Notes under the pieces: generated by a model
Told to the model about the DNA's origin: nothing
Seen by the model: the letters and a program-made list of their open reading frames with translations, nothing else
Databases searched by the model: none
Translations under genes and position numbers: made by a program
DNA from: a virus
DNA length: 64,000 nt
Reading direction: 5' to 3' (one strand)
Virus record (IMG/VR): IMGVR_UViG_3300042466_001120
Span: 45,015 to 109,014 of that record
In this document: positions 1-64,000 of the stretch, piece by piece
Layout of the letters: every line of letters starts with the position of its first letter
Numbering within the stretch: the stretch's first letter is position 1

Positions 1-1
1 A

Positions 2-583
2 ACTGAATGTGTAAATATTGCAAAAACAATCATTATACCTGGTAATCACGACTTTCTCACCGGTAATATTGAAAGATTGGACGCATTAACACCTATCATT
101 AATTCGTTAAATGACCGAAACATTCATTATTACAGGGATCGTGGTGTTTATGAAGACGATAATATTAGTTGGTGTGTGTATTCTCAATATCAAGGAAATA
201 TCCCCCCCGACATTACCGAGGCGAAAGGAAAAAGAATTGGTTTATTTCACGGACCAATACAAGGGATGAAAACAGATTTAGGTTTTGACTTTGGAGAAGA
301 AGCATATGACATTGAAAAATTTAATGGACTTGAAGTCGTTTTATGTGGGGATATCCACAAAAGACAAGAATTTAAGTTCAAAACGGGGAAGGGTCATATG
401 GTAGGATCAACAATCCAAAACAACCTTGGTGAAAGTATTACAAAACATGGGTATGGTATTTATGATGTTGAAACAAAGGAATATAATTATGTTGATTTAT
501 TCAACCCAAAACCGTTCTTAAAATTTTCAATAAAATCTTTTGAGGATATTGAAAACGGAACTGAAAAATTATTAAATATTTAA
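2..583 (+). CDS. SbcD/gp47-like recombination nuclease subunit (5' truncated by window)
   Basis: C-terminal 193 residues of a calcineurin-like metallophosphoesterase; the gene enters from outside the window and is open from base 2. It has the family motif PGNHD near the start and CGDIHKRQ about 95 residues later, the expected spacing of the metal-binding GNHD and G(D/H)xH motifs of SbcD/Mre11/T4 gp47. With the SMC-like partner at 2604-4937 it should form the Mre11-Rad50-type complex that processes DNA ends during recombination-dependent replication. The last 13 codons (DIENGTEKLLNI plus stop) are duplicated at 1387-1425, after the HNH insertion; see the repeat entries. Confidence 0.85.
   Translation, partial: TECVNIAKTIIIPGNHDFLTGNIERLDALTPIINSLNDRNIHYYRDRGVYEDDNISWCVYSQYQGNIPPDITEAKGKRIGLFHGPIQGMKTDLGFDFGEEAYDIEKFNGLEVVLCGDIHKRQEFKFKTGKGHMVGSTIQNNLGESITKHGYGIYDVETKEYNYVDLFNPKPFLKFSIKSFEDIENGTEKLLNI
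545..583 (+). repeat. 3' end of gp47 gene, copy 1 (replacement tail)
   Basis: These 39 bases encode DIENGTEKLLNI-stop and match 1387-1425 at 31 of 39 positions with no gap. They give the interrupted nuclease gene an intact C-terminus. I read this as the tail carried in by the HNH cassette. Confidence 0.8.
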
Positions 584-628
584 TTGATATTATTCACACT
601 TTTTAATTTATTAGGATATTTATATTAT

Positions 629-790
629 ATGGGAAGATTAAAAATAAAAGATGACGATAAAAAAACTAAAGTATCTGTCGCACTTGAACCGGAATTACTA
701 AAATTTTATCGGTCATTACATATTAATTTATCTTCTTTGGTTAATAAATTACTTAAAGATTATAAAGATGAAAAATACAAAAATTTGTAA
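629..790 (+). CDS. Small ribbon-helix-helix-like protein
   Basis: 53 residues starting at the ATG at 629; an upstream TTG extension is possible but unlikely. The segment KKTKVSVALEPELLKFYRSLHINLSSLVNKLLKDY has a short beta strand followed by two helices, as in CopG/Arc-type DNA-binding proteins. It lies between the duplicated gp47 tail and the HNH gene, overlaps the HNH start by 23 bases, and so belongs to the inserted cassette; it might regulate the endonuclease. An AT-rich TATTTATAT lies at 617-625. Function is inferred from fold resemblance only. Confidence 0.55.
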   Translation: MGRLKIKDDDKKTKVSVALEPELLKFYRSLHINLSSLVNKLLKDYKDEKYKNL

Positions 791-1394
791 TGTTTGTGGA
801 AATCAAAAAATGTTAAATGAATTTCATTTAAGACCCGATTCAAAAGACGGTTTAAGAAATGAATGTAAAAGTTGTACTAGAAATCGGGTTAACAATTACC
901 GAAAGATAAATAAAGAAAAAACCAATAATTGGAATAAATCAACTTATCACAGAAACATTGAAAAACACAAAGAAACTAAAAAAAAATATAGAGATAAAAC
1001 CAAAGAAGAACAAAAAAAACGAGCTAAAAAATATAGAGAAAATAATAAAGAAAAAATAAACAATTACTCTAAAAATAGAAAAAAATACGACATTGAATTT
1101 AAAATAAGATGTAATGTTAGGAGTAGGGTGAAAAATTTTTTAAAAAGTAAAAATATAAAAAATAATAATACAACTTTTAAAATTGTTGGATGTGAACCAT
1201 CAAAATTGAAAGAACATCTTGAAAAACAATTTAAGGATGGGATGAGTTGGGAAAATTACGGATTGAACGGGTGGCATATTGACCATATAATACCATTAAT
1301 AAGTGGTATTACCGAAAATGAAATATATCAATTATGTCATTTTACAAACTTACAACCTTTATGGTGGTATGAAAATTTAGAAAAAAGATATTGA
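768..1394 (+). CDS. Free-standing HNH endonuclease inserted at the 3' end of gp47
   Basis: 208 residues. It starts with a zinc-binding CxxC...CKSC pair (residues about 7-37), has a long lysine-rich middle likely to bind DNA, and ends with an HNH core WHIDHIIPL...CHFTNLQPLWWYENLEKRY, typical of phage homing endonucleases. The final codons run into the second copy of the gp47 tail (1387-1425). This positional signature shows a mobile gene that broke the gp47 C-terminus and supplied a substitute. It likely promotes its own spread by cutting uninterrupted gp47 alleles (inference). Confidence 0.85.
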   Translation: MKNTKICNVCGNQKMLNEFHLRPDSKDGLRNECKSCTRNRVNNYRKINKEKTNNWNKSTYHRNIEKHKETKKKYRDKTKEEQKKRAKKYRENNKEKINNYSKNRKKYDIEFKIRCNVRSRVKNFLKSKNIKNNNTTFKIVGCEPSKLKEHLEKQFKDGMSWENYGLNGWHIDHIIPLISGITENEIYQLCHFTNLQPLWWYENLEKRY

Positions 1395-1425
1395 AAATGG
1401 AACCGAAGTACTCAGAAATATTTAA
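1387..1425 (+). repeat. 3' end of gp47 gene, copy 2 (probable ancestral tail)
   Basis: Encodes DIENGTEVLRNI-stop in a frame that has no start codon of its own, now stranded downstream of the HNH gene. It overlaps the start of the next gene (ATG at 1397), as would be normal for a compact phage operon before the insertion. Confidence 0.8.
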
Positions 1426-1972
1426 TAAAACCATTTTAAAATCGGTATCTGAATATTGTAAACTAAACAGTGTTGAAGATGTTGATGGGTTTATTAAAAA
1501 ATGTTTTGACACCGGATTTAATATTCAGAAATACGGACTTTTAGGAAAAACGGGTATTGTTGGTGAAAAACAGGTAGAAATTGAGGTAATCCGTGAAATA
1601 CGGGTGGAAGTACCGGTTGAAGTGATTAAAGAAGTTGAAAAAATTGTCACAAAAATAGAATATATTAGTGACAAAACAGGTGAAAACGAACTGTTAAGTA
1701 AAATTGAACAGTTGGAAGACGAAATGTCTAAAAAGGATAAAGAATTAGACGAAGTTAGACGTAATTTAGACGTAAACTTAGACATTACCGTAACAAATGA
1801 TAAGGTAAAAATGTTACAAACAACCATTCAAAACCTTACTTCGGAGGTTAGAGAATTAAAAAAGAAAAACGAAGAATTAGAAAAACAATTGTTAGACATA
1901 CCAAAACAACTTGGCGATATTCCCGCCAAGTTCCACGGTAGTTCTAACCTAAACGATGATTTATACAAATAA
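1397..1972 (+). CDS. Coiled-coil protein of the gp47-gp46 operon
   Basis: 191 residues from the ATG at 1397; a TTG at 1391 would add two residues. The centre has a valine/isoleucine/glutamate-rich stretch (VEIEVIREIRVEVPVEVIKEVEKIV) followed by two heptad-repeat coiled coils around residues 100-165. The start lies inside the stranded ancestral gp47 tail, so it was probably translationally coupled to gp47 before the HNH insertion. No family recognised. Confidence 0.7.
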   Translation: MEPKYSEIFNKTILKSVSEYCKLNSVEDVDGFIKKCFDTGFNIQKYGLLGKTGIVGEKQVEIEVIREIRVEVPVEVIKEVEKIVTKIEYISDKTGENELLSKIEQLEDEMSKKDKELDEVRRNLDVNLDITVTNDKVKMLQTTIQNLTSEVRELKKKNEELEKQLLDIPKQLGDIPAKFHGSSNLNDDLYK

Positions 1973-1973
1973 T

Positions 1974-2324
1974 ATGAACTTAGTAATTTGGGCAATGGTT
2001 GCCTACGGAATGACAAACATTTTGGTCTACGGATCAATTTTTAACGGATTTAGACAATCCATTCACAATTGGGGTAACGACCCATTATCCCCCTTCAACT
2101 TCTTAGGTAAGTTCTTATCAGGACTAATCTCTTGTGTTTTATGTACTGGAACGTGGATTGGTTTTTTCCTATCATTAACTTATTTCTCACCAAATGTTGA
2201 TATTATTGGACTTAACAAATTTTTATCAGTATTCTTTGATGGTATGTTATCTGCCGGTTTAGTATGGGCGATAAATGCGGTGATAGAATGGTTTGAAGAA
2301 AATAGACCGAGTAATAATAAATAA
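1974..2324 (+). CDS. Small membrane protein, DUF1360-like
   Basis: 116 residues from the ATG right after the upstream stop; an ATG at 1956 would overlap the upstream gene. At least three hydrophobic segments (about residues 2-20, 45-70, 80-105) and the motif CVLCTGTWIGFFLSL, which resembles the CxxC...W pattern of DUF1360 membrane proteins. Its place between gp47 and gp46 does not reveal a role. Confidence 0.6.
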   Translation: MNLVIWAMVAYGMTNILVYGSIFNGFRQSIHNWGNDPLSPFNFLGKFLSGLISCVLCTGTWIGFFLSLTYFSPNVDIIGLNKFLSVFFDGMLSAGLVWAINAVIEWFEENRPSNNK

Positions 2325-2338
2325 AACAAAACAAAAAA

Positions 2339-2593
2339 ATGGGAAAAGCAGCAAAGGCTCATAGAGCGAAAGTGGCGAAAAGAAACGTCAATGTTAAAGT
2401 ACAAGAAAAGAGAATGCAAAAAGTTTGGCAAGAGGCTTTTGAAGAACAAATGAATGTTATGAAAGAGAAATTTGCAGCAATGTCGGGCGATACGATGTCA
2501 GGATTAACAGGATTATTTGGAGATGAGCAAGAAGAAACAATACAGGAAGAATCCGAACCAGCAGAACCTATTTCAGGAGATCAAACCGTTTAA
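2339..2593 (+). CDS. Small charged helical protein
   Basis: 84 residues: a basic N-terminal half (about 35 residues rich in Lys/Arg) and an acidic tail (QEETIQEESEPAEP). Ends 10 bases before the gp46-like start. No known family; it could be a nucleic-acid- or gp46-associated factor, but nothing in the sequence shows this. Confidence 0.55.
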   Translation: MGKAAKAHRAKVAKRNVNVKVQEKRMQKVWQEAFEEQMNVMKEKFAAMSGDTMSGLTGLFGDEQEETIQEESEPAEPISGDQTV

Positions 2594-2603
2594 TTATACA
2601 ACA

Positions 2604-4937
2604 ATGACAAAAGAAATAGACTTTTCAAAGTTTGAAAACCCCAACATCCAAGTTGTGTGGGAAGATTACAATGAAAATTTTACTCAAGACAGGATCAAAA
2701 GTGTTAAACACTATTTTCAAAAAAAATATAACACAACTAATGTAAACGTCATAACAAAGGCTAAAGTTCAGAAAGAAGACGGAGAACAAACGGTAGATGT
2801 GTCTGTAAATATTATGGACACAAACTACCAAGTAGAACTACTTAAACAGTTTCTAACAAGTAAAAATTACGACAAACACTTGGATGAGATTTTGAATCAT
2901 AATAAAATGGTTGAAAATAAAATGCAAGAAACTGAAACGGATAGTGCGGTGTTTAAAAAGTGGTATATTAAAAATATTGAGTTTTCAAACTTCCTTTCAT
3001 ATGGAGAGAACCAAGTCGTTGATTTTGAAAAAAGTAATGGACTAACGGTTATTGAGTCTAATCCACCAAACTTCGGTGGTAAAACTGTATTGTCAGTGGA
3101 TCTATTATTGTTTTTATTCTTTAACGAAACAACAAAAACAACAAAAGCGGAAGAGATATTTAACCGGTTTACAGATAAAGATAAAGTGACTGTTAAGGGT
3201 GAAATCATCATCGACGGTGAGGAATACATCATCGTAAGAAACATTGAAAGAAAGTTATCCAAAAAAGGTGAATGGAACGTTAAAACGGAATTGGACTTCT
3301 TTAAAAAAATGGCTGATGGAACCTTACAAAACTTTACCGGAGAACAAAGAAGAGAAACGGAAAAATTCATTAAAGATTCGATCGGAACAAAAGAAGACTT
3401 CTTAATGACAATCCTTACAACGGCAACGAACCTTGAAGAATTAATAGACTCCAAACCAACGGCAAGAGGTCAGGTACTTTCGCGTTTTATGGGTCTTGAT
3501 TTTTTAAGAAGAAAAGAGGACGCAGCAAAGTCAATCTATTCTGATTTTTCAAAATCAATGTTATCAAACATCTATAACACAGAACAGTTAAAAACGGATA
3601 ACGAAAATAACGAAACAAAAATCACCGAATTGAGAGATAATCTCAAAACGTACAAAGATGATCTTAAAACCATCGAAGAAAACATCGTAAAGGGTAAGGA
3701 CTATCGAGACGATATGTTAAGAAAAAAACATACCGACATTGATGTTGAAATAAGTAGATTAAACCCAAGTCAAGTTAGACAAGAAATTGAAAATCACGAG
3801 TACCAGGTTGAACAAACAAAAACGAAACTTAATGAACTTAACGTCGTTGAACCAAAAGAGTACTACAAAGAGGATGAGCACGATAAGGTAAAAGAAGAAT
3901 ATAATGTTGCGTTTAAAGAGAAAGTTCAGTTGGATACAAAAATCTCTGAGATTGAGAAATTAAGATCTTCTGTTAAAGACGGGATCAAATGTGAGCACTG
4001 CGGAATTGACTTGATGAATGCTAGTATTACACAACAAAAAATATCTGAACTTGATGGTTATATTAGTCAAAAAGGGGAAAAAGAGGGGTTAATGACTGTT
4101 TTAACAAGCAAAGAAAAAAGATTTGTTGATATTAAAAGACAATTTGATGAGTATGAGAAAAACAAACTAATCAAAGAAAAACACGAAGCAACAATTGAGA
4201 ACTATCAGTTGAAAATAGGTGGACTTCAGACAAAACTTACAGAATATGATAAGATGTTGGATAAAATCAAGGCTAACGAACATATCGATACGATGTTGAT
4301 CAAAGCGAATATGAGGTTGGAAGATTTGGATAGACAAAAAACTCAAAAACAAAATCAGATTAATAATGATGAGTATTCAATTAAAACGTTAGAAGAAAAA
4401 ATCAAAACAAACCTGAATAACATTATTAAAATTGCTGAAGAACAAGAAAAAGAAAAAATATATAAGATTTTCTTGGAAGCATACGGTAAAAACGGAATCT
4501 CAAAGATCATTATGAAAACAATGATTCCACTTATTAATTCGGAACTTCAAAGATTGATGGAGGAGAGTGCGTATTTCAAACTACAAATACAAATCAACGA
4601 TAAAAATGAGGTTGAGTTTAATATGATTGATAACGGAACGGGTATTGAAAAACTTATGGCTTCGGGATCAGGGTATGAAAGAACAATAGCGTCATTGGCA
4701 TTAAGATCGGTATTAAGTAAGATATGTAGTTTGCCAAAACCAAATATTGTAGTTTTTGATGAAATATTTGGTAAGATCTCAAATGATAATTTGGAGATGG
4801 TGCATAGTTTCTTTGTTGCCATTAAAGACTTCTTTCCTACCATTTTACTTATCAGTCATAACCCGATAGTGAATAATTGGGGGGATAACACAATAAAAAT
4901 CGTAAAAGAGGACAATATTTCAAAAGTTTTTCAGTAA
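2604..4937 (+). CDS. SbcC/Rad50/gp46-like recombination ATPase
   Basis: 777 residues from the ATG at 2604; an upstream TTG start would overlap the previous gene by 77 bases. After a leading segment of about 115 residues come a P-loop NPPNFGGKT, long heptad-rich coiled coils (about residues 330-650) around a zinc-hook CEHC, an ABC signature region GSGYERTIASLALR, Walker B IVVFDEIFG and an H-loop LLISHNP. This is the full Rad50/SbcC layout. It should act with the gp47-like nuclease at 2-583 in end resection. The P-loop is unusual in lacking the common GxNGxGKS form. Confidence 0.9.
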   Translation: MTKEIDFSKFENPNIQVVWEDYNENFTQDRIKSVKHYFQKKYNTTNVNVITKAKVQKEDGEQTVDVSVNIMDTNYQVELLKQFLTSKNYDKHLDEILNHNKMVENKMQETETDSAVFKKWYIKNIEFSNFLSYGENQVVDFEKSNGLTVIESNPPNFGGKTVLSVDLLLFLFFNETTKTTKAEEIFNRFTDKDKVTVKGEIIIDGEEYIIVRNIERKLSKKGEWNVKTELDFFKKMADGTLQNFTGEQRRETEKFIKDSIGTKEDFLMTILTTATNLEELIDSKPTARGQVLSRFMGLDFLRRKEDAAKSIYSDFSKSMLSNIYNTEQLKTDNENNETKITELRDNLKTYKDDLKTIEENIVKGKDYRDDMLRKKHTDIDVEISRLNPSQVRQEIENHEYQVEQTKTKLNELNVVEPKEYYKEDEHDKVKEEYNVAFKEKVQLDTKISEIEKLRSSVKDGIKCEHCGIDLMNASITQQKISELDGYISQKGEKEGLMTVLTSKEKRFVDIKRQFDEYEKNKLIKEKHEATIENYQLKIGGLQTKLTEYDKMLDKIKANEHIDTMLIKANMRLEDLDRQKTQKQNQINNDEYSIKTLEEKIKTNLNNIIKIAEEQEKEKIYKIFLEAYGKNGISKIIMKTMIPLINSELQRLMEESAYFKLQIQINDKNEVEFNMIDNGTGIEKLMASGSGYERTIASLALRSVLSKICSLPKPNIVVFDEIFGKISNDNLEMVHSFFVAIKDFFPTILLISHNPIVNNWGDNTIKIVKEDNISKVFQ

Positions 4938-4964
4938 AAGTGAAACCAATTTGAATTTTATACG

Positions 4965-4972
4965 TATCTTTG
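4965..4972 (+). promoter_or_regulatory. Bacteroidota -7 element (TATCTTTG)
   Basis: TATCTTTG five bases before the ATG at 4977 matches TAnnTTTG; no well-placed TTTG at -33 is visible, so this may be a weak promoter. Confidence 0.45.
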
Positions 4973-4976
4973 TAAT

Positions 4977-5510
4977 ATGAGAACAAAAGAAGAGTGGGAA
5001 AACAGATATCAGTGCGTTAAAAGACTTATGTCTGTTATGGATACACTTTCTGAAGATTTTGAAGGTAACGATAGAATTTTAGAAACATGTGCAACCATGT
5101 TAAGAAATCCCGTTATATTTGATAATAATGTTAAGGTAGTCAAAACAAGGCTACCTTATTCTATTGAAAATATGAATCAAGAAACTGAGGACCATTTAAT
5201 TGGTATTAGTAACATTGTATTATACATATACAAAAGAAAGTTACATAATAAGTGGAATAATGTTGAAGACTTTAAAAAAACATTAAAGGCGTTGAATGTA
5301 TTATTACCGATAGAAAAAAGTTTGAATAATAGTAAAGTTTTTAAACACCAGTGGAGTTTTAGTTATGATGATATTGAATCATGTATTATGTGGGACAAAA
5401 AATTGGAGTCCGTAGGTATAACAGAATTGATATGTGACGAAACAAATGAAAAGGTTTCTGTAACAAAAATTAGAGAGACTTGGTATAAAGAAAACGAAGA
5501 ATATTTATAA
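4977..5510 (+). CDS. Hypothetical protein
   Basis: 177 residues, mixed charge, no signal peptide or membrane segment. Preceded by a TATCTTTG element and followed 12 bases later by the nuclease-methyltransferase gene, so probably co-transcribed with it. Not recognised. Confidence 0.6.
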   Translation: MRTKEEWENRYQCVKRLMSVMDTLSEDFEGNDRILETCATMLRNPVIFDNNVKVVKTRLPYSIENMNQETEDHLIGISNIVLYIYKRKLHNKWNNVEDFKKTLKALNVLLPIEKSLNNSKVFKHQWSFSYDDIESCIMWDKKLESVGITELICDETNEKVSVTKIRETWYKENEEYL

Positions 5511-5522
5511 AAAATAATTAGA

Positions 5523-7013
5523 ATGAAAAAATTAACACTAACAGGACAAACGTTAAATCAATTGTACAAATCTGTAGTTGAAAAAGACGTTGAAAACAGT
5601 TATAGACAATTTTTATCTACAAGAATTTCAGATATGGTTTTTACGTCTCCATATTTGTGTGATGGTTTTGGTGTTTCAGAAAAGTATAAAATAAGAATAC
5701 TTTGTGAATTTAAAAAAGACGCCGATTTTAGGAAAAAAATAGACAGAGTACAGGCACTATGTCAAGTTGTTGGTTACATAAAAAAATTCACAATAGATGC
5801 TATAAAAATACCTAATGTTGTTTTAATTGGTGATAGAAATGAATGGTTTGTTTTACACGTCAATGAAATATTTAATTACTTAAACTTAGATATTGATTGG
5901 AAAATTGCACCATCAGACGCTTACAAAAATCAAGTTTTGTTTAATGCTTTAATGGAAGACGATAAAATTAATCCATTTGTTTTTGATGTTACTGAAATAG
6001 ATCAAGTGGTTGATAAAATAAAAGACTTAGCAAAAAACGTTACAAGATTAATACCTATTACTCCACAAAATATTACTGAAGTATTTTTGTATTTTGAAAA
6101 AAACGTCTTAGGAAAAAATAAACTTACAACAAATGAACTTGCTAATTTATTTGTTCAGATTTTAATTAATCCTGACGATAATTACTTACATCCGGTTAAA
6201 AAAAGGAAGACTATTGTCACAAAATCGTTTAATGAAGTTCCGGTAAAAACAAGGGACTCGTTTAGTTCGTTTTTTAGTCACTTCGCTAATGAGTATAGTC
6301 CTACACAAAAAGAAGGTCTTACTGCGGTTGTTGACAGATTAATACAAGACGTTACAAGACGTAAACAAGGTGAATTTTTTACACCGACAATATGGGTAGA
6401 TAAAGCACACGAATATATAGCATCTGTTTATGGTGACGATTGGAAAGAAAAATATGTAGTTTGGGATCCAGCTTGGGGTACCGGTAATCTTACTCGTGAT
6501 TATAAATTTAAGGAGTTATATGTATCGACATTAAATTATTCTGACATTCAGACTGCGGACCAAATGAGTTATAATATGGGAGCAACAAAGTTTCAATATG
6601 ATTTTTTGAATGATGATTATGATTTCTTGCCAAAGGGTTTGAGGGGGGCTATTGAGAGTGGAAAAGAGATTATTGCGTTGATGAATCCACCATATAAATT
6701 TTCGGGTAATGGTACGGGTAAAGGAGGGGTATTTGAATTACAAAATGTGACCCAAAAAGAAATGAAAGATAAAAATTTTGGAAAATCAGCAAATCAAATG
6801 TATCTCCAATTTTTATATAGGTTAAGTAATATGGGTAAAATACATTTATTATTTTTTTCAAATCCCACATTTTTAACTGGTTCAGGGTATTCTGTGTTTC
6901 GGGGGTTTTTTTTAAATAAATACGAATTTAAAAAAGGATTTATGATGAATGCTAAAGAATTTGAAGGAACTAAAGAATGGGGTTTAACTTTTTCAATTTT
7001 TAATAAAAAATAA
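5523..7013 (+). CDS. Type IIG-like restriction-modification protein, nuclease plus methyltransferase part
   Basis: 496 residues. The N-terminal 130 residues hold SDMVFTSP...ILCEFKKDADF, resembling a PD-(D/E)xK nuclease core. From about residue 275 there is an N6-adenine methyltransferase: GEFFTP, motif I VVWDPAWGTGNLT and catalytic motif IV MNPPYKF. This order matches Eco57I-like single-chain enzymes. The target-recognition half appears to be the next ORF at 7015, two bases after the stop and in another frame. It could restrict competing DNA or simply protect phage DNA. Confidence 0.7.
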   Translation: MKKLTLTGQTLNQLYKSVVEKDVENSYRQFLSTRISDMVFTSPYLCDGFGVSEKYKIRILCEFKKDADFRKKIDRVQALCQVVGYIKKFTIDAIKIPNVVLIGDRNEWFVLHVNEIFNYLNLDIDWKIAPSDAYKNQVLFNALMEDDKINPFVFDVTEIDQVVDKIKDLAKNVTRLIPITPQNITEVFLYFEKNVLGKNKLTTNELANLFVQILINPDDNYLHPVKKRKTIVTKSFNEVPVKTRDSFSSFFSHFANEYSPTQKEGLTAVVDRLIQDVTRRKQGEFFTPTIWVDKAHEYIASVYGDDWKEKYVVWDPAWGTGNLTRDYKFKELYVSTLNYSDIQTADQMSYNMGATKFQYDFLNDDYDFLPKGLRGAIESGKEIIALMNPPYKFSGNGTGKGGVFELQNVTQKEMKDKNFGKSANQMYLQFLYRLSNMGKIHLLFFSNPTFLTGSGYSVFRGFFLNKYEFKKGFMMNAKEFEGTKEWGLTFSIFNKK

Positions 7014-7014
7014 T

Positions 7015-7818
7015 ATGATAAATTTTGATATCTTGAAATCAAACGATAAGTTTGAAATTGAAAATTTAGGGGTAATTACATTATACGATACGGATAATCT
7101 AAATCCATTATCCGGATTTATTAAAAACACAAATTCTACAGAATTTTTTAAAATGAGTTTTGATAGTAATAATGTTTATAATAGTGGTCAAGGGGTCTAT
7201 TTATTTAATACTATAGATAAAAATAACAAACGCAAAGTTAAAGTTGGTGGGGACAATTTTGGTGACGCTATGGTTGGATTTACTGCTAGAAAATTAATAC
7301 CATTTACGTGGGTTAATGAATATTCTGAATATTTAAAACCTAACGTTGAAAATAAACAGTATGCGAATTTCAAAAATAATTCTGTTATTTATAGTCTTTT
7401 TAATTCTCAAAATTTGTTACAACCTAAAAACGAATTCTTTTGGATGTCAAAAGAAAAAATGATGGAAATGGCAAATAACATTAACTACACCGAATTATAC
7501 AACGACGCAAGAACCGATAATAACAGGTACGTACATAACCTACTATTCGGTGAAGAAAACATTTATGAACAACTATCACCTGATGCTAAACTTGTATTGG
7601 ATAAGGCTACAGAATTAACCATAAGGTCAATGACGATGAGAAGTCACTTCGCTGACAACCACAATCACCTTAATAGTTGGGATGCTGGTTACGCACAACT
7701 TAAATTGGTATGGAAAGAATATTTTCCAAATGAGTTTAAAGAATTTAGACAACTTTATAAGAACTTGGAAGACAGAATGAGACCTTTAGTAAATGAACTT
7801 GGATTTTTATTAAAATAA
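7015..7818 (+). CDS. C-terminal partner of the type IIG-like protein
   Basis: 267 residues beginning one base after the stop of the methyltransferase gene, +1 relative to its frame. It reads like the natural continuation (target-recognition domain and helical tail) of an Eco57I-like enzyme. Either the enzyme is naturally split in two chains or one indel has separated an ancestral fusion; the clean ATG favours two functional chains. Confidence 0.55.
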   Translation: MINFDILKSNDKFEIENLGVITLYDTDNLNPLSGFIKNTNSTEFFKMSFDSNNVYNSGQGVYLFNTIDKNNKRKVKVGGDNFGDAMVGFTARKLIPFTWVNEYSEYLKPNVENKQYANFKNNSVIYSLFNSQNLLQPKNEFFWMSKEKMMEMANNINYTELYNDARTDNNRYVHNLLFGEENIYEQLSPDAKLVLDKATELTIRSMTMRSHFADNHNHLNSWDAGYAQLKLVWKEYFPNEFKEFRQLYKNLEDRMRPLVNELGFLLK

Positions 7819-7845
7819 TATGTACGGAATAACAAAAAAAATACT

Positions 7846-7853
7846 TATATTTG
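7846..7853 (+). promoter_or_regulatory. Bacteroidota -7 element (TATATTTG)
   Basis: TATATTTG lies 23 bases before the chosen ATG at 7877 and inside the longer ORF that starts at 7820. This supports the internal start. Confidence 0.5.
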
Positions 7854-7876
7854 TAAAACAATTTAAAAACATATTT

Positions 7877-8461
7877 ATGGCTAGACAGAGAAAAGTAACA
7901 AAACCCCAAGATAAGAGGTATATGTTATTTTTATATGGTGATTTTAGTGATGGTGATGAGTTAACAAACGAGATCAGCATGCAGTTTGTACCAGCAGTAT
8001 CTTCTGAATTTTTAAAATTCACTTATGGTGAGTTTGGTGTTGTATTACACTTTAGAACTAAAGAACCGTTTGAGGACCTTAAAGACTATGTTGATATGGT
8101 GTTTAACGATATTACCGAACAATATTTCTTGGTTGAAGTATCGGGAGATGTTGATATTAAAATGCCAAGAAAACTTAAAAAAGACTTTTTAAATATAGAC
8201 GGAGACATAAAGAAAGAAGAACCAAAAACAGGAGGGATAAAAGTAGATGAAGTAAGAGACGATAGAAACCGAGACATTAAGAATATGTCGTTTGATATAT
8301 TCTTACCAATGTTTGACCCCACCTCACCCTTTAATAAGGTACAAGAAGAGGTATTACCAACAGTGGATGAAATTTTAGAGAAGATAACAGAGACAGGAAT
8401 TGAATCATTAACAGAGAAAGAAAGAGAAATATTAGACAATTATGGAAAAAACAAAAAGTGA
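7877..8461 (+). CDS. Hypothetical protein upstream of sigma factor
   Basis: 194 residues from MARQRKV; the start was chosen because the upstream 19 codons contain the promoter element. The C-terminus (PTVDEILEKITETGIESLTEKEREIL) looks like the short C-terminal helical motif found on various Bacteroidota proteins. It overlaps the sigma gene by 20 bases, so the two are probably translationally coupled. Function unknown. Confidence 0.6.
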   Translation: MARQRKVTKPQDKRYMLFLYGDFSDGDELTNEISMQFVPAVSSEFLKFTYGEFGVVLHFRTKEPFEDLKDYVDMVFNDITEQYFLVEVSGDVDIKMPRKLKKDFLNIDGDIKKEEPKTGGIKVDEVRDDRNRDIKNMSFDIFLPMFDPTSPFNKVQEEVLPTVDEILEKITETGIESLTEKEREILDNYGKNKK

Positions 8462-9257
8462 GAACGTTAAATCGTCAAACCCTTTGAATCAAGATGAGAT
8501 TCAGATTTATTTAAAAGACATTAGAAAACTAAAGGTTATGACACCTGATCGTGAGAAAGTCTTGGCACAAAAAATTGCGTCAGAGGACTGTACCGAACGA
8601 GAGAAAGAACAAATCCAAAAGGAGATGTTGGAAGGAAACCTTCGTTTTGTTATCACGGTGGCAAAACAATACCAAAATCAAGGGGTTGATTTATCGGACT
8701 TAATTGCTGAAGGTAACTTTGGTCTTATGAAAGCAATTAAAAACTTTGATTGGAGTAAAAATAACCGATTCATATCATATGCTGTATGGTGGATTAAACA
8801 ATCCATTTTGCAATCCCTTAATGAGCATTCAAGAACAATTCGTCTTCCGGTTAATGTTGTTCAGGATATGCAAAGAGAAAAGAAAGAGAATGAAAAGACA
8901 AATAAAGAATTGTCTGACAAATTCGCAACCCTACCAAAAATGATTGATCTTGATATGCACATCAACGAAGATGGGGACACCTTGATTGATATCATCAAAA
9001 ATGAAAACGTGGAATCACCTGACGCTATATTCTCAACAAAAGATCTTTTAAAGGATAAGATGATGAATATTATGGGTGTTTTGGATGAAAGAGAAAGAGT
9101 GATCGTTGAAGATTATTATGGAATTACCGGAACACCAAGAACATTGGAAGATATTGGATCTGACTTTTCTTTAACAAAAGAACGTGTAAGACAAATTAAA
9201 GAGAAAGCTCTTCGTAAGTTAAGAAACGAATGTTCGGATTTATTTGAATATTTATGA
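8442..9257 (+). CDS. Phage-encoded RNA polymerase sigma factor (sigma-70 family)
   Basis: 271 residues with all core regions of a primary-type sigma: region 1.2 (NPLNQDEIQIYLKDI), region 2 (GNLRFVITVAKQYQNQGVDLSDLIAEGNFGLMKAIKNF then NRFISYAVWWIKQSI), the region 3 junction (HSRTIRLP) and region 4 helix-turn-helix (RTLEDIGSDFSLTKERVRQIKEKALRKLR). Region 1.1 is absent. It is closer to the RpoD-like sigma of Bacteroidota than to T4 gp55. Likely role: redirect host polymerase to phage promoters, possibly the TATTTATTA-type elements in this window (inference). Confidence 0.93.
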   Translation: MEKTKSENVKSSNPLNQDEIQIYLKDIRKLKVMTPDREKVLAQKIASEDCTEREKEQIQKEMLEGNLRFVITVAKQYQNQGVDLSDLIAEGNFGLMKAIKNFDWSKNNRFISYAVWWIKQSILQSLNEHSRTIRLPVNVVQDMQREKKENEKTNKELSDKFATLPKMIDLDMHINEDGDTLIDIIKNENVESPDAIFSTKDLLKDKMMNIMGVLDERERVIVEDYYGITGTPRTLEDIGSDFSLTKERVRQIKEKALRKLRNECSDLFEYL

Positions 9258-9264
9258 TAAAAAA

Positions 9265-9296
9265 TTTGGCGGATTGGAATAAACACCATATATTTG
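9265..9296 (+). promoter_or_regulatory. Bacteroidota-type promoter for the 9.3-kb RNA
   Basis: TTTG at 9265-9268 and TATATTTG at 9289-9296 with 20 bases between them, the consensus spacing. No ORF follows; the transcript would be the structured RNA at 9303-9440. Confidence 0.7.
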
Positions 9297-9302
9297 TATA
9301 AC

Positions 9303-9440
9303 AAACAAAAAGGGTTAAAATTCACCGATTAATTATAGGTGATGGGTTAAGTAGAAGTGATTTAGGAAGAAACGAGCCTAAGTCGATAGGAAGATGGAAG
9401 ACGATTCAGATACTAATATTCTATCCTACTTAATCAACCC
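9303..9440 (+). ncRNA. Candidate structured small RNA downstream of sigma gene
   Basis: No ORF follows a consensus promoter here. An outer stem pairs GGGTTAAGTAG (from 9344) with CTACTTAATCAACCC (ending near 9440); inside, GATTTAGG pairs with CCTAAGTC, and upstream ACC pairs with GGT around 9322-9340. The 3' end overlaps the stop of the opposite-strand gene at 9430. Size (about 140 nt) and position next to a sigma gene are noteworthy; no known class is recognised. Confidence 0.5.
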
Positions 9441-9807
9441 AAATTGTTAGTTGTGGTCTCCCAGAAGTTTCTTTATAGTAAGCCGACTTAACAATCAATA
9501 AAAAATTATACGGATCCTCTTCCTTTAATACTACAGGAACAAATAAACCTGTTGATCTACTTCTTATAATAATATCCTCATTATCAGAAACCTCATTTAA
9601 AATTATCTTACCAGTTAATTCATCAATTGCTAATTCAATAAGAGCTTTTATTGTTTTACTTTCAATACCCCTTTCTTTTTGCCTACCTTCAGCATGACTA
9701 CGATTATCAACTTTAACATCATATGTAATAAAAATTTGAGAACGTAGTTGGGCAATTCTTTTCTCAAGTAATAAATGTTTTCTAATTGACTCTCTGAGTA
9801 GTGACAT
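9430..9807 (-). CDS. Leader-bearing protein, possible RelE/DUF4258-like fold
   Basis: 125 residues. The N-terminus MSLLRESIRKHLLLEKR is a basic amphipathic helix ending in LLE, like the putative capsid-targeting leaders elsewhere in the window. The body (HAEGRQKERGI...IIIRSRSTGLFVPVVL...LLIVKSAYY) has the beta-rich look of small phage proteins related to DUF4258/RelE, but I cannot assign it. It is a lone minus-strand gene that converges with the RNA above. Confidence 0.6.
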   Translation of the reverse strand: MSLLRESIRKHLLLEKRIAQLRSQIFITYDVKVDNRSHAEGRQKERGIESKTIKALIELAIDELTGKIILNEVSDNEDIIIRSRSTGLFVPVVLKEEDPYNFLLIVKSAYYKETSGRPQLTIWVD

Positions 9808-9829
9808 ATTGATTAATCTTTATTATAAG

Positions 9830-9838
9830 TATTTATTA
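9830..9838 (+). promoter_or_regulatory. TATTTATTA element
   Basis: Late-type AT element, 16 bases before the ATG at 9855. Confidence 0.45.
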
Positions 9839-9854
9839 ATTATAGTTTAATAAT

Positions 9855-11048
9855 ATGAAAGAGAAATTTTTACCTTGGTTTTTATTATTTTGTGCTTTAG
9901 GGTTGTCAGGGACTGCAGCCTATTATAGTGTTGTCGGACTATCAATAGTGTTTGTTGGTGTGGCATTACCCGTTATTATTATGGGAACGTTCCTTGAGAT
10001 ATCAAAGATTGCAATTGCAACATACCTACACGATAAGTGGAAAGAAACGTATGGTGTGTTAAAGATTTATTTAACCATTGCCCTTGTTACATTATCACTA
10101 ATAACTTCACTTGGTATATATGGGCTTTTAAGTACTGGATTTCAGGGAAACATTGCAAAACTAGAAATCAATGAGAAACAAGTTAAAAATGTTGAGGTCA
10201 AAAAGAAACGTTTTGAGGAGATAAAGACCGAATTAACGAAAGAAAAAACCACACTTGATGGTGATATTACAAAATTAAGAGATGGTCTCTCTAATAACAC
10301 CACAACACAGTCTGTTGATCGTAAGACAGGTCAATTAATCACAAAGGAAAATAATAACAATAGAAAATCATTTGAGTTACAACTAACCCAAGCACAAATA
10401 AGAAGAGACACTATAACTAAAAGAATAGATAATATGAATGATAGTATAACTAAACTAGATGTTGATATTTTAAATATGGAGTCAGAAGAAATATCAGGAA
10501 GTGAGTTAGGTGCTTTAAAATATGTTAGCGAATTACTTGATTGGGACGTTAAACGAACCGCAAATCTTTTTATTTTAATTCTGATATTTGTGTTTGATCC
10601 ATTGGCAATCACATTAGTTATTGCAACAAACCAAGCGTTTAAAGGAAAAAGAAAAGACAAAAATTCAGAGAGGGACAACAATGTCCCTAACAAAGAAGAG
10701 ACCATACATGATACAATACATGATACCATACATGATACCATACATGATGAGGTTGAAGTAACCGCACAAGATAGTAACCAAGTAAGTGACCAAGTACCGA
10801 CCAGGTATCGACCAAGTACCGACCAAGTAAAAAGGGTATGGGAAAAGGTTAAAAAATTAAAAGAAGAAGGAAAACAAACGAAGGATTACACTCCACAAGA
10901 AATGGAGGATTACTTTGAAAGGGAGGATCTGATTGATTTACAAAAAATAGAAGAAAAACCAATAGAAGAACCTAAAGTTCAAGTTGAACCTAAACGACTT
11001 TCATATTTAAATAGAGATGGTGGATCTTTCAGAATCAATAGAATTTAA
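9855..11048 (+). CDS. Multi-spanning membrane protein with coiled coil and repeat tail
   Basis: 397 residues. Transmembrane segments at about 8-25, 28-55 and 70-92, a long charged coiled coil (about 95-215), another transmembrane segment at about 235-258 (FILILIFVFDPLAITLVIA) and a hydrophilic tail. The tail has four TIHD repeats encoded by the 12-base repeat at 10701-10748, followed by a Gln/Val/Thr-rich stretch. It overlaps the next gene by 32 bases. Role unknown; similar coil-plus-membrane proteins occur in large marine phages. Confidence 0.65.
   Translation: MKEKFLPWFLLFCALGLSGTAAYYSVVGLSIVFVGVALPVIIMGTFLEISKIAIATYLHDKWKETYGVLKIYLTIALVTLSLITSLGIYGLLSTGFQGNIAKLEINEKQVKNVEVKKKRFEEIKTELTKEKTTLDGDITKLRDGLSNNTTTQSVDRKTGQLITKENNNNRKSFELQLTQAQIRRDTITKRIDNMNDSITKLDVDILNMESEEISGSELGALKYVSELLDWDVKRTANLFILILIFVFDPLAITLVIATNQAFKGKRKDKNSERDNNVPNKEETIHDTIHDTIHDTIHDEVEVTAQDSNQVSDQVPTRYRPSTDQVKRVWEKVKKLKEEGKQTKDYTPQEMEDYFEREDLIDLQKIEEKPIEEPKVQVEPKRLSYLNRDGGSFRINRI
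10701..10748 (+). repeat. Four tandem 12-base repeats (ACCATACATGAT)
   Basis: Four in-frame copies, one with a single change, encode TIHD four times in the tail of the membrane protein. Likely slippage-prone, so the copy number may vary between related phages. Confidence 0.85.
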
Positions 11049-11613
11049 ATCAGAAGGGATATCTGAAAAAAAAACACAAATAATACTTTCCGAAACTAAA
11101 CGGTCAGCTAAAAATTACATAAACTCTTTAAAATATAGGTATAACAGTAAAAACCCTTATATACCAAACTATGTAATTGATAAAGAAGGTGAAATATATA
11201 AGATTTTAGACGATAAAAAGTATTCAAAATACATGGATAGTGAGGTAGTTAATAAACGGGCCGTTATTGTTGTTTTAGAAAATTACGGTTGGTTATTAAA
11301 AAATGCACTTGAAAACACATATGTAAATTATGTTGGTGATATTTATAAAAAAGACATATTTAAAAAAAAGTGGAGAGACCACGATTATTGGGATAAATAC
11401 GAAGAAAAACAAATAAACGTGTTATCCGAACTTTTAAGTGACATATGTAATAAAATGAATATTGAAAAGGAATGTATTGGAACTAATGTTAGATATAATG
11501 AAGTCACAAACTTTAAGGGAATTGTTTCCAAAAGTAACTATGATTTCATCTATAAAGACTTAAATCCATCGTTTAACTTTGAATTATTAACAAAACTTTT
11601 AAAAAATGAGTAA
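11017..11613 (+). CDS. Degenerate N-acetylmuramoyl-L-alanine amidase-like protein
   Basis: 198 residues. The order of elements follows amidase_2/PGRP proteins: NYVIDKEGEIYKI early strand, VVLENYGWL in place of the vGvELxN strand, a helix after W..HDYWDKYEEKQINVLSELL, and a C-terminal NPSFNF in place of the usual DPGPxF. The first zinc histidine position seems to be Ser/Glu and the last has no obvious His, so it is probably not a working hydrolase. It could be a peptidoglycan-binding virion part. Overlaps the upstream gene by 32 bases. Confidence 0.5.
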   Translation: MVDLSESIEFKSEGISEKKTQIILSETKRSAKNYINSLKYRYNSKNPYIPNYVIDKEGEIYKILDDKKYSKYMDSEVVNKRAVIVVLENYGWLLKNALENTYVNYVGDIYKKDIFKKKWRDHDYWDKYEEKQINVLSELLSDICNKMNIEKECIGTNVRYNEVTNFKGIVSKSNYDFIYKDLNPSFNFELLTKLLKNE

Positions 11614-12172
11614 TCAGTACGAAGAAATTAAAAACCTATTAAAGAAAACGAGACTTCTTAAAGAACAAGCCGAGAGAATAAACATGGCTAAAAGTATCGA
11701 AAATAATATATCTGACGATGAACAAGAATATGAAACCGCTGACGGTGAAAATGAGGTTGAAGATGTTGTTAAAAAAGATAAAAGCAAATCTTATAGAATT
11801 TCGGGAGGACTTTTAACTTTACACGGTAAAGAAAAAAAGGACATAGAACTTACAAGTGACGAAAAAACAGCATACCAAGAAACTATGGATGAGTTTGTTT
11901 CTGAAGTTTCTGATTTGTCTGACTTTGGTGTTCTAAACATGTATCCAAATGAAGTACAATGGAGTGGTAAGGTAATTGATTTTGATTTGGAGTTCTTCTT
12001 TTCTATCGGAGAAGAGAATGGTGTTTACATCAACGGAGATATGATAAAATTAGATGAGAAACTAACAGAACTGGTATCCAAATTAACAAGTTACTATGAA
12101 AAGTTTAAATCCAAATGGGCTAAAGTAATCGTCGGAAGAAAGAAAACTCAATTTAAAAAAGAAGAAGAATGA
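11606..12172 (+). CDS. Hypothetical acidic protein
   Basis: 188 residues. Residues 1-25 form a basic/hydrophobic helix, then an acidic linker (SDDEQEYETADGENEVEDV) and an alpha/beta body. The short overlaps with both neighbours (8 and 4 bases) indicate one operon from 9855 to about 13.7 kb. Possibly a virion or assembly protein; not recognised. Confidence 0.6.
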   Translation: MSNQYEEIKNLLKKTRLLKEQAERINMAKSIENNISDDEQEYETADGENEVEDVVKKDKSKSYRISGGLLTLHGKEKKDIELTSDEKTAYQETMDEFVSEVSDLSDFGVLNMYPNEVQWSGKVIDFDLEFFFSIGEENGVYINGDMIKLDEKLTELVSKLTSYYEKFKSKWAKVIVGRKKTQFKKEEE

Positions 12173-12522
12173 AAAACTTTGTAAAAAAATATTTTAAAGA
12201 AATTTTATTGGTAATTATGGTAATCGCCTTAATTTTTCTTTTAATTAACATTTTCACACCAAAACCAGAAATGTCTGAGTTGGATAAATATAAGTTAGAT
12301 CAGTTAAATAAAGACATTCATTTAATTATTGAAAATCAAAAAAAATTAGATAAACAAATTGAAAGTTATAAAAAGGAACTATCACACATAGACTCAACGA
12401 TTGCCAAAGTACAAAATCAAAAAACAATAATAAAAGAATATTATAAAGAAAAAGGTGAAAAAATTTCAGGTATGAAACCATCTGAGATTGATAGTCTTTT
12501 TCATAAACGATATAACTATTAA
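12169..12522 (+). CDS. Spanin-like membrane-anchored coiled-coil protein
   Basis: 117 residues: one N-terminal transmembrane segment (about 10-30, EILLVIMVIALIFLLINIF) followed by a periplasmic-type coiled coil. It precedes the signal-peptide protein at 12524, a layout like inner- and outer-membrane spanin pairs. Evidence is only architectural. Confidence 0.5.
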   Translation: MKNFVKKYFKEILLVIMVIALIFLLINIFTPKPEMSELDKYKLDQLNKDIHLIIENQKKLDKQIESYKKELSHIDSTIAKVQNQKTIIKEYYKEKGEKISGMKPSEIDSLFHKRYNY

Positions 12523-12523
12523 A

Positions 12524-12931
12524 ATGAAAAAAATATTAATTATCCTTTTGTTTTTACCTATGATGGTATTATCACAAAAAGTAAAAACAGACACCACCGT
12601 TATTTGTATACCTTACAAGGCAGCTAAACAAATGGCTTTAGACCTTAACCGTTTAGACTCTTTAACTGCCGTACATAATTTAACAGTAACCGAATTATCA
12701 CAGACACAAAACAAAGTTACTTTTCAAGATAAGATTATTTCCATTATGGAGCAAAAAGAAAATAACTATGAATTACAAATAGAAAAAGAAAAAGAAAAAT
12801 TTGTAATAGTTGAGGGGCAAAATGAAGATTTAAGAAACCAAGTTAAAAAACTAAAAACAAAAAATAGTTTTATTGAAATTATAGGAGGAGCGTTGCTTAC
12901 GACATTAACAATATTCTCAATTCTTAAATAA
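12524..12931 (+). CDS. Exported coiled-coil protein with C-terminal membrane segment
   Basis: 135 residues from the ATG at 12524, chosen because it gives a clean signal peptide MKKILIILLFLPMMVLSQ. A coiled coil covers about residues 60-110 and a transmembrane helix ends the protein (IIGGALLTTLTIFSIL). Together with 12169-12522 it may form the spanin complex that joins the inner and outer membranes in lysis, though it has no lipobox. Alternative: a tail or envelope-associated structural protein. Confidence 0.55.
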   Translation: MKKILIILLFLPMMVLSQKVKTDTTVICIPYKAAKQMALDLNRLDSLTAVHNLTVTELSQTQNKVTFQDKIISIMEQKENNYELQIEKEKEKFVIVEGQNEDLRNQVKKLKTKNSFIEIIGGALLTTLTIFSILK

Positions 12932-13179
12932 TGGCACTAACACCCTCAGAAAAAAAAGAACTGGAAGCGATGGTGAGAAAAGAAATAAAAGACTTTCTTG
13001 GAGAACCAACAGTAAAAAAATTTGAAAGTTCTTTAGTAAAAAAAATTGGTAAGGAATTAAAAAGTGGTGAATTAAGACCCGATTTTAATGAAATATTTAC
13101 AAATATGATGGCCGAGTTTTATTACACTATGTGGACTAGAAAGAATACTTGGCAGAGTAGTTTAAAAAATAAAAAATAA
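12931..13179 (+). CDS. Hypothetical small protein
   Basis: 82 residues, mostly helical and basic (many Lys), overlapping both neighbours by one base. No motif recognised. The ending ...YYTMWTRKNTWQSSLKNKK is aromatic and basic. Confidence 0.55.
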   Translation: MALTPSEKKELEAMVRKEIKDFLGEPTVKKFESSLVKKIGKELKSGELRPDFNEIFTNMMAEFYYTMWTRKNTWQSSLKNKK

Positions 13180-13694
13180 TGAATAAGTTAATAGACGATT
13201 TAATTAAAGAAGCATTAAAAAAACTTAATGATGAACCTAAAGAAGCAACAGGAACGGGTTCTGCTGGTGGGTTTAATGGTCCTGCGTTTAGTATGTGGTC
13301 AGAAGATGATGAGGCAAAGTTGGAATATAAAAAAGGTGAACCTGTTGAGGGTGAATTTACTGAAGCCACAGGATCGGGATCTGTTGGTGCTTACGACGCA
13401 CCTGGATTTGAAGACGTAAACATGAGAGGAAACAATCCTGTTGGTCGTGGAAGGTCGTTTAAAAAAACACAAATACCTGGCGGAGGATTTGTTAAAATAC
13501 AAGATAAGTGTGGTAAATATAACAATAAACCTTGGTGTAGCCAAGGTAATAGTAAAGACAAGCCGGTAAAACTAACCAAAATCGCTAAAGAGTCACCACT
13601 AAATGAGGCGATCAACAACGTATCAATGAGGACTGGATTAAGTGTTGAACGAATAAAAAATATAATAATGAATACAATTAATAGCGATTTATAA
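13179..13694 (+). CDS. Protein with repeated EATGxGSxGxxxxPxF motif
   Basis: 171 residues. The N-terminal MNKLIDDLIKEALKKLNDEP resembles the leader helices of this phage. Two copies of EATG(T/S)GS(A/V)G(G/A)(F/Y)(N/D)(G/A)P(A/G)F occur at about residues 24-40 and 62-78, a motif I know from virion-associated proteins of large marine phages. A short Cys-containing region (KCGKYNNKPWCSQ) follows. Probably a virion or scaffold-associated protein. Confidence 0.55.
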   Translation: MNKLIDDLIKEALKKLNDEPKEATGTGSAGGFNGPAFSMWSEDDEAKLEYKKGEPVEGEFTEATGSGSVGAYDAPGFEDVNMRGNNPVGRGRSFKKTQIPGGGFVKIQDKCGKYNNKPWCSQGNSKDKPVKLTKIAKESPLNEAINNVSMRTGLSVERIKNIIMNTINSDL

Positions 13695-13703
13695 GTAAGG
13701 CGA

Positions 13704-13712
13704 TATTTATTC
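13704..13712 (+). promoter_or_regulatory. TATTTATTC element
   Basis: Variant of the TATTTATTA element, three bases before the ATG at 13716. Confidence 0.4.
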
Positions 13713-13715
13713 TAT

Positions 13716-14912
13716 ATGGAAAGTAATGCGATTAATATTATAAATAAAATTGTTTCTGAGGAAATAAAAAATAGGGTTTATTCATTAAAAAATAAAATTT
13801 TTGAAAACAAAAATATGAAAAAAGGTATGTGTGAAGAATGTGGTTCTGGAAAAATGTACGAAGGTATGTGTTCAGAATGTGGTTATTCTGAAAGTGAAGT
13901 TAAAGAAAATACAGAAAAAGGTATGTGTGAAGAATGTGGTTCTGGAAAAATGTACGAAGGTATGTGTTCAGAATGCGGTTATTCTGAGGGGGAAGTTAAA
14001 GAAGGTAAAAGCCTATCTAAAGGACAAAAATATATTGCAAGACAGGCAAAACCATACGACAAAATAGACGGTGAAGATTTTAAAAAGTTAAGATCAAATA
14101 AATCAGAAGTAAAAGAAAGACTTTACGGAAGACAAAGTAGGATTGATGCTAATAAAAATAATAAAATAGATTCTGAAGATTTTAAAATATTAAGAAGAAA
14201 AAGAACGGATGAGAGTGTTACGTATAAATTGGTTTTAGATGAGTCAACAAACGAGGTATTCTATTTTAAAGAAAATGAAGTTATAAATATTATTGAAAAT
14301 ATAGTTTTAGAAGAAAAGAAAAAGAAAACATCTAAAATACCAAATATAACCAAAGACTCACAAAACAAATCTAAAAAAGAAAATGACGATTATCTTGAAA
14401 GTGTTGTTAAAAAAATGAAAGATTATTTAAAGGCAGGATCTAAAGGTAATTATGAAACAAACCCTAAACACTTCCCTAAAGGTAACGGTGAGTTAGATAA
14501 AATGGAAAAGATGGCTTATATGCCGTCAAATTCTGTTGAGGAATATATTGATAATTTTACCGCAGCTGGTTTAGAGAACTTAGATTACGATGAGATCCAC
14601 CCTAATGAAGATTGGGTTAATGATTTGTTAGTTGGATCATCAAGAACAGGTAATAACCCTGAATGGGGTAATGCGGTAGAGACACCAGCAAACACAAAAA
14701 GAAATAAAATAAGAAAGGATAATTTACTTGCTAAACTAAAAAGAAAGGCATATAATAAATCACCACAACCTGTTGTTAATGATAATACAGGTAATCAAAC
14801 GGATAATGCGTCTAAAATCATGATGAAATTAGAGTCTAAGGAAGAAAAATTGGTTTTAGAAGATATCAAAAAGATAAAAAACCTACTTTCATACGGTAAA
14901 AAAACACAATAA
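13716..14912 (+). CDS. Leader protein with tandem zinc ribbons and EF-hand/dockerin-like motifs
   Basis: 398 residues. After a leader-like helix (MESNAINIINKIVSEEI) come two nearly identical 32-residue repeats, CEECGSGKMYEGMCSECGY, each with four cysteines as in a zinc ribbon. Then two units follow of the type YxxRQxxID..DFKxLR; the second contains DANKNNKIDSEDF, an EF-hand-like calcium loop. The C-terminal 200 residues are unrecognised. Likely a packaged or virion protein, judged by the leader and the late-type element. Confidence 0.6.
   Translation: MESNAINIINKIVSEEIKNRVYSLKNKIFENKNMKKGMCEECGSGKMYEGMCSECGYSESEVKENTEKGMCEECGSGKMYEGMCSECGYSEGEVKEGKSLSKGQKYIARQAKPYDKIDGEDFKKLRSNKSEVKERLYGRQSRIDANKNNKIDSEDFKILRRKRTDESVTYKLVLDESTNEVFYFKENEVINIIENIVLEEKKKKTSKIPNITKDSQNKSKKENDDYLESVVKKMKDYLKAGSKGNYETNPKHFPKGNGELDKMEKMAYMPSNSVEEYIDNFTAAGLENLDYDEIHPNEDWVNDLLVGSSRTGNNPEWGNAVETPANTKRNKIRKDNLLAKLKRKAYNKSPQPVVNDNTGNQTDNASKIMMKLESKEEKLVLEDIKKIKNLLSYGKKTQ
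13821..14003 (+). repeat. Two tandem 96-base repeats encoding zinc ribbons
   Basis: Copies start at 13821 and 13917 and differ by only a few bases over the conserved two-thirds; a recent in-frame duplication of a CxxC-CxxC unit. Confidence 0.85.
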
Positions 14913-14950
14913 GTCTTTTGTTTTAAAAAGGTCCGTATTATTATTGTTAC

Positions 14951-15439
14951 ATGATGATTGATAATAATATGGGTCGTTTTTTTGATTGGTTAGCAAAACC
15001 AATGGATCAAGAAGATGTAACCTCTTGGTATTTAGCCAATAATATAATTCCTGAACTTACAGAACTATTCAGGGATTTTTGTATATCTTTTTTAAGTTTA
15101 ATTAAAGACACATATTTAGGGGATGATTTTGAAAATACGGACACTAAAGTCGGAATGACTGAAAAACAAAAGAAAGAACACTTAACATGGTGTATTAATA
15201 AAACCCTTGAAAATTTTAAAAAAGAGAACATCTATTTTATCTTTAGTGGTGATGATATAACCTTTTTTGAGGGGTTCTTTTTTGAGGTCTGTTACAACCA
15301 AAACGATCAAAAACTTAAATTAGCTATGGATGATTTTTTTGTAAATCTTTTTGATAGACATCAGAAAAAAACAAAATCAGACATTGAAATATTCACAGAA
15401 ATATATAAAATATTAGAAAGATCGTTGAAAGTTTATTAA
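14951..15439 (+). CDS. Hypothetical protein (MGRFFDWLAKP family)
   Basis: 162 residues. ATGs at 14951, 14954 and, in frame, near 14969 (MGRFFDWLAKP) are all possible starts; the last begins the conserved-looking part. Helical, soluble, no catalytic motif visible. Confidence 0.55.
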   Translation: MMIDNNMGRFFDWLAKPMDQEDVTSWYLANNIIPELTELFRDFCISFLSLIKDTYLGDDFENTDTKVGMTEKQKKEHLTWCINKTLENFKKENIYFIFSGDDITFFEGFFFEVCYNQNDQKLKLAMDDFFVNLFDRHQKKTKSDIEIFTEIYKILERSLKVY

Positions 15440-15504
15440 ATATCTTTACTATTTGCTAATAGATTTTATTATTTTTTAAAAATAAACATTATATAACACA
15501 AAAA

Positions 15505-15684
15505 ATGGAAACATTAGAACAAATTAAAACCTTAGTAGAAACGTTGTCAGCAGAAACCACAAAATTTTATACTAAAGGTAATCATTCTGCCGGCACAAGA
15601 GCTAGAAAAAGTGCTCAAGAATTAAAAGAACTTATGCAAGTTTTAAGAAAAGAAATTTTAGCACACAATAAAGAAGAAAAGTAA
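15505..15684 (+). CDS. Histone H1-like (Hc1-type) protein
   Basis: 59 residues: METLEQIKTLVETL...TKFYTKGNHSAGTRARKSAQELKELMQVLRKEI. The core AGTRxRKxxQELKxLxQxLRKEI matches the short histone H1-like proteins that are common in Bacteroidota, which bind and compact DNA. It could help condense phage DNA in the cell or virion, or alter the host nucleoid. Two bases before the next gene, so co-transcribed with it. Confidence 0.75.
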   Translation: METLEQIKTLVETLSAETTKFYTKGNHSAGTRARKSAQELKELMQVLRKEILAHNKEEK

Positions 15685-15685
15685 T

Positions 15686-15874
15686 ATGGAATTATTATTC
15701 AGAGCATCAACATTTGTACTTGTATTCTCAACATTTGTCGTTTTAAAGTATATGGTTAACTTTTTAATGGCTATATTCTCAAACCCACCAAAACCAATAG
15801 AGTATACAGAAAGACAATTAGTTGTTGTGGGGTCTTTTCTGTCGTACATTATAACATACTTAATATTTTTTTAA
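15686..15874 (+). CDS. Small two-helix membrane protein
   Basis: 62 residues with two hydrophobic segments (about 4-30 and 45-62). It sits right after the histone-like gene. The size and two-helix shape would suit a holin, but no lysis genes adjoin it. Confidence 0.5.
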   Translation: MELLFRASTFVLVFSTFVVLKYMVNFLMAIFSNPPKPIEYTERQLVVVGSFLSYIITYLIFF

Positions 15875-15878
15875 AATT

Positions 15879-16307
15879 ATGATTTTTAGCCAATTTATAT
15901 CAAGAGCAACCAAGTATCTCAAATCAGTTAGAGTACTTAAAAATTTTATTAGTTTTGACATGATTTTTCCTAAAACATGGATGACACTAAAAAAATATCC
16001 AGAGGGTATTGAAGTTATACAGACAGAAACAGAAAATGGTAATACTATTACGTCTTTTGTTTGTGAAAATAATAAAACACTAATAGACATTATTGAGCAA
16101 ACATTCGAGACTTACGTTAAAACAAATATTGAAAGAGAAGAAAAAGAAAAATTATTTAAAACAAAAGTAAGAGAATTACAAACAATTTTTGAAAAAGAAA
16201 AATTAGAGAGTTTAAAAAGTCTTAAATTTGACATAGAAGAGTTGACCAAAATTTTGCAAGATAATGAGCCAGAAGAAATCAATGCCGGAGATACAGAAAC
16301 TAATTAA
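15879..16307 (+). CDS. Hypothetical protein with C-terminal coiled coil
   Basis: 142 residues: a basic N-terminal 30, a small beta-rich middle (EGIEVIQTETENGNTITSFV) and a charged coiled coil from about residue 75. Overlaps the next gene by 44 bases, an unusually long overlap that suggests coupled translation. Confidence 0.55.
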   Translation: MIFSQFISRATKYLKSVRVLKNFISFDMIFPKTWMTLKKYPEGIEVIQTETENGNTITSFVCENNKTLIDIIEQTFETYVKTNIEREEKEKLFKTKVRELQTIFEKEKLESLKSLKFDIEELTKILQDNEPEEINAGDTETN

Positions 16308-16476
16308 TGTATTAAGAGAGGACATAGAAGAAAATAAAACATCCTTAGAAAAAGATAAAAAAAAGTTTTCAGATGAACTTATTAAGTTCAAAAAAGAAAA
16401 TATTAAAAATACAATACACAAAGAGGAGAAATACACTTTATGGCAAAGAATATTGAGAACTTTAGGGATGAATTAG
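16264..16476 (+). CDS. Small coiled-coil protein
   Basis: 70 residues, almost entirely a charged coiled coil. It overlaps the upstream gene by 44 bases and the downstream gene by 37, so the three form a nested set. No family recognised. Confidence 0.5.
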   Translation: MSQKKSMPEIQKLINVLREDIEENKTSLEKDKKKFSDELIKFKKENIKNTIHKEEKYTLWQRILRTLGMN

Positions 16477-16658
16477 TCAAGTTCGCAAATATTGTTGAAA
16501 TACTTGAAAGTACGTTCATAGGTGAAGACTCCACAGAAATAATCACATATTTAGAAGATCATGTTTTTGATAGAGTATCGAGAGAACTAAAAACTGACCA
16601 AAAAAATAAATGCGTTATATCTATAGGTAGTGTAAATTTTACCTTTTTGAAAAGGTAG
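16440..16658 (+). CDS. Small helical protein
   Basis: 72 residues (MAKNIENFRDELVKFANIVEIL...). Converges on the minus-strand gene, overlapping it by 20 bases. Not recognised. Confidence 0.5.
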   Translation: MAKNIENFRDELVKFANIVEILESTFIGEDSTEIITYLEDHVFDRVSRELKTDQKNKCVISIGSVNFTFLKR

Positions 16659-17283
16659 TTTTTAATCTATACAACCTTTTTTTATCAAACCCCTTTTCCG
16701 TTAAGACATCATATATCCACTTCCTTTGTGTTGTGGATATGTCTTTTACAAACATACCATCAACCCTATTATTATTGAAAAAATAGTATTGAGCACACTC
16801 TAAAAACCTAACCGACTCTGATTTATCCTTCAATGAGAAAACACTTAAATCCGAATCCTTCTGAACACAGATTTTATTATTCAACGTGAATATATTCTTC
16901 AATTCGTTACTTCCACAGTAGTTCTTTATAAACTGATTAAAGGTTATTTTTTTTTGAGTTTGCCAATCAAATATCCTCTCCTCTTGTTTATAATTTTTTA
17001 AATCTAAAAAAACGTAATCAGTGTTTTCAATGGTTGCTGGCACATTCCTACCAAAAACATCTTTTATAAAAATACTTTTTTGTATGTTAGTTGTGTTAGT
17101 GAGTAAACCTAACGTATAGGTCGTTTCCTCGGCGTTTTCTATTAGTTTATCAAAAATAATATTTTCTTGATCCTTAATTAATTGATTAAATTTCTCTAAT
17201 GCTCGTTTTTCTATAGAATAACGTTTGATAATTTTTCTTTTTTTTTTATTCTTAAACAGAACGATAATATAGTTACTACTCAT
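16639..17283 (-). CDS. Hypothetical protein divergent from dnaJ
   Basis: 214 residues, basic N-terminus (LFKNKKKRKIIKRYSIEKRALEKF) and a C-terminus ending in a basic stretch. Its start codon shares the palindrome CATG (17281-17284) with the dnaJ start on the other strand, leaving no intergenic space; promoters must lie inside the opposing gene. Function unknown. Confidence 0.65.
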   Translation of the reverse strand: MSSNYIIVLFKNKKKRKIIKRYSIEKRALEKFNQLIKDQENIIFDKLIENAEETTYTLGLLTNTTNIQKSIFIKDVFGRNVPATIENTDYVFLDLKNYKQEERIFDWQTQKKITFNQFIKNYCGSNELKNIFTLNNKICVQKDSDLSVFSLKDKSESVRFLECAQYYFFNNNRVDGMFVKDISTTQRKWIYDVLTEKGFDKKRLYRLKTTFSKR

Positions 17284-18277
17284 GAAAAATTATTATGAAA
17301 TTTTAGGTGTTGACGAAACGGCAACACAAGACGATATAAAAAAGGCATATAGACAATTAAGTAAACAATATCACCCAGATGTAAACCCTGAAGGTGAAGA
17401 GCGATTTAAAGAAATTAGTGTTGCTTATGAAAACATCGGAGAAGAGAATAAAAGGGCTCACTACGATAATGTTAGAAAAAATCCCTTTAATGGAATGGGT
17501 GGTGGTAATAACTTTGATTTTGATTCTATTTTTGAACAAATGATGGGTGGTAGATCCAATCACAGACCTAAAGCTCCTGATAAAGTATTAAGTTTTGATA
17601 TTAGTCCTGTTGATTCCTATTTTGGATCAAAAAAAGAGATTAGATTACAAAATAACGTTGCTTGTGAGCCGTGTAATGGTAATGGTGGAGATAAAAAAAT
17701 ATGTGATACATGTAGAGGGAATGGGTTTGTGATACAAACGTTCGGCACCAATATGTTTAGACAACAAGTCCAAGTACAATGCCCTACATGTAACGGTCAG
17801 GGGTCAATATTAATCACTCCTTGTAGAATTTGTAGAGGGTTAGGTGTTGAACCTAAACTTGAAGCTTTCATGGTAAACTTACCACAAAATACGGATAATG
17901 GTCATTTTATGAGATTAAGAGGTAAGGGAGATTACTACCCTAATATAAAACAAAGAGGTGACCTCATAATTAAGGTTAACGTCGTAAACGATAATGACTT
18001 TGAAAAAATGGGAGACGATTTGGTACACAAAGTAAGATTATCACCGATGGATTTAATTTTAAATGAGAAACTCCAAATTAACCATCCAGATGGTGCGATA
18101 TCGATTAATATACCGGATAAAATAGATACTGACATACCGCTAAGAATACCTAATAAGGGGTATATGTCTGAAAACGGTAGAGGACACTTCTACATAAAAA
18201 TGTCAGTAGTAAAAGATAAGTCCCTTAATGATGAAGTTAAGAAAAAGATAAAATTAGCGTTAGACCATACCAACTAA
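17282..18277 (+). CDS. dnaJ: DnaJ co-chaperone
   Basis: 331 residues, close to bacterial DnaJ. J-domain at 1-65 with the HPD tripeptide (QYHPDVNPEG), a short Gly-rich linker (NGMGGG), four zinc-binding CxxCxGxG-type motifs at about 125-195 (CEPCNGNG, CDTCRGNG, CPTCNGQG, CRICRGLG) and the C-terminal substrate-binding region. It would stimulate a DnaK-type Hsp70, presumably the host protein, during replication or virion assembly. A complete type I DnaJ on a phage is uncommon. Confidence 0.92.
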   Translation: MKNYYEILGVDETATQDDIKKAYRQLSKQYHPDVNPEGEERFKEISVAYENIGEENKRAHYDNVRKNPFNGMGGGNNFDFDSIFEQMMGGRSNHRPKAPDKVLSFDISPVDSYFGSKKEIRLQNNVACEPCNGNGGDKKICDTCRGNGFVIQTFGTNMFRQQVQVQCPTCNGQGSILITPCRICRGLGVEPKLEAFMVNLPQNTDNGHFMRLRGKGDYYPNIKQRGDLIIKVNVVNDNDFEKMGDDLVHKVRLSPMDLILNEKLQINHPDGAISINIPDKIDTDIPLRIPNKGYMSENGRGHFYIKMSVVKDKSLNDEVKKKIKLALDHTN

Positions 18278-18418
18278 ATCCTGTATAATTTTGTAGGTGC
18301 CGTATATGGCACTAGCAAAAATATACATTGAAAATATGATTAATCCTACCTGCGATTTATTTAATCCTTTTTTACATGTGTTACATCTTGTAACTTCTGT
18401 TGCCTTTTTTGTTTCCAT
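18260..18418 (-). CDS. Small CxxC membrane protein
   Basis: 52 residues: N-terminal RCNTCKKG (CxxC) then one hydrophobic helix (VGLIIFSMYIFASAIYGTY). It converges with dnaJ, overlapping its last 18 bases. A TTTG/TATATTTG promoter for the next plus-strand gene lies just upstream in the divergent spacer. Confidence 0.55.
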   Translation of the reverse strand: METKKATEVTRCNTCKKGLNKSQVGLIIFSMYIFASAIYGTYKIIQDLVGMV

Positions 18419-18441
18419 AGTTATATTTTAATTATAAATCA

Positions 18442-18473
18442 TTTGAAAATAAATATTTAAAAAACTATATTTG
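18442..18473 (+). promoter_or_regulatory. Bacteroidota-type promoter of the D12 methyltransferase
   Basis: TTTG at 18442-18445 and TATATTTG at 18466-18473, exactly 20 bases apart. The ATG follows at 18478, so the transcript would be nearly leaderless. Confidence 0.75.
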
Positions 18474-18477
18474 TGTT

Positions 18478-19317
18478 ATGTTAAGTTATATCGGAGGAAA
18501 AAGTAAGATAGGAAAGTGGATAGTCCCTTTCTATGATAAAAATATGGAAACATATGTTGAAACATTTGGAGGTATGTTTTGGTGTTTTTATAATATGGAC
18601 TTGAAAGAGTACCCCAACCTAAAGAAAGTTGTTTACAACGACTTTAATCCACTAAATTACAACCTATTTAAGTGTATTCAAAACCCAACGGAGTTATTAC
18701 AGGCAATTAATGCAATACCATGCCAACAATTTGGTGAGGTACCAACCCCACCATTATATAAAGAACAATTTATCAGGTTCCAAGCTGAAATATTTGCTGA
18801 AGGTTTCAGCGTAGAACCTGGTGATTACGAAGTTGCTGCCAAATACGTATATATCCTAACTCAAGTATTCAGTGGATCAAAACCTGAGACAAGTTCTTTT
18901 ATTGACCTTAAAGGTAAATACAAATCAAAGTATTTGACGTTTAGAGATAAACTATCAAAACCTGATTGGGTTGAACATTTTTTAAGAATAACACACGTCG
19001 AAAATATGGACTTCGATGACGTAATCAAAAAATATGATTCACCAACAACATACATTTATTTAGATCCTCCTTATTGGAAAACTGAGAACTATTATTCAAA
19101 CCACGATTTTGATAGAGAAGATCACGAAAGGTTAGCAAATGTCTTAAAGACTGTTAAAGGTAAATTCTCATTATCCTACTATGATTTTCCAATTTTATCT
19201 GAGTGGTTTCCTAAAAATGAATACACTTGGGTTAAAAAAGAATTCGCTAAAGCTGCTGCCGCGAAGAAGGGAACCAAACAAAATATGGGTGAAGAGTTAT
19301 TGATTATGAATTATTAA
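18478..19317 (+). CDS. D12-class (Dam-like) adenine DNA methyltransferase
   Basis: 279 residues. AdoMet-binding YIGGKSKIGKWIVPF and YVETFGGM near the N-terminus, VVYNDFN, and the catalytic motif YLDPPYW at about residue 197 define an N6-adenine methyltransferase of the D12/Dam group. No cognate nuclease is adjacent; the usual roles in phages are protection from host restriction or marking of phage DNA. Confidence 0.88.
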   Translation: MLSYIGGKSKIGKWIVPFYDKNMETYVETFGGMFWCFYNMDLKEYPNLKKVVYNDFNPLNYNLFKCIQNPTELLQAINAIPCQQFGEVPTPPLYKEQFIRFQAEIFAEGFSVEPGDYEVAAKYVYILTQVFSGSKPETSSFIDLKGKYKSKYLTFRDKLSKPDWVEHFLRITHVENMDFDDVIKKYDSPTTYIYLDPPYWKTENYYSNHDFDREDHERLANVLKTVKGKFSLSYYDFPILSEWFPKNEYTWVKKEFAKAAAAKKGTKQNMGEELLIMNY

Positions 19318-19339
19318 AATATTTTTCTTATATTTGTGA

Positions 19340-19348
19340 TATTTATTA
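19340..19348 (+). promoter_or_regulatory. TATTTATTA element (with nearby TATATTTG)
   Basis: 15 bases before the ATG at 19364. A TATATTTG also occurs at 19329-19336, so this gene may have both an early-type and a late-type signal. Confidence 0.45.
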
Positions 19349-19363
19349 ATAAAAACTATAATT

Positions 19364-20746
19364 ATGGCAATTAGATTTACAAGTATATTAAGAGACCTTA
19401 TCGTTGAAGGTTCAAGACAAGACGCGTTTATTCAAAATTATATTAAACCTAAAAAGGGAGAAAAAAAAGGTAAATTACCTTTTCAAGTGATGGTCAAAAT
19501 TATTGCCGCTGATCCAACAACAAAGAATCTGGAAGGGATTGATCTTGAAAATATCACACAAGAAGACTTTAATAAAATCCATATTGGTAAGTACTCTAAG
19601 TGGATGATTGAAAATTATATTAAGACTTATGTTAATATGAGTGGAACTATGGAACCTGATAGTCCGGAAACGAAACGATCTATCGAACGAGCCCAATCAC
19701 TTTTTATGGAGGACTTATATAAAATTACTGGTGACTTAATGAAGTTTGAACGATTTAAAAATAGATTACCACAAGAGGTGAGAGATATTAATAAATTGAC
19801 ACCTGAAACTCTTTATGATCAAGTAAAAAACTTTTCATTAGAAAAAACTAGAGCGACTAAAGATGAGAAAAAAGAAGCGTCTAAAACTTACGAACATCCT
19901 GGTGGTGAGGTAGTTTATCGTGGTAGTGAATGGACTGTTGTTAGAATTTCAGATCAAGGAGAATTAGGTAAAAACGCGGCTTGTTTCTATGGTGGACAAC
20001 ATAAGGATGTACAAAATGGTGAAACAAGATGGTGTACGTCGTCTCCAGGTCTTACATACTTCAACACATACATTAAACAAGGACCTTTATATGTTTTAAT
20101 ACCTAACTCACCAAGACCATTCACAGGTTCAATGGATATTGGATTGGAATCAGGACTTCCAGCATATAGATTACAATTCCATTTCCCATCTAATCAATAT
20201 ATGACACCTGACGATAGAAATATCAATTTGGTTGAGTTTTTAAATGAAAACGAACCAGGACTTAAAGAGTTCTTTAAACCTGAGTTTGCTAAAGGACTTG
20301 CTAGTCAATCTTTAGTTAGTCAAGACAATTTGGTGTCAATTACATATCCAGATAGTAGTGCGGCATCTAAGTTTATCGCTCTTTATGGGTTTGATGATCT
20401 TTATACTATGTTACCTAAAAATATTAGAAGATTGAGTTTTAATAATGTAGGGAAAGAAGTGTTTAATTTACCAATTCCTGACGATATTGGTGATTATACG
20501 TCGTTAATTGGTTTACACTTATCTAATTGTGTGACTAACCTACCTGATAGTGTTTGTAAGATAAAAAATTTAAAGTTCTTATCTATAACGGATAATCCGA
20601 ACCTTCAAAGTATACCTGAATGTTTGGCTGATGCACCACATTTAACAATTCTTAATTTGAAGAATAGTAGAACGGAAGGTGTTGTACCAGAATCGTTAAA
20701 ACAAAGAAATGATACTGATGATCATTTTCATCTTTATCTGAATTAA
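19364..20746 (+). CDS. Leader-bearing leucine-rich-repeat protein
   Basis: 460 residues. Residues 1-16 (MAIRFTSILRDLIVEG) form a leader-type helix ending IVE. The middle carries RWCTSSPG...GPLYVLIP, a block shared by LRR proteins of large marine phages, and the C-terminus (about 345-460) has leucine-rich repeats (LIGLHLSNCVTNLPDSVCKIKNLKFLSITDNPNLQSIPECL). The LRR surface suggests protein binding; the leader suggests delivery in the virion. Confidence 0.7.
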   Translation: MAIRFTSILRDLIVEGSRQDAFIQNYIKPKKGEKKGKLPFQVMVKIIAADPTTKNLEGIDLENITQEDFNKIHIGKYSKWMIENYIKTYVNMSGTMEPDSPETKRSIERAQSLFMEDLYKITGDLMKFERFKNRLPQEVRDINKLTPETLYDQVKNFSLEKTRATKDEKKEASKTYEHPGGEVVYRGSEWTVVRISDQGELGKNAACFYGGQHKDVQNGETRWCTSSPGLTYFNTYIKQGPLYVLIPNSPRPFTGSMDIGLESGLPAYRLQFHFPSNQYMTPDDRNINLVEFLNENEPGLKEFFKPEFAKGLASQSLVSQDNLVSITYPDSSAASKFIALYGFDDLYTMLPKNIRRLSFNNVGKEVFNLPIPDDIGDYTSLIGLHLSNCVTNLPDSVCKIKNLKFLSITDNPNLQSIPECLADAPHLTILNLKNSRTEGVVPESLKQRNDTDDHFHLYLN

Positions 20747-20773
20747 AAAAGGGTAAAAATCAAAAAAATTTCT

Positions 20774-20781
20774 TATCTTTG
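20774..20781 (+). promoter_or_regulatory. Bacteroidota -7 element (TATCTTTG)
   Basis: TATCTTTG 22 bases before the ATG at 20804; the -33 region is A-rich without a clear TTTG. Confidence 0.45.
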
Positions 20782-20803
20782 ATTAATGTAAAAAAATTAA
20801 ATT

Positions 20804-21085
20804 ATGGGTAACTTAGATATTGAAATTTATATGACGAACTTTAAGGGGTTTTTTGATAAAAACCCCGAACAGTTAAAAAAACTCATTGGTGATATAAACC
20901 CTGATAAGTTTTTTGGAGGGGTAAGAAAAATTGTTGAATCAAATTCTACAGAAGATGAAACACCTTTAGAACCAACAAGAAAACAACTCATATCTTTAAT
21001 TTTAGAACTAAACGGTACAAGTACCAATGTTGATAAAGTAATCCCATATATGGAGCACCATATGGGATTAATATGTATGAATTAG
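20804..21085 (+). CDS. Hypothetical small protein
   Basis: 93 residues, soluble, ending HHMGLICMN. The 3' end contains an inverted pair (CCATATATGGAGCACCATATGG). Not recognised. Confidence 0.5.
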   Translation: MGNLDIEIYMTNFKGFFDKNPEQLKKLIGDINPDKFFGGVRKIVESNSTEDETPLEPTRKQLISLILELNGTSTNVDKVIPYMEHHMGLICMN

Positions 21086-21106
21086 TAACCTTATAATATT
21101 ATTTTT

Positions 21107-22774
21107 ATGTCTGAAATGACAAGCTTATTTAAAGCACAAGAGGTAACATATAGAACCGAAGTTTTTGAAAATTTTAATCAAATTGAAAAACATAAAGACG
21201 ATTTAGAAGATATTTTTGGAGAAATGTCACCTGTTCCATATAGGGTTCAAGGGTCTTTTAAAACAAAATTTAAATCATCCGATGAGAATGTTTTTTTAGA
21301 AAACTACGGGAACCAATTTGCTGAATTACATATGAAAAGAAAGACTTTAGTAGTCGAAGAAAACGAAAATAAAATCGCATTAAAATTTTTTATTTATAAT
21401 AATTGTAGAGACGTATCCAAAAGGTTTTTTAAAGTTAGAAAAGAAATACACTATCTTACATTTAATATTAAAAGAAAAACATTTTATTCTGGAGAACTTA
21501 GACTTAAAAAAAAGAAAAAAATTGGGTCTAAAATGGTTATAAATAAAACAGATTTAAATGGTATATCCGTTTATAATCAAATGATGTATTTTCATTATAA
21601 CCTTAATGATTCTGATAATTTAAAATTTAAAAACGAAGTTATAAATATATTTCTAAATAGAGTTGCAGAAAGAATGGAGGTTAAATTTGATAAGGAAGGT
21701 TTATCACCAGAAGACAAACTTTACCAACTACACTTAAAATTTTCAATCATTAAATATCCGGATGCGTTTTCAAAATTCAAAACTTTTTACACACCTAAAA
21801 AAGAAATCAGACAACACGATAATAATTTAGTTACTTGGTTTATGAATAAACACAATCTTAAAGGAACTAAAATTAGAGAAATTTTAAATAGGTATAATAA
21901 TATTGATATGAATGGTCTTATTATTTTTTACAATTTATTTGGAATTGATTTGTTTAACACAATACATAACGATTGTTTTTTAAATATGAATCCTAATAAT
22001 TTTGTTGGGTATTATGGGTCGTTAATCGAAGATATTAGTAAAAAAGAAAAAGAAAACATTGCTAAAATTTTAAATACCACGGATTCTGAAACATTATTAA
22101 ACTCCTTGAATGACCACATACAATATAAAACAACATTAAAACGATATGGTGAACACGTTAAAATTACAGCAACAAACTATGATGATTACGTAAAAGAACA
22201 CTCGGAGTGGTCAACTCTAGTACAATCTTATCGTTCAGGTACTGTGAAAAGATTTTATGGTGACGAGGCGTATTTGATTGAAAAACCGATTGTTAGTAAT
22301 GGTGATATATATTACCCAGTATTATTAAAAACAACTGAACAGTATGAAAACGAGTCTATGGTTCAGAGTAATTGTGTTAGGACTTATAGTGAGAAACCCT
22401 ATTGTTTTATAATCTCATTAAGAAAGGGTAGTATTGATAGCGATGTTAGAGCTAGTATTGAGTTTAGATACTCAGATGACGACATCAGAATTGTTCAAAA
22501 ATTAGGTAAATATAATAAAGGGTTAGATCAAGAGTGGACCTCACCAATACACGACTTAGAATTGTTTGGTAAGTTTCTTTACGATAAAGGCATGATTAAA
22601 TTACCTACAATGGTAAAGAAATACCCAAACGGTAAATCATCTAAAGAGGTTGCAATATTTAAAAACGAAGATAATATACATAATATGTACCCCGTATGGG
22701 AAAACCAAAATACTGTTAGTGACTATTTACTAGGTGAGTTAGACAATTATAATCTATTTGATGAACTCTTTTAA
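21107..22774 (+). CDS. PcfJ-like protein
   Basis: 555 residues. The C-terminal part (about 400-510) has YPVLLKTTEQYENESMVQSNCVRTYSEKPYCFIISLRKG...ASIEFRY, matching the pattern of PcfJ-like proteins (Gx(M)xxCVxxY...G...I(F/I)SLR). PcfJ family members occur on plasmids and phages; their activity is not established. The N-terminal 350 residues are Lys/Asn-rich and unrecognised. Confidence 0.65.
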   Translation: MSEMTSLFKAQEVTYRTEVFENFNQIEKHKDDLEDIFGEMSPVPYRVQGSFKTKFKSSDENVFLENYGNQFAELHMKRKTLVVEENENKIALKFFIYNNCRDVSKRFFKVRKEIHYLTFNIKRKTFYSGELRLKKKKKIGSKMVINKTDLNGISVYNQMMYFHYNLNDSDNLKFKNEVINIFLNRVAERMEVKFDKEGLSPEDKLYQLHLKFSIIKYPDAFSKFKTFYTPKKEIRQHDNNLVTWFMNKHNLKGTKIREILNRYNNIDMNGLIIFYNLFGIDLFNTIHNDCFLNMNPNNFVGYYGSLIEDISKKEKENIAKILNTTDSETLLNSLNDHIQYKTTLKRYGEHVKITATNYDDYVKEHSEWSTLVQSYRSGTVKRFYGDEAYLIEKPIVSNGDIYYPVLLKTTEQYENESMVQSNCVRTYSEKPYCFIISLRKGSIDSDVRASIEFRYSDDDIRIVQKLGKYNKGLDQEWTSPIHDLELFGKFLYDKGMIKLPTMVKKYPNGKSSKEVAIFKNEDNIHNMYPVWENQNTVSDYLLGELDNYNLFDELF

Positions 22775-22776
22775 TT

Positions 22777-23130
22777 ATGGAAGAAAGAAAAGAATTTAAA
22801 ATACCTGAACACATTATTGATATTTTTAAAAAAAAATATGAGTTGTATCCTTGTTTTATAAAAACCAGAAATGTTGTTGAAGGTGGTATTGATGTCCTAA
22901 CAAAAAAAAACAAAATAGTTTGGTTTGATAAAATTTTTGATGGTAAAAATACACACATAAAAGGGGCTTTAATTGACTATAGTGTGAGTAATAAAATTAT
23001 GATTTATGTTAAAGCAAAAGAGAGTGAGAAGGTATATGAATTAGTGATACTATCGAGCGATGAAAGTGGTGTCAGTGTTGATTTGTTATTGAAAGGTTTA
23101 AATAAATATTATACAATAGATTTTATATGA
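22777..23130 (+). CDS. Hypothetical protein
   Basis: 117 residues, two bases after the PcfJ-like gene and overlapping the glutaredoxin gene by 4 bases. Alpha/beta, no motif recognised. Confidence 0.5.
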   Translation: MEERKEFKIPEHIIDIFKKKYELYPCFIKTRNVVEGGIDVLTKKNKIVWFDKIFDGKNTHIKGALIDYSVSNKIMIYVKAKESEKVYELVILSSDESGVSVDLLLKGLNKYYTIDFI

Positions 23131-23411
23131 AAGTTGCAGTTGTTTACACTATGAAAGGTTGTCCGTTTTGTAGTATGATTAAAGAAGAATTAGAAAAGGA
23201 AAATGTGTCATTTTTAGAGAGAGACATTTACGAATATGAGGAAGAATACGACGAGTTTTCAAAAGTCACCGAAAATGAGTATGTTCCAGCACTTATGTTA
23301 TTAACTTTAGATGATGAGGATAACCCAACTAACGTAAAACTTTTAGCCCCCGATAGAGATTTTAACGATATCTATGAGGGCGTAGAGATTGTAAAACAGT
23401 ATTTGTTATAA
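23127..23411 (+). CDS. Glutaredoxin-like protein
   Basis: 94 residues with thioredoxin-fold order: VVYTMKGCPFCSMIKEEL (active-site CPFC), an acidic middle and EYVPALML where the cis-proline segment belongs. It likely donates electrons to a ribonucleotide reductase or other phage redox enzyme, as NrdC does in T4. Confidence 0.85.
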   Translation: MKVAVVYTMKGCPFCSMIKEELEKENVSFLERDIYEYEEEYDEFSKVTENEYVPALMLLTLDDEDNPTNVKLLAPDRDFNDIYEGVEIVKQYLL

Positions 23412-24296
23412 TAAAACCATTTCACTAACCACATCAAGTTTTTCCCACAACAATCGATCACTCGGAGATAGAACCTCAACAGACGAATCGTAGTTAGAAA
23501 TATCAAAACTATTAGACAAGTCTTTATGATTGAAAGGGAACACATCCAATATAAGCGACCTCAACCAATTGGTTCTAACGGTGTGGTTGTCGTTCAATAT
23601 CTCAAATTCAGAGTTTAGATTATCTATTTCACACGGCCTGTATTTACTATATAGTTTCATGTTTAACTCTTTTGAAATCCCTAATGAGAATACATTATAT
23701 GTGATATAACGTAATAATATATGGTATAATTTTTCAGTATCGTTTGATAAACCATAATAACGATCTGAAACATAAGTTTCCTGACTAAGGTCTGTTTTTA
23801 TAATTTTGTAATTAGGGAATTTATTAAAAATGATTTCTTTAACCTTCTCTACGTTAGAATCCAAACAATCAAAATATAGATAGTTATTTGTTTTCTCCAA
23901 TTTAATGTTAAAGTATAGTTTATCTTTAACGTGAGAATTAACAAATTCTTGAATATCTAACTTTTCTTTTTCGTATAATTTATCTGAATGATACTCAATA
24001 TCCATATTTCTATTGTCAAATGAGGTGTTATAATTAATCACATCAATCACTCGAATGATGTTAAGTAAATCTTCATCATCGTAATTTTTTAAAAATTCTA
24101 TTAAAATATTAGTTAAGTTTAAAACAACATCAGATGTTGTTCTACCACGTACAATAAAAAAATTCCTAATGTTTACTACTGTTATTTCAGTATTCGCATT
24201 AGGAAATGTTTTATTTATTTCATTCACAATAAGACTTGCAAAAATATTACATAGATTTTTACCATCTAAGAAGTTGTAAACCTCAATCGTTCCCAT
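23406..24296 (-). CDS. Hypothetical protein
   Basis: 296 residues, converging with the glutaredoxin gene (6-base overlap). Alternating beta/alpha pattern without recognisable catalytic residues. Reads with normal codon use for this window and is almost certainly real. Confidence 0.6.
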   Translation of the reverse strand: MGTIEVYNFLDGKNLCNIFASLIVNEINKTFPNANTEITVVNIRNFFIVRGRTTSDVVLNLTNILIEFLKNYDDEDLLNIIRVIDVINYNTSFDNRNMDIEYHSDKLYEKEKLDIQEFVNSHVKDKLYFNIKLEKTNNYLYFDCLDSNVEKVKEIIFNKFPNYKIIKTDLSQETYVSDRYYGLSNDTEKLYHILLRYITYNVFSLGISKELNMKLYSKYRPCEIDNLNSEFEILNDNHTVRTNWLRSLILDVFPFNHKDLSNSFDISNYDSSVEVLSPSDRLLWEKLDVVSEMVLL

Positions 24297-24360
24297 ATTA
24301 ATTTATTTATTTTTTATTTTAATTAATCTTAAATAAAATAAAATATAGGTTAAATAGTTT

Positions 24361-24495
24361 TTATTTTTTGTTATAATATTTTTCTACAACTTTTTGCACA
24401 CCATTTTTAACTGACTCGGTTTGTTGAGCCTGTTGAGTTTGTACGGTCTGTACTTGTTGTTGACCATTGTTTTTGTTTTTACATCCACACGACAT
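24361..24495 (-). CDS. Small Cys/Gln-rich protein (MSCGCKNK)
   Basis: 44 residues: CGCK near the N-terminus, a Gln/Thr-rich middle (QQQVQTVQTQQAQQT) and a basic helical tail. Same strand as, and upstream of, the 23406-24296 gene. A similar short MSCGCK protein occurs in other large phages as far as I recall, without known function. Confidence 0.5.
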   Translation of the reverse strand: MSCGCKNKNNGQQQVQTVQTQQAQQTESVKNGVQKVVEKYYNKK

Positions 24496-24569
24496 AGTTA
24501 TAATTTTTAATTAGTTTATTATATATATAAATATTTATAATTTACGATTATTCATTTGTAAATATAAAG

Positions 24570-24578
24570 TATTTATAA
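24570..24578 (+). promoter_or_regulatory. TATTTATAA element
   Basis: Three bases before the ATG at 24582; a second TATTTATAA lies at about 24533. Confidence 0.45.
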
Positions 24579-24581
24579 AAT

Positions 24582-25751
24582 ATGAGAAAAACAATATTAA
24601 GAATATTAAAAGAAGAAACGGAAGAATGGGTTGATATCAGTCCTAATGAGTTTTCTGAACTACTAAGGGATGTTGGTGGTGATAGTAATCGTATAAAAAA
24701 CATTTCAGAATACAGAGGTAAAAAGATTAAAATTACTGGTGATTTAAATCTTTCAGATAGAAAAGACATTGAAAATATAGATAGTATTGATTATGTGGAA
24801 GGTAAGTTAGATATATCAAACTCAAGCGTAAAATATTTTGATAAAAATAAAGTTAAAGGTTATTTCTCATATTACAATAGTGAAATGCAAAAAGAGGAAA
24901 AAAGGAAAGAACTTGAAGGTCGTCTTGAACAACTAACTGAACTTAGAAATAACGGTGCGTGGGACATTGAAAACGATGACATTATTTCAAACGAAACCGA
25001 AGCGTTGTTTAATCATCTGATGAGTGAAGGTGACGTTGAGAAAGGTGAGGATAAATATTATATTTTTCCGTCATATAGAAGTACATATGGTGGATATTAT
25101 ATTTGGTTGGGTAACAACGCTTTTGAGCAAGAATATTTTGTCTGTGATAATGATAAGATTGATGATGCTGCTAAAGAATCTTTACAGAATATTGTTGATG
25201 ACTTAGGGTATGAAGCATTTAGACCCCAACTATGGGAAAACTTTGTGGATGAAAATGAAGCGAGGAAATGGTTATATGATGAGTTTAATGGTATGATATG
25301 GGATAGCCCTGAAGATTATGGGGTTAGTAGATCACAATCCAATGAACAAATGAAATACAATGAGGTATATAGAAAATCCATATCAAATTTAGAAAATAAA
25401 TTAAATGCGGAAAATCTAACCGAAGAACAGGAGGATGAGATAAGAAACCATATTTCTGATTATGAGAGTTTAATAGAACATAATGAAGAAAACCCTGAAG
25501 GTGATTACGATGATGATGCGGTTGAGGGAACCATAGAGAGTTTTGTGGATAATGAAGTGGATGAGTTTCCACAATATTTAAAAAATCATGGTTTCGATTC
25601 TAAATATATTTTAGATTTTATAGATATGGACTCTTTGTTTGATTATTTAATTCGTAGTGATGGTTACGGACAAATTTTAAACATATACGACGGTAGAGAT
25701 GATGAATATAAGGTAAATGGTAGTTGGTATCACGTAATGAGAGAAAATTAA
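24582..25751 (+). CDS. Leader-bearing acidic protein
   Basis: 389 residues. MRKTILRILKEE is a leader-type helix ending LKE. A short LRR-like beta segment follows (IKITGDLNLSDRKDIENIDSIDYVEGKLDISN), then a long acidic region and YRSTYGGYYIWLGNNAFEQEYFVCD in the middle. The order LRR-like then acidic suggests a binding protein. No enzyme motif. Confidence 0.6.
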   Translation: MRKTILRILKEETEEWVDISPNEFSELLRDVGGDSNRIKNISEYRGKKIKITGDLNLSDRKDIENIDSIDYVEGKLDISNSSVKYFDKNKVKGYFSYYNSEMQKEEKRKELEGRLEQLTELRNNGAWDIENDDIISNETEALFNHLMSEGDVEKGEDKYYIFPSYRSTYGGYYIWLGNNAFEQEYFVCDNDKIDDAAKESLQNIVDDLGYEAFRPQLWENFVDENEARKWLYDEFNGMIWDSPEDYGVSRSQSNEQMKYNEVYRKSISNLENKLNAENLTEEQEDEIRNHISDYESLIEHNEENPEGDYDDDAVEGTIESFVDNEVDEFPQYLKNHGFDSKYILDFIDMDSLFDYLIRSDGYGQILNIYDGRDDEYKVNGSWYHVMREN

Positions 25752-25789
25752 TAATTTACACCTACAAAATATTTTACTACATTTTATTA

Positions 25790-26539
25790 ATGAAAACTGA
25801 TTGGTTATTTCAAGAACCCATAGATTTAGAGCACAAACAATATGTGCTTTTAGATTATCTACAAAAGTTAGATAAAAATCTAAATAATTTAAAATTATAT
25901 CCCCAATTCCAAGAGATATCGTTACACCTGGCTAGTATTAATCTTTTAATTGAAAAAGGTCAATATTTAACAATGAACAGAACGTTAAAGGATCCCGATG
26001 ATGAGATATTAATATCTGACTTAATACCGGTTGATTGCCCACTCCTTACAAAAGAAGAGATACTTGAAATTTATCATATCTGTAAATATACAACCGATAA
26101 ATTAAAAGACTACTTCAACCACGCAAAGGCGATATGGGACATCGTTAACGATGCGGTATCAATAGATCCGATACAAAACTCAAAAAATATTGACCCCAAA
26201 CAAGGGCTTTTCTTTTTAGATTATAAAGATAAAACCTACCTATATGAGTTTATGGTTAAATTAATTAAAAAGGGTAATTTAGAAACAAAATGTCACATAA
26301 AAAAAATATGTGAATGTCCTAAAGGAGATTTTAATGAAAAATTAAAAGAAGTAAAAAGACCACTTATCAAAGATCTAAAAGACGATAATATTCATAGTAA
26401 GTTAATTGTTTTTAGGGTTAAACACAACAACAATTACCCCCTTAAAGAAACTTTGCTTCCTATCGCAAAAAGAAAAATAATGAATTATATGATTCAATCA
26501 AAAATTATTAGACATAAAAATTTGACTAATATATCTTAG
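25790..26539 (+). CDS. Hypothetical protein
   Basis: 249 residues from MKTDWLF at 25790; the longer ORF from 25724 would overlap the previous gene. Mostly helical; KTDKLKDYFNHAKAIWDIVNDAVSID and a C-terminal basic tail. Not recognised. Confidence 0.55.
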   Translation: MKTDWLFQEPIDLEHKQYVLLDYLQKLDKNLNNLKLYPQFQEISLHLASINLLIEKGQYLTMNRTLKDPDDEILISDLIPVDCPLLTKEEILEIYHICKYTTDKLKDYFNHAKAIWDIVNDAVSIDPIQNSKNIDPKQGLFFLDYKDKTYLYEFMVKLIKKGNLETKCHIKKICECPKGDFNEKLKEVKRPLIKDLKDDNIHSKLIVFRVKHNNNYPLKETLLPIAKRKIMNYMIQSKIIRHKNLTNIS

Positions 26540-26565
26540 TTTTTTATTATTAAAATAAAAAAGTC

Positions 26566-26760
26566 ATGGTAGTAAAACAAAGATCATTAAACGAGTTAAG
26601 ACAAGAAAAAGAGTTTGGATACAAACATTCAGACAATCAAAAGAAAAAAATTAATGTTGACCCACAACACATAATCAATTTGGTTAGAAAATACCCAAAT
26701 GATATGGATCTTGGAAAAAAAGTAAGAGGTTATTTATTGGAATTAGGGATTTATGAGTAA
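26566..26760 (+). CDS. Hypothetical small protein
   Basis: 64 residues, basic; overlaps the DUF3310 gene by 8 bases. Not recognised. Confidence 0.5.
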   Translation: MVVKQRSLNELRQEKEFGYKHSDNQKKKINVDPQHIINLVRKYPNDMDLGKKVRGYLLELGIYE

Positions 26761-26974
26761 GGAACAAGTAAACCATCCAGAACATTATGGAGGATCTGAG
26801 AACGTATATGAAGCAATAAAGGTGATTGATGCGTGGGATTTAGGTTTCTCACTAGGTAATACGGTAAAGTACATCTCAAGGGCAGGTAAAAAAGATCCAG
26901 AGAAAGAAATCGAAGATTTAAAGAAGGCAAAATTTTATTTGGATCATCACATTAAAACATTGGAGAATAAATGA
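26753..26974 (+). CDS. DUF3310 family protein
   Basis: 73 residues: VNHPEHYGG...EAIKVIDAWDLGFSLGNTVKYISRAGKK...DLKKAKFYLDHHI. This is the compact DUF3310 domain (NHPxHY...KYxxRxGKK...DLxKAxxYL), found in many phages; the related T7 gp1.7 acts on nucleotides. Overlaps its downstream neighbour by 4 bases. Confidence 0.85.
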   Translation: MSKEQVNHPEHYGGSENVYEAIKVIDAWDLGFSLGNTVKYISRAGKKDPEKEIEDLKKAKFYLDHHIKTLENK

Positions 26975-27183
26975 AGATGAAATTAACTGAAGAACAAAAA
27001 AGTAATATTCGTGATTTATATGAGGGATTAAAAAGTGATGAACAAACACTTGGAGAAACACTAGATATTATTGTGGATTTTTGTCTTGATGAAGGAATTG
27101 CTAATTTATCGGATGATCAAGATGAAGACCTAATCGAAGAATTTTCAAATGAGGTGTGGGATTATTTAGAAACTATAACGTAA
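26971..27183 (+). CDS. Hypothetical acidic small protein
   Basis: 70 residues, strongly acidic, starting in the ATGA overlap with DUF3310. The segment MKLTEEQKSNIRDLYEGLKSDEQ resembles a short helix pair. Unknown role. Confidence 0.5.
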   Translation: MKMKLTEEQKSNIRDLYEGLKSDEQTLGETLDIIVDFCLDEGIANLSDDQDEDLIEEFSNEVWDYLETIT

Positions 27184-27197
27184 TTAATAAAAAAATA

Positions 27198-27848
27198 ATG
27201 AGATATCTATATTTTTGTCTAATATTATTTTTGACATCCTGTATTGAAATAATTGAAGACCTAAAGTTTAATTTGGATGGATCAGGCACCTTTAAATATG
27301 TTATAAATCTTAGTGGTAGTAAAACCAAAGTAACATCCATACTCGCTTTAGATAGTTTACACGGAGAAAAGGTACCAAAGGTATCAGACATTAGAACTAA
27401 GATCGGAGAGTTTAAAAGAACCTTACAAGAGCAAGAAGGTATTAGTAACGTATTAATAACGGAAGACTATACCAACTTTATCATTAAATTTCAGTGTGAT
27501 TTTAAAAGTGTTGAGGATTTAGAACAAGCACTAAAAAACTCAATTAAAAAACTATACCAAAACAACTATTACGAATATGATTGGGTTTCTTTTAAAGGTA
27601 AGGTATTAACAAGAAAAACACCTATTTTTTATTTAGATGATATTAGGAAGTTTGGTGATAAGGATATTGATAAACTAAAGACCGGAACCTATACTTCAGT
27701 GACTAGGTTTCCAACTAAAATAGATACGTTTGAGAATAAAAATTCGTTAAGATCAAAAAGTAATATGGCTTTAATGATTAAAACAACACCTGATCTACTT
27801 TTAAATGACCAAACCATATTAAACAATAAAATAATATTAAAAAAATGA
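27198..27848 (+). CDS. Lipoprotein
   Basis: 216 residues from the ATG at 27198. Signal MRYLYFCLILFLTSC ends in a lipobox LTSC, so it should be lipidated and exported; the body is beta-rich (LKFNLDGSGTFKYVINLSG). Phage lipoproteins often alter the cell surface against superinfection, but no evidence here distinguishes roles. Overlaps the methyltransferase gene by 4 bases. Confidence 0.7.
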   Translation: MRYLYFCLILFLTSCIEIIEDLKFNLDGSGTFKYVINLSGSKTKVTSILALDSLHGEKVPKVSDIRTKIGEFKRTLQEQEGISNVLITEDYTNFIIKFQCDFKSVEDLEQALKNSIKKLYQNNYYEYDWVSFKGKVLTRKTPIFYLDDIRKFGDKDIDKLKTGTYTSVTRFPTKIDTFENKNSLRSKSNMALMIKTTPDLLLNDQTILNNKIILKK

Positions 27849-28696
27849 TAGAAACAGGAAAAATAATAAATGGGGATTGTATTGAGGTAATGAAAACCTT
27901 ACCGGAAGGGTCTGTGGACTTAATTTGCACATCGCCGCCATATGGCGTGGGTATTGCTTATGACACACACGATGATGATGTGGAGTTTGAAGACTACCTT
28001 GTGTTTGCAAGAAATTGGTTAACTGAATCGTATAACGTATTGAAAGATGATGGGAGAATTGCGTTAAACATACCCTATGAAATCAATAGACAAAAGAAAG
28101 GAGGGAGAATTTTCTTTGTTTCAGAGATGTATCAAATAATGAAAGAAATTGGTTTTGGATTCTTTGGTATTGTTGATTTGGAAGAACAATCACCACATAG
28201 AAGTAAAACCACAGCATGGGGATCTTGGATGAGTCCATCCAGCCCGTATATCTATAACCCGAAAGAGTGTGTTATTTTGGCCTACAAAAAACTACACATT
28301 AAAAAGGTGAAAGGAGAACCACAATGGAAAGGGGTTCCTACTGACATAGAACAAGAAGATGGGACATTTAAGAAAAAAGTAGTATACGAGGAACAAGACA
28401 AGAAAGAATTTATGGAGTTAGTCTTTGGCCAGTGGAACTATTTTGCAGATACAAAGAGTTTAACTAAGGCTACTTTTTCTATGGACATACCAACGAAAGC
28501 AATAAAAATATTATCCTACAAGAATGATATAATTTTGGATCCATTCGCTGGTAGCGGAACTAGTTTAGTCGCTGCGGAAATCTTGGGTCGTAGATGGATC
28601 GGAATAGAACTATCACCAAACTACACTGAAGTGGCAAAAACAAGGGTGGAGTATTTTAAAACACTACAAGAAGTATCGGAAGAAAACCAACAGTAA
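27845..28696 (+). CDS. Beta-class DNA methyltransferase
   Basis: 283 residues. Catalytic motif IV comes first (ICTSPPYGVG, about residue 30) and the AdoMet-binding motif I late (LDPFAGSGTSLVAAE, about residue 237), the beta-class permutation. The TSPPY form occurs in N4-cytosine and some N6-adenine enzymes, so the target base is uncertain. No nuclease nearby. Confidence 0.88.
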   Translation: MIETGKIINGDCIEVMKTLPEGSVDLICTSPPYGVGIAYDTHDDDVEFEDYLVFARNWLTESYNVLKDDGRIALNIPYEINRQKKGGRIFFVSEMYQIMKEIGFGFFGIVDLEEQSPHRSKTTAWGSWMSPSSPYIYNPKECVILAYKKLHIKKVKGEPQWKGVPTDIEQEDGTFKKKVVYEEQDKKEFMELVFGQWNYFADTKSLTKATFSMDIPTKAIKILSYKNDIILDPFAGSGTSLVAAEILGRRWIGIELSPNYTEVAKTRVEYFKTLQEVSEENQQ

Positions 28697-28710
28697 AATG
28701 TTGGTTTTTT
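28683..28710 (+). terminator. Intrinsic-type terminator after the beta-class methyltransferase
   Basis: AAAACCAACA pairs with TGTTGGTTTT around a 6-base loop and ends in T's; the left arm overlaps the last codons. Confidence 0.7.
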
Positions 28711-28722
28711 AGTTTTATGTAG

Positions 28723-28731
28723 TATTTATTT
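28723..28731 (+). promoter_or_regulatory. TATTTATTT element
   Basis: Within TATTTATTTATTATG immediately before the start of the DHH gene. Confidence 0.4.
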
Positions 28732-28734
28732 ATT

Positions 28735-30657
28735 ATGAGAAGAATAATAAATGAATCAGGTATCCGGGATATTAATAATATTGCTAAAAGATACAAAAAA
28801 GCAAAAATATACTTTCACCAAGATTTGGACGGTGTAACAACCGCATTGGCGATGAAAAACTATCTTGAACAACACGGTATTGAAGTTGTCGATGCTGAAG
28901 TAATACAATACGGATCTAAAGAATTCGCCATTAAAAAACCTGAAGGTGAAGGTGACGTTATGCCGGTTCTTGTTGATTTTGCTCACGGAAAACCAATGTT
29001 TGTTATTCATACCGACCACCACGATACACAAGCTGGTGTTGAAAAAGACACGGCAACAAGTTTCAAATCATCAAGATCAAACGTGGAAACCATATCACAA
29101 GTCGTTTCACCAAAAGAGATTTTCCCATCGGATGATATAATGTTAATATCAACGATCGATTCGGCAAACTTCGCGGTAAATCAAATAACACCAGAAATGG
29201 TTATGAATTACCTATACAAATACGATAAAGATAGTTCACTAAAGAGAAATAAAATGTTAATGGGGTTAGTTGTAAATAAACTATTATTAGCATATAAAAA
29301 CAAACCAAGATTTTTGGAAAACCTTGTGTTAAACTCACAACCATCCCTTTTAAGTATTTTAAATAATATTAAAAAAGAAGCGGTTGAAAAGGGGTATGTC
29401 GAACCTGAACAACTAACAAAAAACAAGGAAAATTATATACAAAGTAGAAAAGAAAAGGGTGTAGAAACTCTTGGTAATATTATCTCTCAATATGGATTTG
29501 GTAGCACAACAAAGTCAGGTGCTTATGATAGATACACACCATTTAAAAACAATCCAGATTCCGATTTCCTTGTAACGGGAATGCCGATGGGTATGGTTCA
29601 AGCATCCTGCAACCCATTTAAAGAAGATAGAGCACTCAAAGGGGTAAATTTAGGTGAAATAAAAGATGAGGTATTAGATGTATTTAGAAAAGAATTTGAG
29701 GGGTTAAAAATAACCTTTGGTATTATAAAAAGGGTTGCGGAACAAGAAGCTGATTTTAGTTCAGTTGGTTTTACCTTTAAAGATATGGAGGCGATCTACG
29801 GTGAAAGCCCATCTTATAAAATAGACGGAGGAGAAAACTTAAAAGAGATTTTAAACAACATATCCTCCAAACTTTATAGGGGGTTATCTCAAAAACAAAA
29901 AGAATTATTAAATAAAGTTTCTGTTAATGGATTTGACGTTATAAGAGCAAACTCAGGAGGACACAAATGTATAACCAACATTTCAGGTATAAATTTTTTA
30001 TATAGGGATAATAAAGGAGGTAAAACAGATAAAATTCCTAGTGAGTTATTACCAATCGCTAATTATTCAGGAAAAAATTCATTTTTAAACGACATTAAAT
30101 CAAAATTGTTAACTTACGGTAGATTGTCAGACAAACAAATTGAGATGGCAATGAATCAGATTAAAAAGGAAGGGGGATCACCATCACCATCACCATCAAC
30201 TGAAACAGTTGCTTCACAATCAAACAAAACTTACGTAGATGTTGTAAAACAAATCCAACAGGAATTTGTGAATATTTTAAATAATAAAATAAAATCACAA
30301 TCTGAAGGTATAACTGAAAGTTTTAACAAGGGAGAAAATGTGGAGTCATTATTGAAAAGTCACGTTAAAGGACAAAAAGTTCTTTCTGAACGAGAATGGA
30401 AATTTATTATGTCAAAACTTAACGCAGTTACTGATAACAGAGGACAGTGGGATCATCCGGGTAGATGTACCATGATAGAAAGTAATAGAATAACTATGGA
30501 GAATGTTAATTTTCCTTTAGTTGGTATAGACAACACTGGTCACTTAAAATTAATGTTACCTGAAAACGATTATAAATTCCCAGGAAAAAGAGTTTTTGAA
30601 ATACCATTAAAAGGTAAATATAAAAATTTAGGTATAAAATTACTAAAAACGATTTAA
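28735..30657 (+). CDS. Leader-bearing DHH-family phosphoesterase
   Basis: 640 residues. After a leader-type segment (MRRIINESGIRDINNIAKRY) come YFHQDLDGVTTALAMK (DxDG), VLVDFAHG and HTDHHDT (DHH), the metal-binding set of RecJ/NrnA-type phosphoesterases, at residues about 28-100. The C-terminal half contains GGH(K) (NSGGHKCITNISG), like the DHHA1 nucleotide-binding motif. It probably degrades short oligonucleotides or single-stranded DNA. A short Ser/Pro tract (SPSPSPST) separates the domains from a C-terminal extension. Confidence 0.8.
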   Translation: MRRIINESGIRDINNIAKRYKKAKIYFHQDLDGVTTALAMKNYLEQHGIEVVDAEVIQYGSKEFAIKKPEGEGDVMPVLVDFAHGKPMFVIHTDHHDTQAGVEKDTATSFKSSRSNVETISQVVSPKEIFPSDDIMLISTIDSANFAVNQITPEMVMNYLYKYDKDSSLKRNKMLMGLVVNKLLLAYKNKPRFLENLVLNSQPSLLSILNNIKKEAVEKGYVEPEQLTKNKENYIQSRKEKGVETLGNIISQYGFGSTTKSGAYDRYTPFKNNPDSDFLVTGMPMGMVQASCNPFKEDRALKGVNLGEIKDEVLDVFRKEFEGLKITFGIIKRVAEQEADFSSVGFTFKDMEAIYGESPSYKIDGGENLKEILNNISSKLYRGLSQKQKELLNKVSVNGFDVIRANSGGHKCITNISGINFLYRDNKGGKTDKIPSELLPIANYSGKNSFLNDIKSKLLTYGRLSDKQIEMAMNQIKKEGGSPSPSPSTETVASQSNKTYVDVVKQIQQEFVNILNNKIKSQSEGITESFNKGENVESLLKSHVKGQKVLSEREWKFIMSKLNAVTDNRGQWDHPGRCTMIESNRITMENVNFPLVGIDNTGHLKLMLPENDYKFPGKRVFEIPLKGKYKNLGIKLLKTI

Positions 30658-30666
30658 TTTTTTTCT

Positions 30667-31104
30667 ATGAACGACCAATTGTATTATTTTAATTATAGTG
30701 GAAAAATAAAAGAATGGCCGGGAATTAAATTAATAATTAATGAAAAAAAAACACATAAAGAAATAGGACACATCTTTTTAGTTGATGTTGATACCGCATA
30801 TGATTACGATAGTAAAATAGAAAACGAGATATCAAATATTGAAGATTATAATGATTATGATTTTATAAAAGAAAATGAAACTATATTTTTACATAGTTTA
30901 TTTATTGTTGAGAAATATAGGAATAATGGGTTTGGTAAAATAATCAGAAAAAAAACAGAAGACATTGCGATTGAGTATGGATATAAGGTTTTATCGTCTA
31001 TAACAAATAAAAATAATTTACATTCCAACAGAATAAATGAGGGGTTAAATTATAAAATCTTAGAAAATTTAAAAGAATATAATTTTTTTTACAAAAAACT
31101 GTGA
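30667..31104 (+). CDS. GNAT-family acetyltransferase-like protein
   Basis: 145 residues. LHSLFIVEKYRNNGFGKIIRKKTEDIAIEYGY matches the GNAT acetyl-CoA-binding motif (V...RxxGxGxxL) and is followed by a final strand and helix. Substrate cannot be inferred. Nine bases after the DHH gene. Confidence 0.7.
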   Translation: MNDQLYYFNYSGKIKEWPGIKLIINEKKTHKEIGHIFLVDVDTAYDYDSKIENEISNIEDYNDYDFIKENETIFLHSLFIVEKYRNNGFGKIIRKKTEDIAIEYGYKVLSSITNKNNLHSNRINEGLNYKILENLKEYNFFYKKL

Positions 31105-31171
31105 TTTTACTAAACTAAGTTGTATTTATATATTACCTCTGACAAAATTTCTATATTTTTTATTAAATCAC

Positions 31172-31202
31172 TTGATTAAACAAAAATAAATTTATAAATT
31201 TG
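31172..31202 (+). promoter_or_regulatory. Bacteroidota-type promoter
   Basis: TTG at 31172-31174 and TAAATTTG at 31195-31202, 20 bases apart; precedes the 47-residue gene at 31255. Confidence 0.6.
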
Positions 31203-31254
31203 TAAAACAATTAGGAAACGTTCTAATTAGTATAAAAAATTGATTTATTAATAT

Positions 31255-31398
31255 ATGTCTGAAATTACAAACGAAGTGGTTGAGATCTATGCCTACACTG
31301 ACGACAAAGGTCAGAAAGTGTACACACCAAACGTAGAGTTTGCTGAGATAATGGCTAAGAAATACGGAACAAACGATGTTTACGTAGAAAAAAACTAA
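31255..31398 (+). CDS. Small hypothetical protein
   Basis: 47 residues, acidic, MSEITNEVVEIYAYTDDKGQ... A TTTATTA sequence lies just before its ATG. It is the last gene before the large RNA. Confidence 0.55.
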   Translation: MSEITNEVVEIYAYTDDKGQKVYTPNVEFAEIMAKKYGTNDVYVEKN

Positions 31399-31416
31399 AA
31401 AAAAACAACAAAGGAC

Positions 31417-31447
31417 TTGTCTAATTGAAAAAAAAGACTTAACTTTG
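31417..31447 (+). promoter_or_regulatory. Bacteroidota-type promoter of the giant RNA
   Basis: TTG at 31417-31419 and TAACTTTG at 31440-31447 with 20 bases between; transcription would begin near 31455. Confidence 0.65.
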
Positions 31448-31454
31448 TAAAACA

Positions 31455-32389
31455 AATCAGGAAAAGACCTGAAACGTTCTTTGAAAATCTAAATCCGACC
31501 GAAACAGTCGTCACAGTTAAAAAAAGCGAAGTAACACCTCCCTTTCTTTATATGTGAAACTAAATTAAGTCATTGGGCCGTGTATGGTCCATTAAAATAA
31601 ACCACGAAAGTGGGATAAAGTGAACCCTTAGTGTGTTGGGTTTGCGTCTTGGTGAGTCTTCGGACTTGTCGAGATTGAGTACACAAGCGGGATACCGCTT
31701 AACCTTTAGTACCGAGGGCAACGCTGTAGGGAAAGTGGTTAGGTGAATTGGCAATGTGGGTTGTCAGTTTGAGATGGGAACATCGATAGGAATAACTCGT
31801 AGGGATATTGCAAAAAATAAGGTTATCCGATTTTATTATTGCGTGTTCCATTATGATAGGATACTTAAAACCGAAAGGTATGTTAGTGTACAAGTGGTGT
31901 TGTTACTAACCTTGACCGTCCCCTACCAAGGGTTCGATCTCGAAGTAGTCTTGAAATATTGAGATGGGGACATTTCACGGGGTAGTTTGGTATTTCGTTG
32001 TTCAAAAGATAACGAATCTAAAGACGGACCACTACTTCGATCAATCCACGACACCAAACTTATGGAGCTTTAATTCCAATTAAAATTACATTAAGCAAAA
32101 GTGTTCGTCAGGTGTCAATGAAAGGTGACTACATAGTAACGAGCAGTTCGTTGCGTAGTGAGACCGCAAGTTGAACTACATTCTTACCAAAAACCTCTAT
32201 TCCCGCAAGGAAGAGTTGGGACGGCAGTCTCGAAGAGAGTTGAGTAATGAGAGAGTAATTGATACCTCAAGGAGTGATTCACCTAAATAATCGTCACTGA
32301 GGAATACCATTCAAAAGATGGTGGATACGAAGGGAAACAATAATCCTTCAAAAGGTTCTCAATAACAGGTATAATCTCAGCCTTTTTTA
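31455..32389 (+). ncRNA. Giant structured non-coding RNA (GOLLD/ROOL-like candidate)
   Basis: About 0.93 kb with no convincing ORF, higher GC than the flanks, between a consensus promoter and a terminator. Local helices include TGGGCC/GGTCCA (31574-31591), CCAC-GAAA-GTGG (31602-31613), AGTC-UUCG-GACT (31655-31666), AAGCGG-GATA-CCGCTT (31685-31700) and ACC-GAAA-GGT (31870-31879). The 3' domain is closed by CTGAG...ATACC (32297-32308) with GGTAT...CTCAG (32368-32380), followed by T's. Such dense GNRA/UUCG hairpins fit the ornate giant phage RNAs GOLLD and ROOL, which also tend to lie near phage tRNA arrays. Class assignment needs a covariance-model search. Confidence 0.75.
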
Positions 32390-32446
32390 AAAAACTACTT
32401 ACTGGTAAAAAAAATTGATGGATGATAAAAAATTATTGTCCATTTT

Positions 32447-32477
32447 TTTGTGAGTTAAATTTTTTTGCATATCTTTG
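32447..32477 (+). promoter_or_regulatory. Bacteroidota-type promoter
   Basis: TTTG at 32447-32450 and TATCTTTG at 32470-32477, 19 bases apart; ATG at 32482. Confidence 0.7.
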
Positions 32478-32481
32478 TTGT

Positions 32482-32892
32482 ATGAAAAATGATAACAAAA
32501 TAGGTAAAGCGATTACGGACAAACATATTAAGATCGTTAAAAAAATTACTAAAGATATGGTAATTAGTGCATATAAAAATTACAAATATTATGTGGATTC
32601 TGACCTATTAGATTCAGCAATTAAAATCTCATCAATTAGAAAATATAAACACGAAAAATCTGTGTGGTTGGATAATAAAGAACTATATACCTATGAGATA
32701 GATGTTATTGTTGATATGCGTTCTGGACGGAGTTGGAAAAATAACAATTATTGCCAACGAAATGCAACAAGATATAATAGATATTATAGGAATAGTATTT
32801 ATAATTCAGTTTTAGAATATTTAAAATATTTTGGAATTGATGAATCAGATAACCCCACTATTTCAAAAATACAATACAAAGAAATTGTTTAA
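32482..32892 (+). CDS. Hypothetical protein
   Basis: 136 residues from the ATG after the promoter; an upstream in-frame ATG at 32422 lies before the promoter and is unlikely. Lys/Tyr-rich, helical; CQRNATRYNRYYRNS is notably aromatic and basic. Not recognised. Confidence 0.6.
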   Translation: MKNDNKIGKAITDKHIKIVKKITKDMVISAYKNYKYYVDSDLLDSAIKISSIRKYKHEKSVWLDNKELYTYEIDVIVDMRSGRSWKNNNYCQRNATRYNRYYRNSIYNSVLEYLKYFGIDESDNPTISKIQYKEIV

Positions 32893-32915
32893 TTAAAAAA
32901 AAAGTATTACATTTG
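32885..32915 (+). promoter_or_regulatory. Bacteroidota-type promoter
   Basis: TTG at 32885-32887 and TACATTTG at 32908-32915, 20 bases apart, before the ATG at 32930. Confidence 0.6.
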
Positions 32916-32929
32916 TATAAATAAAAGAT

Positions 32930-33196
32930 ATGGCAACACTAAAACACATAATGATCGTCCACCCTAAGTTTGGTGAAGTTTTAAATGAAACTTTTATGGA
33001 TGAGGTACAGTTTAAAATATTTTTGAATATGGTCCACTCATCTATTGAGTTGAATCAAAACCTATCAACGTTTAATGGTAAAGACTTTTTAGTTCACGTA
33101 CCAAGTTCAATATTAAAGGAATGTTTAGTTATTGGTAATAGTAAAGAGATGTCAATAGCTGAGGTTGTTATAGCAAAATCTAAGTTGGAGGGATAG
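32930..33196 (+). CDS. Hypothetical small protein
   Basis: 88 residues, compact alpha/beta. It has its own promoter and is followed by a hairpin-rich 3' region and a terminator, so it is a single-gene unit. Not recognised. Confidence 0.6.
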   Translation: MATLKHIMIVHPKFGEVLNETFMDEVQFKIFLNMVHSSIELNQNLSTFNGKDFLVHVPSSILKECLVIGNSKEMSIAEVVIAKSKLEG

Positions 33197-33201
33197 TTTC
33201 T

Positions 33202-33289
33202 TTGTTTCTCTTTAAAACAAAGTGGTGGCAGTTTGTATCACAATCCGTGATCGACCCGAAATTAGGTGAGGTTTTCCTCACCTTTTTTT
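33202..33289 (+). terminator. Structured 3' region and intrinsic-type terminator
   Basis: AGGTGAGG-TTTT-CCTCACCT (33264-33283) followed by seven T's is a strong terminator. Upstream, CTTTGTTT/AAACAAAG and ATCAC/GTGAT also form hairpins, so the 3' end could be a stable small RNA. Confidence 0.8.
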
Positions 33290-33300
33290 ATTATATGATA

Positions 33301-33309
33301 TATTTATTA
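33301..33309 (+). promoter_or_regulatory. TATTTATTA element
   Basis: Two bases before the start of the M23/VanY gene, directly after a terminator, so the downstream gene needs its own promoter close by. Confidence 0.55.
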
Positions 33310-33311
33310 GT

Positions 33312-34673
33312 ATGGATCTAAAAAGAATTATTAGAAAGGTAATAAAAGAGGCTCACGAAAAGAGGCAAATTAACGAAGCCACATGGGTACCTAAAAATAC
33401 TGGAAGTAAATATGGTATGAGACTTCACCCCGTACAGAAAGTTTATAAACTTCATGCTGGTCAGGATTATCCTGAACCACAAGGTACTGCTATTATTGTA
33501 ATTAAACCAGGTAAGGTATTAAGATCTGAATTTGGTAAAGCCAATGGTAATTTTGTTGAAATTTTACATAATGATGGTTCGGTTACGATGTATTTACATC
33601 TATCTAAGAGAATGGTAAGTGCTGGTGACATTGTAAATAGTGGTAAAGTAATTGGGTTGGTTGGATCTACAGGTCTTTCTACGGGGCCACATCTACATTT
33701 TGTTTATAAAAAGGATGGTAAAATGATAAATCCTGAAACTTATGCTCCACAGGTATTTAGATTTAGTAATAGTTCGTCACCAGACGTTAGTGAGTTTGTT
33801 AAACCGGTTGCAAAAGGTAAAACAAAAGAATATATGGTGTATGCCATCTCAAGTGGAAAAGTGCATAACCCAACCGGTAATTATATTGGTAGTTTAGGTA
33901 CATTAATATCAAAAAGAAATGGTGAACCGATATATGGATCACAAAGAAAACGAGATGGTAGAATATTTTTATTCACATTTGATAACAGTAATGATGTATT
34001 ATACATTGAAATGTCTAATGAGGACTTTTTAAATTATGATGTTAAAAAACAAAGAATAGAAGGGACGTGGGAAAAATTAACGGAAACTTCTGTTGTTAGA
34101 GATTCTAAAAGTAAAAACCAAGAAAAATCTTCTGAAACAAAAAATAAAGAAACTCAAAAATCAGGAGATTTAAAAGACGATAGACTTTCAGAACCAATTT
34201 TAAAGGCAATTAATGACTTAATAAAAAAAGGTGTTAACATTACAAAAAAAAATATAGATAAAGAATTTGAACAGGAAGGGTCAACAAGACCTGATTTGGG
34301 AAAAAATAAAATTGCAGAAAAGAAAATACTAGAACTTATAAATGATTGTAATAAAAAATTTGGTATAAGTGGAGGGGTAGTCTCCGGATATAGAAGTTAT
34401 GATGATCAAGTGAATAATTTTGCAAAAAAAGTTTTAAATAATAAAAGAACAATAGATAATGTTCAAGCATCAAACACATTACCTGGTTTTAGTCAACACC
34501 ACACAGGAAAGGCGTTTGATATATATTCAACAGAAACTAGTTGGTGGGATGCGAAACCTAAGATTAAAAAATGGGTTGCGGATAACGCTAAAGATTACGG
34601 TTTTGAAATAACATATAAAACACAAGGACCATTAAGGGTTGCTGAACCTTGGCATTTAAATTATATAGGATGA
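33312..34673 (+). CDS. Leader-bearing dual peptidoglycan hydrolase (M23 + VanY)
   Basis: 453 residues. Leader MDLKRIIRKVIKEAHE at the N-terminus. Residues about 25-145 form an M23/LytM domain (HAGQDYPEPQGT..., GPHLHFVY); the first zinc ligand His is in LHAGQDY. The C-terminal 130 residues are a VanY-type D-Ala-D-Ala carboxypeptidase: SGYRSYDDQ, SQHHTGKAFDI, EPWHLNY. Two different peptide-cleaving domains on one chain suggest a virion-borne lysin that opens the wall during infection. The last 4 bases overlap the next gene. Confidence 0.85.
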   Translation: MDLKRIIRKVIKEAHEKRQINEATWVPKNTGSKYGMRLHPVQKVYKLHAGQDYPEPQGTAIIVIKPGKVLRSEFGKANGNFVEILHNDGSVTMYLHLSKRMVSAGDIVNSGKVIGLVGSTGLSTGPHLHFVYKKDGKMINPETYAPQVFRFSNSSSPDVSEFVKPVAKGKTKEYMVYAISSGKVHNPTGNYIGSLGTLISKRNGEPIYGSQRKRDGRIFLFTFDNSNDVLYIEMSNEDFLNYDVKKQRIEGTWEKLTETSVVRDSKSKNQEKSSETKNKETQKSGDLKDDRLSEPILKAINDLIKKGVNITKKNIDKEFEQEGSTRPDLGKNKIAEKKILELINDCNKKFGISGGVVSGYRSYDDQVNNFAKKVLNNKRTIDNVQASNTLPGFSQHHTGKAFDIYSTETSWWDAKPKIKKWVADNAKDYGFEITYKTQGPLRVAEPWHLNYIG

Positions 34674-35041
34674 AAATAGATCATATCATAAGAAAAGTTT
34701 TAATTGAAGAATTCACAACTAAAGAATTTTTATATGAAGACATATACGGATCAGTAGAAAGTGTTGATGAATTTTTAAACGAAGCAGAATACCAAGGAAG
34801 AAAAGTCCAACTTGGAAAAATAATGCAAGGAGACATTAAAAAGTCCAAAGTTTATGTTAAAAACGATAAAGGAAAGGTTGTTAAGGTAAATTTTGGTTTT
34901 GGTGGTAAATCGGCAAAAGGTAAAAGAATGGTTATTAAGAAAAATAACCCTGAAAGAAGAAGGTCTTTTAGAGCAAGACATAATTGTGATAATCCAGGTC
35001 CAAGATGGAAACCTAGATATTGGGCATGTAGAACATGGTAA
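34670..35041 (+). CDS. Leader protein with RARHNCDNPGP...YWxCRxW domain
   Basis: 123 residues from the ATG at 34670 (ATGA overlap). Leader MKIDHIIRKVLIEE, then KSKVYVKNDKGKVVKVNFG and a C-terminal RRRSFRARHNCDNPGPRWKPRYWACRTW. This C-terminal block is widespread in large-phage structural or capsid-assembly proteins as far as I know, with unknown activity; the conserved Cys/His/Trp suggest metal binding. Confidence 0.7.
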   Translation: MKIDHIIRKVLIEEFTTKEFLYEDIYGSVESVDEFLNEAEYQGRKVQLGKIMQGDIKKSKVYVKNDKGKVVKVNFGFGGKSAKGKRMVIKKNNPERRRSFRARHNCDNPGPRWKPRYWACRTW

Positions 35042-35064
35042 TAAAAAAAATAAAATAAAAAAAA

Positions 35065-35499
35065 ATGAACAGAAGTTACAGTAAAATCAGACATATTCAA
35101 GAATCTAACAGAAGACTTGAAGAAACATTATTAAACGAACAAAATCCAGCATTAGCAGGACTTGCTGCTAGAGTTGGTAGTGTGATTGGTAATTTATTTA
35201 GAAAAAAAGAAAATGAAACCTCACCGGCACTTCAAGCGGCACAGGCAAGAGTAGAAGCAAAAACAGAACAATTAAGAAATTCACTTAGAGAGTTTCATGA
35301 TGAGTTTGAAAAACTTTATAGAGATAGAGCAAAAGAAATTAGTGACTCAATAAAAAAATTAGAAGCCGAAAAGGCACCAAACTTAGAAAAAGTAAAAGAA
35401 CAAAGTACCACATTGAATACTGAATATGAAAGTCTTTTATCTAAAATAACCGATTTTGAAACTGAAATACAAACAATTTTAGGTAACTATAATAGTTAA
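35065..35499 (+). CDS. Leader (type B) coiled-coil protein
   Basis: 144 residues. Starts MNRSYSKIRHIQESNRRLEETLLNEQ; the first 13 residues are identical to those of the gene at 42518. A small Gly/Ala region is followed by a long coiled coil (about 50-135). Probably a virion-packaged protein. Confidence 0.65.
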   Translation: MNRSYSKIRHIQESNRRLEETLLNEQNPALAGLAARVGSVIGNLFRKKENETSPALQAAQARVEAKTEQLRNSLREFHDEFEKLYRDRAKEISDSIKKLEAEKAPNLEKVKEQSTTLNTEYESLLSKITDFETEIQTILGNYNS

Positions 35500-35505
35500 G
35501 ATAAT

Positions 35506-35805
35506 ATGAGTAAAATTATTATAACAGAAGACCAACTAAAAAAAGTTGTTAAATCACTTAAAGAAAGTGATGAGGAAGGGTCTTACATGGCAAAACAACA
35601 GTTGTTTACCATCGCAACATTGGCTTACAAAATGTGGGAAATGATGGAAGAAGGAGACCAACTCGAAGATTGGATGGAAACAAAAATCGCTCAATCAGAA
35701 CAATCTATCACTGCGGTAGTTAAGTCGTTTATGTACGATGAGTTTGAAGACGGTATTAAAGGAACCAATGGTTTGGATTTTGATGAATTAATCATTGGTA
35801 GATAA
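35506..35805 (+). CDS. Leader-like protein
   Basis: 99 residues. MSKIIITEDQLKKVVKSLKESDEEG resembles the LTESDLxRIV leader (IITEDQLKKVVKSLKE). The rest is acidic and helical. Followed by a terminator. Confidence 0.6.
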   Translation: MSKIIITEDQLKKVVKSLKESDEEGSYMAKQQLFTIATLAYKMWEMMEEGDQLEDWMETKIAQSEQSITAVVKSFMYDEFEDGIKGTNGLDFDELIIGR

Positions 35806-35825
35806 AAAAACAAAACATAAATAAA

Positions 35826-35857
35826 CCCCCTTTCTTAGTTGACTGGGGGATTTTTAT
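35826..35857 (+). terminator. Hairpin terminator
   Basis: CCCCC (35826-35830) pairs with GGGGG (35845-35849), followed by ATTTTTATTTT. Confidence 0.55.
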
Positions 35858-35880
35858 TTTATATAATTATTAAAAAAGTC

Positions 35881-36057
35881 ATGTACGTAATAGTTAAACA
35901 AATCAAAACGGAATCCAAAAAAAGATTACCAGTTATATTATTAAACTCTGAAAGTGAAATTTGGGAATTTGATAGTATTGAAGACGCTGAAGAAATGAAA
36001 GAAATATTTCAAACAAACTCAGACTCAGGACACATTTACGAGGTTAAGAAGATATAA
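35881..36057 (+). CDS. Small hypothetical protein
   Basis: 58 residues from MYVIVKQIK; the longer ORF from 35839 begins within the terminator. It ends seven bases before the tRNA-Arg. Confidence 0.5.
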   Translation: MYVIVKQIKTESKKRLPVILLNSESEIWEFDSIEDAEEMKEIFQTNSDSGHIYEVKKI

Positions 36058-36063
36058 TAATAT

Positions 36064-36135
36064 GGTTCCGTGGTGAAAGGGATATCACAGTAGATTTCTA
36101 ATCTTCTATTCCTGGTTCGAGTCCAGGCGGGACTA
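36064..36135 (+). tRNA. tRNA-Arg (TCT)
   Basis: Acceptor GGTTCCG/CGGGACT, T-arm CCTGG-TTCGAGT-CCAGG, anticodon loop TTTCTAA. CCA is not encoded. It stands alone, 7 kb before the main array. Confidence 0.85.
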
Positions 36136-36150
36136 CACCAAACAAAAACA

Positions 36151-36258
36151 ATGGAAAACACCTTAGAACAATTACACCAAGAATTTATTAATTCAGAAGA
36201 ATTTATAAAATATCTTAAAGAACTTGACGAATATTCAGAAAAATATGTATCTTTGTAA
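36151..36258 (+). CDS. Very small acidic protein
   Basis: 35 residues (MENTLEQLHQEFINSEEFIKYLKELDEYSEKYVSL), helical. The promoter element of the next gene overlaps its last codons. Modest evidence. Confidence 0.4.
   Translation: MENTLEQLHQEFINSEEFIKYLKELDEYSEKYVSL
36248..36255 (+). promoter_or_regulatory. Bacteroidota -7 element (TATCTTTG)
   Basis: 14 bases before the ATG at 36270; -33 match poor. Confidence 0.45.
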
Positions 36259-36269
36259 AAACAATACAT

Positions 36270-36569
36270 ATGAACAAAGAACTTGTCTCCCTATTTTTCT
36301 CAATGACTCACGAAGTGGAAGAACTACTTGAAGTATTCAATAAGAAACAATTATTAGATTTTTACATCAATGGGTGTGAGTTAAGACTTCGTATGGAAGG
36401 ACGTTTGGAGAATTTTGAAAAGTTCAATAAAGAAACGGGAGTTGAGTTCAGCACTTTGATCTCAAACAAATTTCACTTGGCGAAACAACTTCACGTATTA
36501 AAAATGGCCTTAGAAAAACTTGGAGTTAAAGGATTAGAAGAAGACCAATACATTATCTTTAACAATTAA
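36270..36569 (+). CDS. Hypothetical protein
   Basis: 99 residues, helical, soluble, one-base overlap with the next gene. Not recognised. Confidence 0.6.
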   Translation: MNKELVSLFFSMTHEVEELLEVFNKKQLLDFYINGCELRLRMEGRLENFEKFNKETGVEFSTLISNKFHLAKQLHVLKMALEKLGVKGLEEDQYIIFNN

Positions 36570-36859
36570 TGAAATCATTCAAAGACATAGAATTTAAACC
36601 ACATTCTTTTGGTGAAGGTGTACACGGACTATTATTTTTTCCTAATGGTTATGGGGTGTCTGTTGTTAGGTATAAAAATCCAATAAGCAAAATTTATGGT
36701 TCATATACATCTAACGATAACGAATGGGAAGTTGCGGTGTTATATGGTGATGAAAAAAAGTGGGAGATCACTTATAACACATACATAACGGACGATGTTA
36801 TCGGTCACTTATCAGAAGGTGGTGTTGAATGGATAATTATGTTAGTTCAGGATCTATAA
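36569..36859 (+). CDS. Hypothetical protein
   Basis: 96 residues. Pattern FxPHSFGEGVHGLLFFPNGYGVSVVRY...NEWEVAVLYGDE...GHLSEGGVEWIIxLVQDL looks like a small beta-sheet domain. Not recognised. Confidence 0.6.
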   Translation: MKSFKDIEFKPHSFGEGVHGLLFFPNGYGVSVVRYKNPISKIYGSYTSNDNEWEVAVLYGDEKKWEITYNTYITDDVIGHLSEGGVEWIIMLVQDL

Positions 36860-36866
36860 ATTAAGA

Positions 36867-36875
36867 TATTTATAA
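36867..36875 (+). promoter_or_regulatory. TATTTATAA element without a following start codon
   Basis: Lies 8 bases after the stop at 36859; the next 190 bases hold no gene but an aberrant tRNA, so it may drive an RNA. Confidence 0.35.
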
Positions 36876-36970
36876 GTAACCTCTCAGGGATTTTGATATT
36901 TTTACCCTTTTGTCTAATACTCGGCCGTAAAAGCAATAAAGAAAAAATAGATCGGTAGTTGAGAACAACA

Positions 36971-37037
36971 AAGGAATCCGTGTGGTGTAATTGGTTAGCA
37001 TAATTTTGGTGTGGGTTTGATTCCCGCCACGGTTTCT
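36971..37037 (+). pseudogene. tRNA-like element lacking the anticodon arm
   Basis: GAATCCGTG pairs with CACGGTTTC, a D-arm-like TGGTGTAATTGGTTAGCA and a T-arm GTGGG-TTTGATT-CCCGC are present, but only about 8 bases lie between D- and T-arms. Likely a decayed tRNA. Confidence 0.5.
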
Positions 37038-37054
37038 TTTTTTAGTCTTTGATG

Positions 37055-37063
37055 TATTTATTA
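37055..37063 (+). promoter_or_regulatory. TATTTATTA element
   Basis: Three bases before the ATG at 37067; this supports that start over ATGs at 37049 and 37052. Confidence 0.5.
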
Positions 37064-37066
37064 TGT

Positions 37067-38026
37067 ATGGGATTAGAGTTTAAACAAATATGGAAGACCT
37101 CAAGGACATTAGCGGACTTAGTCAAAGAAGAGTCTGGAGATAAAGTAATTACGAGAACTAAAATTAAATCAATTGCAACCTCTGACCATTTTGGTCAAGT
37201 CCTATTATCTGCGGCCACAACTTTATCTGATAAAATAAAAATCATACAAACAACTTGGTTTATAATTAATAAACCGAATTACACGCCAGAAAAAATATAT
37301 AAAATCATAAACGACTTCTATATTTTAGTGGTTGATTTTTATGTTGAACAAACAACAAAAACTGAAACGTGTGGTGAATGTGATAATGGGTATGTTGAAT
37401 GTAATAGTTGTGACGGGGATGGTAAACAAGATTGTAGGTATTGTGATGGTGAAGGAACTCATGAGTGCGATACTTGCTATGGTGAAGGAACCCAAGACTG
37501 TAGGTATTGTAATGGTAAAGGAACTGAAACTGAAACAGAAGAAGATGATGAAGGTGAAGAAGTTGAAGTTGAAGTGGAGTGCGTTCATTGTGATGGTGGA
37601 GGTAAGGAATCCTGTCGTGATTGTGGTGGAGAAGGAAATTTTGAATGTGATACTTGTGACGGTGAAGGAACCGAAGGATGTGATCATTGTGGAAGTACAG
37701 GGTCCGAAGGATGTGGTGAATGTGGTGGAAGTGGAGACGTTGAAAGTTATGAATCATATTATAGTATTGAAAGAACCTTTATGGTTGTGAATGGAGATTC
37801 TATGCAGAAATACATAGACAAACCATTAACAAAAGATGTGTTTGATGATATTGAAGGCGAAGATCCTGCCTTTGATTTTTATATGATATTAAAAAGACAA
37901 GATTATATGAGTGATAATACGGCAGAAGATGAAAGGGAGAACAACGAAATGGAAGATGATTTTGTAATAGTACAAGATTTGATAAAACTTGAAGATTCAA
38001 ATCTAAGAGTACCCGGACTTTCCTAA
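37067..38026 (+). CDS. Cys-rich DnaJ-type zinc-finger repeat protein
   Basis: 319 residues from MGLEFKQIW. The N-terminal 100 residues are helical; residues about 102-228 hold about 12 CxxC knuckles of the DnaJ type (CxxCxGxG), e.g. CGECDNGYVEC, CRYCDGEG, CDTCYGEG, CGECGGSG, interrupted by an acidic patch. The C-terminus is acidic. No J-domain. It may act as a zinc-dependent protein- or nucleic-acid-binding scaffold. Confidence 0.75.
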   Translation: MGLEFKQIWKTSRTLADLVKEESGDKVITRTKIKSIATSDHFGQVLLSAATTLSDKIKIIQTTWFIINKPNYTPEKIYKIINDFYILVVDFYVEQTTKTETCGECDNGYVECNSCDGDGKQDCRYCDGEGTHECDTCYGEGTQDCRYCNGKGTETETEEDDEGEEVEVEVECVHCDGGGKESCRDCGGEGNFECDTCDGEGTEGCDHCGSTGSEGCGECGGSGDVESYESYYSIERTFMVVNGDSMQKYIDKPLTKDVFDDIEGEDPAFDFYMILKRQDYMSDNTAEDERENNEMEDDFVIVQDLIKLEDSNLRVPGLS

Positions 38027-38035
38027 CCATTAACA

Positions 38036-38044
38036 TATTTATTA
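38036..38044 (+). promoter_or_regulatory. TATTTATTA element
   Basis: 12 bases before the ATG at 38057. Confidence 0.5.
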
Positions 38045-38056
38045 ATAAAAACAATA

Positions 38057-38554
38057 ATGAAAAGAATAATTAGACTTACAGAATCAGATTTAGCAAGAAT
38101 TGTTAGACGTGTGATTAAAGAAAACGAAGAAGACTTTGACACACAAAGTTTTTTTGATGCTCAGTTTATAATTTTAAAAGAGTTTTTAACAAATTTGGGT
38201 TATATTTACATGGATGGTGAAAAACCACCTTATTCTAAAAAAGGAAGATTAGGTGTTTTTGAAAAAATTTCACATACGGAATCCGGCGAAAATGAACCTG
38301 GAACAAGTGGGTTAAAAGATGACTATTTATTTAGGGTAAAAATAGAGTTGGATTATAATATTTACGGAACAAGAGAAAATAAGTCGTCTATTTCTATATC
38401 TAAGTTTACATATGGTGATTCTGATTGGAAAGTTTTAGTCAATTCAAATGTACCTTGGGTATTAGGTAAACCTAATTATACAAAAATATTACAAGAGTTC
38501 AAAAAAATGGGTGAAGAAGCGCCAGGACTTTATTGTGAATTTAATAAATGTTAA
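38057..38554 (+). CDS. [10 protein letters not shown]-leader protein
   Basis: 165 residues. Leader [22 protein letters not shown] followed by an acidic spacer and a mixed alpha/beta body ([21 protein letters not shown]...). First of two adjacent genes with identical leaders (next at 38565). The body is not recognised. Confidence 0.7.
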
Positions 38555-38564
38555 TAAAAAAATA

Positions 38565-39323
38565 ATGAAAAGAATAATAAGACTAACAGAATCGGATTTA
38601 GCAAGAATTGTTAGACGTGTGATTAAAGAAAACGAATATGAAGAAGATGAATATGATGAAGACGACGACGACGACGAAGATTATAAAGCATTTATAGATT
38701 CATATAGTGATGAACCTATAAATACCCCTAAAACACGAATGGCCGATCCTAATGAACCGTACGATTCAATTGGAGGACATTCCGTAAACGATTTAAAAAG
38801 AGCGTTTAATAAGACGAAGAGGGAAGATGAAGAGTGGGGACAAACAGACGCAGGTAAACATCAATCACAGGACTTAATTAATATGGCGATAGATATATTA
38901 GAAGACGAATACGGTTATGATGGGGATGAACTTAACGAAATGAATGAGATGGATATTGTTGAATCTTTATATGAAGAGGGCGAAGACGATTTGGCATCAC
39001 AAATAGAATACCTATTAGATGAAGAAGGTATTGGTGAAAGAAGTGGAGGTGAATTAGGTGAAGGTTTTGATGATTTTATTACCAAAAAAAGATTCAAAGA
39101 CTACAACCCAAGAGAATTTAGAACAATTAAAAAAGATGATTACAAAAGAAATTTAAGACCAGGAATGAGAGACTTTGAAGGAACGGAGTTAATGGGTGCT
39201 GAAGAAGAACCATTTGACGACTATAAAGATCTAAGTATGTATAACCCATATTATGGTACAAATGATGATGATTTTGATGATGATTTTGAAGAGGAAGACT
39301 TTGATGATGAAGAATTTATATAA
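38565..39323 (+). CDS. [10 protein letters not shown]-leader acidic protein
   Basis: 252 residues from MKRIIRL at 38565. Leader identical to 38057 for 24 residues, then a very acidic region ([15 protein letters not shown]) and an acidic C-terminus ([19 protein letters not shown]). The middle, [29 protein letters not shown], resembles part of the gene at 63334. Strong net negative charge suggests a DNA mimic, an internal-protein counterion or a scaffold. Confidence 0.7.
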
Positions 39324-39329
39324 TTAAAA

Positions 39330-41687
39330 ATGATAGTTAATTTAAAAGAAAGCCAGATAGATGGTTTAATTAAATTGGTTCTTGCGGAAGAAAGAACCAA
39401 AAAAGGTTTAATTGAGCAGTGGGAAAGGGCACCTGCGGGAAAACCAAAAGATGCGTTAGGGTATTGGAAAATATTATTTACAAACCTTACCGCTGGTGGA
39501 ATTGGTGTTAAATGGCAAGTACCTAACGATCCGGTAAAATCTACTTTTATGTATTGGGGTGGTTGGATCATATGGAAAGACATAAAAAAGAATGGGGGTT
39601 ATCCTGTGTCTTTTGGTACGGGAAAAGATGGTCTAACCTTTGCTTTTTACCCTAAAGGTAAATATGCCGGTCAGCCACTTAACAATATTGAATTGATGGC
39701 TTCTAAAAAAAATATACCGGTTTTTAAATTAGACAAGTACGCAAAAAAATCAACAAAAGAAGTTACCGATGAGTTTAAAAAACTATTAGGAAATAGTAAA
39801 ATAAAAAATTTTGTTGGTAATATAGGTAAAGAATTATCCGCCGTTTGGTCAGATCTATATACTAAACTAAATCAATACAAACCTAGTACAGTAAAGTTAG
39901 TTAAATCGAATAGTGGAGACGCATATTTTTTAACCAATTATTTTGGAAGCACTCAACTTGGTTTTTACACGAATGGCGATATTAAATTATATGATGGAAC
40001 TCGTTGGACAAGTATTGGTAAATGGGACTCATCAATGCAAAAAGACGGTAAACTATCAGGTGGATGGTTAAGTCGAAATAACGGTGAAAAAGTTTCTTTG
40101 GGTCCTGCACTTAATGAACCAAATTTAATGCCAATCTCTTGGATGTTAGCGTCTAGTTGGAATAAAAAATCTACAACAACAACAACAAAAAGTAAAAATT
40201 ATCCATACGAGGAATTAAAAAATAATCCGACACCGGAATTTATTGCTAAAGTAATAAAAGAATCAAGAGGTACTGTTCAAGATAATGAGGCTTGGGCTGA
40301 GTCCGCATTTATGGCAATTAAAAATATGGCTATGTATGATAAAGTCGCTAAAGCTTTAGGTACCGACCCATATAAATTTGTTAAATCGTTTATTACCGTA
40401 TCAATTAAGTATCACGTTCAGGCTATACAGGTATCATACTTACAATTACTTAATGATGAAAAACCAATTACTGTAACTAAATTTTCCACACAATGTCCAT
40501 TAACTTTTACTGAACAAAATCCTGGTGGTGGTAAAACAAATAAAAGTGGACAAGTACCTTACGCTCTTTGGAATACAAATAAAGATCCATATTTAAAGGT
40601 AGTGGGTGCCTTTAGTGAATATAAAGGAGTAGTGCCTGGAGATTTTGGATGGAAACTTAATAATAATATTTACCCATACCCTACTTTATATAGTAAATCA
40701 TGTACGCTCGGAACAAATCTTAACGAGTCTAAGATTTACGAACAGGTAAATTTTGATAGATTCAATAAATCACCCCAACTGCAGACAATTGATATTCGCC
40801 AGGTGAATCCTTCGGCAAGAAAGGTTAGTATTAATACTAAAAATCAAAAAAAGATGATTGAGTTTAATAATGCGTTGGTACAACAAAATAAATTAATACC
40901 ACAATATTGTCAAAAACCATTAAGGAGGGAGAAACGAGTAGCAAGAGGTGGTAATGACCCTAAAATTATTGATGCGTATTTAAGTATGTATACCCTATGT
41001 AAGGATTTTGGAGGTTTATGGGTACGTGGAGCCAACACCGCAAACTTTACATGTGGATGTAGAGATATGAATGCTATTGATTTAAATGTTGCGGTTGATG
41101 ATGGTAGTGGATTCAAAAATCGTATGGGTCAAACAATATCACAATCAGTAGATAAAACACAAACATCAAAAAATTGGTCGGACGCGGAAAACCAACAGTT
41201 GGCACTTAATGCACTTGCATTGGCATCGGCATTTATACCTGTTGTTGGACCTGCAATATCTGCAGGTATTAGTCTTGCAGGGGCTTATGGTCAATATAGA
41301 CAAGGTAATAATAAAGCCGCGGCTATTGAATTATTTTTTGCCGTTTTACCGTTTATAGGGAAAATACCTGGTATGGCCAAAGTAAGTAAAACAATGGCTG
41401 GAAGTCTAAAGGTAAAATTAGTTAGAGGTGGTACTATGACATTGACAGAATTTAACACAGTAAAACAAATAATTGCGTACGATACTTACATTTCCTCAAA
41501 AGTTGGACAATATTTAAAAAAACAAGCGATGAGTGACGTGTCAAAAACATTATTAACAACCGCAGTTAAAAAGGTTGAACAAAAGGTGGTTGGATTGGCC
41601 GGTACACCAACCTATGGAGATCTTAAAAAGAAAGCCACAGGAGAAACCTTGGCGGTAACTACAGGTGTTGAGGATAAAAACACATAA
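39330..41687 (+). CDS. Large leader-bearing protein, probable internal virion or ejected protein
   Basis: 785 residues. Leader MIVNLKESQIDGLIKLVLAEE. Residues about 10-390 are mixed beta/alpha with a weak repeat (GxWxSxxKWDxxxxxDGKL). Around residues 635-690 there is a hydrophobic Gly/Ala-rich hairpin (LALASAFIPVVGPAISAGISLAGAYGQYRQGN...FFAVLPFIGKIPGMAKVS), like membrane-inserting regions of polymorphic toxins. A C-rich patch (FTCGCRDMNAIDLN) precedes it. This fits a protein ejected through the cell envelope. Confidence 0.6.
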   Translation: MIVNLKESQIDGLIKLVLAEERTKKGLIEQWERAPAGKPKDALGYWKILFTNLTAGGIGVKWQVPNDPVKSTFMYWGGWIIWKDIKKNGGYPVSFGTGKDGLTFAFYPKGKYAGQPLNNIELMASKKNIPVFKLDKYAKKSTKEVTDEFKKLLGNSKIKNFVGNIGKELSAVWSDLYTKLNQYKPSTVKLVKSNSGDAYFLTNYFGSTQLGFYTNGDIKLYDGTRWTSIGKWDSSMQKDGKLSGGWLSRNNGEKVSLGPALNEPNLMPISWMLASSWNKKSTTTTTKSKNYPYEELKNNPTPEFIAKVIKESRGTVQDNEAWAESAFMAIKNMAMYDKVAKALGTDPYKFVKSFITVSIKYHVQAIQVSYLQLLNDEKPITVTKFSTQCPLTFTEQNPGGGKTNKSGQVPYALWNTNKDPYLKVVGAFSEYKGVVPGDFGWKLNNNIYPYPTLYSKSCTLGTNLNESKIYEQVNFDRFNKSPQLQTIDIRQVNPSARKVSINTKNQKKMIEFNNALVQQNKLIPQYCQKPLRREKRVARGGNDPKIIDAYLSMYTLCKDFGGLWVRGANTANFTCGCRDMNAIDLNVAVDDGSGFKNRMGQTISQSVDKTQTSKNWSDAENQQLALNALALASAFIPVVGPAISAGISLAGAYGQYRQGNNKAAAIELFFAVLPFIGKIPGMAKVSKTMAGSLKVKLVRGGTMTLTEFNTVKQIIAYDTYISSKVGQYLKKQAMSDVSKTLLTTAVKKVEQKVVGLAGTPTYGDLKKKATGETLAVTTGVEDKNT

Positions 41688-41701
41688 ATAAAAAATTAAG
41701 A

Positions 41702-41710
41702 TATTTATTA
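41702..41710 (+). promoter_or_regulatory. TATTTATTA element
   Basis: Two bases before the ATG at 41713. Confidence 0.5.
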
Positions 41711-41712
41711 AA

Positions 41713-42123
41713 ATGAAAAAAATTATTAGACTAACAGAATCCGATTTAGCAAGAATTGTTAAAATGGTTATTTTTGAAACGTCTATGACAAAAGAACAAG
41801 TTAAAAGTTCAATATCTAATTTTATTAGTTCTTGTGTTAAAAATATGAAAGAACTTGATAATATTATGAGAGCAAGTGGTTATAGTGCTATTGCGATATT
41901 TTTAGGTGTGTGTAGTTTTTTAACTGTTGAAATTCCTGGAATCGCATTGATGTTCGGAGCATCCGCAATTAATTTTGGTACACAAGCATATAAGGAAATA
42001 AGTGGAATATACACATCACTAAAAACAGAAGAAAAAAAATCACAATTTAAAAATAAATGTAATAATGTTTTTACTTGTGTATCTAATAAAATAGAAAACC
42101 AAGGGTTGTTAGATTTGTTATAA
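41713..42123 (+). CDS. [10 protein letters not shown]-leader protein with membrane hairpin
   Basis: 136 residues. Leader [22 protein letters not shown], then two hydrophobic helices (about 62-78 and 82-100; IAIFLGVCSFLTVEIPGIALMFGASAINFG) and a basic tail with three cysteines. Could insert into the host membrane after ejection. Confidence 0.65.
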   Translation: MKKIIRLTESDLARIVKMVIFETSMTKEQVKSSISNFISSCVKNMKELDNIMRASGYSAIAIFLGVCSFLTVEIPGIALMFGASAINFGTQAYKEISGIYTSLKTEEKKSQFKNKCNNVFTCVSNKIENQGLLDLL

Positions 42124-42143
42124 TAAAAAATAAAATAAATAAA

Positions 42144-42494
42144 ATGAAAAAAATTATTAGACTTACAGAATCCGATTTAGCAAGAATTGTTAGACGGGTT
42201 ATTAGAGAAGAAGAAAATAAACTACCTTGTGATACTTGGGAAGGTGCGATAAAATTCATTAAAGATAATCCATTAGGTGTACAGGGGTTTAAATTTGAAA
42301 GATTTGTTGAGGGTATTAAAACCAACCCAATGGTTTTAAAACACCCAACAATAAAAGGTGAGTTACAAATCGAAAAAGATAATACATGGAACTTATTCGA
42401 TATCAAAGGAAAAAGTACCAACTCAGGTAAATGGTCATGCAAATCAATGCCAGGTGGAGGAACTCGAATTAGTCTTGGTGTTGATTTAAAATAA
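42144..42494 (+). CDS. [10 protein letters not shown]-leader protein
   Basis: 116 residues. Leader [24 protein letters not shown]; small body with two cysteines (LPCDTW, WSCKSM) and beta-rich sequence. Not recognised. Confidence 0.65.
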   Translation: MKKIIRLTESDLARIVRRVIREEENKLPCDTWEGAIKFIKDNPLGVQGFKFERFVEGIKTNPMVLKHPTIKGELQIEKDNTWNLFDIKGKSTNSGKWSCKSMPGGGTRISLGVDLK

Positions 42495-42517
42495 AAACAC
42501 TTTTTAAATAAAAAAAA

Positions 42518-43363
42518 ATGAATAGAAGTTATAGTAAAATCAGACACATTCAGGAAGCAAATCTATTAATAGAAAAAAGATTACTTGAATCTAAATCCGA
42601 CAATTTAAAACCATTAATATCAGAACAAGATGTTAAACAAGGCGCTGCCGGTGATCCATACCAATATAAAAAAGAAGGTGGAAAGTATTTTTATGCTAAA
42701 AAGGCTGAAGGGACAAATGCAAAGTGGGTTGAACAAACAAAAGACGAAGGTATTAAAGCTATTGCAACTAAAATATTTGGTGATCCTGCACCATCAAAAA
42801 ATCAAACAAGCACTAAACCTGTAGATCCAAATATACCAACTAAAGAAAATACACCATTAACAACACCAGCACCGACTAAATCACCAACTAATACGAACAC
42901 GACAACGAATACAACAATACCAACCAAAACACCAACGAATACGAACACGACAACGAATACTAATACGAATACAACAACGAATACTAATACGAATACACCA
43001 ACCACAAATAATCAACAATCTACCGTTCAGTGGGGAAATATACCAATAGTTGGGGGAACCTTTGCTGCTGATAAATGTAATGGGGGTAATACAATCAATG
43101 ATCAACAAGTTAGAGGATTTTTAAGTGACGGTGGAGATAATTTTTGGTCTAAATCTACAATAGACACAAAAAACAAAACTTATTATTTTTATTATCAAGA
43201 ACCAATAAAGAAAAATAGTTCATCAGGTAAAAAATATTGTAAAATAACCGATATTAAAACATACGATTTAACGGGATATACAGACAAAAGAGACAATACT
43301 AAAGTCAATACTAAGTATTTTGGTTATCTTGTTACTTCTGTAGAAATACCCCAAACAACATAA
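42518..43363 (+). CDS. Type B leader protein with Asn/Thr-rich repeat linker
   Basis: 281 residues. MNRSYSKIRHIQEANLLIEKRLLES leader; a Thr/Pro/Asn-rich low-complexity linker (about residues 108-172, TNTNT and TPTNT units) then a compact C-terminal domain. The linker DNA at 42890-43010 is a degenerate ACNAAT/ACGAAT repeat. Probably an exported or virion-surface protein with a flexible linker. Confidence 0.6.
   Translation: MNRSYSKIRHIQEANLLIEKRLLESKSDNLKPLISEQDVKQGAAGDPYQYKKEGGKYFYAKKAEGTNAKWVEQTKDEGIKAIATKIFGDPAPSKNQTSTKPVDPNIPTKENTPLTTPAPTKSPTNTNTTTNTTIPTKTPTNTNTTTNTNTNTTTNTNTNTPTTNNQQSTVQWGNIPIVGGTFAADKCNGGNTINDQQVRGFLSDGGDNFWSKSTIDTKNKTYYFYYQEPIKKNSSSGKKYCKITDIKTYDLTGYTDKRDNTKVNTKYFGYLVTSVEIPQTT
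42886..43010 (+). repeat. Low-complexity AAT/ACN repeat tract
   Basis: Many 6-base units of the form ACNAAT encode Thr-Asn repeats, the linker of the 42518 gene. Contraction and expansion are likely. Confidence 0.75.
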
Positions 43364-43380
43364 AAAAATAATAAAAACAC

Positions 43381-43410
43381 TTGTCAATTAAAAAAAAATA
43401 CCTATATTTG
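43381..43410 (+). promoter_or_regulatory. Bacteroidota-type promoter of the tRNA array
   Basis: TTG at 43381-43383 and TATATTTG at 43403-43410, 19 bases apart. Confidence 0.65.
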
Positions 43411-43442
43411 TAGTGTAATTAAAACTTTTAGAAAAAACTATA

Positions 43443-43451
43443 TATTTATAA
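43443..43451 (+). promoter_or_regulatory. TATTTATAA element
   Basis: Four bases before the ATG at 43456. Confidence 0.4.
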
Positions 43452-43455
43452 CAAG

Positions 43456-43566
43456 ATGAGAACAACTAATAAACATATGAACATTTGTAACCCGAGCATT
43501 CAGTGGTCGTTTAACGTGTATCGTACGCTTAAGTCGCATATTAGGGCATTTTCATTTATGAGTTGA
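43456..43566 (+). CDS. 36-residue ORF before a terminator
   Basis: MRTTNKHMNICNPSIQWSFN... basic small peptide between a TATTTATAA element and a terminator. May be a real peptide or a small RNA with a chance ORF; base composition is richer in GC than its neighbours. Confidence 0.35.
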   Translation: MRTTNKHMNICNPSIQWSFNVYRTLKSHIRAFSFMS

Positions 43567-43601
43567 TAAAGATTAACTAAAAATATAAAAGAAATATAAG
43601 A

Positions 43602-43630
43602 CCCGAACTCAAAACAGTTCGGGTTTTTTT
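43602..43630 (+). terminator. Intrinsic terminator
   Basis: CCCGAACT-CAAAAC-AGTTCGGG followed by seven T's. Confidence 0.85.
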
Positions 43631-43644
43631 ATACCCAAAAATTT

Positions 43645-43717
43645 GGTTCCTTAGTATAGTTTGGTAATATCCCGGCTTTGTAACCCGGAGTCATCAGTTC
43701 GAACCTGATAGGAACCT
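43645..43717 (+). tRNA. tRNA-Thr (TGT)
   Basis: Acceptor GGTTCCT/AGGAACC, T-arm ATCAG-TTCGAAC-CTGAT, loop TTTGTAA. Confidence 0.85.
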
Positions 43718-43760
43718 CAAACAAAAAGAAAAAGTTCTTTGACATATTGGCTTCATAAAA

Positions 43761-43844
43761 GGAGAGATAATCACAACGGCTTGTGACTCCGTCTTGAAAA
43801 CGGCAGGTACTGAAAGGTATGGGGGTCGGCACCTCATCTCTCCT
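43761..43844 (+). tRNA. tRNA-Ser (TGA)
   Basis: Acceptor GGAGAGA/TCTCTCC, loop CTTGAAA, long variable arm. T-loop GTCGGCA is unusual (no TTC). Confidence 0.75.
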
Positions 43845-43852
43845 CTGTAAAT

Positions 43853-43937
43853 TGCGGGGTAGACGAATTAGGCAAAGTCACCAGATTTTGACTCTGGAGG
43901 TAAATTACCATTGGAGGTTCGATCCCTCCCCCCGTAG
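43853..43937 (+). tRNA. tRNA-Gln (TTG) with a long variable arm
   Basis: Acceptor TGCGGGG/CCCCGTA with weak U1-A72 and discriminator G, both Gln identity features; anticodon stem CCAGA/TCTGG with loop TTTTGAC. The variable region is 15 nt with the hairpin GGTA-AAT-TACC, normally seen only in class II tRNAs. Confidence 0.8.
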
Positions 43938-43950
43938 CTAAAAAACAATA

Positions 43951-44026
43951 TCTAGGTGTAGCTCAGTTTGGTAGAGCGGGGAGTTTGGGACTCTCAGGTC
44001 GCAGGTTCGATCCCTGTCACTTAGAC
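43951..44026 (+). tRNA. tRNA-Pro (TGG)
   Basis: Acceptor TCTAGGT/ACTTAGA, loop TTTGGGA, T-arm GCAGG-TTCGATC-CCTGT. Confidence 0.85.
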
Positions 44027-44029
44027 AAC

Positions 44030-44105
44030 GTCTTCGTAGCTCAGTTGGTTTTAGAGCACTCCACTTTTAATGGAGGGGTCACAGGTTCGATTCCTGTCGG
44101 GGACA
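44030..44105 (+). tRNA. tRNA-Lys (TTT)
   Basis: Acceptor GTCTTCG/CGGGGAC, anticodon arm CTCCA-CTTTTAA-TGGAG, T-arm ACAGG-TTCGATT-CCTGT. Confidence 0.88.
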
Positions 44106-44125
44106 CAAAAAAATTTAGTAAAAAA

Positions 44126-44160
44126 GAACGATAGTTACCAAAAAATGGTTATCTTCGTTC
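44126..44160 (+). other. Hairpin between tRNA genes
   Basis: GAACGATAGTTACCA pairs with TGGTTATCTTCGTTC with a small bulge. No U-run; perhaps a processing signal. Confidence 0.45.
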
Positions 44161-44174
44161 CAAGAAACTAAAAT

Positions 44175-44248
44175 ACACTCTTAGCTCAGATGGTAGTAGC
44201 GGTTGTTTTACATACAACAGGTCACAGGTTCAAACCCTGTAGAGTGTA
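44175..44248 (+). tRNA. tRNA-Val (TAC)
   Basis: Acceptor ACACTCT/AGAGTGT, anticodon arm GTTGT-TTTACAT-ACAAC. Confidence 0.88.
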
Positions 44249-44259
44249 CAAAAAATAAG

Positions 44260-44339
44260 GAAGTGTTGAGCATTTGGCTGGCTCGCTTGACTGTAGATCA
44301 AGTCCGAAAGGCGTGTAGGTTCGACCCCTACCACTTCCA
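44260..44339 (+). tRNA. tRNA-Tyr (GTA)
   Basis: Acceptor GGAAGTG/CACTTCC, anticodon arm CTTGA-CTGTAGA-TCAAG, expected class II variable arm. Confidence 0.88.
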
Positions 44340-44347
44340 CAACAAAT

Positions 44348-44436
44348 TGATGGGTGTCCCGAGATGGCCGAAGGGTCCGGCCTGTTAAGCCGATGAGAAA
44401 TATTCTCCACCGTGGGTTCGAATCCCACCCCATCAG
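44348..44436 (+). tRNA. tRNA-Asn (GTT) with a long variable arm
   Basis: Acceptor TGATGGG/CCCATCA, discriminator G (as in bacterial tRNA-Asn), anticodon loop CTGTTAA, T-arm GTGGG-TTCGAAT-CCCAC. The variable arm GAGAA-ATA-TTCTC is a full hairpin, anomalous for Asn. Confidence 0.78.
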
Positions 44437-44459
44437 CTGATTTTTTCCGAACTATCAGA

Positions 44460-44468
44460 TATTTATTA
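44460..44468 (+). promoter_or_regulatory. TATTTATTA element
   Basis: 18 bases before the ATG at 44487. Confidence 0.4.
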
Positions 44469-44486
44469 ATATAAAATGTTAATATT

Positions 44487-45029
44487 ATGGAAAGGTATTC
44501 GGAAAAAATTATATCTTTGAGGAAAGAAGGGAAAACCTACAAAGAGATTACTAAAATTTTAGGTTGTGCAATGTCAACAGTGTCGTATCATTGTCAGATA
44601 CATAAATTGGGGGATAACAACCAAAAAGTGACGGAAGAAGAGAAAGATAAACTTCAAAAATTATACGATGAAGTAGGATCCTTAAAAAAAGTTGCAAGGA
44701 TAACAGGTAGGTCTTTTGAAACTGTTAAAAAACACGTTAATAGTGTGGTTAGAGTTAAAAAGATTAGTGGTTCCCAATCGGTTATATTGTGGAGAAAGAG
44801 AACTAAAAAGAAATTAATTGAATATAAGGGGGGAGGATGTGAATTGTGTGGGTATAGTAAATGTGATTCAGCATTACAATTTCACCATAAAAACCCTGAC
44901 GAAAAAGATTTCTCAATTTCTGGTAGAAGTTTGTCTTTTGACAGATTAAAAGAAGAAGTTGATAAATGTATGTTGGTGTGTTCTAACTGTCACGCCGAAA
45001 TACACGAAAAAAATACCACCGAGAAGTGA
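44487..45029 (+). CDS. HNH endonuclease inside the tRNA array
   Basis: 180 residues. Residues 1-80 hold two helix-turn-helix-like segments (YKEITKILGCAMSTVSYHCQIH and LKKVARITGRSFETVKKHV); the C-terminal half is a zinc-stabilised HNH domain: CELCGYSKCDSALQFHHKNP...CMLVCSNCHAEIH. Likely a mobile endonuclease; its 3' end is followed directly by a GC-rich hairpin region and tRNA-Ile. Confidence 0.85.
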   Translation: MERYSEKIISLRKEGKTYKEITKILGCAMSTVSYHCQIHKLGDNNQKVTEEEKDKLQKLYDEVGSLKKVARITGRSFETVKKHVNSVVRVKKISGSQSVILWRKRTKKKLIEYKGGGCELCGYSKCDSALQFHHKNPDEKDFSISGRSLSFDRLKEEVDKCMLVCSNCHAEIHEKNTTEK

Positions 45030-45088
45030 CTGACGAGTCCGATGACGAGCTGAGGGGGTGGTTAAGAAATACCCCTAAATACGTACCA

Positions 45089-45161
45089 GTTCACGTAGCT
45101 CAATTGGTAGAGCGCCGATCTGATACGTCGGAGGTAATGGGATCGTAACCCGTCGTGAACA
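45089..45161 (+). tRNA. tRNA-Ile (GAT)
   Basis: Acceptor GTTCACG/CGTGAAC, anticodon arm CCGAT-CTGATAC-GTCGG. T-loop GATCGTA lacks the usual TTC. Confidence 0.8.
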
Positions 45162-45219
45162 CAAAAAGGGGGATAACTTGTGTGGGTGCCCCAACTACTG
45201 CAGTAGTACCACACTCTAT

Positions 45220-45308
45220 GGAAAGTAAACCCTGAAGGCGACGGGACATGCCTGCTAAGCATTGTGATCGGTGAAAATCCGATTGTGGATCGTTACCACT
45301 GCTTTCCG
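45220..45308 (+). tRNA. tRNA-Ser (GCT)
   Basis: Acceptor GGAAAGT/GCTTTCC, discriminator G, loop CTGCTAA, long variable arm with ATCGG/CCGAT. T-arm is atypical (ATCGTTA loop). Confidence 0.7.
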
Positions 45309-45313
45309 CAACT

Positions 45314-45381
45314 CCCGTATGATCAGGGATCAAAGTTGGCTCATATCCTACTTGAGGTTGGTTCAAGTCCAACATACGGGA
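45314..45381 (+). tRNA. tRNA-Met (CAT), elongator or Ile2-type
   Basis: Acceptor CCCGTAT/ATACGGG, loop CTCATAT, T-arm GTTGG-TTCAAGT-CCAAC. Only 68 nt. The C1-G72 pair argues against an initiator. It could be tRNA-Ile if the anticodon C is lysidinylated. Confidence 0.75.
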
Positions 45382-45389
45382 CTTATATG

Positions 45390-45462
45390 GTGTATGTAGC
45401 TCAGTTGGTAGAGTGTCGGTTTGTGGAACCGAAGGTCGTGGGATCGTGACCCATCATACACA
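45390..45462 (+). tRNA. tRNA-His (GTG)
   Basis: Acceptor GTGTATG/CATACAC, anticodon arm TCGGT-TTGTGGA-ACCGA. The T-loop reads ATCGTGA. Confidence 0.8.
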
Positions 45463-45466
45463 CAAA

Positions 45467-45632
45467 AGATGATAAGAAGCGTAGAATGACAGACGTGGAG
45501 AGACGTGTCGCAAGGGTACAAACTAAGGATAGGTATTCAATCTTAATTGTATTGATGTAATAACCCAACTCTCTAATGGTGTGTGAAGGTTTCCAAACCA
45601 AGATTCCTGATAAAGTCATTCATCATCTTTTT
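45467..45632 (+). ncRNA. Candidate structured RNA between tRNA-His and tRNA-Trp
   Basis: About 165 nt closed by a two-part stem: AGATGAT pairs with ATCATCT and GAATGAC with GTCATTC, followed by seven T's. Inside, GGTTT-CC-AAACC and ACGTGGAGAGACGT form hairpins. No ORF fits. Perhaps a small regulatory RNA; class not recognised. Confidence 0.55.
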
Positions 45633-45672
45633 TTGACATCCGATGTCGGTCCCGAGCTAGGTCGGGCAATTT

Positions 45673-45743
45673 GCGTGGTACAGACAAGGTGTCGGTCAGG
45701 TCTCCAAAACCTCGACGGGTTAGTTCGATTCTAACACCACGCG
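45673..45743 (+). tRNA. tRNA-Trp (CCA)
   Basis: Acceptor GCGTGGT/ACCACGC, discriminator G, loop CTCCAAA, T-loop TTCGATT. A CCCGA/TCGGG hairpin lies just upstream (45651-45667). Confidence 0.85.
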
Positions 45744-45753
45744 CAAATAACAA

Positions 45754-45826
45754 GGACTCGTAGCTCAGTTGGTAGAGCACAGGACTGAAAATCCTGGTGT
45801 GGTCGGTTCGATTCCGTCCGAGTCCA
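45754..45826 (+). tRNA. tRNA-Phe (GAA)
   Basis: Acceptor GGACTCG/CGAGTCC, anticodon arm CAGGA-CTGAAAA-TCCTG. Confidence 0.9.
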
Positions 45827-45843
45827 CAAAACAAATAGAAATA

Positions 45844-46299
45844 ATGAACAGAGTATTTAGAACGGTTAACGGTGAAACAATTCCTGATGTGGTAAAACAT
45901 ACCTTAGATGTTCTGAAAGAATGTCCATGGGTGGAAGTACACATCGGTACAGACTCACAAAACCACAGAAGAAGTACCGTGTATGTTACGGTAATAGCTT
46001 ATAGGTATGGGAATAGGGGTGTCCATTATATTCTTCACAAACAGAAAGTGAAAAAAATAAGAGATAAATGGACACGTCTTTGGAATGAGGCCGATTATTC
46101 AATTGAGGTTGCCGAATGGTTAACCAAAAAAGTAAAGGTGCAAGTTGAGATTGACTTAGATTATAATAGTCAGGAAAAACATTTCAGTTCAAAACTTGTT
46201 CCTCCTGTTGTTGGGTGGGCAACATCGTTGGGTTATAAAACAAATATTAAACCTGACAACCAAATTGCAACAAAAGCGGCAGATCACCACTGCCGTTAA
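45844..46299 (+). CDS. YkuK-like RNase H-fold protein (DUF458)
   Basis: 151 residues from MNRVFRT; the longer ORF reads through tRNA-Phe and is rejected. The strand VEVHIGTDSQNHRRSTVYVTVIAY and later VEIDLDYN and LGYKTNIKPDNQIATKAADHHCR match the predicted RNase H-like YkuK/DUF458 family (GTDSQ with acidic residues in place). It lies between tRNA-Phe and tRNA-Cys, so a role in tRNA or RNA processing is an attractive guess. Confidence 0.75.
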   Translation: MNRVFRTVNGETIPDVVKHTLDVLKECPWVEVHIGTDSQNHRRSTVYVTVIAYRYGNRGVHYILHKQKVKKIRDKWTRLWNEADYSIEVAEWLTKKVKVQVEIDLDYNSQEKHFSSKLVPPVVGWATSLGYKTNIKPDNQIATKAADHHCR

Positions 46300-46304
46300 T
46301 ATAA

Positions 46305-46376
46305 GGACCTATGACCGAGAGATTTAGGTGCCGGTCTGCAAAACCGGTTAGATTGGTTTGATTCCAATTAGGTCCT
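46305..46376 (+). tRNA. tRNA-Cys (GCA)
   Basis: Acceptor GGACCTA/TAGGTCC, discriminator U as expected for Cys, anticodon arm CCGGT-CTGCAAA-ACCGG. Confidence 0.87.
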
Positions 46377-46383
46377 CAATAAT

Positions 46384-46464
46384 ACCTTCGTGGTGGAACG
46401 GTAGACACGTCAGATTTAGGATCTGATGCCGTAAGGTGTGAGAGTTCGAGTCTCTCCGAAGGTA
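46384..46464 (+). tRNA. tRNA-Leu (TAG)
   Basis: Acceptor ACCTTCG/CGAAGGT, anticodon arm TCAGA-TTTAGGA-TCTGA, class II variable arm. Confidence 0.88.
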
Positions 46465-46476
46465 CAAAAAAGATTG

Positions 46477-46514
46477 ATCCGTTATCTGTTGTGAAACACG
46501 TAACGGATTTTTTT
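46477..46514 (+). terminator. Intrinsic terminator
   Basis: ATCCGTTA pairs with TAACGGAT, an inner GTG-AAA-CAC, then TTTTTT. Ends the tRNA-Leu transcript. Confidence 0.8.
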
Positions 46515-46525
46515 GTATATTGATA

Positions 46526-46534
46526 TATTTATAT
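46526..46534 (+). promoter_or_regulatory. TATTTATAT element
   Basis: 15 bases before the ATG at 46550. Confidence 0.45.
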
Positions 46535-46549
46535 ATAAAATAAAATATT

Positions 46550-46819
46550 ATGAATAGATTAACAGAAAGAGATTTGTCAAGAATTGTTAGACAAGTTATT
46601 AAAGAAGACAAAGAAGATAAGAAAAAAACTATGAATGACATACCTGATAGTTTCTTTAAAAGTTTTTTATCAAAAACTAGTAGCATAATGACAAGCGAGG
46701 AGTTTTCTGATATTGAATCAATTTTAGGAAAAAGAGTTGGATCAAATGGTGAAGGTATGGGTGATGTTTTTGAAAAAATATTTATGGAAGCAAGAACAAG
46801 AAGAAGAAAAAACGATTAA
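46550..46819 (+). CDS. LTESDLxRIV-type leader protein
   Basis: 89 residues. Leader MNRLTERDLSRIVRQVIKEDKE is the family in shortened form. The rest is helical with a basic end (ARTRRRKND). Two bases from the next leader gene. Confidence 0.65.
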   Translation: MNRLTERDLSRIVRQVIKEDKEDKKKTMNDIPDSFFKSFLSKTSSIMTSEEFSDIESILGKRVGSNGEGMGDVFEKIFMEARTRRRKND

Positions 46820-46820
46820 T

Positions 46821-47264
46821 ATGAAAAAAATAATAAGACTTACAGAATCAGATTTAACAAGGATAGTAAAAAAGGCGATTAACGAATCCAAATCACTAAC
46901 TAAAAAACAATTGGATCAGATGGTTAAAGATAGTCTAATCACCCCAAGAGATAGTGAAATCTTAAAACTATATTATATTGATAATATGAGTTTTGATGAT
47001 ATAGCTAATAAGTTTGATAGAACCGTATCAAGTACTAAACAACTAATTAAAAAGTTATATAATGATATTTCAGATGTTGATGGGTTAAAAAATAAAAGAC
47101 AAAGTAAAGATGACTCACAAAAAGAAAACCATATAAATAAAGTTAAAAAAGAAATGAAAAGGGTTAAATTTTATCTTGATAATGGTTATTTAACTAAAAA
47201 TGAAATTATGTCTTTATTTAAAGAAGTTTTAAATGGTGAAGAAAAATTAACAACATTAAGATAA
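46821..47264 (+). CDS. LTESDLTRIV-leader protein with sigma-region-4-like HTH
   Basis: 147 residues from MKKIIRL at 46821. Leader [23 protein letters not shown], then ITPRDSEILKLYYIDNMSFDDIANKFDRTVSSTKQLIKKLYNDI, a helix-turn-helix in the style of sigma region 4 / LuxR-like domains, and a basic coiled C-terminus. If the leader targets it to the head, this would be a DNA-binding regulator delivered with the genome. Confidence 0.65.
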   Translation: MKKIIRLTESDLTRIVKKAINESKSLTKKQLDQMVKDSLITPRDSEILKLYYIDNMSFDDIANKFDRTVSSTKQLIKKLYNDISDVDGLKNKRQSKDDSQKENHINKVKKEMKRVKFYLDNGYLTKNEIMSLFKEVLNGEEKLTTLR

Positions 47265-47270
47265 ATTTTT

Positions 47271-47296
47271 AAATAAAACTTGACACTTTTGAAAAG
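47271..47296 (+). repeat. 26-base direct repeat, copy 1
   Basis: Identical to 47623-47648 (contains CTTGACACTTTTGAAAAG); both copies lie just upstream of a TATTTATAA element, so they may be part of a promoter. Confidence 0.75.
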
Positions 47297-47302
47297 AGTG
47301 AA

Positions 47303-47311
47303 TATTTATAA
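47303..47311 (+). promoter_or_regulatory. TATTTATAA element
   Basis: 13 bases before the ATG at 47325. Confidence 0.5.
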
Positions 47312-47324
47312 TTAAAATAATATT

Positions 47325-47624
47325 ATGAGAAAAACTATAAAATTAACGGAAGGTGATTTATCACGTATTGTTAGACGAGTTATTAAAGAAGATAAAGAAG
47401 AAGATGAAATGGAAGGTATGGGTATGTCCATTACAGTAAAAGATATATTTGAGGCGGTTATAGATGCTCTTCACGATCTTGGTACGTATGATGATGCATC
47501 TATGGGTGAAAAGGCAATGAATTTGGCTAAAATGATTATGAGTAACATGCAAGATGACTTGGCTTACGTTACTGAGAATTATGAGGATCAACTTTATGAT
47601 ATTCTTGGTGATGAAAATTATTAA
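47325..47624 (+). CDS. LTEGDLSRIV-leader protein
   Basis: 99 residues. Leader [27 protein letters not shown] followed by an acidic/methionine-rich helical body. Not recognised. Confidence 0.65.
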   Translation: MRKTIKLTEGDLSRIVRRVIKEDKEEDEMEGMGMSITVKDIFEAVIDALHDLGTYDDASMGEKAMNLAKMIMSNMQDDLAYVTENYEDQLYDILGDENY

Positions 47625-47648
47625 ATAAAACTTGACACTTTTGAAAAG
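47623..47648 (+). repeat. 26-base direct repeat, copy 2
   Basis: Second copy of 47271-47296, followed by TATTTATAA at 47656. Confidence 0.75.
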
Positions 47649-47655
47649 TATCATA

Positions 47656-47664
47656 TATTTATAA
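47656..47664 (+). promoter_or_regulatory. TATTTATAA element
   Basis: 20 bases before the ATG at 47685. Confidence 0.45.
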
Positions 47665-47684
47665 CAAAACAAATAAAAACGCAA

Positions 47685-47759
47685 ATGAAAAATTTACATA
47701 TCATATTATTAGGCGGATTGGCGATAGCTGAGGATCGTTCCTATAAGGAGATGGTATGA
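47685..47759 (+). CDS. 24-residue ORF before a terminator
   Basis: MKNLHIILLGGLAIAEDRSY... short peptide with a hydrophobic start. Placed between a repeat/TATTTATAA promoter-like element and a terminator, like the one at 43456. Confidence 0.35.
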   Translation: MKNLHIILLGGLAIAEDRSYKEMV

Positions 47760-47785
47760 TAAATTAATTATATAATAAATTTTGA

Positions 47786-47816
47786 AACCCATCTCAATTA
47801 CGAGGTGGGTTTTTTT
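47786..47816 (+). terminator. Intrinsic terminator
   Basis: AACCCATCTC-AATTAC-GAGGTGGGTT followed by T's. Confidence 0.85.
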
Positions 47817-47854
47817 GTTCTTTGACATATTGGTAAAAAAAAGTTTAAAAAAGA

Positions 47855-47886
47855 TTTGGTAGATCAAAATAGATTACATATCTTTG
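47855..47886 (+). promoter_or_regulatory. Bacteroidota-type promoter of tRNA cluster 2
   Basis: TTTG at 47855-47858 and TATCTTTG at 47879-47886, 20 bases apart; near-identical to the promoter at 48440. Confidence 0.78.
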
Positions 47887-47972
47887 TAAAACAAATAAGG
47901 AAAAAAGGTTCTTTGAAATATTAAAAATATTGTGGTTGTAAGAAACGGGAAACTCGTAAAGTGCATTAACCT

Positions 47973-48010
47973 GTTGACTCAAGATGGTGAAACGAGAGTT
48001 TGAGTCAACT
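47973..48010 (+). other. Strong leader hairpin before tRNA-fMet
   Basis: GTTGACTCAA pairs with TTGAGTCAAC (10 bp) around a loop that contains GTGAAACGAGAG. Could guide tRNA precursor processing. Confidence 0.55.
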
Positions 48011-48031
48011 ACTAAACTACAAATGGTATAT

Positions 48032-48103
48032 CGCAGGATAGAGCAGTGGTAGCTCGCAAGGCTCATAACCTTGAGGTCGGAGGTTCGAACCCTTCTCCTG
48101 CAA
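48032..48103 (+). tRNA. Initiator tRNA-fMet (CAT)
   Basis: CGCAGGA...TCCTGCA with the C1-A72 mismatch typical of bacterial initiator tRNAs, D-arm AGAGCAGTGGTAGCTC, loop CTCATAA. Confidence 0.88.
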
Positions 48104-48174
48104 CAACTAATAGCCAACCAAGCTTTACTACGATACGGGTAATACCTGTGGGTTAGGGGTGACGGTCAGGAGAG

Positions 48175-48266
48175 ACTGACGATTATGCTGACGTACCGGT
48201 GGATGCTTATATCATCTATGCCCGTAGAGGAAGTTTTAAACGTTGGTTCGATCCCAACCGTCAGTA
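48175..48266 (+). tRNA. tRNA-Ile (TAT) candidate with a long variable arm
   Basis: Acceptor ACTGACG/CGTCAGT, T-arm GTTGG-TTCGATC-CCAAC, anticodon arm GGATG-CTTATAT-CATCT. About 24 nt separate the anticodon and T-arms, so this too has a class II-sized variable region. The anticodon assignment is less certain. Confidence 0.6.
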
Positions 48267-48272
48267 CAATAA

Positions 48273-48344
48273 GCGGGTATCGTATAATGGTTATTACTCC
48301 ACACTTCCAATGTGGAGATGAGTGTTCGATTCATTCTACCCGCA
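48273..48344 (+). tRNA. tRNA-Gly (TCC)
   Basis: Acceptor GCGGGTA/TACCCGC, anticodon arm CCACA-CTTCCAA-TGTGG. Confidence 0.87.
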
Positions 48345-48349
48345 CAAAT

Positions 48350-48419
48350 GGGCCTGATGCCGACGGCAGGTCAACTGATTTGCAATCAGATTGTTTGGGT
48401 TCGATTCCCACAGTGTCCA
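48350..48419 (+). tRNA. tRNA-Ala (TGC)
   Basis: Loop TTTGCAA; third acceptor pair is G3-U70, the Ala identity pair, with discriminator A. The lower acceptor has two mismatches. Confidence 0.7.
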
Positions 48420-48439
48420 CAAAAAAAGTTTGAAAAAGA

Positions 48440-48471
48440 TTTGGCAGATTGAAATAGATTACATATCTTTG
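48440..48471 (+). promoter_or_regulatory. Bacteroidota-type promoter
   Basis: TTTG at 48440-48443 and TATCTTTG at 48464-48471, 20 bases apart; ATG at 48492. Confidence 0.78.
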
Positions 48472-48491
48472 TAGAACAAAAATAAAGAACT

Positions 48492-48773
48492 ATGACAAAC
48501 ACAGAGACAATTAAAACCGTAGGTTTAAAAATTACAAAAATTGAAGGATACGATTATTGTTTGACAGGATACCCAAACAAAAACACAATCCGTAATTGGG
48601 AAGATGCGTATGAGTTTGAAAGTTTTGTACAAGATGTTTTAAAGATTGAAGGTGAGTTTGATTCTGAAAGTGGTCAGTTCTACGTGTACTTCAAAACTAA
48701 ACAAAAGGCAACTGCGGCTTTGAATAAGATTGAAAAACATTTCAAAAAAGTTGGTGAAATGTTAGGTTTGTAA
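48492..48773 (+). CDS. Hypothetical protein in the tRNA array
   Basis: 93 residues with a strong own promoter. Compact alpha/beta (TVGLKITKIEGYDYCLTGYPNKNTIRNWEDAYEF...). It ends eight bases before tRNA-Glu, so it is co-transcribed with the RNAs downstream. Not recognised. Confidence 0.65.
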   Translation: MTNTETIKTVGLKITKIEGYDYCLTGYPNKNTIRNWEDAYEFESFVQDVLKIEGEFDSESGQFYVYFKTKQKATAALNKIEKHFKKVGEMLGL

Positions 48774-48780
48774 GAGTTAA

Positions 48781-48856
48781 TCGCCCGTTGGACAAGTGAT
48801 TGAAGTCGCTTCCCTTTCACGGAAGAGATCATGGGTTTGAATCCCATACGGGTGAC
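48781..48856 (+). tRNA. tRNA-Glu (TTC)
   Basis: Acceptor TCGCCCG/CGGGTGA, anticodon arm CTTCC-CTTTCAC-GGAAG, T-arm ATGGG-TTTGAAT-CCCAT. Confidence 0.85.
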
Positions 48857-49309
48857 AATGAGTGAGAGATACTCAAGATGTTTTTAAGTTCATACAAAAC
48901 TTAACGGTAGAAGTTACACCTACGTTACGGGTACTCGTTGGGAATAAGGAAGGAAGGTTCTCCTCGCCCCCAAGTAAGAACTGACTTTTAAGTGGTAAGA
49001 CACGTTGGGTTTTCAAATAGAAAAACTGTGAATATCTACTCACCATTAATCTCAGGTGGGGAAACTTTGGTCCATTGGTGAAATATTATCATATCTGACT
49101 GTCTATCAGAAGTCCTCGGAGAGTAACCGGGATGAACCGCACAAAGTGTTCTTTTAAAATATTGATAGTGGTTTTCCCCACCTCAACGGATGTCGACAAT
49201 CCAGAGTGGATCAGGAATTCAGCACCCTTTCTGCCGGGGCCCTGATAAAAGTCAGAAGAAGCAGTTAAGATTGGAGCGAGACGGGTACTCCATCACTATC
49301 AACATATTT
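48857..49309 (+). ncRNA. Second large structured RNA region with an embedded tRNA-Asp-like element
   Basis: No ORF in about 450 bases. AGGTGGGGAAA (49054-49064) pairs perfectly with TTTCCCCACCT (49173-49183), and GATAGTG (49164-49170) with CACTATC (49294-49300); ATCC/GGAT and CTGA/TCAG hairpins occur between. The 11-bp stem encloses a tRNA-like segment (next entry). Giant phage RNAs with an embedded tRNA have been described, so this may be a related or degraded copy. Confidence 0.5.
49064..49148 (+). tRNA. tRNA-Asp (GTC)-like element, aberrant
   Basis: Anticodon arm TCTGA-CTGTCTA-TCAGA is perfect, the acceptor ACTTTGG/ACAAAGT has 6 pairs and discriminator G fits Asp, but no normal T-arm (GGTTCRA) exists on this strand. 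Possibly decayed, or part of the larger fold above. Confidence 0.4.
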
Positions 49310-49372
49310 AGTCAGGTGGCGGAAGGGTAAACGCACTACAATCAGCAACAGGTTCGAGTCCTGTCCTGACTA
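49310..49372 (+). pseudogene. tRNA-Leu-like element without an anticodon arm
   Basis: Acceptor AGTCAGG/CCTGACT and T-arm ACAGG-TTCGAGT-CCTGT are perfect. The D-arm TGGCGGAAGGGTAAACGCACTA is Leu-like, but only about 13 bases join it to the T-arm; total 63 nt. First of three elements here with the same acceptor stem. Confidence 0.55.
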
Positions 49373-49377
49373 CGTGG

Positions 49378-49510
49378 GAAAGATCTATCCCGAAAACAGA
49401 ACATGGATCACAAACACGTAAACCTAAGTACCTGTACAGCGGTGAGTAACGGGCTAAGTTATATACAATTCCTCGGAGCTGGGAGTAGAATGCTTAGGAG
49501 CGTGTTTTTA
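49378..49510 (+). ncRNA. Structured RNA ending in a U-run
   Basis: CACG...CCTAAG (49427-49438) pairs with CTTAGG...CGTG (49493-49504), followed by TTTTT; GGGA/TCCC forms a 5' hairpin. Either the 3' end of the region above or a separate RNA of about 130 nt. Confidence 0.45.
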
Positions 49511-49524
49511 AAATATAAAAAACT

Positions 49525-49587
49525 ATGACACCATTATTGTTGATATTATTTATTATGTTTATCTTTGTAGTAAGAAAAAGAAGATAA
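49525..49587 (+). CDS. 20-residue membrane peptide ORF
   Basis: MTPLLLILFIMFIFVVRKRR: one hydrophobic helix and a basic end. Short, but located in an otherwise ORF-free RNA region. Weak evidence. Confidence 0.35.
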   Translation: MTPLLLILFIMFIFVVRKRR

Positions 49588-49598
49588 AATTATTGGTT

Positions 49599-49714
49599 GG
49601 TCAGGAGTGTAATGAGGCACGGTGCCGAGTCCCCAAGACCAATAGTCCCAGACACTTGTGGGTTCTATGGAGTCGTAAGGTTGCTCATTGTGGGTTCGAC
49701 TCCCACCCTGACAT
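49599..49714 (+). other. Oversized tRNA-like element 2 (acceptor GTCAGG/CCTGAC)
   Basis: Acceptor and T-arm (GTGGG-TTCGACT-CCCAC) are perfect, but about 90 bases lie between the 5' acceptor strand and the T-arm, 35-40 more than any normal tRNA. Could be an inserted sequence in a tRNA, or a tRNA-like domain of a larger RNA. Confidence 0.45.
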
Positions 49715-49878
49715 CACCGGTTACTTGATTCCTGGTAGTAGAGTAACAACCATTGGGGAATTCGGGATGTCCCGCGAATGGTGGTGTAAGATAAGAGGAA
49801 CTTACAACGGTAGAGTACCATAAACAAAAGAAACAAGACGTAGAGGTGACTCTGCGTTGGCGCAAATCTCTACCAACT
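49715..49878 (+). other. ORF-free structured spacer
   Basis: GTAGAG...CTCTAC (about 49839-49873) encloses TGCG-TTGG-CGCA. Otherwise nothing assignable. Confidence 0.4.
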
Positions 49879-49879
49879 T

Positions 49880-49972
49880 AGTCAGGTTGGTACAAGGTCG
49901 GTTCGAGTCCGATGGAAGGTCATGGATGTCGGGTAGCTCCCTGTAGAGAGGTTCGATTCCTCTCCTGACTAC
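49880..49972 (+). other. Oversized tRNA-like element 3 with two T-arms
   Basis: AGTCAGG/CCTGACT acceptor again, enclosing two T-arm-like hairpins: GTCGG-TTCGAGT-CCGAT and AGAGG-TTCGATT-CCTCT. ACCAAC/GTTGGT at its 5' end offers an alternative fold. Looks like two fused tRNA halves. Confidence 0.45.
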
Positions 49973-50010
49973 ACTTGACATTATTAAATTAATGTCTTAT
50001 TATTATACAA

Positions 50011-50084
50011 AACCGGGTAGCTCAGCTGGTAGAGCAATCCTTTTTAAACAGGACGTGTCATTGGTTCAATCCCTTTCCCGGTTT
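50011..50084 (+). tRNA. tRNA-like gene with 8-nt anticodon loop (TTA/TAA ambiguous)
   Basis: Acceptor AACCGGG/CCCGGTT and D-arm GCTC...GAGC are perfect. The anticodon stem is only TCCT/AGGA with an 8-nt loop TTTTAAAC, so the anticodon could be UUA (would read UAA) or UAA (Leu). The T-stem is weak (ATTGG/CCTTT). Probably degenerate. Confidence 0.45.
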
Positions 50085-50108
50085 TTTTATTTATAAAATT
50101 AAAATATT

Positions 50109-50315
50109 ATGAAAAAGTTTCTTTTATTGGTTTTGTCTTATGTTCTGTCATTCAGTATTGTTTGGGTTGGTTTGGGGTTGTTCAAATACTATTTGGAATC
50201 AGAATCATCAATCGGAACTTTTTTAATTGGATTAGTTGGTTTTTTCGTTGCCATTAATCCTGCTATGGATGTTTGGGAAAAATTATTCAAACGCTGGTTT
50301 AAAATCAAAGAATAA
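50109..50315 (+). CDS. Small membrane protein
   Basis: 68 residues with two hydrophobic helices (about 3-25 and 36-55) and a basic end (KLFKRWFKIKE). A holin-like shape; 3.6 kb upstream of the endolysin. Confidence 0.55.
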   Translation: MKKFLLLVLSYVLSFSIVWVGLGLFKYYLESESSIGTFLIGLVGFFVAINPAMDVWEKLFKRWFKIKE

Positions 50316-50369
50316 TAATTTAATAGTATGATCCACTCAAGAGGAGTGTTGGAACGGAGTTTGTTAATC

Positions 50370-50378
50370 TATTTATAA
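50370..50378 (+). promoter_or_regulatory. TATTTATAA element
   Basis: 12 bases before the ATG at 50391. Confidence 0.4.
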
Positions 50379-50390
50379 AAAAAAAACACT

Positions 50391-50474
50391 ATGGAAGTAA
50401 TTATCGCATGTTTAGTACCGATCGCGTTGATAGGTATTATGGTAGTATCTTATTTGACCTACAAGGGGAGATAA
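50391..50474 (+). CDS. 27-residue membrane peptide
   Basis: MEVIIACLVPIALIGIMVVSYLTYKGR: single hydrophobic helix, with its own TATTTATAA element and a terminator behind it. Confidence 0.5.
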   Translation: MEVIIACLVPIALIGIMVVSYLTYKGR

Positions 50475-50477
50475 AAA

Positions 50478-50497
50478 AAGGGACCGAAGTCCCTTTA
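50478..50497. terminator. Bidirectional terminator hairpin
   Basis: AAAGGGAC-CGAA-GTCCCTTT between convergent genes; A/T runs on both sides. Confidence 0.7.
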
Positions 50498-50499
50498 TG

Positions 50500-51108
50500 T
50501 TATTTAATGTCTGTTGACTCTATTAGAGTATATGAAAACTTGTTTCCGTGAATTTTAGATGCCTTCTTACATAAAGACATAAACACATCAAAGTCTTTTA
50601 CTCTTTTAAATACTTGACAACCCTCACTCCAATTTTCAACCCACTGTGAGTCTTGACCTGCTTTGTGGATGTTAATACCAAAAATACCAGTATCGGTTTT
50701 TGTTTCTTCAAAAATAAGATCTTTGTTTGCATCTCTCCATACAGTTACATTTCCTAATCTTTGACAAAGAGCTTCATATTTTCCTTGATGTAAATCAATT
50801 TTCCATACACCTCTGTACTGACCCGGTACTAATCTTGCAACACCATTTTTGTTATGGAATTGTTGAACACCCTTTTTACCTGGATCACATGTTGCCATCC
50901 AACAATAGTATTGCCAAGCACCTTTTTCATCTTTAAATGATAATGTTAGATGATCGTCAAACACATTGGTCACTTTTTTATAAACCGCTGGTGACGTGTT
51001 TCTTACTCCTACGATATTCACATCGTAACTTTTGTTGTTTGCGTCTTCAAACCAAACATACCCTTTGGCTTTTACGGCAGCCTCAACCTGTTCTCTTGTG
51101 TAACTCAT
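50500..51108 (-). CDS. L,D-transpeptidase-like (YkuD-type) protein
   Basis: 202 residues. The C-terminal part has GIFGINIHKAGQDSQWVENWSEGCQVF, matching the YkuD catalytic pattern H...S-x-G-C. The N-terminal half contains a WQYYCWMATCDPG segment. Such domains in phages may cut or remodel peptidoglycan crosslinks. It is divergent from the histidine kinase gene; the 78-bp spacer must hold both promoters. Confidence 0.7.
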   Translation of the reverse strand: MSYTREQVEAAVKAKGYVWFEDANNKSYDVNIVGVRNTSPAVYKKVTNVFDDHLTLSFKDEKGAWQYYCWMATCDPGKKGVQQFHNKNGVARLVPGQYRGVWKIDLHQGKYEALCQRLGNVTVWRDANKDLIFEETKTDTGIFGINIHKAGQDSQWVENWSEGCQVFKRVKDFDVFMSLCKKASKIHGNKFSYTLIESTDIK

Positions 51109-51175
51109 AATAATTAATTTTGATTATAAATATTGTGATTTTTGAAAAGTAAATAGGTTTTTTAAGGTATTGTCA

Positions 51176-51184
51176 TATTTATTA
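51176..51184 (+). promoter_or_regulatory. TATTTATTA element of the signalling-lysis operon
   Basis: Two bases before the histidine kinase ATG. TTTTGAAAAG, as in the 26-base repeats at 47.3 kb, lies about 35 bases upstream. Confidence 0.5.
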
Positions 51185-51186
51185 AT

Positions 51187-52806
51187 ATGAAATATCGTTT
51201 AAGAATAAAAATAACATTAGTTATCGCCGCTTTACTAATGATTGCATTTATGTGTGTTAAAATTGCGGTTCTTATTGGGTTACGAGAATCTACAGAAACA
51301 ACTAGATGGCTAGAATTTTTTGGGGTTATTTCTCTCATCCCTATATCTGCGTTATTAATTAAAGACTTTATCAATTCCACTAAAGATACTGTATCTAAAG
51401 AATCGGTGGATAAATTGGTAGAATTAAAACATTTCTTAGATTCTTCTTCCATCATATCTAAAGCTGATGCAAAAGGAAAGATTACATACGTTAATCAAAA
51501 ATTTACCGAAATCTCAGGTTATTCATTAGAAGATGTTCTTGGTAAAGACCACAATATTGTAAATTCTGGAACACACCCAAAAGAGTTTTGGTCTAATATG
51601 TATAAAACTGTTGTTGTGAATAAGGGTCTTTGGAATGAGGTTTGTGTCAATAGGGCAAAAGATGGAAGTCTTTATTATGTGGATACTTTTATTAAATGTA
51701 GTTTTGATGAAAACGGTAAATTGTTAGAGTTTATGTCAATTCGTCAAGACTTAACTTCTTTAAAAAAGACTGAACAAGAAATATCAAATAGAATGAATGC
51801 GATTAACAGATCAAATGCCGTTATTGAATTTGATTTAGATGGTAACATAAAATTTGCAAATGATTTATTTTTAAGTACTTTAGGTTATGATTCGCACGAT
51901 GAACTTGTTGGAAAACATCATAGTATATTTGTTGAAGATGTGGTAAAAGACTCTGAAGAATATTCAAACTTTTGGAAAACTTTAAAAGGTGGTCAATTCT
52001 TTATGGGTGAAATCATTAGAAAGAAAAAAAACGGATCTTTAATTTATCTCCAAGCGACATATAACCCCATCATAGGAACCGATGGGAAACCATATAGAGT
52101 AATGAAAATCGCCACTGACATCACCCAAAGTATTAATCAACAAATGGAGATTGAAAAGAAAAATACCTATTTAGAGCATGCCGCAAAGATATTAAGACAC
52201 GATATGCACTCTGGTATTAATACATATATGCCAAGAGGATTAAGCTCTTTAGAACGAAGATTAACTCCTGAAGATATAAAAAATTTAAAAATAGAATCCC
52301 CACTTAGAATGATTAAAGAAGGTTTAAAACATTCTCAAAAAGTATATAAAGGGGTTTACGAATTTACCAATTTGGTTAAAAGAGATGTTGTTTTAAATAA
52401 AGCGGAATGTGATTTAAAATTAATCCTATCTGATTATCTATCATCTACTGCATATATTAGTCAAGTTATTATAGATGAGTTACCAACTATTGAGGTAAAC
52501 GAAGCACTATTTTGTACTGCGGTTGATAACTTGATTAGAAACGGTTTAAAGTATAATGATTCGGATTCTAAATTTGTTAAAATAACTTCAGACGAGAATT
52601 ATGTTTACATTCAAGATAATGGTAGAGGAATCACACAAGAAGATTTTGATCACCTATGTAAACCATATACCAGAAAAGAAGGACAAAAAGAATCTGGCAC
52701 TGGTTTGGGTTTAAATATTTGTGTTGCTATATTAGAAGAACACGGGTTTAATATTACCTGTGAGAAAAATGAAATAGGAACAAAAATGAAAATAAAAATA
52801 AAATAA
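51187..52806 (+). CDS. Membrane PAS-PAS histidine kinase
   Basis: 539 residues. Two N-terminal transmembrane helices (about 9-30 and 43-60), PAS domain 1 (about 90-200, ITYVNQKFTEISGYS...KDGSLYYVDT), PAS domain 2 (about 210-320, KFANDLFLSTLGY), phosphoacceptor helix HAAKILRHDMHSGI (His about 338), and HATPase_c boxes N DNLIRNGLKYND, G1 IQDNGRGI and G2 GTGLGLNICVAIL. All catalytic parts are intact. A complete histidine kinase on a phage is very rare. First gene of an operon with a receiver protein and, downstream, the lysis genes. Confidence 0.92.
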   Translation: MKYRLRIKITLVIAALLMIAFMCVKIAVLIGLRESTETTRWLEFFGVISLIPISALLIKDFINSTKDTVSKESVDKLVELKHFLDSSSIISKADAKGKITYVNQKFTEISGYSLEDVLGKDHNIVNSGTHPKEFWSNMYKTVVVNKGLWNEVCVNRAKDGSLYYVDTFIKCSFDENGKLLEFMSIRQDLTSLKKTEQEISNRMNAINRSNAVIEFDLDGNIKFANDLFLSTLGYDSHDELVGKHHSIFVEDVVKDSEEYSNFWKTLKGGQFFMGEIIRKKKNGSLIYLQATYNPIIGTDGKPYRVMKIATDITQSINQQMEIEKKNTYLEHAAKILRHDMHSGINTYMPRGLSSLERRLTPEDIKNLKIESPLRMIKEGLKHSQKVYKGVYEFTNLVKRDVVLNKAECDLKLILSDYLSSTAYISQVIIDELPTIEVNEALFCTAVDNLIRNGLKYNDSDSKFVKITSDENYVYIQDNGRGITQEDFDHLCKPYTRKEGQKESGTGLGLNICVAILEEHGFNITCEKNEIGTKMKIKIK

Positions 52807-52824
52807 AAAACAAAAAAGAAAAAA

Positions 52825-53262
52825 ATGATTGATTCAATTTTATTAGTAGATGATGAGGATTTATTCCATTTGGTATTTGAAGACGCTTGTTCGTTACTTG
52901 ACATAAGTTTGTCTTTAAATGCGTTAAATAGTTCTGACGAGGCAGCAAAACTATTTCAAAAATGGTTCCAGGATGGTGACAATAATGATAAACCTGAATG
53001 TGTGTTTGTTGACTTAAACATAATTGGTAGTTCTTTTGATGGTATAGAGTTAATTAGAAAAGTTAATTTTGAATATGGTAATCACGTAGTTATTGGTATC
53101 ATATCATCATCAAACGAACCGGAAGAACAAGCAAAAGCGCTCCAGGCTGGTGCTCAATTCTGGATTATTAAATCAGATGATATTGAACCTCGTTTAGAAG
53201 AGTTTAGAAAAGATTATGACGGTTACAAAAATAGAACCTTACCTTTTAAAGTATATAAATGA
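52825..53262 (+). CDS. Single-domain response regulator (receiver)
   Basis: 145 residues: acidic pocket LLVDDED, phosphoacceptor Asp in CVFVDLNI, Ser-rich IISSSNEP at the Thr/Ser position and Lys in FWIIKSDD. No output domain. It is the obvious partner of the kinase 18 bases upstream, and may act by protein binding. It overlaps the next gene by 4 bases. Confidence 0.9.
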   Translation: MIDSILLVDDEDLFHLVFEDACSLLDISLSLNALNSSDEAAKLFQKWFQDGDNNDKPECVFVDLNIIGSSFDGIELIRKVNFEYGNHVVIGIISSSNEPEEQAKALQAGAQFWIIKSDDIEPRLEEFRKDYDGYKNRTLPFKVYK

Positions 53263-53933
53263 TAAAGTTAGATAAAAATAGTGAAGAAAAGTTAATAAAC
53301 CTACTTGAGTCCAAGAACATTGGACTTGAGGGGAATGTTATAAAGTTGATTGAATCGGACAACGATTCGTTTAAAGACTATTTAAAAAAATGTACGGATA
53401 AAGATAAAGATTCTAGACGAAAACGATTAGAGATTACTAAAAAAATACAATTACAAAACAATGAATTATCTGATCTAAACGAACAGAATCAAAAAATGAT
53501 GGAAGATCTTCAGTCCACACTAAAAGAGGCTGAAGAACAAAAAGTAAAGATTGAAGGGCAAAACGGAGAGTTGATTAATTGGAGAGAAGAGAACGAAAAG
53601 ATTCAACAGGAACTACAAAAGGAGATGATTAAATCTGAAACCGCAAGAATACGTGCGGAGGAAGCAAAAACAAACGCAATCAACGATCTTGACATACTTC
53701 AAAAGAAAAACCAAACAGAACTTATATCAACAATTGTTAGAGTTGCTCTTTATATTATTGTTGGTGTTGGTATTGTTACTACCGGAGTTTATGTATTCAC
53801 TCTTGTTATGGGTAAAGACACACAAGTTATTAGTGCTGCTTGGTCTAACATATTTGGTATACTTCTAACAAACGCATTCTCAATAGTAGGAACCATTATG
53901 GGTATTAAATACGCAACAGAAAATAAACAATAA
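53259..53933 (+). CDS. Membrane coiled-coil protein of the two-component operon
   Basis: 224 residues: long charged coiled coil (about 65-160) then two transmembrane helices (about 165-188 and 195-218). ATGA overlap with the receiver gene suggests stoichiometric, coupled expression. A candidate output of the signalling pair, for example a regulated membrane or holin-associated protein (inference). Confidence 0.7.
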   Translation: MIKLDKNSEEKLINLLESKNIGLEGNVIKLIESDNDSFKDYLKKCTDKDKDSRRKRLEITKKIQLQNNELSDLNEQNQKMMEDLQSTLKEAEEQKVKIEGQNGELINWREENEKIQQELQKEMIKSETARIRAEEAKTNAINDLDILQKKNQTELISTIVRVALYIIVGVGIVTTGVYVFTLVMGKDTQVISAAWSNIFGILLTNAFSIVGTIMGIKYATENKQ

Positions 53934-53944
53934 AACAAAAACGT

Positions 53945-54769
53945 ATGTTATTAAAAGTAGGATCTACAGGAGAAGATGTAAAAAAACTCCAAACAAAATT
54001 AGGATTAACCGCTGATGGTTCTTTTGGACCTAAAACTGAAACGGTGGTAAAAGAATGGCAAACTAAAAACGGATTAACCGCTGATGGTATTGTTGGTGAC
54101 GGTACTTGGTCTAAAATGTTCGGGACAACTCAAGTAGTAAAAGAAGATGTTGTGATTACACCGGTAACAGGATTGAATATTGAAAAACTAAAAGGTCACA
54201 TTCCTGATGTTGTTATCGCACAGATTCCTGAAACCGCAAAAAAATTTAATATCACAACTAACTTGAGACTTGCTCACTTCTTATCACAATGCGGTCACGA
54301 GTCAGGAGGTTTTAAGGCGGTATCAGAAAATTTAAATTATTCTGCCGACGGATTAAAAAGAACGTTTGGTAAATACTTTCCTGGTAACTTGGCTGAATCA
54401 TACGCAAAACAACCTGAAAAGATCGCATCAAGAGTCTATGCTGACCGTATGAGTAACGGAAACGAAGCGTCAAAAGAAGGATATAAATTTAGAGGTAGAG
54501 GATACATCCAATTAACAGGTAAAGGAAACTACACCAGTTTTACAAAATTTATCGGTGAAGATTGTGTTGCGAACCCTGACTTAGTTGCAACTAAATACCC
54601 ATTGGCATCTGCGGCATTTTTCTTTGACTCAAACAAACTTTGGTCAATATGTGATAAAGGAGCTGATGATGCTACGGTTACTGCGGTAACAAAAAGAGTA
54701 AATGGAGGAACAATAGGTCTTGCGGATAGAATTAAACACTTCAAAGAGTATTATAACTTATTAAAATAA
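53945..54769 (+). CDS. Endolysin: peptidoglycan-binding domain plus GH19 chitinase-type lysozyme
   Basis: 274 residues. Residues 1-65 are a PG_binding_1 domain (VKKLQTKLGLTADGSFGPKTETVVKEWQ...GIVGDGTWSKMFG). The rest is a glycoside hydrolase family 19 domain: LAHFLSQCGHESGGF, with the catalytic Glu in CGHESGG, and YKFRGRGYIQLTGKGNYTSF. No signal peptide, so export needs a holin. Twelve bases after the membrane coiled-coil gene. Confidence 0.92.
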   Translation: MLLKVGSTGEDVKKLQTKLGLTADGSFGPKTETVVKEWQTKNGLTADGIVGDGTWSKMFGTTQVVKEDVVITPVTGLNIEKLKGHIPDVVIAQIPETAKKFNITTNLRLAHFLSQCGHESGGFKAVSENLNYSADGLKRTFGKYFPGNLAESYAKQPEKIASRVYADRMSNGNEASKEGYKFRGRGYIQLTGKGNYTSFTKFIGEDCVANPDLVATKYPLASAAFFFDSNKLWSICDKGADDATVTAVTKRVNGGTIGLADRIKHFKEYYNLLK

Positions 54770-54778
54770 AATAAAAAA

Positions 54779-55633
54779 ATGGCAGAAAATAATACAATAT
54801 TTTTTAAACTTGAGGAATATTACGACAACGATGGATCTGAGGAGTTACAAGCATCTACCGATGTAAATGGTAAGGTTAATATCTCAGTAATTAATTTACT
54901 AAATAAGGAAACCGCTGCGGATCAACATAGAGAAGTTGTTGGTTTAACTCCATTATCACGATACACCATAAATGATACGACAGAAAATTTATTTAGTGTT
55001 AGTTTTATAACTGACGATGATGGGTATACTAAAGTTGACCTATCCAAAATGTTATTAAACACTACATTTATAAAGTTTTATCAAAAGTACAAAGGTGAGG
55101 TAACTTTAAATGTAACAATTGAAATACCAAAAACAAATAAATATAACGTTTTTGTTGGTAACGCTAAAATAACACCATCGTGGAAAAAAGAAGAATCAGG
55201 AATTATATTTGAAAGTTATGACTATTACAATAATGACGATACTATCATTTTATCACCAATTGAAGATAAAGTAACTGATTTGGCAACATTAAGACAAACA
55301 TATAAAACAGTTGAAGAAAATTACCTTTTAGTTAAAAAAAGATATGAGAGTCAAATTGTTGGTGAGGTTGATTTAGAAATTGATACTACGGAAACTTATG
55401 AACCTAAAAGTCTTAAAACCGTTATAACAAGATTATTAGAATTTCAAGTGGGTACTTTACAACCGGCACTTGAATATACAAAAACCGCAAAACTAACAAC
55501 AGAATACGACAGGTTAAACACAATGGATAAATTAGTTAATATTTTATCTAAAATGTATCCAAATATTACTATTGAAGATGGTGAAGGAATTCCTTATAAT
55601 TCGGATATTGATCCAAAATTGGAAACATTGTAA
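54779..55633 (+). CDS. Hypothetical structural-type protein
   Basis: 284 residues, beta-rich N-terminal two-thirds (VNGKVNISVINLL, EVTLNVTIEIPKTNKYNVFVGN) and a helical C-terminus. Its position between the endolysin and the holin-like gene suggests the same late operon. Could be a tail fibre or baseplate part. Confidence 0.55.
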   Translation: MAENNTIFFKLEEYYDNDGSEELQASTDVNGKVNISVINLLNKETAADQHREVVGLTPLSRYTINDTTENLFSVSFITDDDGYTKVDLSKMLLNTTFIKFYQKYKGEVTLNVTIEIPKTNKYNVFVGNAKITPSWKKEESGIIFESYDYYNNDDTIILSPIEDKVTDLATLRQTYKTVEENYLLVKKRYESQIVGEVDLEIDTTETYEPKSLKTVITRLLEFQVGTLQPALEYTKTAKLTTEYDRLNTMDKLVNILSKMYPNITIEDGEGIPYNSDIDPKLETL

Positions 55634-55642
55634 TATTTATAT
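55634..55642 (+). promoter_or_regulatory. TATTTATAT element
   Basis: 26 bases before the ATG at 55669; the longest spacing of the set. Confidence 0.35.
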
Positions 55643-55668
55643 ATAAATAAACTTTTAAATTTTCAATT

Positions 55669-55836
55669 ATGAAACTTACAAAAGAACAAGTATTAGGGAT
55701 CGTTAGACACACATTAACATTTGTTGGTGGTATTGTTGTAATGAAAGGTCTTGTTGATGAGACGGTCGTTACTGAGATCATCGGTGGTGTTATGACATTA
55801 GTCGGAACTATTTGGTCAGTTATTAACAAAAAATAA
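55669..55836 (+). CDS. Holin-like membrane protein
   Basis: 55 residues: N-terminal MKLTKEQVLGIVRH, two hydrophobic segments (TLTFVGGIVVMKGLV and IIGGVMTLVGTIWSVI) and a basic end. Size and topology fit a small class II holin; the endolysin lies 0.9 kb upstream. Followed by a strong terminator. Confidence 0.6.
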   Translation: MKLTKEQVLGIVRHTLTFVGGIVVMKGLVDETVVTEIIGGVMTLVGTIWSVINKK

Positions 55837-55855
55837 TTTTGTTAAATTAATACTT

Positions 55856-55882
55856 AACCCCCATAAAAAGTGGGGGTTTTTT
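55856..55882 (+). terminator. Intrinsic terminator of the lysis operon
   Basis: AACCCCCA-TAAAAAG-TGGGGGTT followed by T's. Confidence 0.85.
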
Positions 55883-55893
55883 AATTTATAATA

Positions 55894-55902
55894 TATTTAT
55901 TA
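55894..55902 (+). promoter_or_regulatory. TATTTATTA element
   Basis: Six bases before the ATG at 55909, right after a terminator. Confidence 0.5.
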
Positions 55903-55908
55903 ATTAGT

Positions 55909-56517
55909 ATGGAAAATTATGTAGGAATAGTGATCGCATTTATAACAGGTGTGATAGGACCAATCTTGGTTCTTTATATAAAGAGTAAGTTGGAGAAGAA
56001 GGAGAAACCTGATATGGTTAAGGAAACATTAAGGGTTGCGGAGTTGGTTACAAACAAAATAGAACACATTAAGGACGAATTTAATGCTGACAGAGTTTGG
56101 ATTACACAATTCCATAACGGAGGAAACTTCTACCCAACAGGTAAATCAATGGCAAAGTTTTCAATCATGTATGAAACGGTACATCCAGGTGTTCAATCAG
56201 TACAAAGTAACTTTCACAATATACCTGTTAATCTATTTTCAAAATCAATCAACCAACTATTAAGTAACGACGTTATAGAAATACCGGACTATAAAGACGA
56301 GACAATAGCGACTTATGGTTTAAAATATATTGCAGAAGATACTGGATGTAAATCAGGTTATTTATTTGCTATTAAAACTATTGATGATAGATTTATCGGG
56401 ACTTTAGGTGTTGAATATACAAAAAGAAAAACGAAATTAAATATTGAATCAATAAACCATTTATTAGTACATGCAACATCACTTGGTGGTGTACTTATGA
56501 CACACTTGCAACAATAA
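55909..56517 (+). CDS. Membrane-anchored GAF-like domain protein
   Basis: 202 residues. One N-terminal transmembrane helix (about 5-25), a short basic linker, then a GAF-like fold: DRVWITQFHNGGNFYPTGKSMAKFSIMYE...SGYLFAIKTIDDRFIGTLGVEYT. GAF domains bind small ligands; with the PAS kinase 3 kb upstream this is a second potential sensor in the late region. Confidence 0.65.
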   Translation: MENYVGIVIAFITGVIGPILVLYIKSKLEKKEKPDMVKETLRVAELVTNKIEHIKDEFNADRVWITQFHNGGNFYPTGKSMAKFSIMYETVHPGVQSVQSNFHNIPVNLFSKSINQLLSNDVIEIPDYKDETIATYGLKYIAEDTGCKSGYLFAIKTIDDRFIGTLGVEYTKRKTKLNIESINHLLVHATSLGGVLMTHLQQ

Positions 56518-56518
56518 C

Positions 56519-57049
56519 ATGTCAACAAAAAATAAAAAAATTATTCAAGCCAATATATTATCAGAACAAAGATATCTGAATAATAAATACTTAAACGAGG
56601 ATGAAGGGACAACAAGTGGAAACACTCAAAACACTAAAGAAACATTGCAAGATGTTGGTGTAAATTTAACGGATTCTGCAACACACAATTCTATTTTACA
56701 ACAATTAAAACCTTATAGTAATAAAGTCAATATTAATAGTTTAACTCCACACGTAGGTAAAGATAGTTTTTTTGATGAGTTAGGTAATTACGTAAGTTTA
56801 TCACCTGAGAAATCAAAAATAGATAGATCCACAATAACAGGACAAGAGTTAAAATTAAATTTACCTAACGGAATTAATTTAAAAGGTAGTTTTGATTTAA
56901 AAGACGGTGGGTTAGGTAGTGTATCGATTGGTAAAAACGTAAACATCGGAAACCAAAAGGTAAATTTATCACTTAAAACTAATGCGTTGACAGGAGGGAA
57001 CACAGCGCAAGTAGGGATTAAAATACCAATAGGTGGTAATAGACGTTAA
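56519..57049 (+). CDS. Leader-like protein
   Basis: 176 residues. N-terminus NKKIIQANILSEQRYLNNKYLNEDEG is a leader variant (basic, ends LSE/LNE). The C-terminal third is Gly/Asn-rich beta sequence (GSFDLKDGGLGSVSIGKNVNIGNQKVNLSLKTN), perhaps a small beta-barrel or beta-helix. Confidence 0.6.
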   Translation: MSTKNKKIIQANILSEQRYLNNKYLNEDEGTTSGNTQNTKETLQDVGVNLTDSATHNSILQQLKPYSNKVNINSLTPHVGKDSFFDELGNYVSLSPEKSKIDRSTITGQELKLNLPNGINLKGSFDLKDGGLGSVSIGKNVNIGNQKVNLSLKTNALTGGNTAQVGIKIPIGGNRR

Positions 57050-57055
57050 TTTAGA

Positions 57056-57628
57056 TTACTCAACTCTGAATATCTTTACATAATCAACAAATACAAATAT
57101 AGTACCGTCTTGATTCATAACCGAATGACAAGCAAACACTCCCGGTAAGTTTGAAGAATCAAACTCCATATTTTGAACTTGTTTGTGACCCTCAGAGTTT
57201 TCCCACGCAATTACAATTCTAGAAGCCAACTCATCATAAGAAGAATAATCCACGTTGGACTTAAATGCGTTTTCATATAAACTCATTTTTGGTAATCCGT
57301 TTTGTAACATTACACTTTCACCACCATAAATATTTTTGGCTTCAGATATTATTTTATTTCTTATTGAAAGATCGTTATATCTCTCTTTGTTTGGTGGGTG
57401 ATAAAAAGATCCCGATAACGAAACCTCAATACAATTAGGGTTTGAAAACAATTGATAAACGGATTTTGAAGTGATCAATGTATCAATACCTCTATCACGT
57501 CTTAATTTGTTTATCTCTATTAAAACTTTTTTATTTAAAAGTTGAGAGTTAAACGTGGAGTAAGTAACCCCCTGACCTAATACGAAATTTAGTACAAGAG
57601 AAAAAACAAGAACAAATAGGGTTTTCAT
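57056..57628 (-). CDS. Secreted CAP-superfamily protein
   Basis: 190 residues from the ATG at 57628, chosen for the signal peptide MKTLFVLVFSLVLNFVLGQ. CAP/SCP features: VLIEINKLRRDRGIDTL helix, ELASRIVIAWENSEGHKQVQNM (W-x-S-x-GH) and FACHS. It should be exported to the periplasm or outside. CAP proteins on phages are unusual. On the minus strand a TATATTTG-like element (57657-57664) lies upstream. Confidence 0.75.
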   Translation of the reverse strand: MKTLFVLVFSLVLNFVLGQGVTYSTFNSQLLNKKVLIEINKLRRDRGIDTLITSKSVYQLFSNPNCIEVSLSGSFYHPPNKERYNDLSIRNKIISEAKNIYGGESVMLQNGLPKMSLYENAFKSNVDYSSYDELASRIVIAWENSEGHKQVQNMEFDSSNLPGVFACHSVMNQDGTIFVFVDYVKIFRVE

Positions 57629-57683
57629 GAGATAATATTTTTGATTTATGATGATACAAATATACAAATTTATTTTTAATTCA

Positions 57684-57692
57684 TATTTATTA
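57684..57692 (+). promoter_or_regulatory. TATTTATTA element
   Basis: Two bases before the ATG at 57695. Confidence 0.5.
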
Positions 57693-57694
57693 AT

Positions 57695-58351
57695 ATGAGA
57701 AAAAATTTAATTTTAGAAAAAATAATATATAACATAAAAAAAAACCTAATCAACGAAAGAAAGTCAGATGAGTTATCAATGAAACTTTCCCGAATGGTTA
57801 TCAAGCAATTTAAAAAAGATGAGGACTTTGAGTTGTATGATTTAAGATTTGACAGGGGAGATGAGTATGCGGTCTTTGATTTCAAGTGTTATTTTTTGGA
57901 GGATATTGATTTGGACGATCCATTCTCAATACATGCTGAAGCAGATATGGAAGAGATATATATTGAGATTACATTCAACCCACAACATTTTCCTGAGAGT
58001 ATGAGTGATTTGGTTGCTGAAGTGAAAGAAACTATTGAACACGAGTTAGAACACGTTGAGCAACAAAATTTTGAGGATATGGAATTTGAACGTGAAGATG
58101 ATATTGAGGACGATGAAGAATACAATTTTAAATACCTGACATCTAACATAGAAATACCGGCATATGTAAGAGGTTTAATCAAAAGAGCTAACACCAAAAG
58201 AATGTCGTTGAAAGATGCGATGGATGAGTGGTTTAAAGAGAACAAAAGAAAGTTTAAAAATCCGACAACTGATTGGCCAAAAGTTAAAAAAGTTTGGATG
58301 AATTATGCTTCTGAAATGAGAGAAAAAGAAAAAATCAAAAAATTTAATTAA
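57695..58351 (+). CDS. Leader-bearing HExxH metallopeptidase-like protein
   Basis: 218 residues. Leader MRKNLILEKIIYNIKKNLINER; zincin motif TIEHELEHVEQQ (HELEH) at about residue 113, and EIPAYVRGLIKRA about 45 residues later, where the third ligand Glu is expected. An acidic stretch lies between. Likely a metalloprotease carried in the virion. Confidence 0.65.
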   Translation: MRKNLILEKIIYNIKKNLINERKSDELSMKLSRMVIKQFKKDEDFELYDLRFDRGDEYAVFDFKCYFLEDIDLDDPFSIHAEADMEEIYIEITFNPQHFPESMSDLVAEVKETIEHELEHVEQQNFEDMEFEREDDIEDDEEYNFKYLTSNIEIPAYVRGLIKRANTKRMSLKDAMDEWFKENKRKFKNPTTDWPKVKKVWMNYASEMREKEKIKKFN

Positions 58352-58400
58352 TTGTTTGTTTTATACCAGATGTTTTCCTAACTTTGGTAAAAAATAAATT

Positions 58401-58838
58401 ATGAGTGTTAAAGGTTGGACTAGACGGGTATACAAACGTTTAAAATTAAAATGGAATCGATGGGGTAAAACTCCAGGTATGTTTAAATTACCAGAAGAGA
58501 GGACGGGTTACGAACATAAATCTATGGCGATCTGCCGTAAGATGATTACCCATCCCGATTCAAAATTCACTATCGCACCACTTTCAGGTAAGAGATACAT
58601 AGTAAACAAAACCCTTGACATTTTTGTGATTATCTTAGACGGTAAAGTCGAGATCACCAATCACGTATATCATTATGTTATCACATTAAGTAGTGGTGAG
58701 ATTAAAAAATTAGTAAACTTTTTTGATAGTAAAGTGGATGATATTCGTGTAAAATATGAAGAAGAAATCAAATCACAAATCGGAAACACATTAGATAAAA
58801 TATATGAAAAAATCACAAAACAAGAATCCCTTAATTAA
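58401..58838 (+). CDS. Hypothetical protein
   Basis: 145 residues, basic N-terminus (GWTRRVYKRLKLKWNRWG), alpha/beta body, coiled C-terminus. First gene of a dense run of small genes. Not recognised. Confidence 0.6.
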   Translation: MSVKGWTRRVYKRLKLKWNRWGKTPGMFKLPEERTGYEHKSMAICRKMITHPDSKFTIAPLSGKRYIVNKTLDIFVIILDGKVEITNHVYHYVITLSSGEIKKLVNFFDSKVDDIRVKYEEEIKSQIGNTLDKIYEKITKQESLN

Positions 58839-59016
58839 CACACCAAAAGGTGTCGGACAAATTGAAAATCTTTATGTATCTGATCTTGGATTTTTGATGG
58901 TGAGGGTTTATTTTGATAACGGCACGTACACAACCTATAATATGGGAAAACACGATATTCAAAACAACCTGATCACCAACCAATTATTTGAAGATGAAAG
59001 TAAAACTTTTGATTGA
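58804..59016 (+). CDS. Hypothetical small protein
   Basis: 70 residues, overlapping neighbours on both sides by 35 and 23 bases; small beta domain (ENLYVSDLGFLMVRVYFDNGTYTTYNMG). Confidence 0.55.
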   Translation: MKKSQNKNPLINTPKGVGQIENLYVSDLGFLMVRVYFDNGTYTTYNMGKHDIQNNLITNQLFEDESKTFD

Positions 59017-59143
59017 TAACGAGATCATTGAGGGAGTCGTTGAGATTGATGAAAGATTTTATGGTGGTAAAAAAGTAATTTATCAAGATAAAGAAAAAAG
59101 AATGTGTGTTATATCAATAAATTTAGTTACTATTGTATTATGA
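58994..59143 (+). CDS. Small hypothetical protein
   Basis: 49 residues (MKVKLLIDNEIIEGVVEIDERFYGG...), overlapping the previous gene by 23 bases and the next start by 4. Beta-rich. Not recognised. Confidence 0.5.
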   Translation: MKVKLLIDNEIIEGVVEIDERFYGGKKVIYQDKEKRMCVISINLVTIVL

Positions 59144-59355
59144 AAAAATTATTAATTATGTTATGTCTTGTGTCCTGTACATCAAACGGGTACAAGTACA
59201 AAATTGAAGGTGTGGTTGAAACAAAAGATGGTGGACATCCAGCAGTCTGGTATACCGACACAATAAGTTTTGATGGTGATACTGCGTATTACTTTAATAG
59301 TGATGGTAGTGAAGTAAGAATTAGTCCTCCATATGTTGTTAAAACGATTAAATGA
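59140..59355 (+). CDS. Small lipoprotein 1
   Basis: 71 residues from MKKLLIMLCLVSC, where LVSC is a lipobox. Starts in an ATGA overlap. First of three lipoproteins within 1 kb. Confidence 0.65.
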   Translation: MKKLLIMLCLVSCTSNGYKYKIEGVVETKDGGHPAVWYTDTISFDGDTAYYFNSDGSEVRISPPYVVKTIK

Positions 59356-59627
59356 TGAATATGAAAGAATTAAATGATAGCGATCTTTTAGATCTTGCTT
59401 GGAAAAACTTAGAAATTGCTGATAAACACACATACTCGACAATAGTTTTAACTGTTGTTGCATTGATACAAGCAATTTTATTATTTTTTAATATAGTTGG
59501 GGTTGTTAGTTTTTTAATTGTCTATCCACTTTGTGTATTATTTTATCTCTATCACAAATATAAAAGTGAAAAACATTTAAAAATTATTGAAGAATTACTT
59601 AAAGAATTTACATCAAGAGGAGTTTGA
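59352..59627 (+). CDS. Two-helix membrane protein
   Basis: 91 residues; hydrophobic helices at about 30-50 and 54-72 and a basic-charged coiled C-terminus. Between lipoprotein genes, with 4-base overlaps. Confidence 0.6.
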   Translation: MMNMKELNDSDLLDLAWKNLEIADKHTYSTIVLTVVALIQAILLFFNIVGVVSFLIVYPLCVLFYLYHKYKSEKHLKIIEELLKEFTSRGV

Positions 59628-59629
59628 TT

Positions 59630-59878
59630 ATGAAGAAAATTATTTATATATTTGTTCTGTGGTTGGTAACGAGTTGTTCTAACTGGGAATATAAGGAATT
59701 TACATATTTAAGATGTAAAAAGTTGGATAAAGTACATGCTCATTTATATTATCACGAAACGTGTGAGTGGAATTGTTTGAGTATGAACGAGACGTATTCT
59801 ATTGTTATTGATACTGCTAAATTTAAATATAAGGTAGATAAAAACGGTGAAGTAAAAAAAGTAAAACTAATAAAATGA
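59630..59878 (+). CDS. Small lipoprotein 2
   Basis: 82 residues from MKKIIYIFVLWLVTSC (lipobox VTSC). Contains several Cys and Tyr (YLRCKKLDKVHAHLYYHETCEWNC). Unknown role. Confidence 0.65.
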   Translation: MKKIIYIFVLWLVTSCSNWEYKEFTYLRCKKLDKVHAHLYYHETCEWNCLSMNETYSIVIDTAKFKYKVDKNGEVKKVKLIK

Positions 59879-60138
59879 AGAAAGTATTTTTGGCGATTTT
59901 AATGGGTGTTATGGTAACATCTTGTACGGAAAACTCAAGAGTGAAGAGTTTTGGTGGAGAAGGAACAATCAACCTACCAAAAGGTCGTAAATTAGTGACC
60001 GTTACTTGGAAAGAGACTCAGGTTTGGTATTTAACAAGACCAATGGATTCAAGCGATGTGGCACAGACATATCAATTCCACGAAGAATCATCTTGGGGTG
60101 TAATTGAAGGAACTTATAACATTGTAGAGACTAAATAA
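59875..60138 (+). CDS. Small lipoprotein 3
   Basis: 87 residues from MKKVFLAILMGVMVTSC (lipobox VTSC), beta-rich mature part ending TYNIVETK. ATGA overlap with lipoprotein 2. Confidence 0.65.
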   Translation: MKKVFLAILMGVMVTSCTENSRVKSFGGEGTINLPKGRKLVTVTWKETQVWYLTRPMDSSDVAQTYQFHEESSWGVIEGTYNIVETK

Positions 60139-60139
60139 T

Positions 60140-60397
60140 ATGACAGAAAGAGAATTAATACTTTTAGGGTTTAAAAGTGAGGAAATGAGGGAACACGATG
60201 AAGACGAGTCTTATTACTACGTTCTTGATATCGTTGACGGATTAACCTTTATTACGACATCCAATGAGGAGATAAAGGAAGACAATTGGTATGTTGATTT
60301 TTTCAATACTGATCCACTTGTTAGATTTCACGAATTCGGAGAAGTTCAAGGACTGATAAACCAACTAACAAAAGCAATAGTAAAAAATGGAAAATAA
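60140..60397 (+). CDS. Hypothetical acidic protein
   Basis: 85 residues, soluble, acidic; overlaps the next gene by 11 bases. Not recognised. Confidence 0.55.
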   Translation: MTERELILLGFKSEEMREHDEDESYYYVLDIVDGLTFITTSNEEIKEDNWYVDFFNTDPLVRFHEFGEVQGLINQLTKAIVKNGK

Positions 60398-60563
60398 AAG
60401 ATTATTATACAATAGTTTGTCAAACCAACATAGATTAATTACTAATCAAATTGGTGATATAAAGGCAAAAAACTTTGAACTAACTGAGGAAGACAAGAAA
60501 GAAATCCAAAAGTTAGAAACAAGAATGATTGAGATAACGAACCAACTTAAAAGTTTGTTTTAA
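60387..60563 (+). CDS. Small coiled-coil protein
   Basis: 58 residues, helical throughout. Two bases before the next start. Confidence 0.5.
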   Translation: MENKRLLYNSLSNQHRLITNQIGDIKAKNFELTEEDKKEIQKLETRMIEITNQLKSLF

Positions 60564-60564
60564 G

Positions 60565-61089
60565 ATGAGAAGTATACCAACACACGATCCACAGACCGGA
60601 GAACTTAATCCGTATTACGAAGAACTAACAGGTGAGAAAAATCCATTATCAAAAGATGTAGAAAATGAAAGTTTTGATATTCCAAGATTTGTTGGTAGAA
60701 AATTTAGGTATAATGGAAAATTAATAAAAACCGATGTAAATTATCTATTAGAAGACGATAAGGGTGTTGTTGTCGCATCAACATCCACAAAGGAAGGGAT
60801 TAACGGTTTATCCAAACAAAACTGTGATAAGATATTTGGGGTTATTGATGTTGTATATAAACAAGTTAGAAACGGATTTGATGGAGTTATAGATTCATTC
60901 ACTGAAGCATTTGCTAAAGAATGTATCAACAAAGCAATGGAGTTATATCAACCAACGGAAATTGAAGTTGAGATTGAGATGGAATGTTTGGATCCTAATT
61001 GTGATGGTATAAACAAGAAAGGTGTTTGTATACCTGGTGATAAACCAAAATTAGATGAGAATGGATGTTTAATATTAAAAAAACTATAA
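60565..61089 (+). CDS. Hypothetical protein
   Basis: 174 residues; TEIEVEIEMECLDPNCDGINKKGVCIPGDKP has a three-Cys loop near the C-terminus. Not recognised. Confidence 0.55.
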   Translation: MRSIPTHDPQTGELNPYYEELTGEKNPLSKDVENESFDIPRFVGRKFRYNGKLIKTDVNYLLEDDKGVVVASTSTKEGINGLSKQNCDKIFGVIDVVYKQVRNGFDGVIDSFTEAFAKECINKAMELYQPTEIEVEIEMECLDPNCDGINKKGVCIPGDKPKLDENGCLILKKL

Positions 61090-61090
61090 A

Positions 61091-61342
61091 ATGGAAAATA
61101 GAAGTACACACTACGGAGACGTATCAAACTGGATTGAAAAGATAATTGATTCTTGTGAAACAATAGAACAAACATTTACTGCTAAAAAATTGATTAGTAA
61201 TTTTGCAAAACAATTAAGAACTAAATCTCCAGATAAATACTGGAACAGTTATCAATACACAGTTATTGACCCACTTAATGATTTGGTAAGAATTAAACGA
61301 CAATCATTCATAAATAAGATTGAGGAACAATGGAAGAAGTAA
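61091..61342 (+). CDS. Hypothetical protein
   Basis: 83 residues, helical, basic; overlaps the next gene by 13 bases. Confidence 0.5.
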   Translation: MENRSTHYGDVSNWIEKIIDSCETIEQTFTAKKLISNFAKQLRTKSPDKYWNSYQYTVIDPLNDLVRIKRQSFINKIEEQWKK

Positions 61343-61647
61343 AATATCCAATAGGTGGTTTTGCACCTGGTGACTATATGTGTAAATGCGTAACCTGTAA
61401 AGAACAATTTCACGGAGATAAAAGGTCCGTTCAGTGTGAACCTTGTGCTATTGAAATGGTTAGAACTAAAATAGTTGAAAGTGAGGAAGGTGGATTTGAA
61501 ATTGAACGTGATTATTTACAGGGATTTATTGATCAGTTCGGAGATGGACCATTAGGTGAACTGGATCCAAATGAATGGACGGCACCTGATTTTTTGAGAT
61601 GGTTAAAACTTAACAAATATAAAATTATAAAAGAAAAGAAAATATGA
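61330..61647 (+). CDS. Zinc-finger-like protein
   Basis: 105 residues with C-x(2)-C...C-x(2)-C (CKCVTCKEQFHGDKRSVQCEPC) near residues 17-38, a probable zinc ribbon, then an acidic C-terminal part. Confidence 0.55.
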   Translation: MEEVKYPIGGFAPGDYMCKCVTCKEQFHGDKRSVQCEPCAIEMVRTKIVESEEGGFEIERDYLQGFIDQFGDGPLGELDPNEWTAPDFLRWLKLNKYKIIKEKKI

Positions 61648-61832
61648 ACAACAACCCATTTGATCCAAATATGTTTAAAAATTTGGAAAACGTAATGAAA
61701 GGTTTTCAACAACCACAAAACAATAAAGGATTTTTTAATTTTAATAAGATTAAAAAATATTTAATAACATTTATTGTTTCAATATTTGTGTCAGGATTTG
61801 CGTTAGGATTGGCAATTGGATTATTGTTTTAA
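61644..61832 (+). CDS. Small membrane protein
   Basis: 62 residues: Asn/Gln/Phe-rich N-terminus and one C-terminal transmembrane helix with Gly zippers (FVSGFALGLAIGLLF). Confidence 0.5.
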   Translation: MNNNPFDPNMFKNLENVMKGFQQPQNNKGFFNFNKIKKYLITFIVSIFVSGFALGLAIGLLF

Positions 61833-61835
61833 ACG

Positions 61836-62084
61836 ATGTTAGATAATATAGTAGAATATTACCAAGACGAGGAGATCTTAAAGGCTGATGGGTTTGATGA
61901 TGCGGTTATTGGTATTGAAAATGGTACTATGAGACTAATATATTCTGTACGAATGTGTATTGAAATATTGGTATTGGATGGTATGGATATGGTTGATGCT
62001 ATAGAACATTTTGATTATAATGTTAGAGGGTCGTATGTGGGCGAAAAAACACCAATATGGTGCGATGATATGTTTGAAATTTAA
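61836..62084 (+). CDS. Hypothetical small acidic protein
   Basis: 82 residues, alpha/beta, one base before the next gene. Unknown. Confidence 0.5.
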   Translation: MLDNIVEYYQDEEILKADGFDDAVIGIENGTMRLIYSVRMCIEILVLDGMDMVDAIEHFDYNVRGSYVGEKTPIWCDDMFEI

Positions 62085-62085
62085 T

Positions 62086-62229
62086 ATGGATTCTTTTATA
62101 CTTAATAAAAAAACTGATATGATAAAAAAATTAAACAGGTGGTTTGAACTCAACTGGGGTTGGTTCTTCATCAACGGAAGGAAACAAGAACAATGGAATG
62201 AATACTTAAAAAACAAATATAAAAAATGA
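62086..62229 (+). CDS. Small basic protein
   Basis: 47 residues from MDSFILNKK; the longer ORF from 62011 overlaps its neighbour. Aromatic/basic (RWFELNWGWFFINGRKQEQW). Confidence 0.5.
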   Translation: MDSFILNKKTDMIKKLNRWFELNWGWFFINGRKQEQWNEYLKNKYKK

Positions 62230-62372
62230 AAACAATAGAAGTAAATTTAGGAATTGGAATGAATATGTTATTCCCCGAAACAGTAAAGATCGTTATTGAA
62301 GACGATACAGATGATGAAACAACTAAAAAACCAAGTAAGGTTAAACCGGAAATAGAAATAGAAAAGGAGTAG
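62226..62372 (+). CDS. Small hypothetical protein
   Basis: 48 residues ending in an acidic tail (DDTDDETTKKPSKVKPEIEIEKE), ATGA overlap. Confidence 0.5.
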   Translation: MKTIEVNLGIGMNMLFPETVKIVIEDDTDDETTKKPSKVKPEIEIEKE

Positions 62373-62391
62373 GGGTTTACCCCCATTTTAA
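62371..62391 (+). terminator. Possible weak terminator
   Basis: GGGGTTTACCCCCATTTT just after the stop; short stem. Confidence 0.35.
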
Positions 62392-62400
62392 CTAAAATCA

Positions 62401-62432
62401 TTTGTAAAAACCAAAAATCCTCATTATATTTG
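62401..62432 (+). promoter_or_regulatory. Bacteroidota-type promoter
   Basis: TTTG at 62401-62404 and TATATTTG at 62425-62432, 20 bases apart. Confidence 0.75.
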
Positions 62433-62456
62433 TTCTATAATTAAAAACAAAATAAA

Positions 62457-62579
62457 ATGAGAAAAAACACGGATTGGAAGGAATTTATTCCACAAGAAAC
62501 TAAAGATGAATGTACTGATTCATTAAAGCTAAACCTTAAAGAAGTAGAAGAAAGATTGTATTGTTGGAAGGATATATGA
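62457..62579 (+). CDS. Small hypothetical protein
   Basis: 40 residues (MRKNTDWKEFIPQETKDECTDSLKLNLKEVEERLYCWKDI), with its own consensus promoter. Unknown. Confidence 0.5.
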   Translation: MRKNTDWKEFIPQETKDECTDSLKLNLKEVEERLYCWKDI

Positions 62580-62607
62580 ATTTAGTTAAAAATATAAAAT
62601 AATTGGT

Positions 62608-62722
62608 TTTTTTTTTTGATGATATATTTATTATTAAATTTGTATTATGAAAAAAATTATTAGATTAACAGAATCAGATCTAACAAGAATTGTTAGACGA
62701 ACACTAAACGAGATGGAAGATT
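62608..62722 (+). repeat. Promoter-plus-leader direct repeat, copy 1
   Basis: A T-run, GATGATATATTTAT and the first 25 codons of the leader gene are repeated at 63297-63405 with few differences. A recent duplication of the leader and its upstream element onto different bodies. Confidence 0.8.
62625..62633 (+). promoter_or_regulatory. TATTTATTA element
   Basis: 13 bases before the ATG at 62647. Confidence 0.5.
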
Positions 62723-63237
62723 TTACAAAAGATATTGCAAAAGATTTATATTCTAAATTACCAAGAGAAAACTTTACAACTGAAGATTTTATTGAATATA
62801 TGAAAGATAAAAAAGCTCCAATGTCAGTAATCACAGATGTATTGGAACATTTAAAAAAAATGGGATTTCCTTTTAGTAAAGTAATTGAAAAAAGTAAAGA
62901 AAATTTTAAAAATAATAGAGACAAAAAAATGACAAAATCAAAAAATAAAAAAATGGTAACAAAAGAAGATTTAAATAATTATTTAATAGAGTGTGAATGT
63001 GATATTTTTATGGATGGGCCATTTATTTATAATAATGAAGAATGGGAAATTTTTGGTAAGATGTTTATTAAAAGAATTGAAGAAAAATACGATATTAAAG
63101 TAAAGTTTAATGAAGATTGGTATGAAAATATATGGAACACAATACCGGAGAGTATAACTGATGATGTTGTAGATCTTGGATTGGAGGCGTTGGCTGATTG
63201 GATTAATAAATATGATATTGAATGTGATTTAAATTAA
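62647..63237 (+). CDS. LTESDLTRIV-leader protein
   Basis: 196 residues. Leader [25 protein letters not shown]; helical, Lys-rich middle and an acidic/aromatic C-terminus. The leader DNA is almost identical to the gene at 63334, while the bodies differ. Confidence 0.65.
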   Translation: MKKIIRLTESDLTRIVRRTLNEMEDFTKDIAKDLYSKLPRENFTTEDFIEYMKDKKAPMSVITDVLEHLKKMGFPFSKVIEKSKENFKNNRDKKMTKSKNKKMVTKEDLNNYLIECECDIFMDGPFIYNNEEWEIFGKMFIKRIEEKYDIKVKFNEDWYENIWNTIPESITDDVVDLGLEALADWINKYDIECDLN

Positions 63238-63296
63238 AAAATAATATAAGTGTTAAAATTTTATGGTTAAATACCAAATTTATTAAAATTACTTGT

Positions 63297-63405
63297 TTTT
63301 TTTTTGATGATATATTTATAATAAAATTAAATTATGAAAAAAATTATTAGATTAACAGAATCAGATCTAACAAGAATTGTTAGACGAACACTAAATGAAA
63401 TGGAG
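63297..63405 (+). repeat. Promoter-plus-leader direct repeat, copy 2
   Basis: See copy 1 at 62608-62722. Confidence 0.8.
63313..63321 (+). promoter_or_regulatory. TATTTATAA element
   Basis: 12 bases before the ATG at 63334. Confidence 0.5.
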
Positions 63406-63714
63406 GATAAAAATTGGGATGATCACAAAGAAGAAAACGATTTTAGTTATTTTGATACCGATATGTATAATGGATTAGATGACGAAGAGTGGGGTGAAAC
63501 TGATGGAGGTGGAGGTGGAGAAGAACTACAAGATTTGATAAAAGATGCGAAAGAATTTTTGGAAAATGAATGTGGGTATGATTTAGATGATATAAATTTA
63601 ATGAGCGTTGATGATATTGTAGATACAATATTTGATGAAGGAAATATTGTGTTAGCTCAAAAAATTGATAACTTATTGGACTTTGATGATTTTAATTTTT
63701 TTGGAAATGGTTAG
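63334..63714 (+). CDS. LTESDLTRIV-leader acidic protein
   Basis: 126 residues. Leader [25 protein letters not shown], then a very acidic body (DEEWGETDGGGGGEELQDLIKDAKEFLENECGYDLDDINLMSVDDIVDTIFDEGN) that resembles the middle of the 38565 protein ([31 protein letters not shown]), so the two bodies are probably homologous. Confidence 0.7.
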   Translation: MKKIIRLTESDLTRIVRRTLNEMEDKNWDDHKEENDFSYFDTDMYNGLDDEEWGETDGGGGGEELQDLIKDAKEFLENECGYDLDDINLMSVDDIVDTIFDEGNIVLAQKIDNLLDFDDFNFFGNG

Positions 63715-63761
63715 TATTCTTATTACCACTAACTTATATATCAACACCTTATAAAAAATAA

Positions 63762-63792
63762 CCCCACTTCCTAAAAAGGTGGGGATTTTTAT
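63762..63792 (+). terminator. Intrinsic terminator
   Basis: CCCCAC...GTGGGG followed by ATTTTTATTT. Confidence 0.7.
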
Positions 63793-63924
63793 TTGTCAAA
63801 ACTAAAACAAAAAAAAATAGTATAAGTACTAAACTTTTAGGGATAAATACTAATCCAACTAAAAATACTTTTCAAATCAAAATAAATTGTTTAAGTTTGT
63901 ATAAGAAATTAAAAAATAAATAAA

Positions 63925-64000
63925 ATGGAAAAAGAATTTGTACCTTATGAGTTGGCGGTTAAACTCAAAACACTTGGATATGATGGACCTTGTTTTGGAG
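63925..64000 (+). CDS. Hypothetical protein (3' end outside the window)
   Basis: First 25 residues, MEKEFVPYELAVKLKTLGYDGPCFG. This N-terminus (PYELA..LK.LG(F/Y)D.PCF) recurs in small hypothetical proteins of Bacteroidota and their phages. Confidence 0.5.
   Translation, partial: MEKEFVPYELAVKLKTLGYDGPCFG

Follow-up and report, generated by a model that had tools for sequence, protein, structure and literature searches.

Lysis inhibition in phage T4 involves the holin T together with the antiholins RI and RIII, and RI serves as the antiholin precedent for the considerations presented here (PMC11413866). For jumbo phages, a review describes a divergent receiver domain that is never found with histidine kinases (PMC7824862); it is a different thing from the receiver treated here. 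Among open-access papers, none was found to describe a phage lysis system based on a histidine kinase, receiver or PAS domain. The DNA analysed in this work, termed the window, is a stretch of 64,000 nucleotides (bases 45015-109014 of a 109,014-base IMG/VR virus record) from a source record that carries T4-like replication and baseplate genes plus an SbcC-like gene. It contains a kinase-receiver-coiled-coil triad for which no RI- or RIII-like match has been reported (Pfam, PHROG). On balance, we regard the locus as a sensor-controlled lysis module, in which a timer would be set by signal flow from the kinase via the receiver to a membrane hairpin of the coiled-coil protein (CC). The basis for this reading lies in the sequence: the operon, the catalytic residues, the restriction to viruses, natural fusions, the lysis-cassette context and selection. 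The features of the locus, in window coordinates, are as follows.

50500-51108, minus strand: phrog_3000 family protein, upstream of the kinase and divergent from it
51109-51186, no strand: divergent intergenic region 5' of the kinase operon, no promoter identified
51187-52806, plus strand: membrane histidine kinase (Pfam PAS_3, 3e-22; HATPase_c, 2.9e-16); in amino acid positions, transmembrane segments 12-30 and 41-59, PAS1 at about 84-195, PAS2 at about 201-318, DHp with H338, HATPase_c at 442-538
51787-52140, plus strand: kinase PAS2 domain, with 57% identity to the PAS domain of a one-component PAS-hairpin protein
52825-53262, plus strand: single-domain receiver (Pfam Response_reg, PF00072, 4.4e-8)
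53011-53013, plus strand: codon of the receiver phospho-acceptor D63
53259-53933, plus strand: CC, a coiled-coil membrane protein with two transmembrane segments
53703-53930, plus strand: conserved hairpin of CC, consensus dTqiIgstWSNmF..LLTNaFSIvGTImG.KYa, common to PAS-hairpin proteins
53945-54769, plus strand: GH19 endolysin (PG_binding_1, 4e-13; Glyco_hydro_19, 3e-9)
54779-55633, plus strand: protein of 284 amino acids with no assigned function, between lysin and holin
55669-55836, plus strand: holin, PF23987 Phage_holin_10 (Pam3 gp28 family; Pfam, 2e-17)
55856-55878, plus strand: terminator-like hairpin 3' of the holin, in an AT-rich region where such sites are barely above chance

The operon coordinates and spacings of the initial annotation (18 bases between kinase and receiver, a 4-base overlap between receiver and CC, 11 bases between CC and the GH19 lysin) proved exact on recheck. 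Its holin-like gene is now recognised by Pfam as a member of PF23987 (63.2 bits versus a cut-off of 27), and the endolysin belongs to GH19 with a Glyco_hydro_19 score of 37.3 bits (cut-off 25.5). The gene list was incomplete in two places, as it missed the 284-residue protein gene, which is present in near relatives only, and also omitted the divergent phrog_3000 gene. A hairpin is indeed present where a strong terminator had been placed after the holin, but its strength as a signal suffers from the chance level of such sites in this region. The phrog_3000 gene adjoins the triad in many loci, and its product is probably a cell-wall enzyme because a relative is fused to the peptidoglycan-binding domain PG_binding_1 (L018:6778-7572); an AlphaFold model of the protein was discarded (pLDDT 55). 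A T4 late promoter octamer, TATAAATA, at 51125, 5' of the kinase, was dropped as a candidate, with only four of its 42 copies preceding a gene. A neighbouring protein, c21, possesses a C-terminus of the gliding/T9SS type, and this C-terminus only suggests Bacteroidota as hosts.

A complete two-component system with all catalytic motifs in place had been proposed for this locus, and the intact signatures of both proteins, consistent with putative phosphotransfer, bear this out. The kinase combines a phospho-His DHp domain with a HATPase_c domain containing N, G1 and G2 boxes; the residues H338, N448/N452, D477-N-G and GLG506-508 are present and invariant among 46 kinases, and Pfam HisKA gave no match in the window kinase. 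The receiver exhibits the Response_reg fold signature with two acidic residues, phospho-Asp, Ser and Lys (D9, D10, D63, S94/S95 and K116, invariant in 37 relatives) and stands alone without an output domain. By sequence, PAS1 groups with the FAD-binding redox PAS domains and is a candidate for binding this cofactor. It is nearest to the FAD-type PAS domains of MmoS (3EWK, 1.1e-25), NifL (2GJ3, 4e-14) and Aer (8DIK, 7e-14), with alignments spanning the GxDHxIVNSG and W...NRxKDGxxYxVD stretches, which makes the redox or oxygen state a reasonable guess for the signal perceived by the kinase. Among kinase relatives the sensor half varies (PAS-PAS, GAF-PAS-PAS, GAF-PAS or none recognised).

Conservation was assessed for 83 distinct triads; these are metagenomic loci of common descent, and their numbers do not represent independent events. 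The triads keep the order kinase, receiver, CC, the kinase ends at most 22 bases from the receiver in 79 of the 83, and receiver and CC overlap by 4 nt in 64/83 and by 1 nt in 15/83 (79/83 together), such that the latter two are translationally coupled. A second kinase is present in 16 triads, and in dual-kinase loci a secreted protein of about 205 amino acids (c7) usually lies between both kinases. All three genes are under purifying selection (median dN/dS 0.058 for the receiver, 0.095 for the kinase and 0.126 for CC), and together with synteny across the 83 triads this establishes that the triad is not a chance association. Mean divergence is lowest in the receiver (0.13), followed by the catalytic half of the kinase (0.27), CC (0.39) and the sensor half of the kinase (0.56); the sensors thus vary in front of a conserved output side. 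Co-divergence (Mantel r) amounts to 0.52 for receiver and CC, 0.42 for receiver and kinase core, 0.22 for CC and kinase core and 0.41 for GH19 and CC; with the last two values, strict co-inheritance of the triad as against its lysin is unsupported.

In general, kinases and receivers are widespread among bacteria, and ancestral synteny could explain part of the linkage described below. Nevertheless, we consider it very unlikely that a host-derived two-component system has merely hitch-hiked as an auxiliary gene set devoid of any special tie to lysis. Strong purifying selection on the triad, the retention of the catalytic half and the receiver as opposed to the sensor half, the confinement of the CC family to viruses and the persistence of the module next to changing lysin classes all speak against it.

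The viral contigs searched contain 109 relatives of the kinase and 589 of the receiver, CC relatives reside on at least 558 viral contigs, and the contigs concerned reach 322 kb. The receiver is present in single copy in all 28 large contigs that hold it. Among 84,980 bacterial and archaeal species a single CC relative was detected; it lies in a metagenome bin, and its contig, which carries terminase- and PhoH-like genes, is read by us as phage-like. Among 50,697 isolate phages there was no match to the receiver, to CC or to the fused-form hairpin discussed below. The CC family is thus viral and, in these collections, seen in uncultivated viruses only; from our own reading of the sample numbers, freshwater is the likely source of most relatives. 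The initial description of phage-encoded histidine kinases as very rare accordingly holds for isolates, where receiver and CC are absent, but not for uncultivated viruses.

Could the pair of kinase and receiver instead act on two-component, motility or transcription pathways of the host, with CC merely anchoring the receiver? The receiver lacks an output domain and its mean column identity of 87% (37 representatives), above that of CC, would fit a conserved outside partner. On the other hand, receiver and CC are coupled in translation, and one-component fusions keep the hairpin without receiver or kinase. Nor do we take the kinase for a stray gene of the host. In 148 other genomes from the phylum of the metagenome-assembled genome holding L212, searched in place of the kinase phylogeny proposed earlier, the best matches to its DHp/ATPase region reach only about 25-40% identity, with the proviso that this phylum may not be that of the host. 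Taken together, we judge action on host signalling to be improbable.

CC comprises 224 amino acids with an N-terminal domain, a long coiled coil and a C-terminal hairpin of two transmembrane helices. The AlphaFold model (pLDDT 86, pTM 0.33) depicts the N-terminal domain, a long helix running into the first transmembrane segment and then the second one. Comparison with the PDB by sequence and fold returned chance coiled coils only, and no holin match was obtained by sequence or fold (Pfam, PHROG, PDB). Two transmembrane segments and a lysis context would make CC a holin candidate; set against this are its length of 224 amino acids, much of it soluble, and a recognised holin encoded close by. 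A homologue, A0A6J5PRT3 from an uncultured Caudovirales phage (53% identical, E 6e-16 by structure), had been deposited before as an uncharacterised protein without function assignment.

The most telling evidence on the role of CC comes from a one-protein version of the system, which is a new finding of this analysis. A search with a variant of the hairpin motif retrieved at least 120 viral contigs in which PAS and CC hairpin are united in one protein of about 245-262 or 368-392 amino acids, where a short coil joins a single or double PAS domain to the hairpin. In the example encoded on the minus strand of L316, identity to the window kinase PAS2 is 57% over residues 11-131 and identity to the window CC is 48% over residues 118-243; the hairpins of the fused and the two-component form are 68% identical. 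An assembly chimera, considered for L132, was ruled out since the same fusion occurs in many contigs. The receiver is absent from 11 of 11 large contigs with the fused form, and in eight kinase-type contigs the fused-form query matches the kinase PAS and the CC hairpin as separate proteins. The two forms are mutually exclusive in the large contigs tested. As both parts occur fused without kinase or receiver, PAS very probably provides the input and the CC hairpin the output, with a phosphorelay placed between them in the window version. The fusions strongly indicate a joint function of PAS2 and hairpin, with CC as the effector, a role the initial annotation had already deemed likely for the coiled-coil protein. 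The N-terminal domain of CC and most of its coil are missing from the fused form, pointing to this part as the place where the receiver signal arrives; the N-terminal domain is the probable receiver-docking part.

A lysin lies within three genes of PAS-hairpin genes in 77 of 82 loci and of CC or the triad in 53 of 105, compared with 8/354 (2%) for other genes in the same stretches. Within five genes of CC a lysin is found in 66 of 102 loci, while the remaining 36 contain none of the tested classes in this range, and in 7 of 30 large contigs the distance to the GH19 gene exceeds 10 kb (10-75 kb). The endolysin linkage noted at the outset is therefore common, above all for PAS-hairpin genes, but not universal for the triad. 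The lysins nearby comprise GH19 (PF00182), GH24 phage lysozyme (PF00959), peptidase M15 (PF08291), phrog_3000 and amidase-like proteins, four main classes occurring beside PAS-hairpin genes. Holins of family PF05105 are also found in fused-form and triad neighbourhoods (Pfam), and lipoproteins judged by eye to be spanin-like occur in lysis cassettes of the fused form. In two-component loci, the lysin is located directly downstream (window and many others), divergent upstream (L037, L073) or some genes downstream (L061). L018 has the order GH24 lysozyme, PG-binding lysin, PF05105 holin, kinase, receiver, CC, with holin and kinase adjoining without a gap. That the same module adjoins unrelated lysins speaks for a functional link with lysis and against inheritance of a single cassette; clustering of late genes could be the source of part of the linkage.

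An alternative is a superinfection or envelope sensor that protects or remodels the membrane of the infected cell and lies with the lysis genes as one more late membrane-directed function. Kinase and effector are both membrane proteins, some triads are far from lysins, and the c7 protein of dual-kinase loci could relay the state of the periplasm. Linkage with differing lysin classes, as seen for PAS-hairpin genes in nearly all loci, would be superfluous for a general membrane function, and we regard such a sensor as rather unlikely.

As we envisage the sensor-controlled lysis module, the membrane kinase would read an intracellular signal through its PAS domains and phosphorylate the stand-alone receiver, which would then act, presumably by binding, on the N-terminal coiled-coil region of CC. 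This input would switch the two-helix membrane hairpin, and the switched hairpin would alter the time at which the adjacent holin and endolysin open the cell. The hairpin may be a signal-gated hole-former or a holin modulator, and may act as trigger or as brake of lysis. Other phages would employ a shorter circuit in which a PAS domain of this kind is joined directly to the hairpin. Several observations run counter to a lysis module: some triads have no lysin of the tested classes nearby or a distant GH19 gene, the hairpin resembles none of the known holins while its neighbour often is a recognised one, and the relatives are all metagenomic. The hairpin is more constant than the surrounding lysis genes, which favours self-assembly or a conserved partner; near-invariance amid changing holins and lysins fits pore self-assembly better than binding to one holin. 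This bears the tentative possibility that CC and PAS-hairpin proteins are signal-gated holins in their own right and constitute a new hole-forming class, opened by phosphorelay or directly through a PAS ligand, with redox or oxygen as the probable signal. If so, the energetic state of the host and not a fixed clock would set lysis in a large aquatic phage group. The PAS-hairpin protein and a lysin are encoded by two short genes, which opens the idea to laboratory test.

If the sensor-controlled lysis module is confirmed, lysis timing would be under true signal transduction, giving phages a way to match burst time to the energy state of the host; a new effector family would be defined, along with a natural one- to two-component series with the same input and output. 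A complete sensor circuit that ends in a new membrane protein accompanies the lysis genes of many uncultivated bacterial viruses, which suggests sensing of the host state and its use in timing lysis. Just as in T4 lysis inhibition, a phage-encoded sensing layer is proposed to act on membrane lysis proteins and to change lysis time. In T4, however, a periplasmic antiholin binds the holin directly, whereas here a cytoplasmic PAS domain or phosphorelay would feed a coiled-coil protein with two transmembrane helices. The kinase PAS1 can be aligned with the FAD-PAS sensors MmoS, NifL and Aer, with a putative cofactor in common, but it is viral and would drive receiver and CC instead of chemotaxis, nif or mmo outputs. 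The receiver resembles single-domain response regulators of the CheY type in its conserved residues and stand-alone form, and differs in that its probable target is a translationally coupled viral membrane protein and not the flagellar motor. With two-transmembrane holin-like proteins such as LysF1a (PMC13056207), CC and PAS-hairpin proteins share a small hairpin in a lysis cassette; unlike these, they carry large cytoplasmic sensory or docking parts.

A two-transmembrane protein of 72-114 aa (cluster c1) recurs in many loci as a neighbour both of the kinase-receiver-coiled-coil triad and of the PAS-hairpin form, in which a PAS domain is fused to the hairpin in one protein. It looks holin-like, and comparison with holin families gave no match. 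An example is:

L081:12316-12579, c1 protein

In L061, L175, L190 and other triad loci carrying a second kinase, a secreted protein of about 205 aa with a coiled-coil-like stretch (cluster c7) lies between both kinases. The sensor part of the second kinase has no Pfam domain match, and c7 may be its periplasmic partner. The order of the triad is interrupted in L240 by a 330-aa patatin-like gene between kinase and receiver, the product of which carries GGGLRG and GTSTGG motifs, read by eye, of the phospholipase type. A full-length DnaK (Hsp70) gene is found close to the triad in several large relatives (L073, L116, L210 and L037).

Upstream of the lysis region, 17 tRNA genes are grouped as an island (window 43645-50085), which includes, shortly ahead of that region:

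50010-50085, tRNA (predicted), anticodon of four bases, ttaa

Across the whole virus record, 14 of the 34 copies of the octamer TATAAAAT precede genes, and the octamer is a candidate phage promoter element. Another protein encoded in the window occurs in four related loci:

57056-57667, minus strand, secreted protein

Relatives of this protein show HNRVQN-type stretches, and it is possibly CAP/SCP-like.
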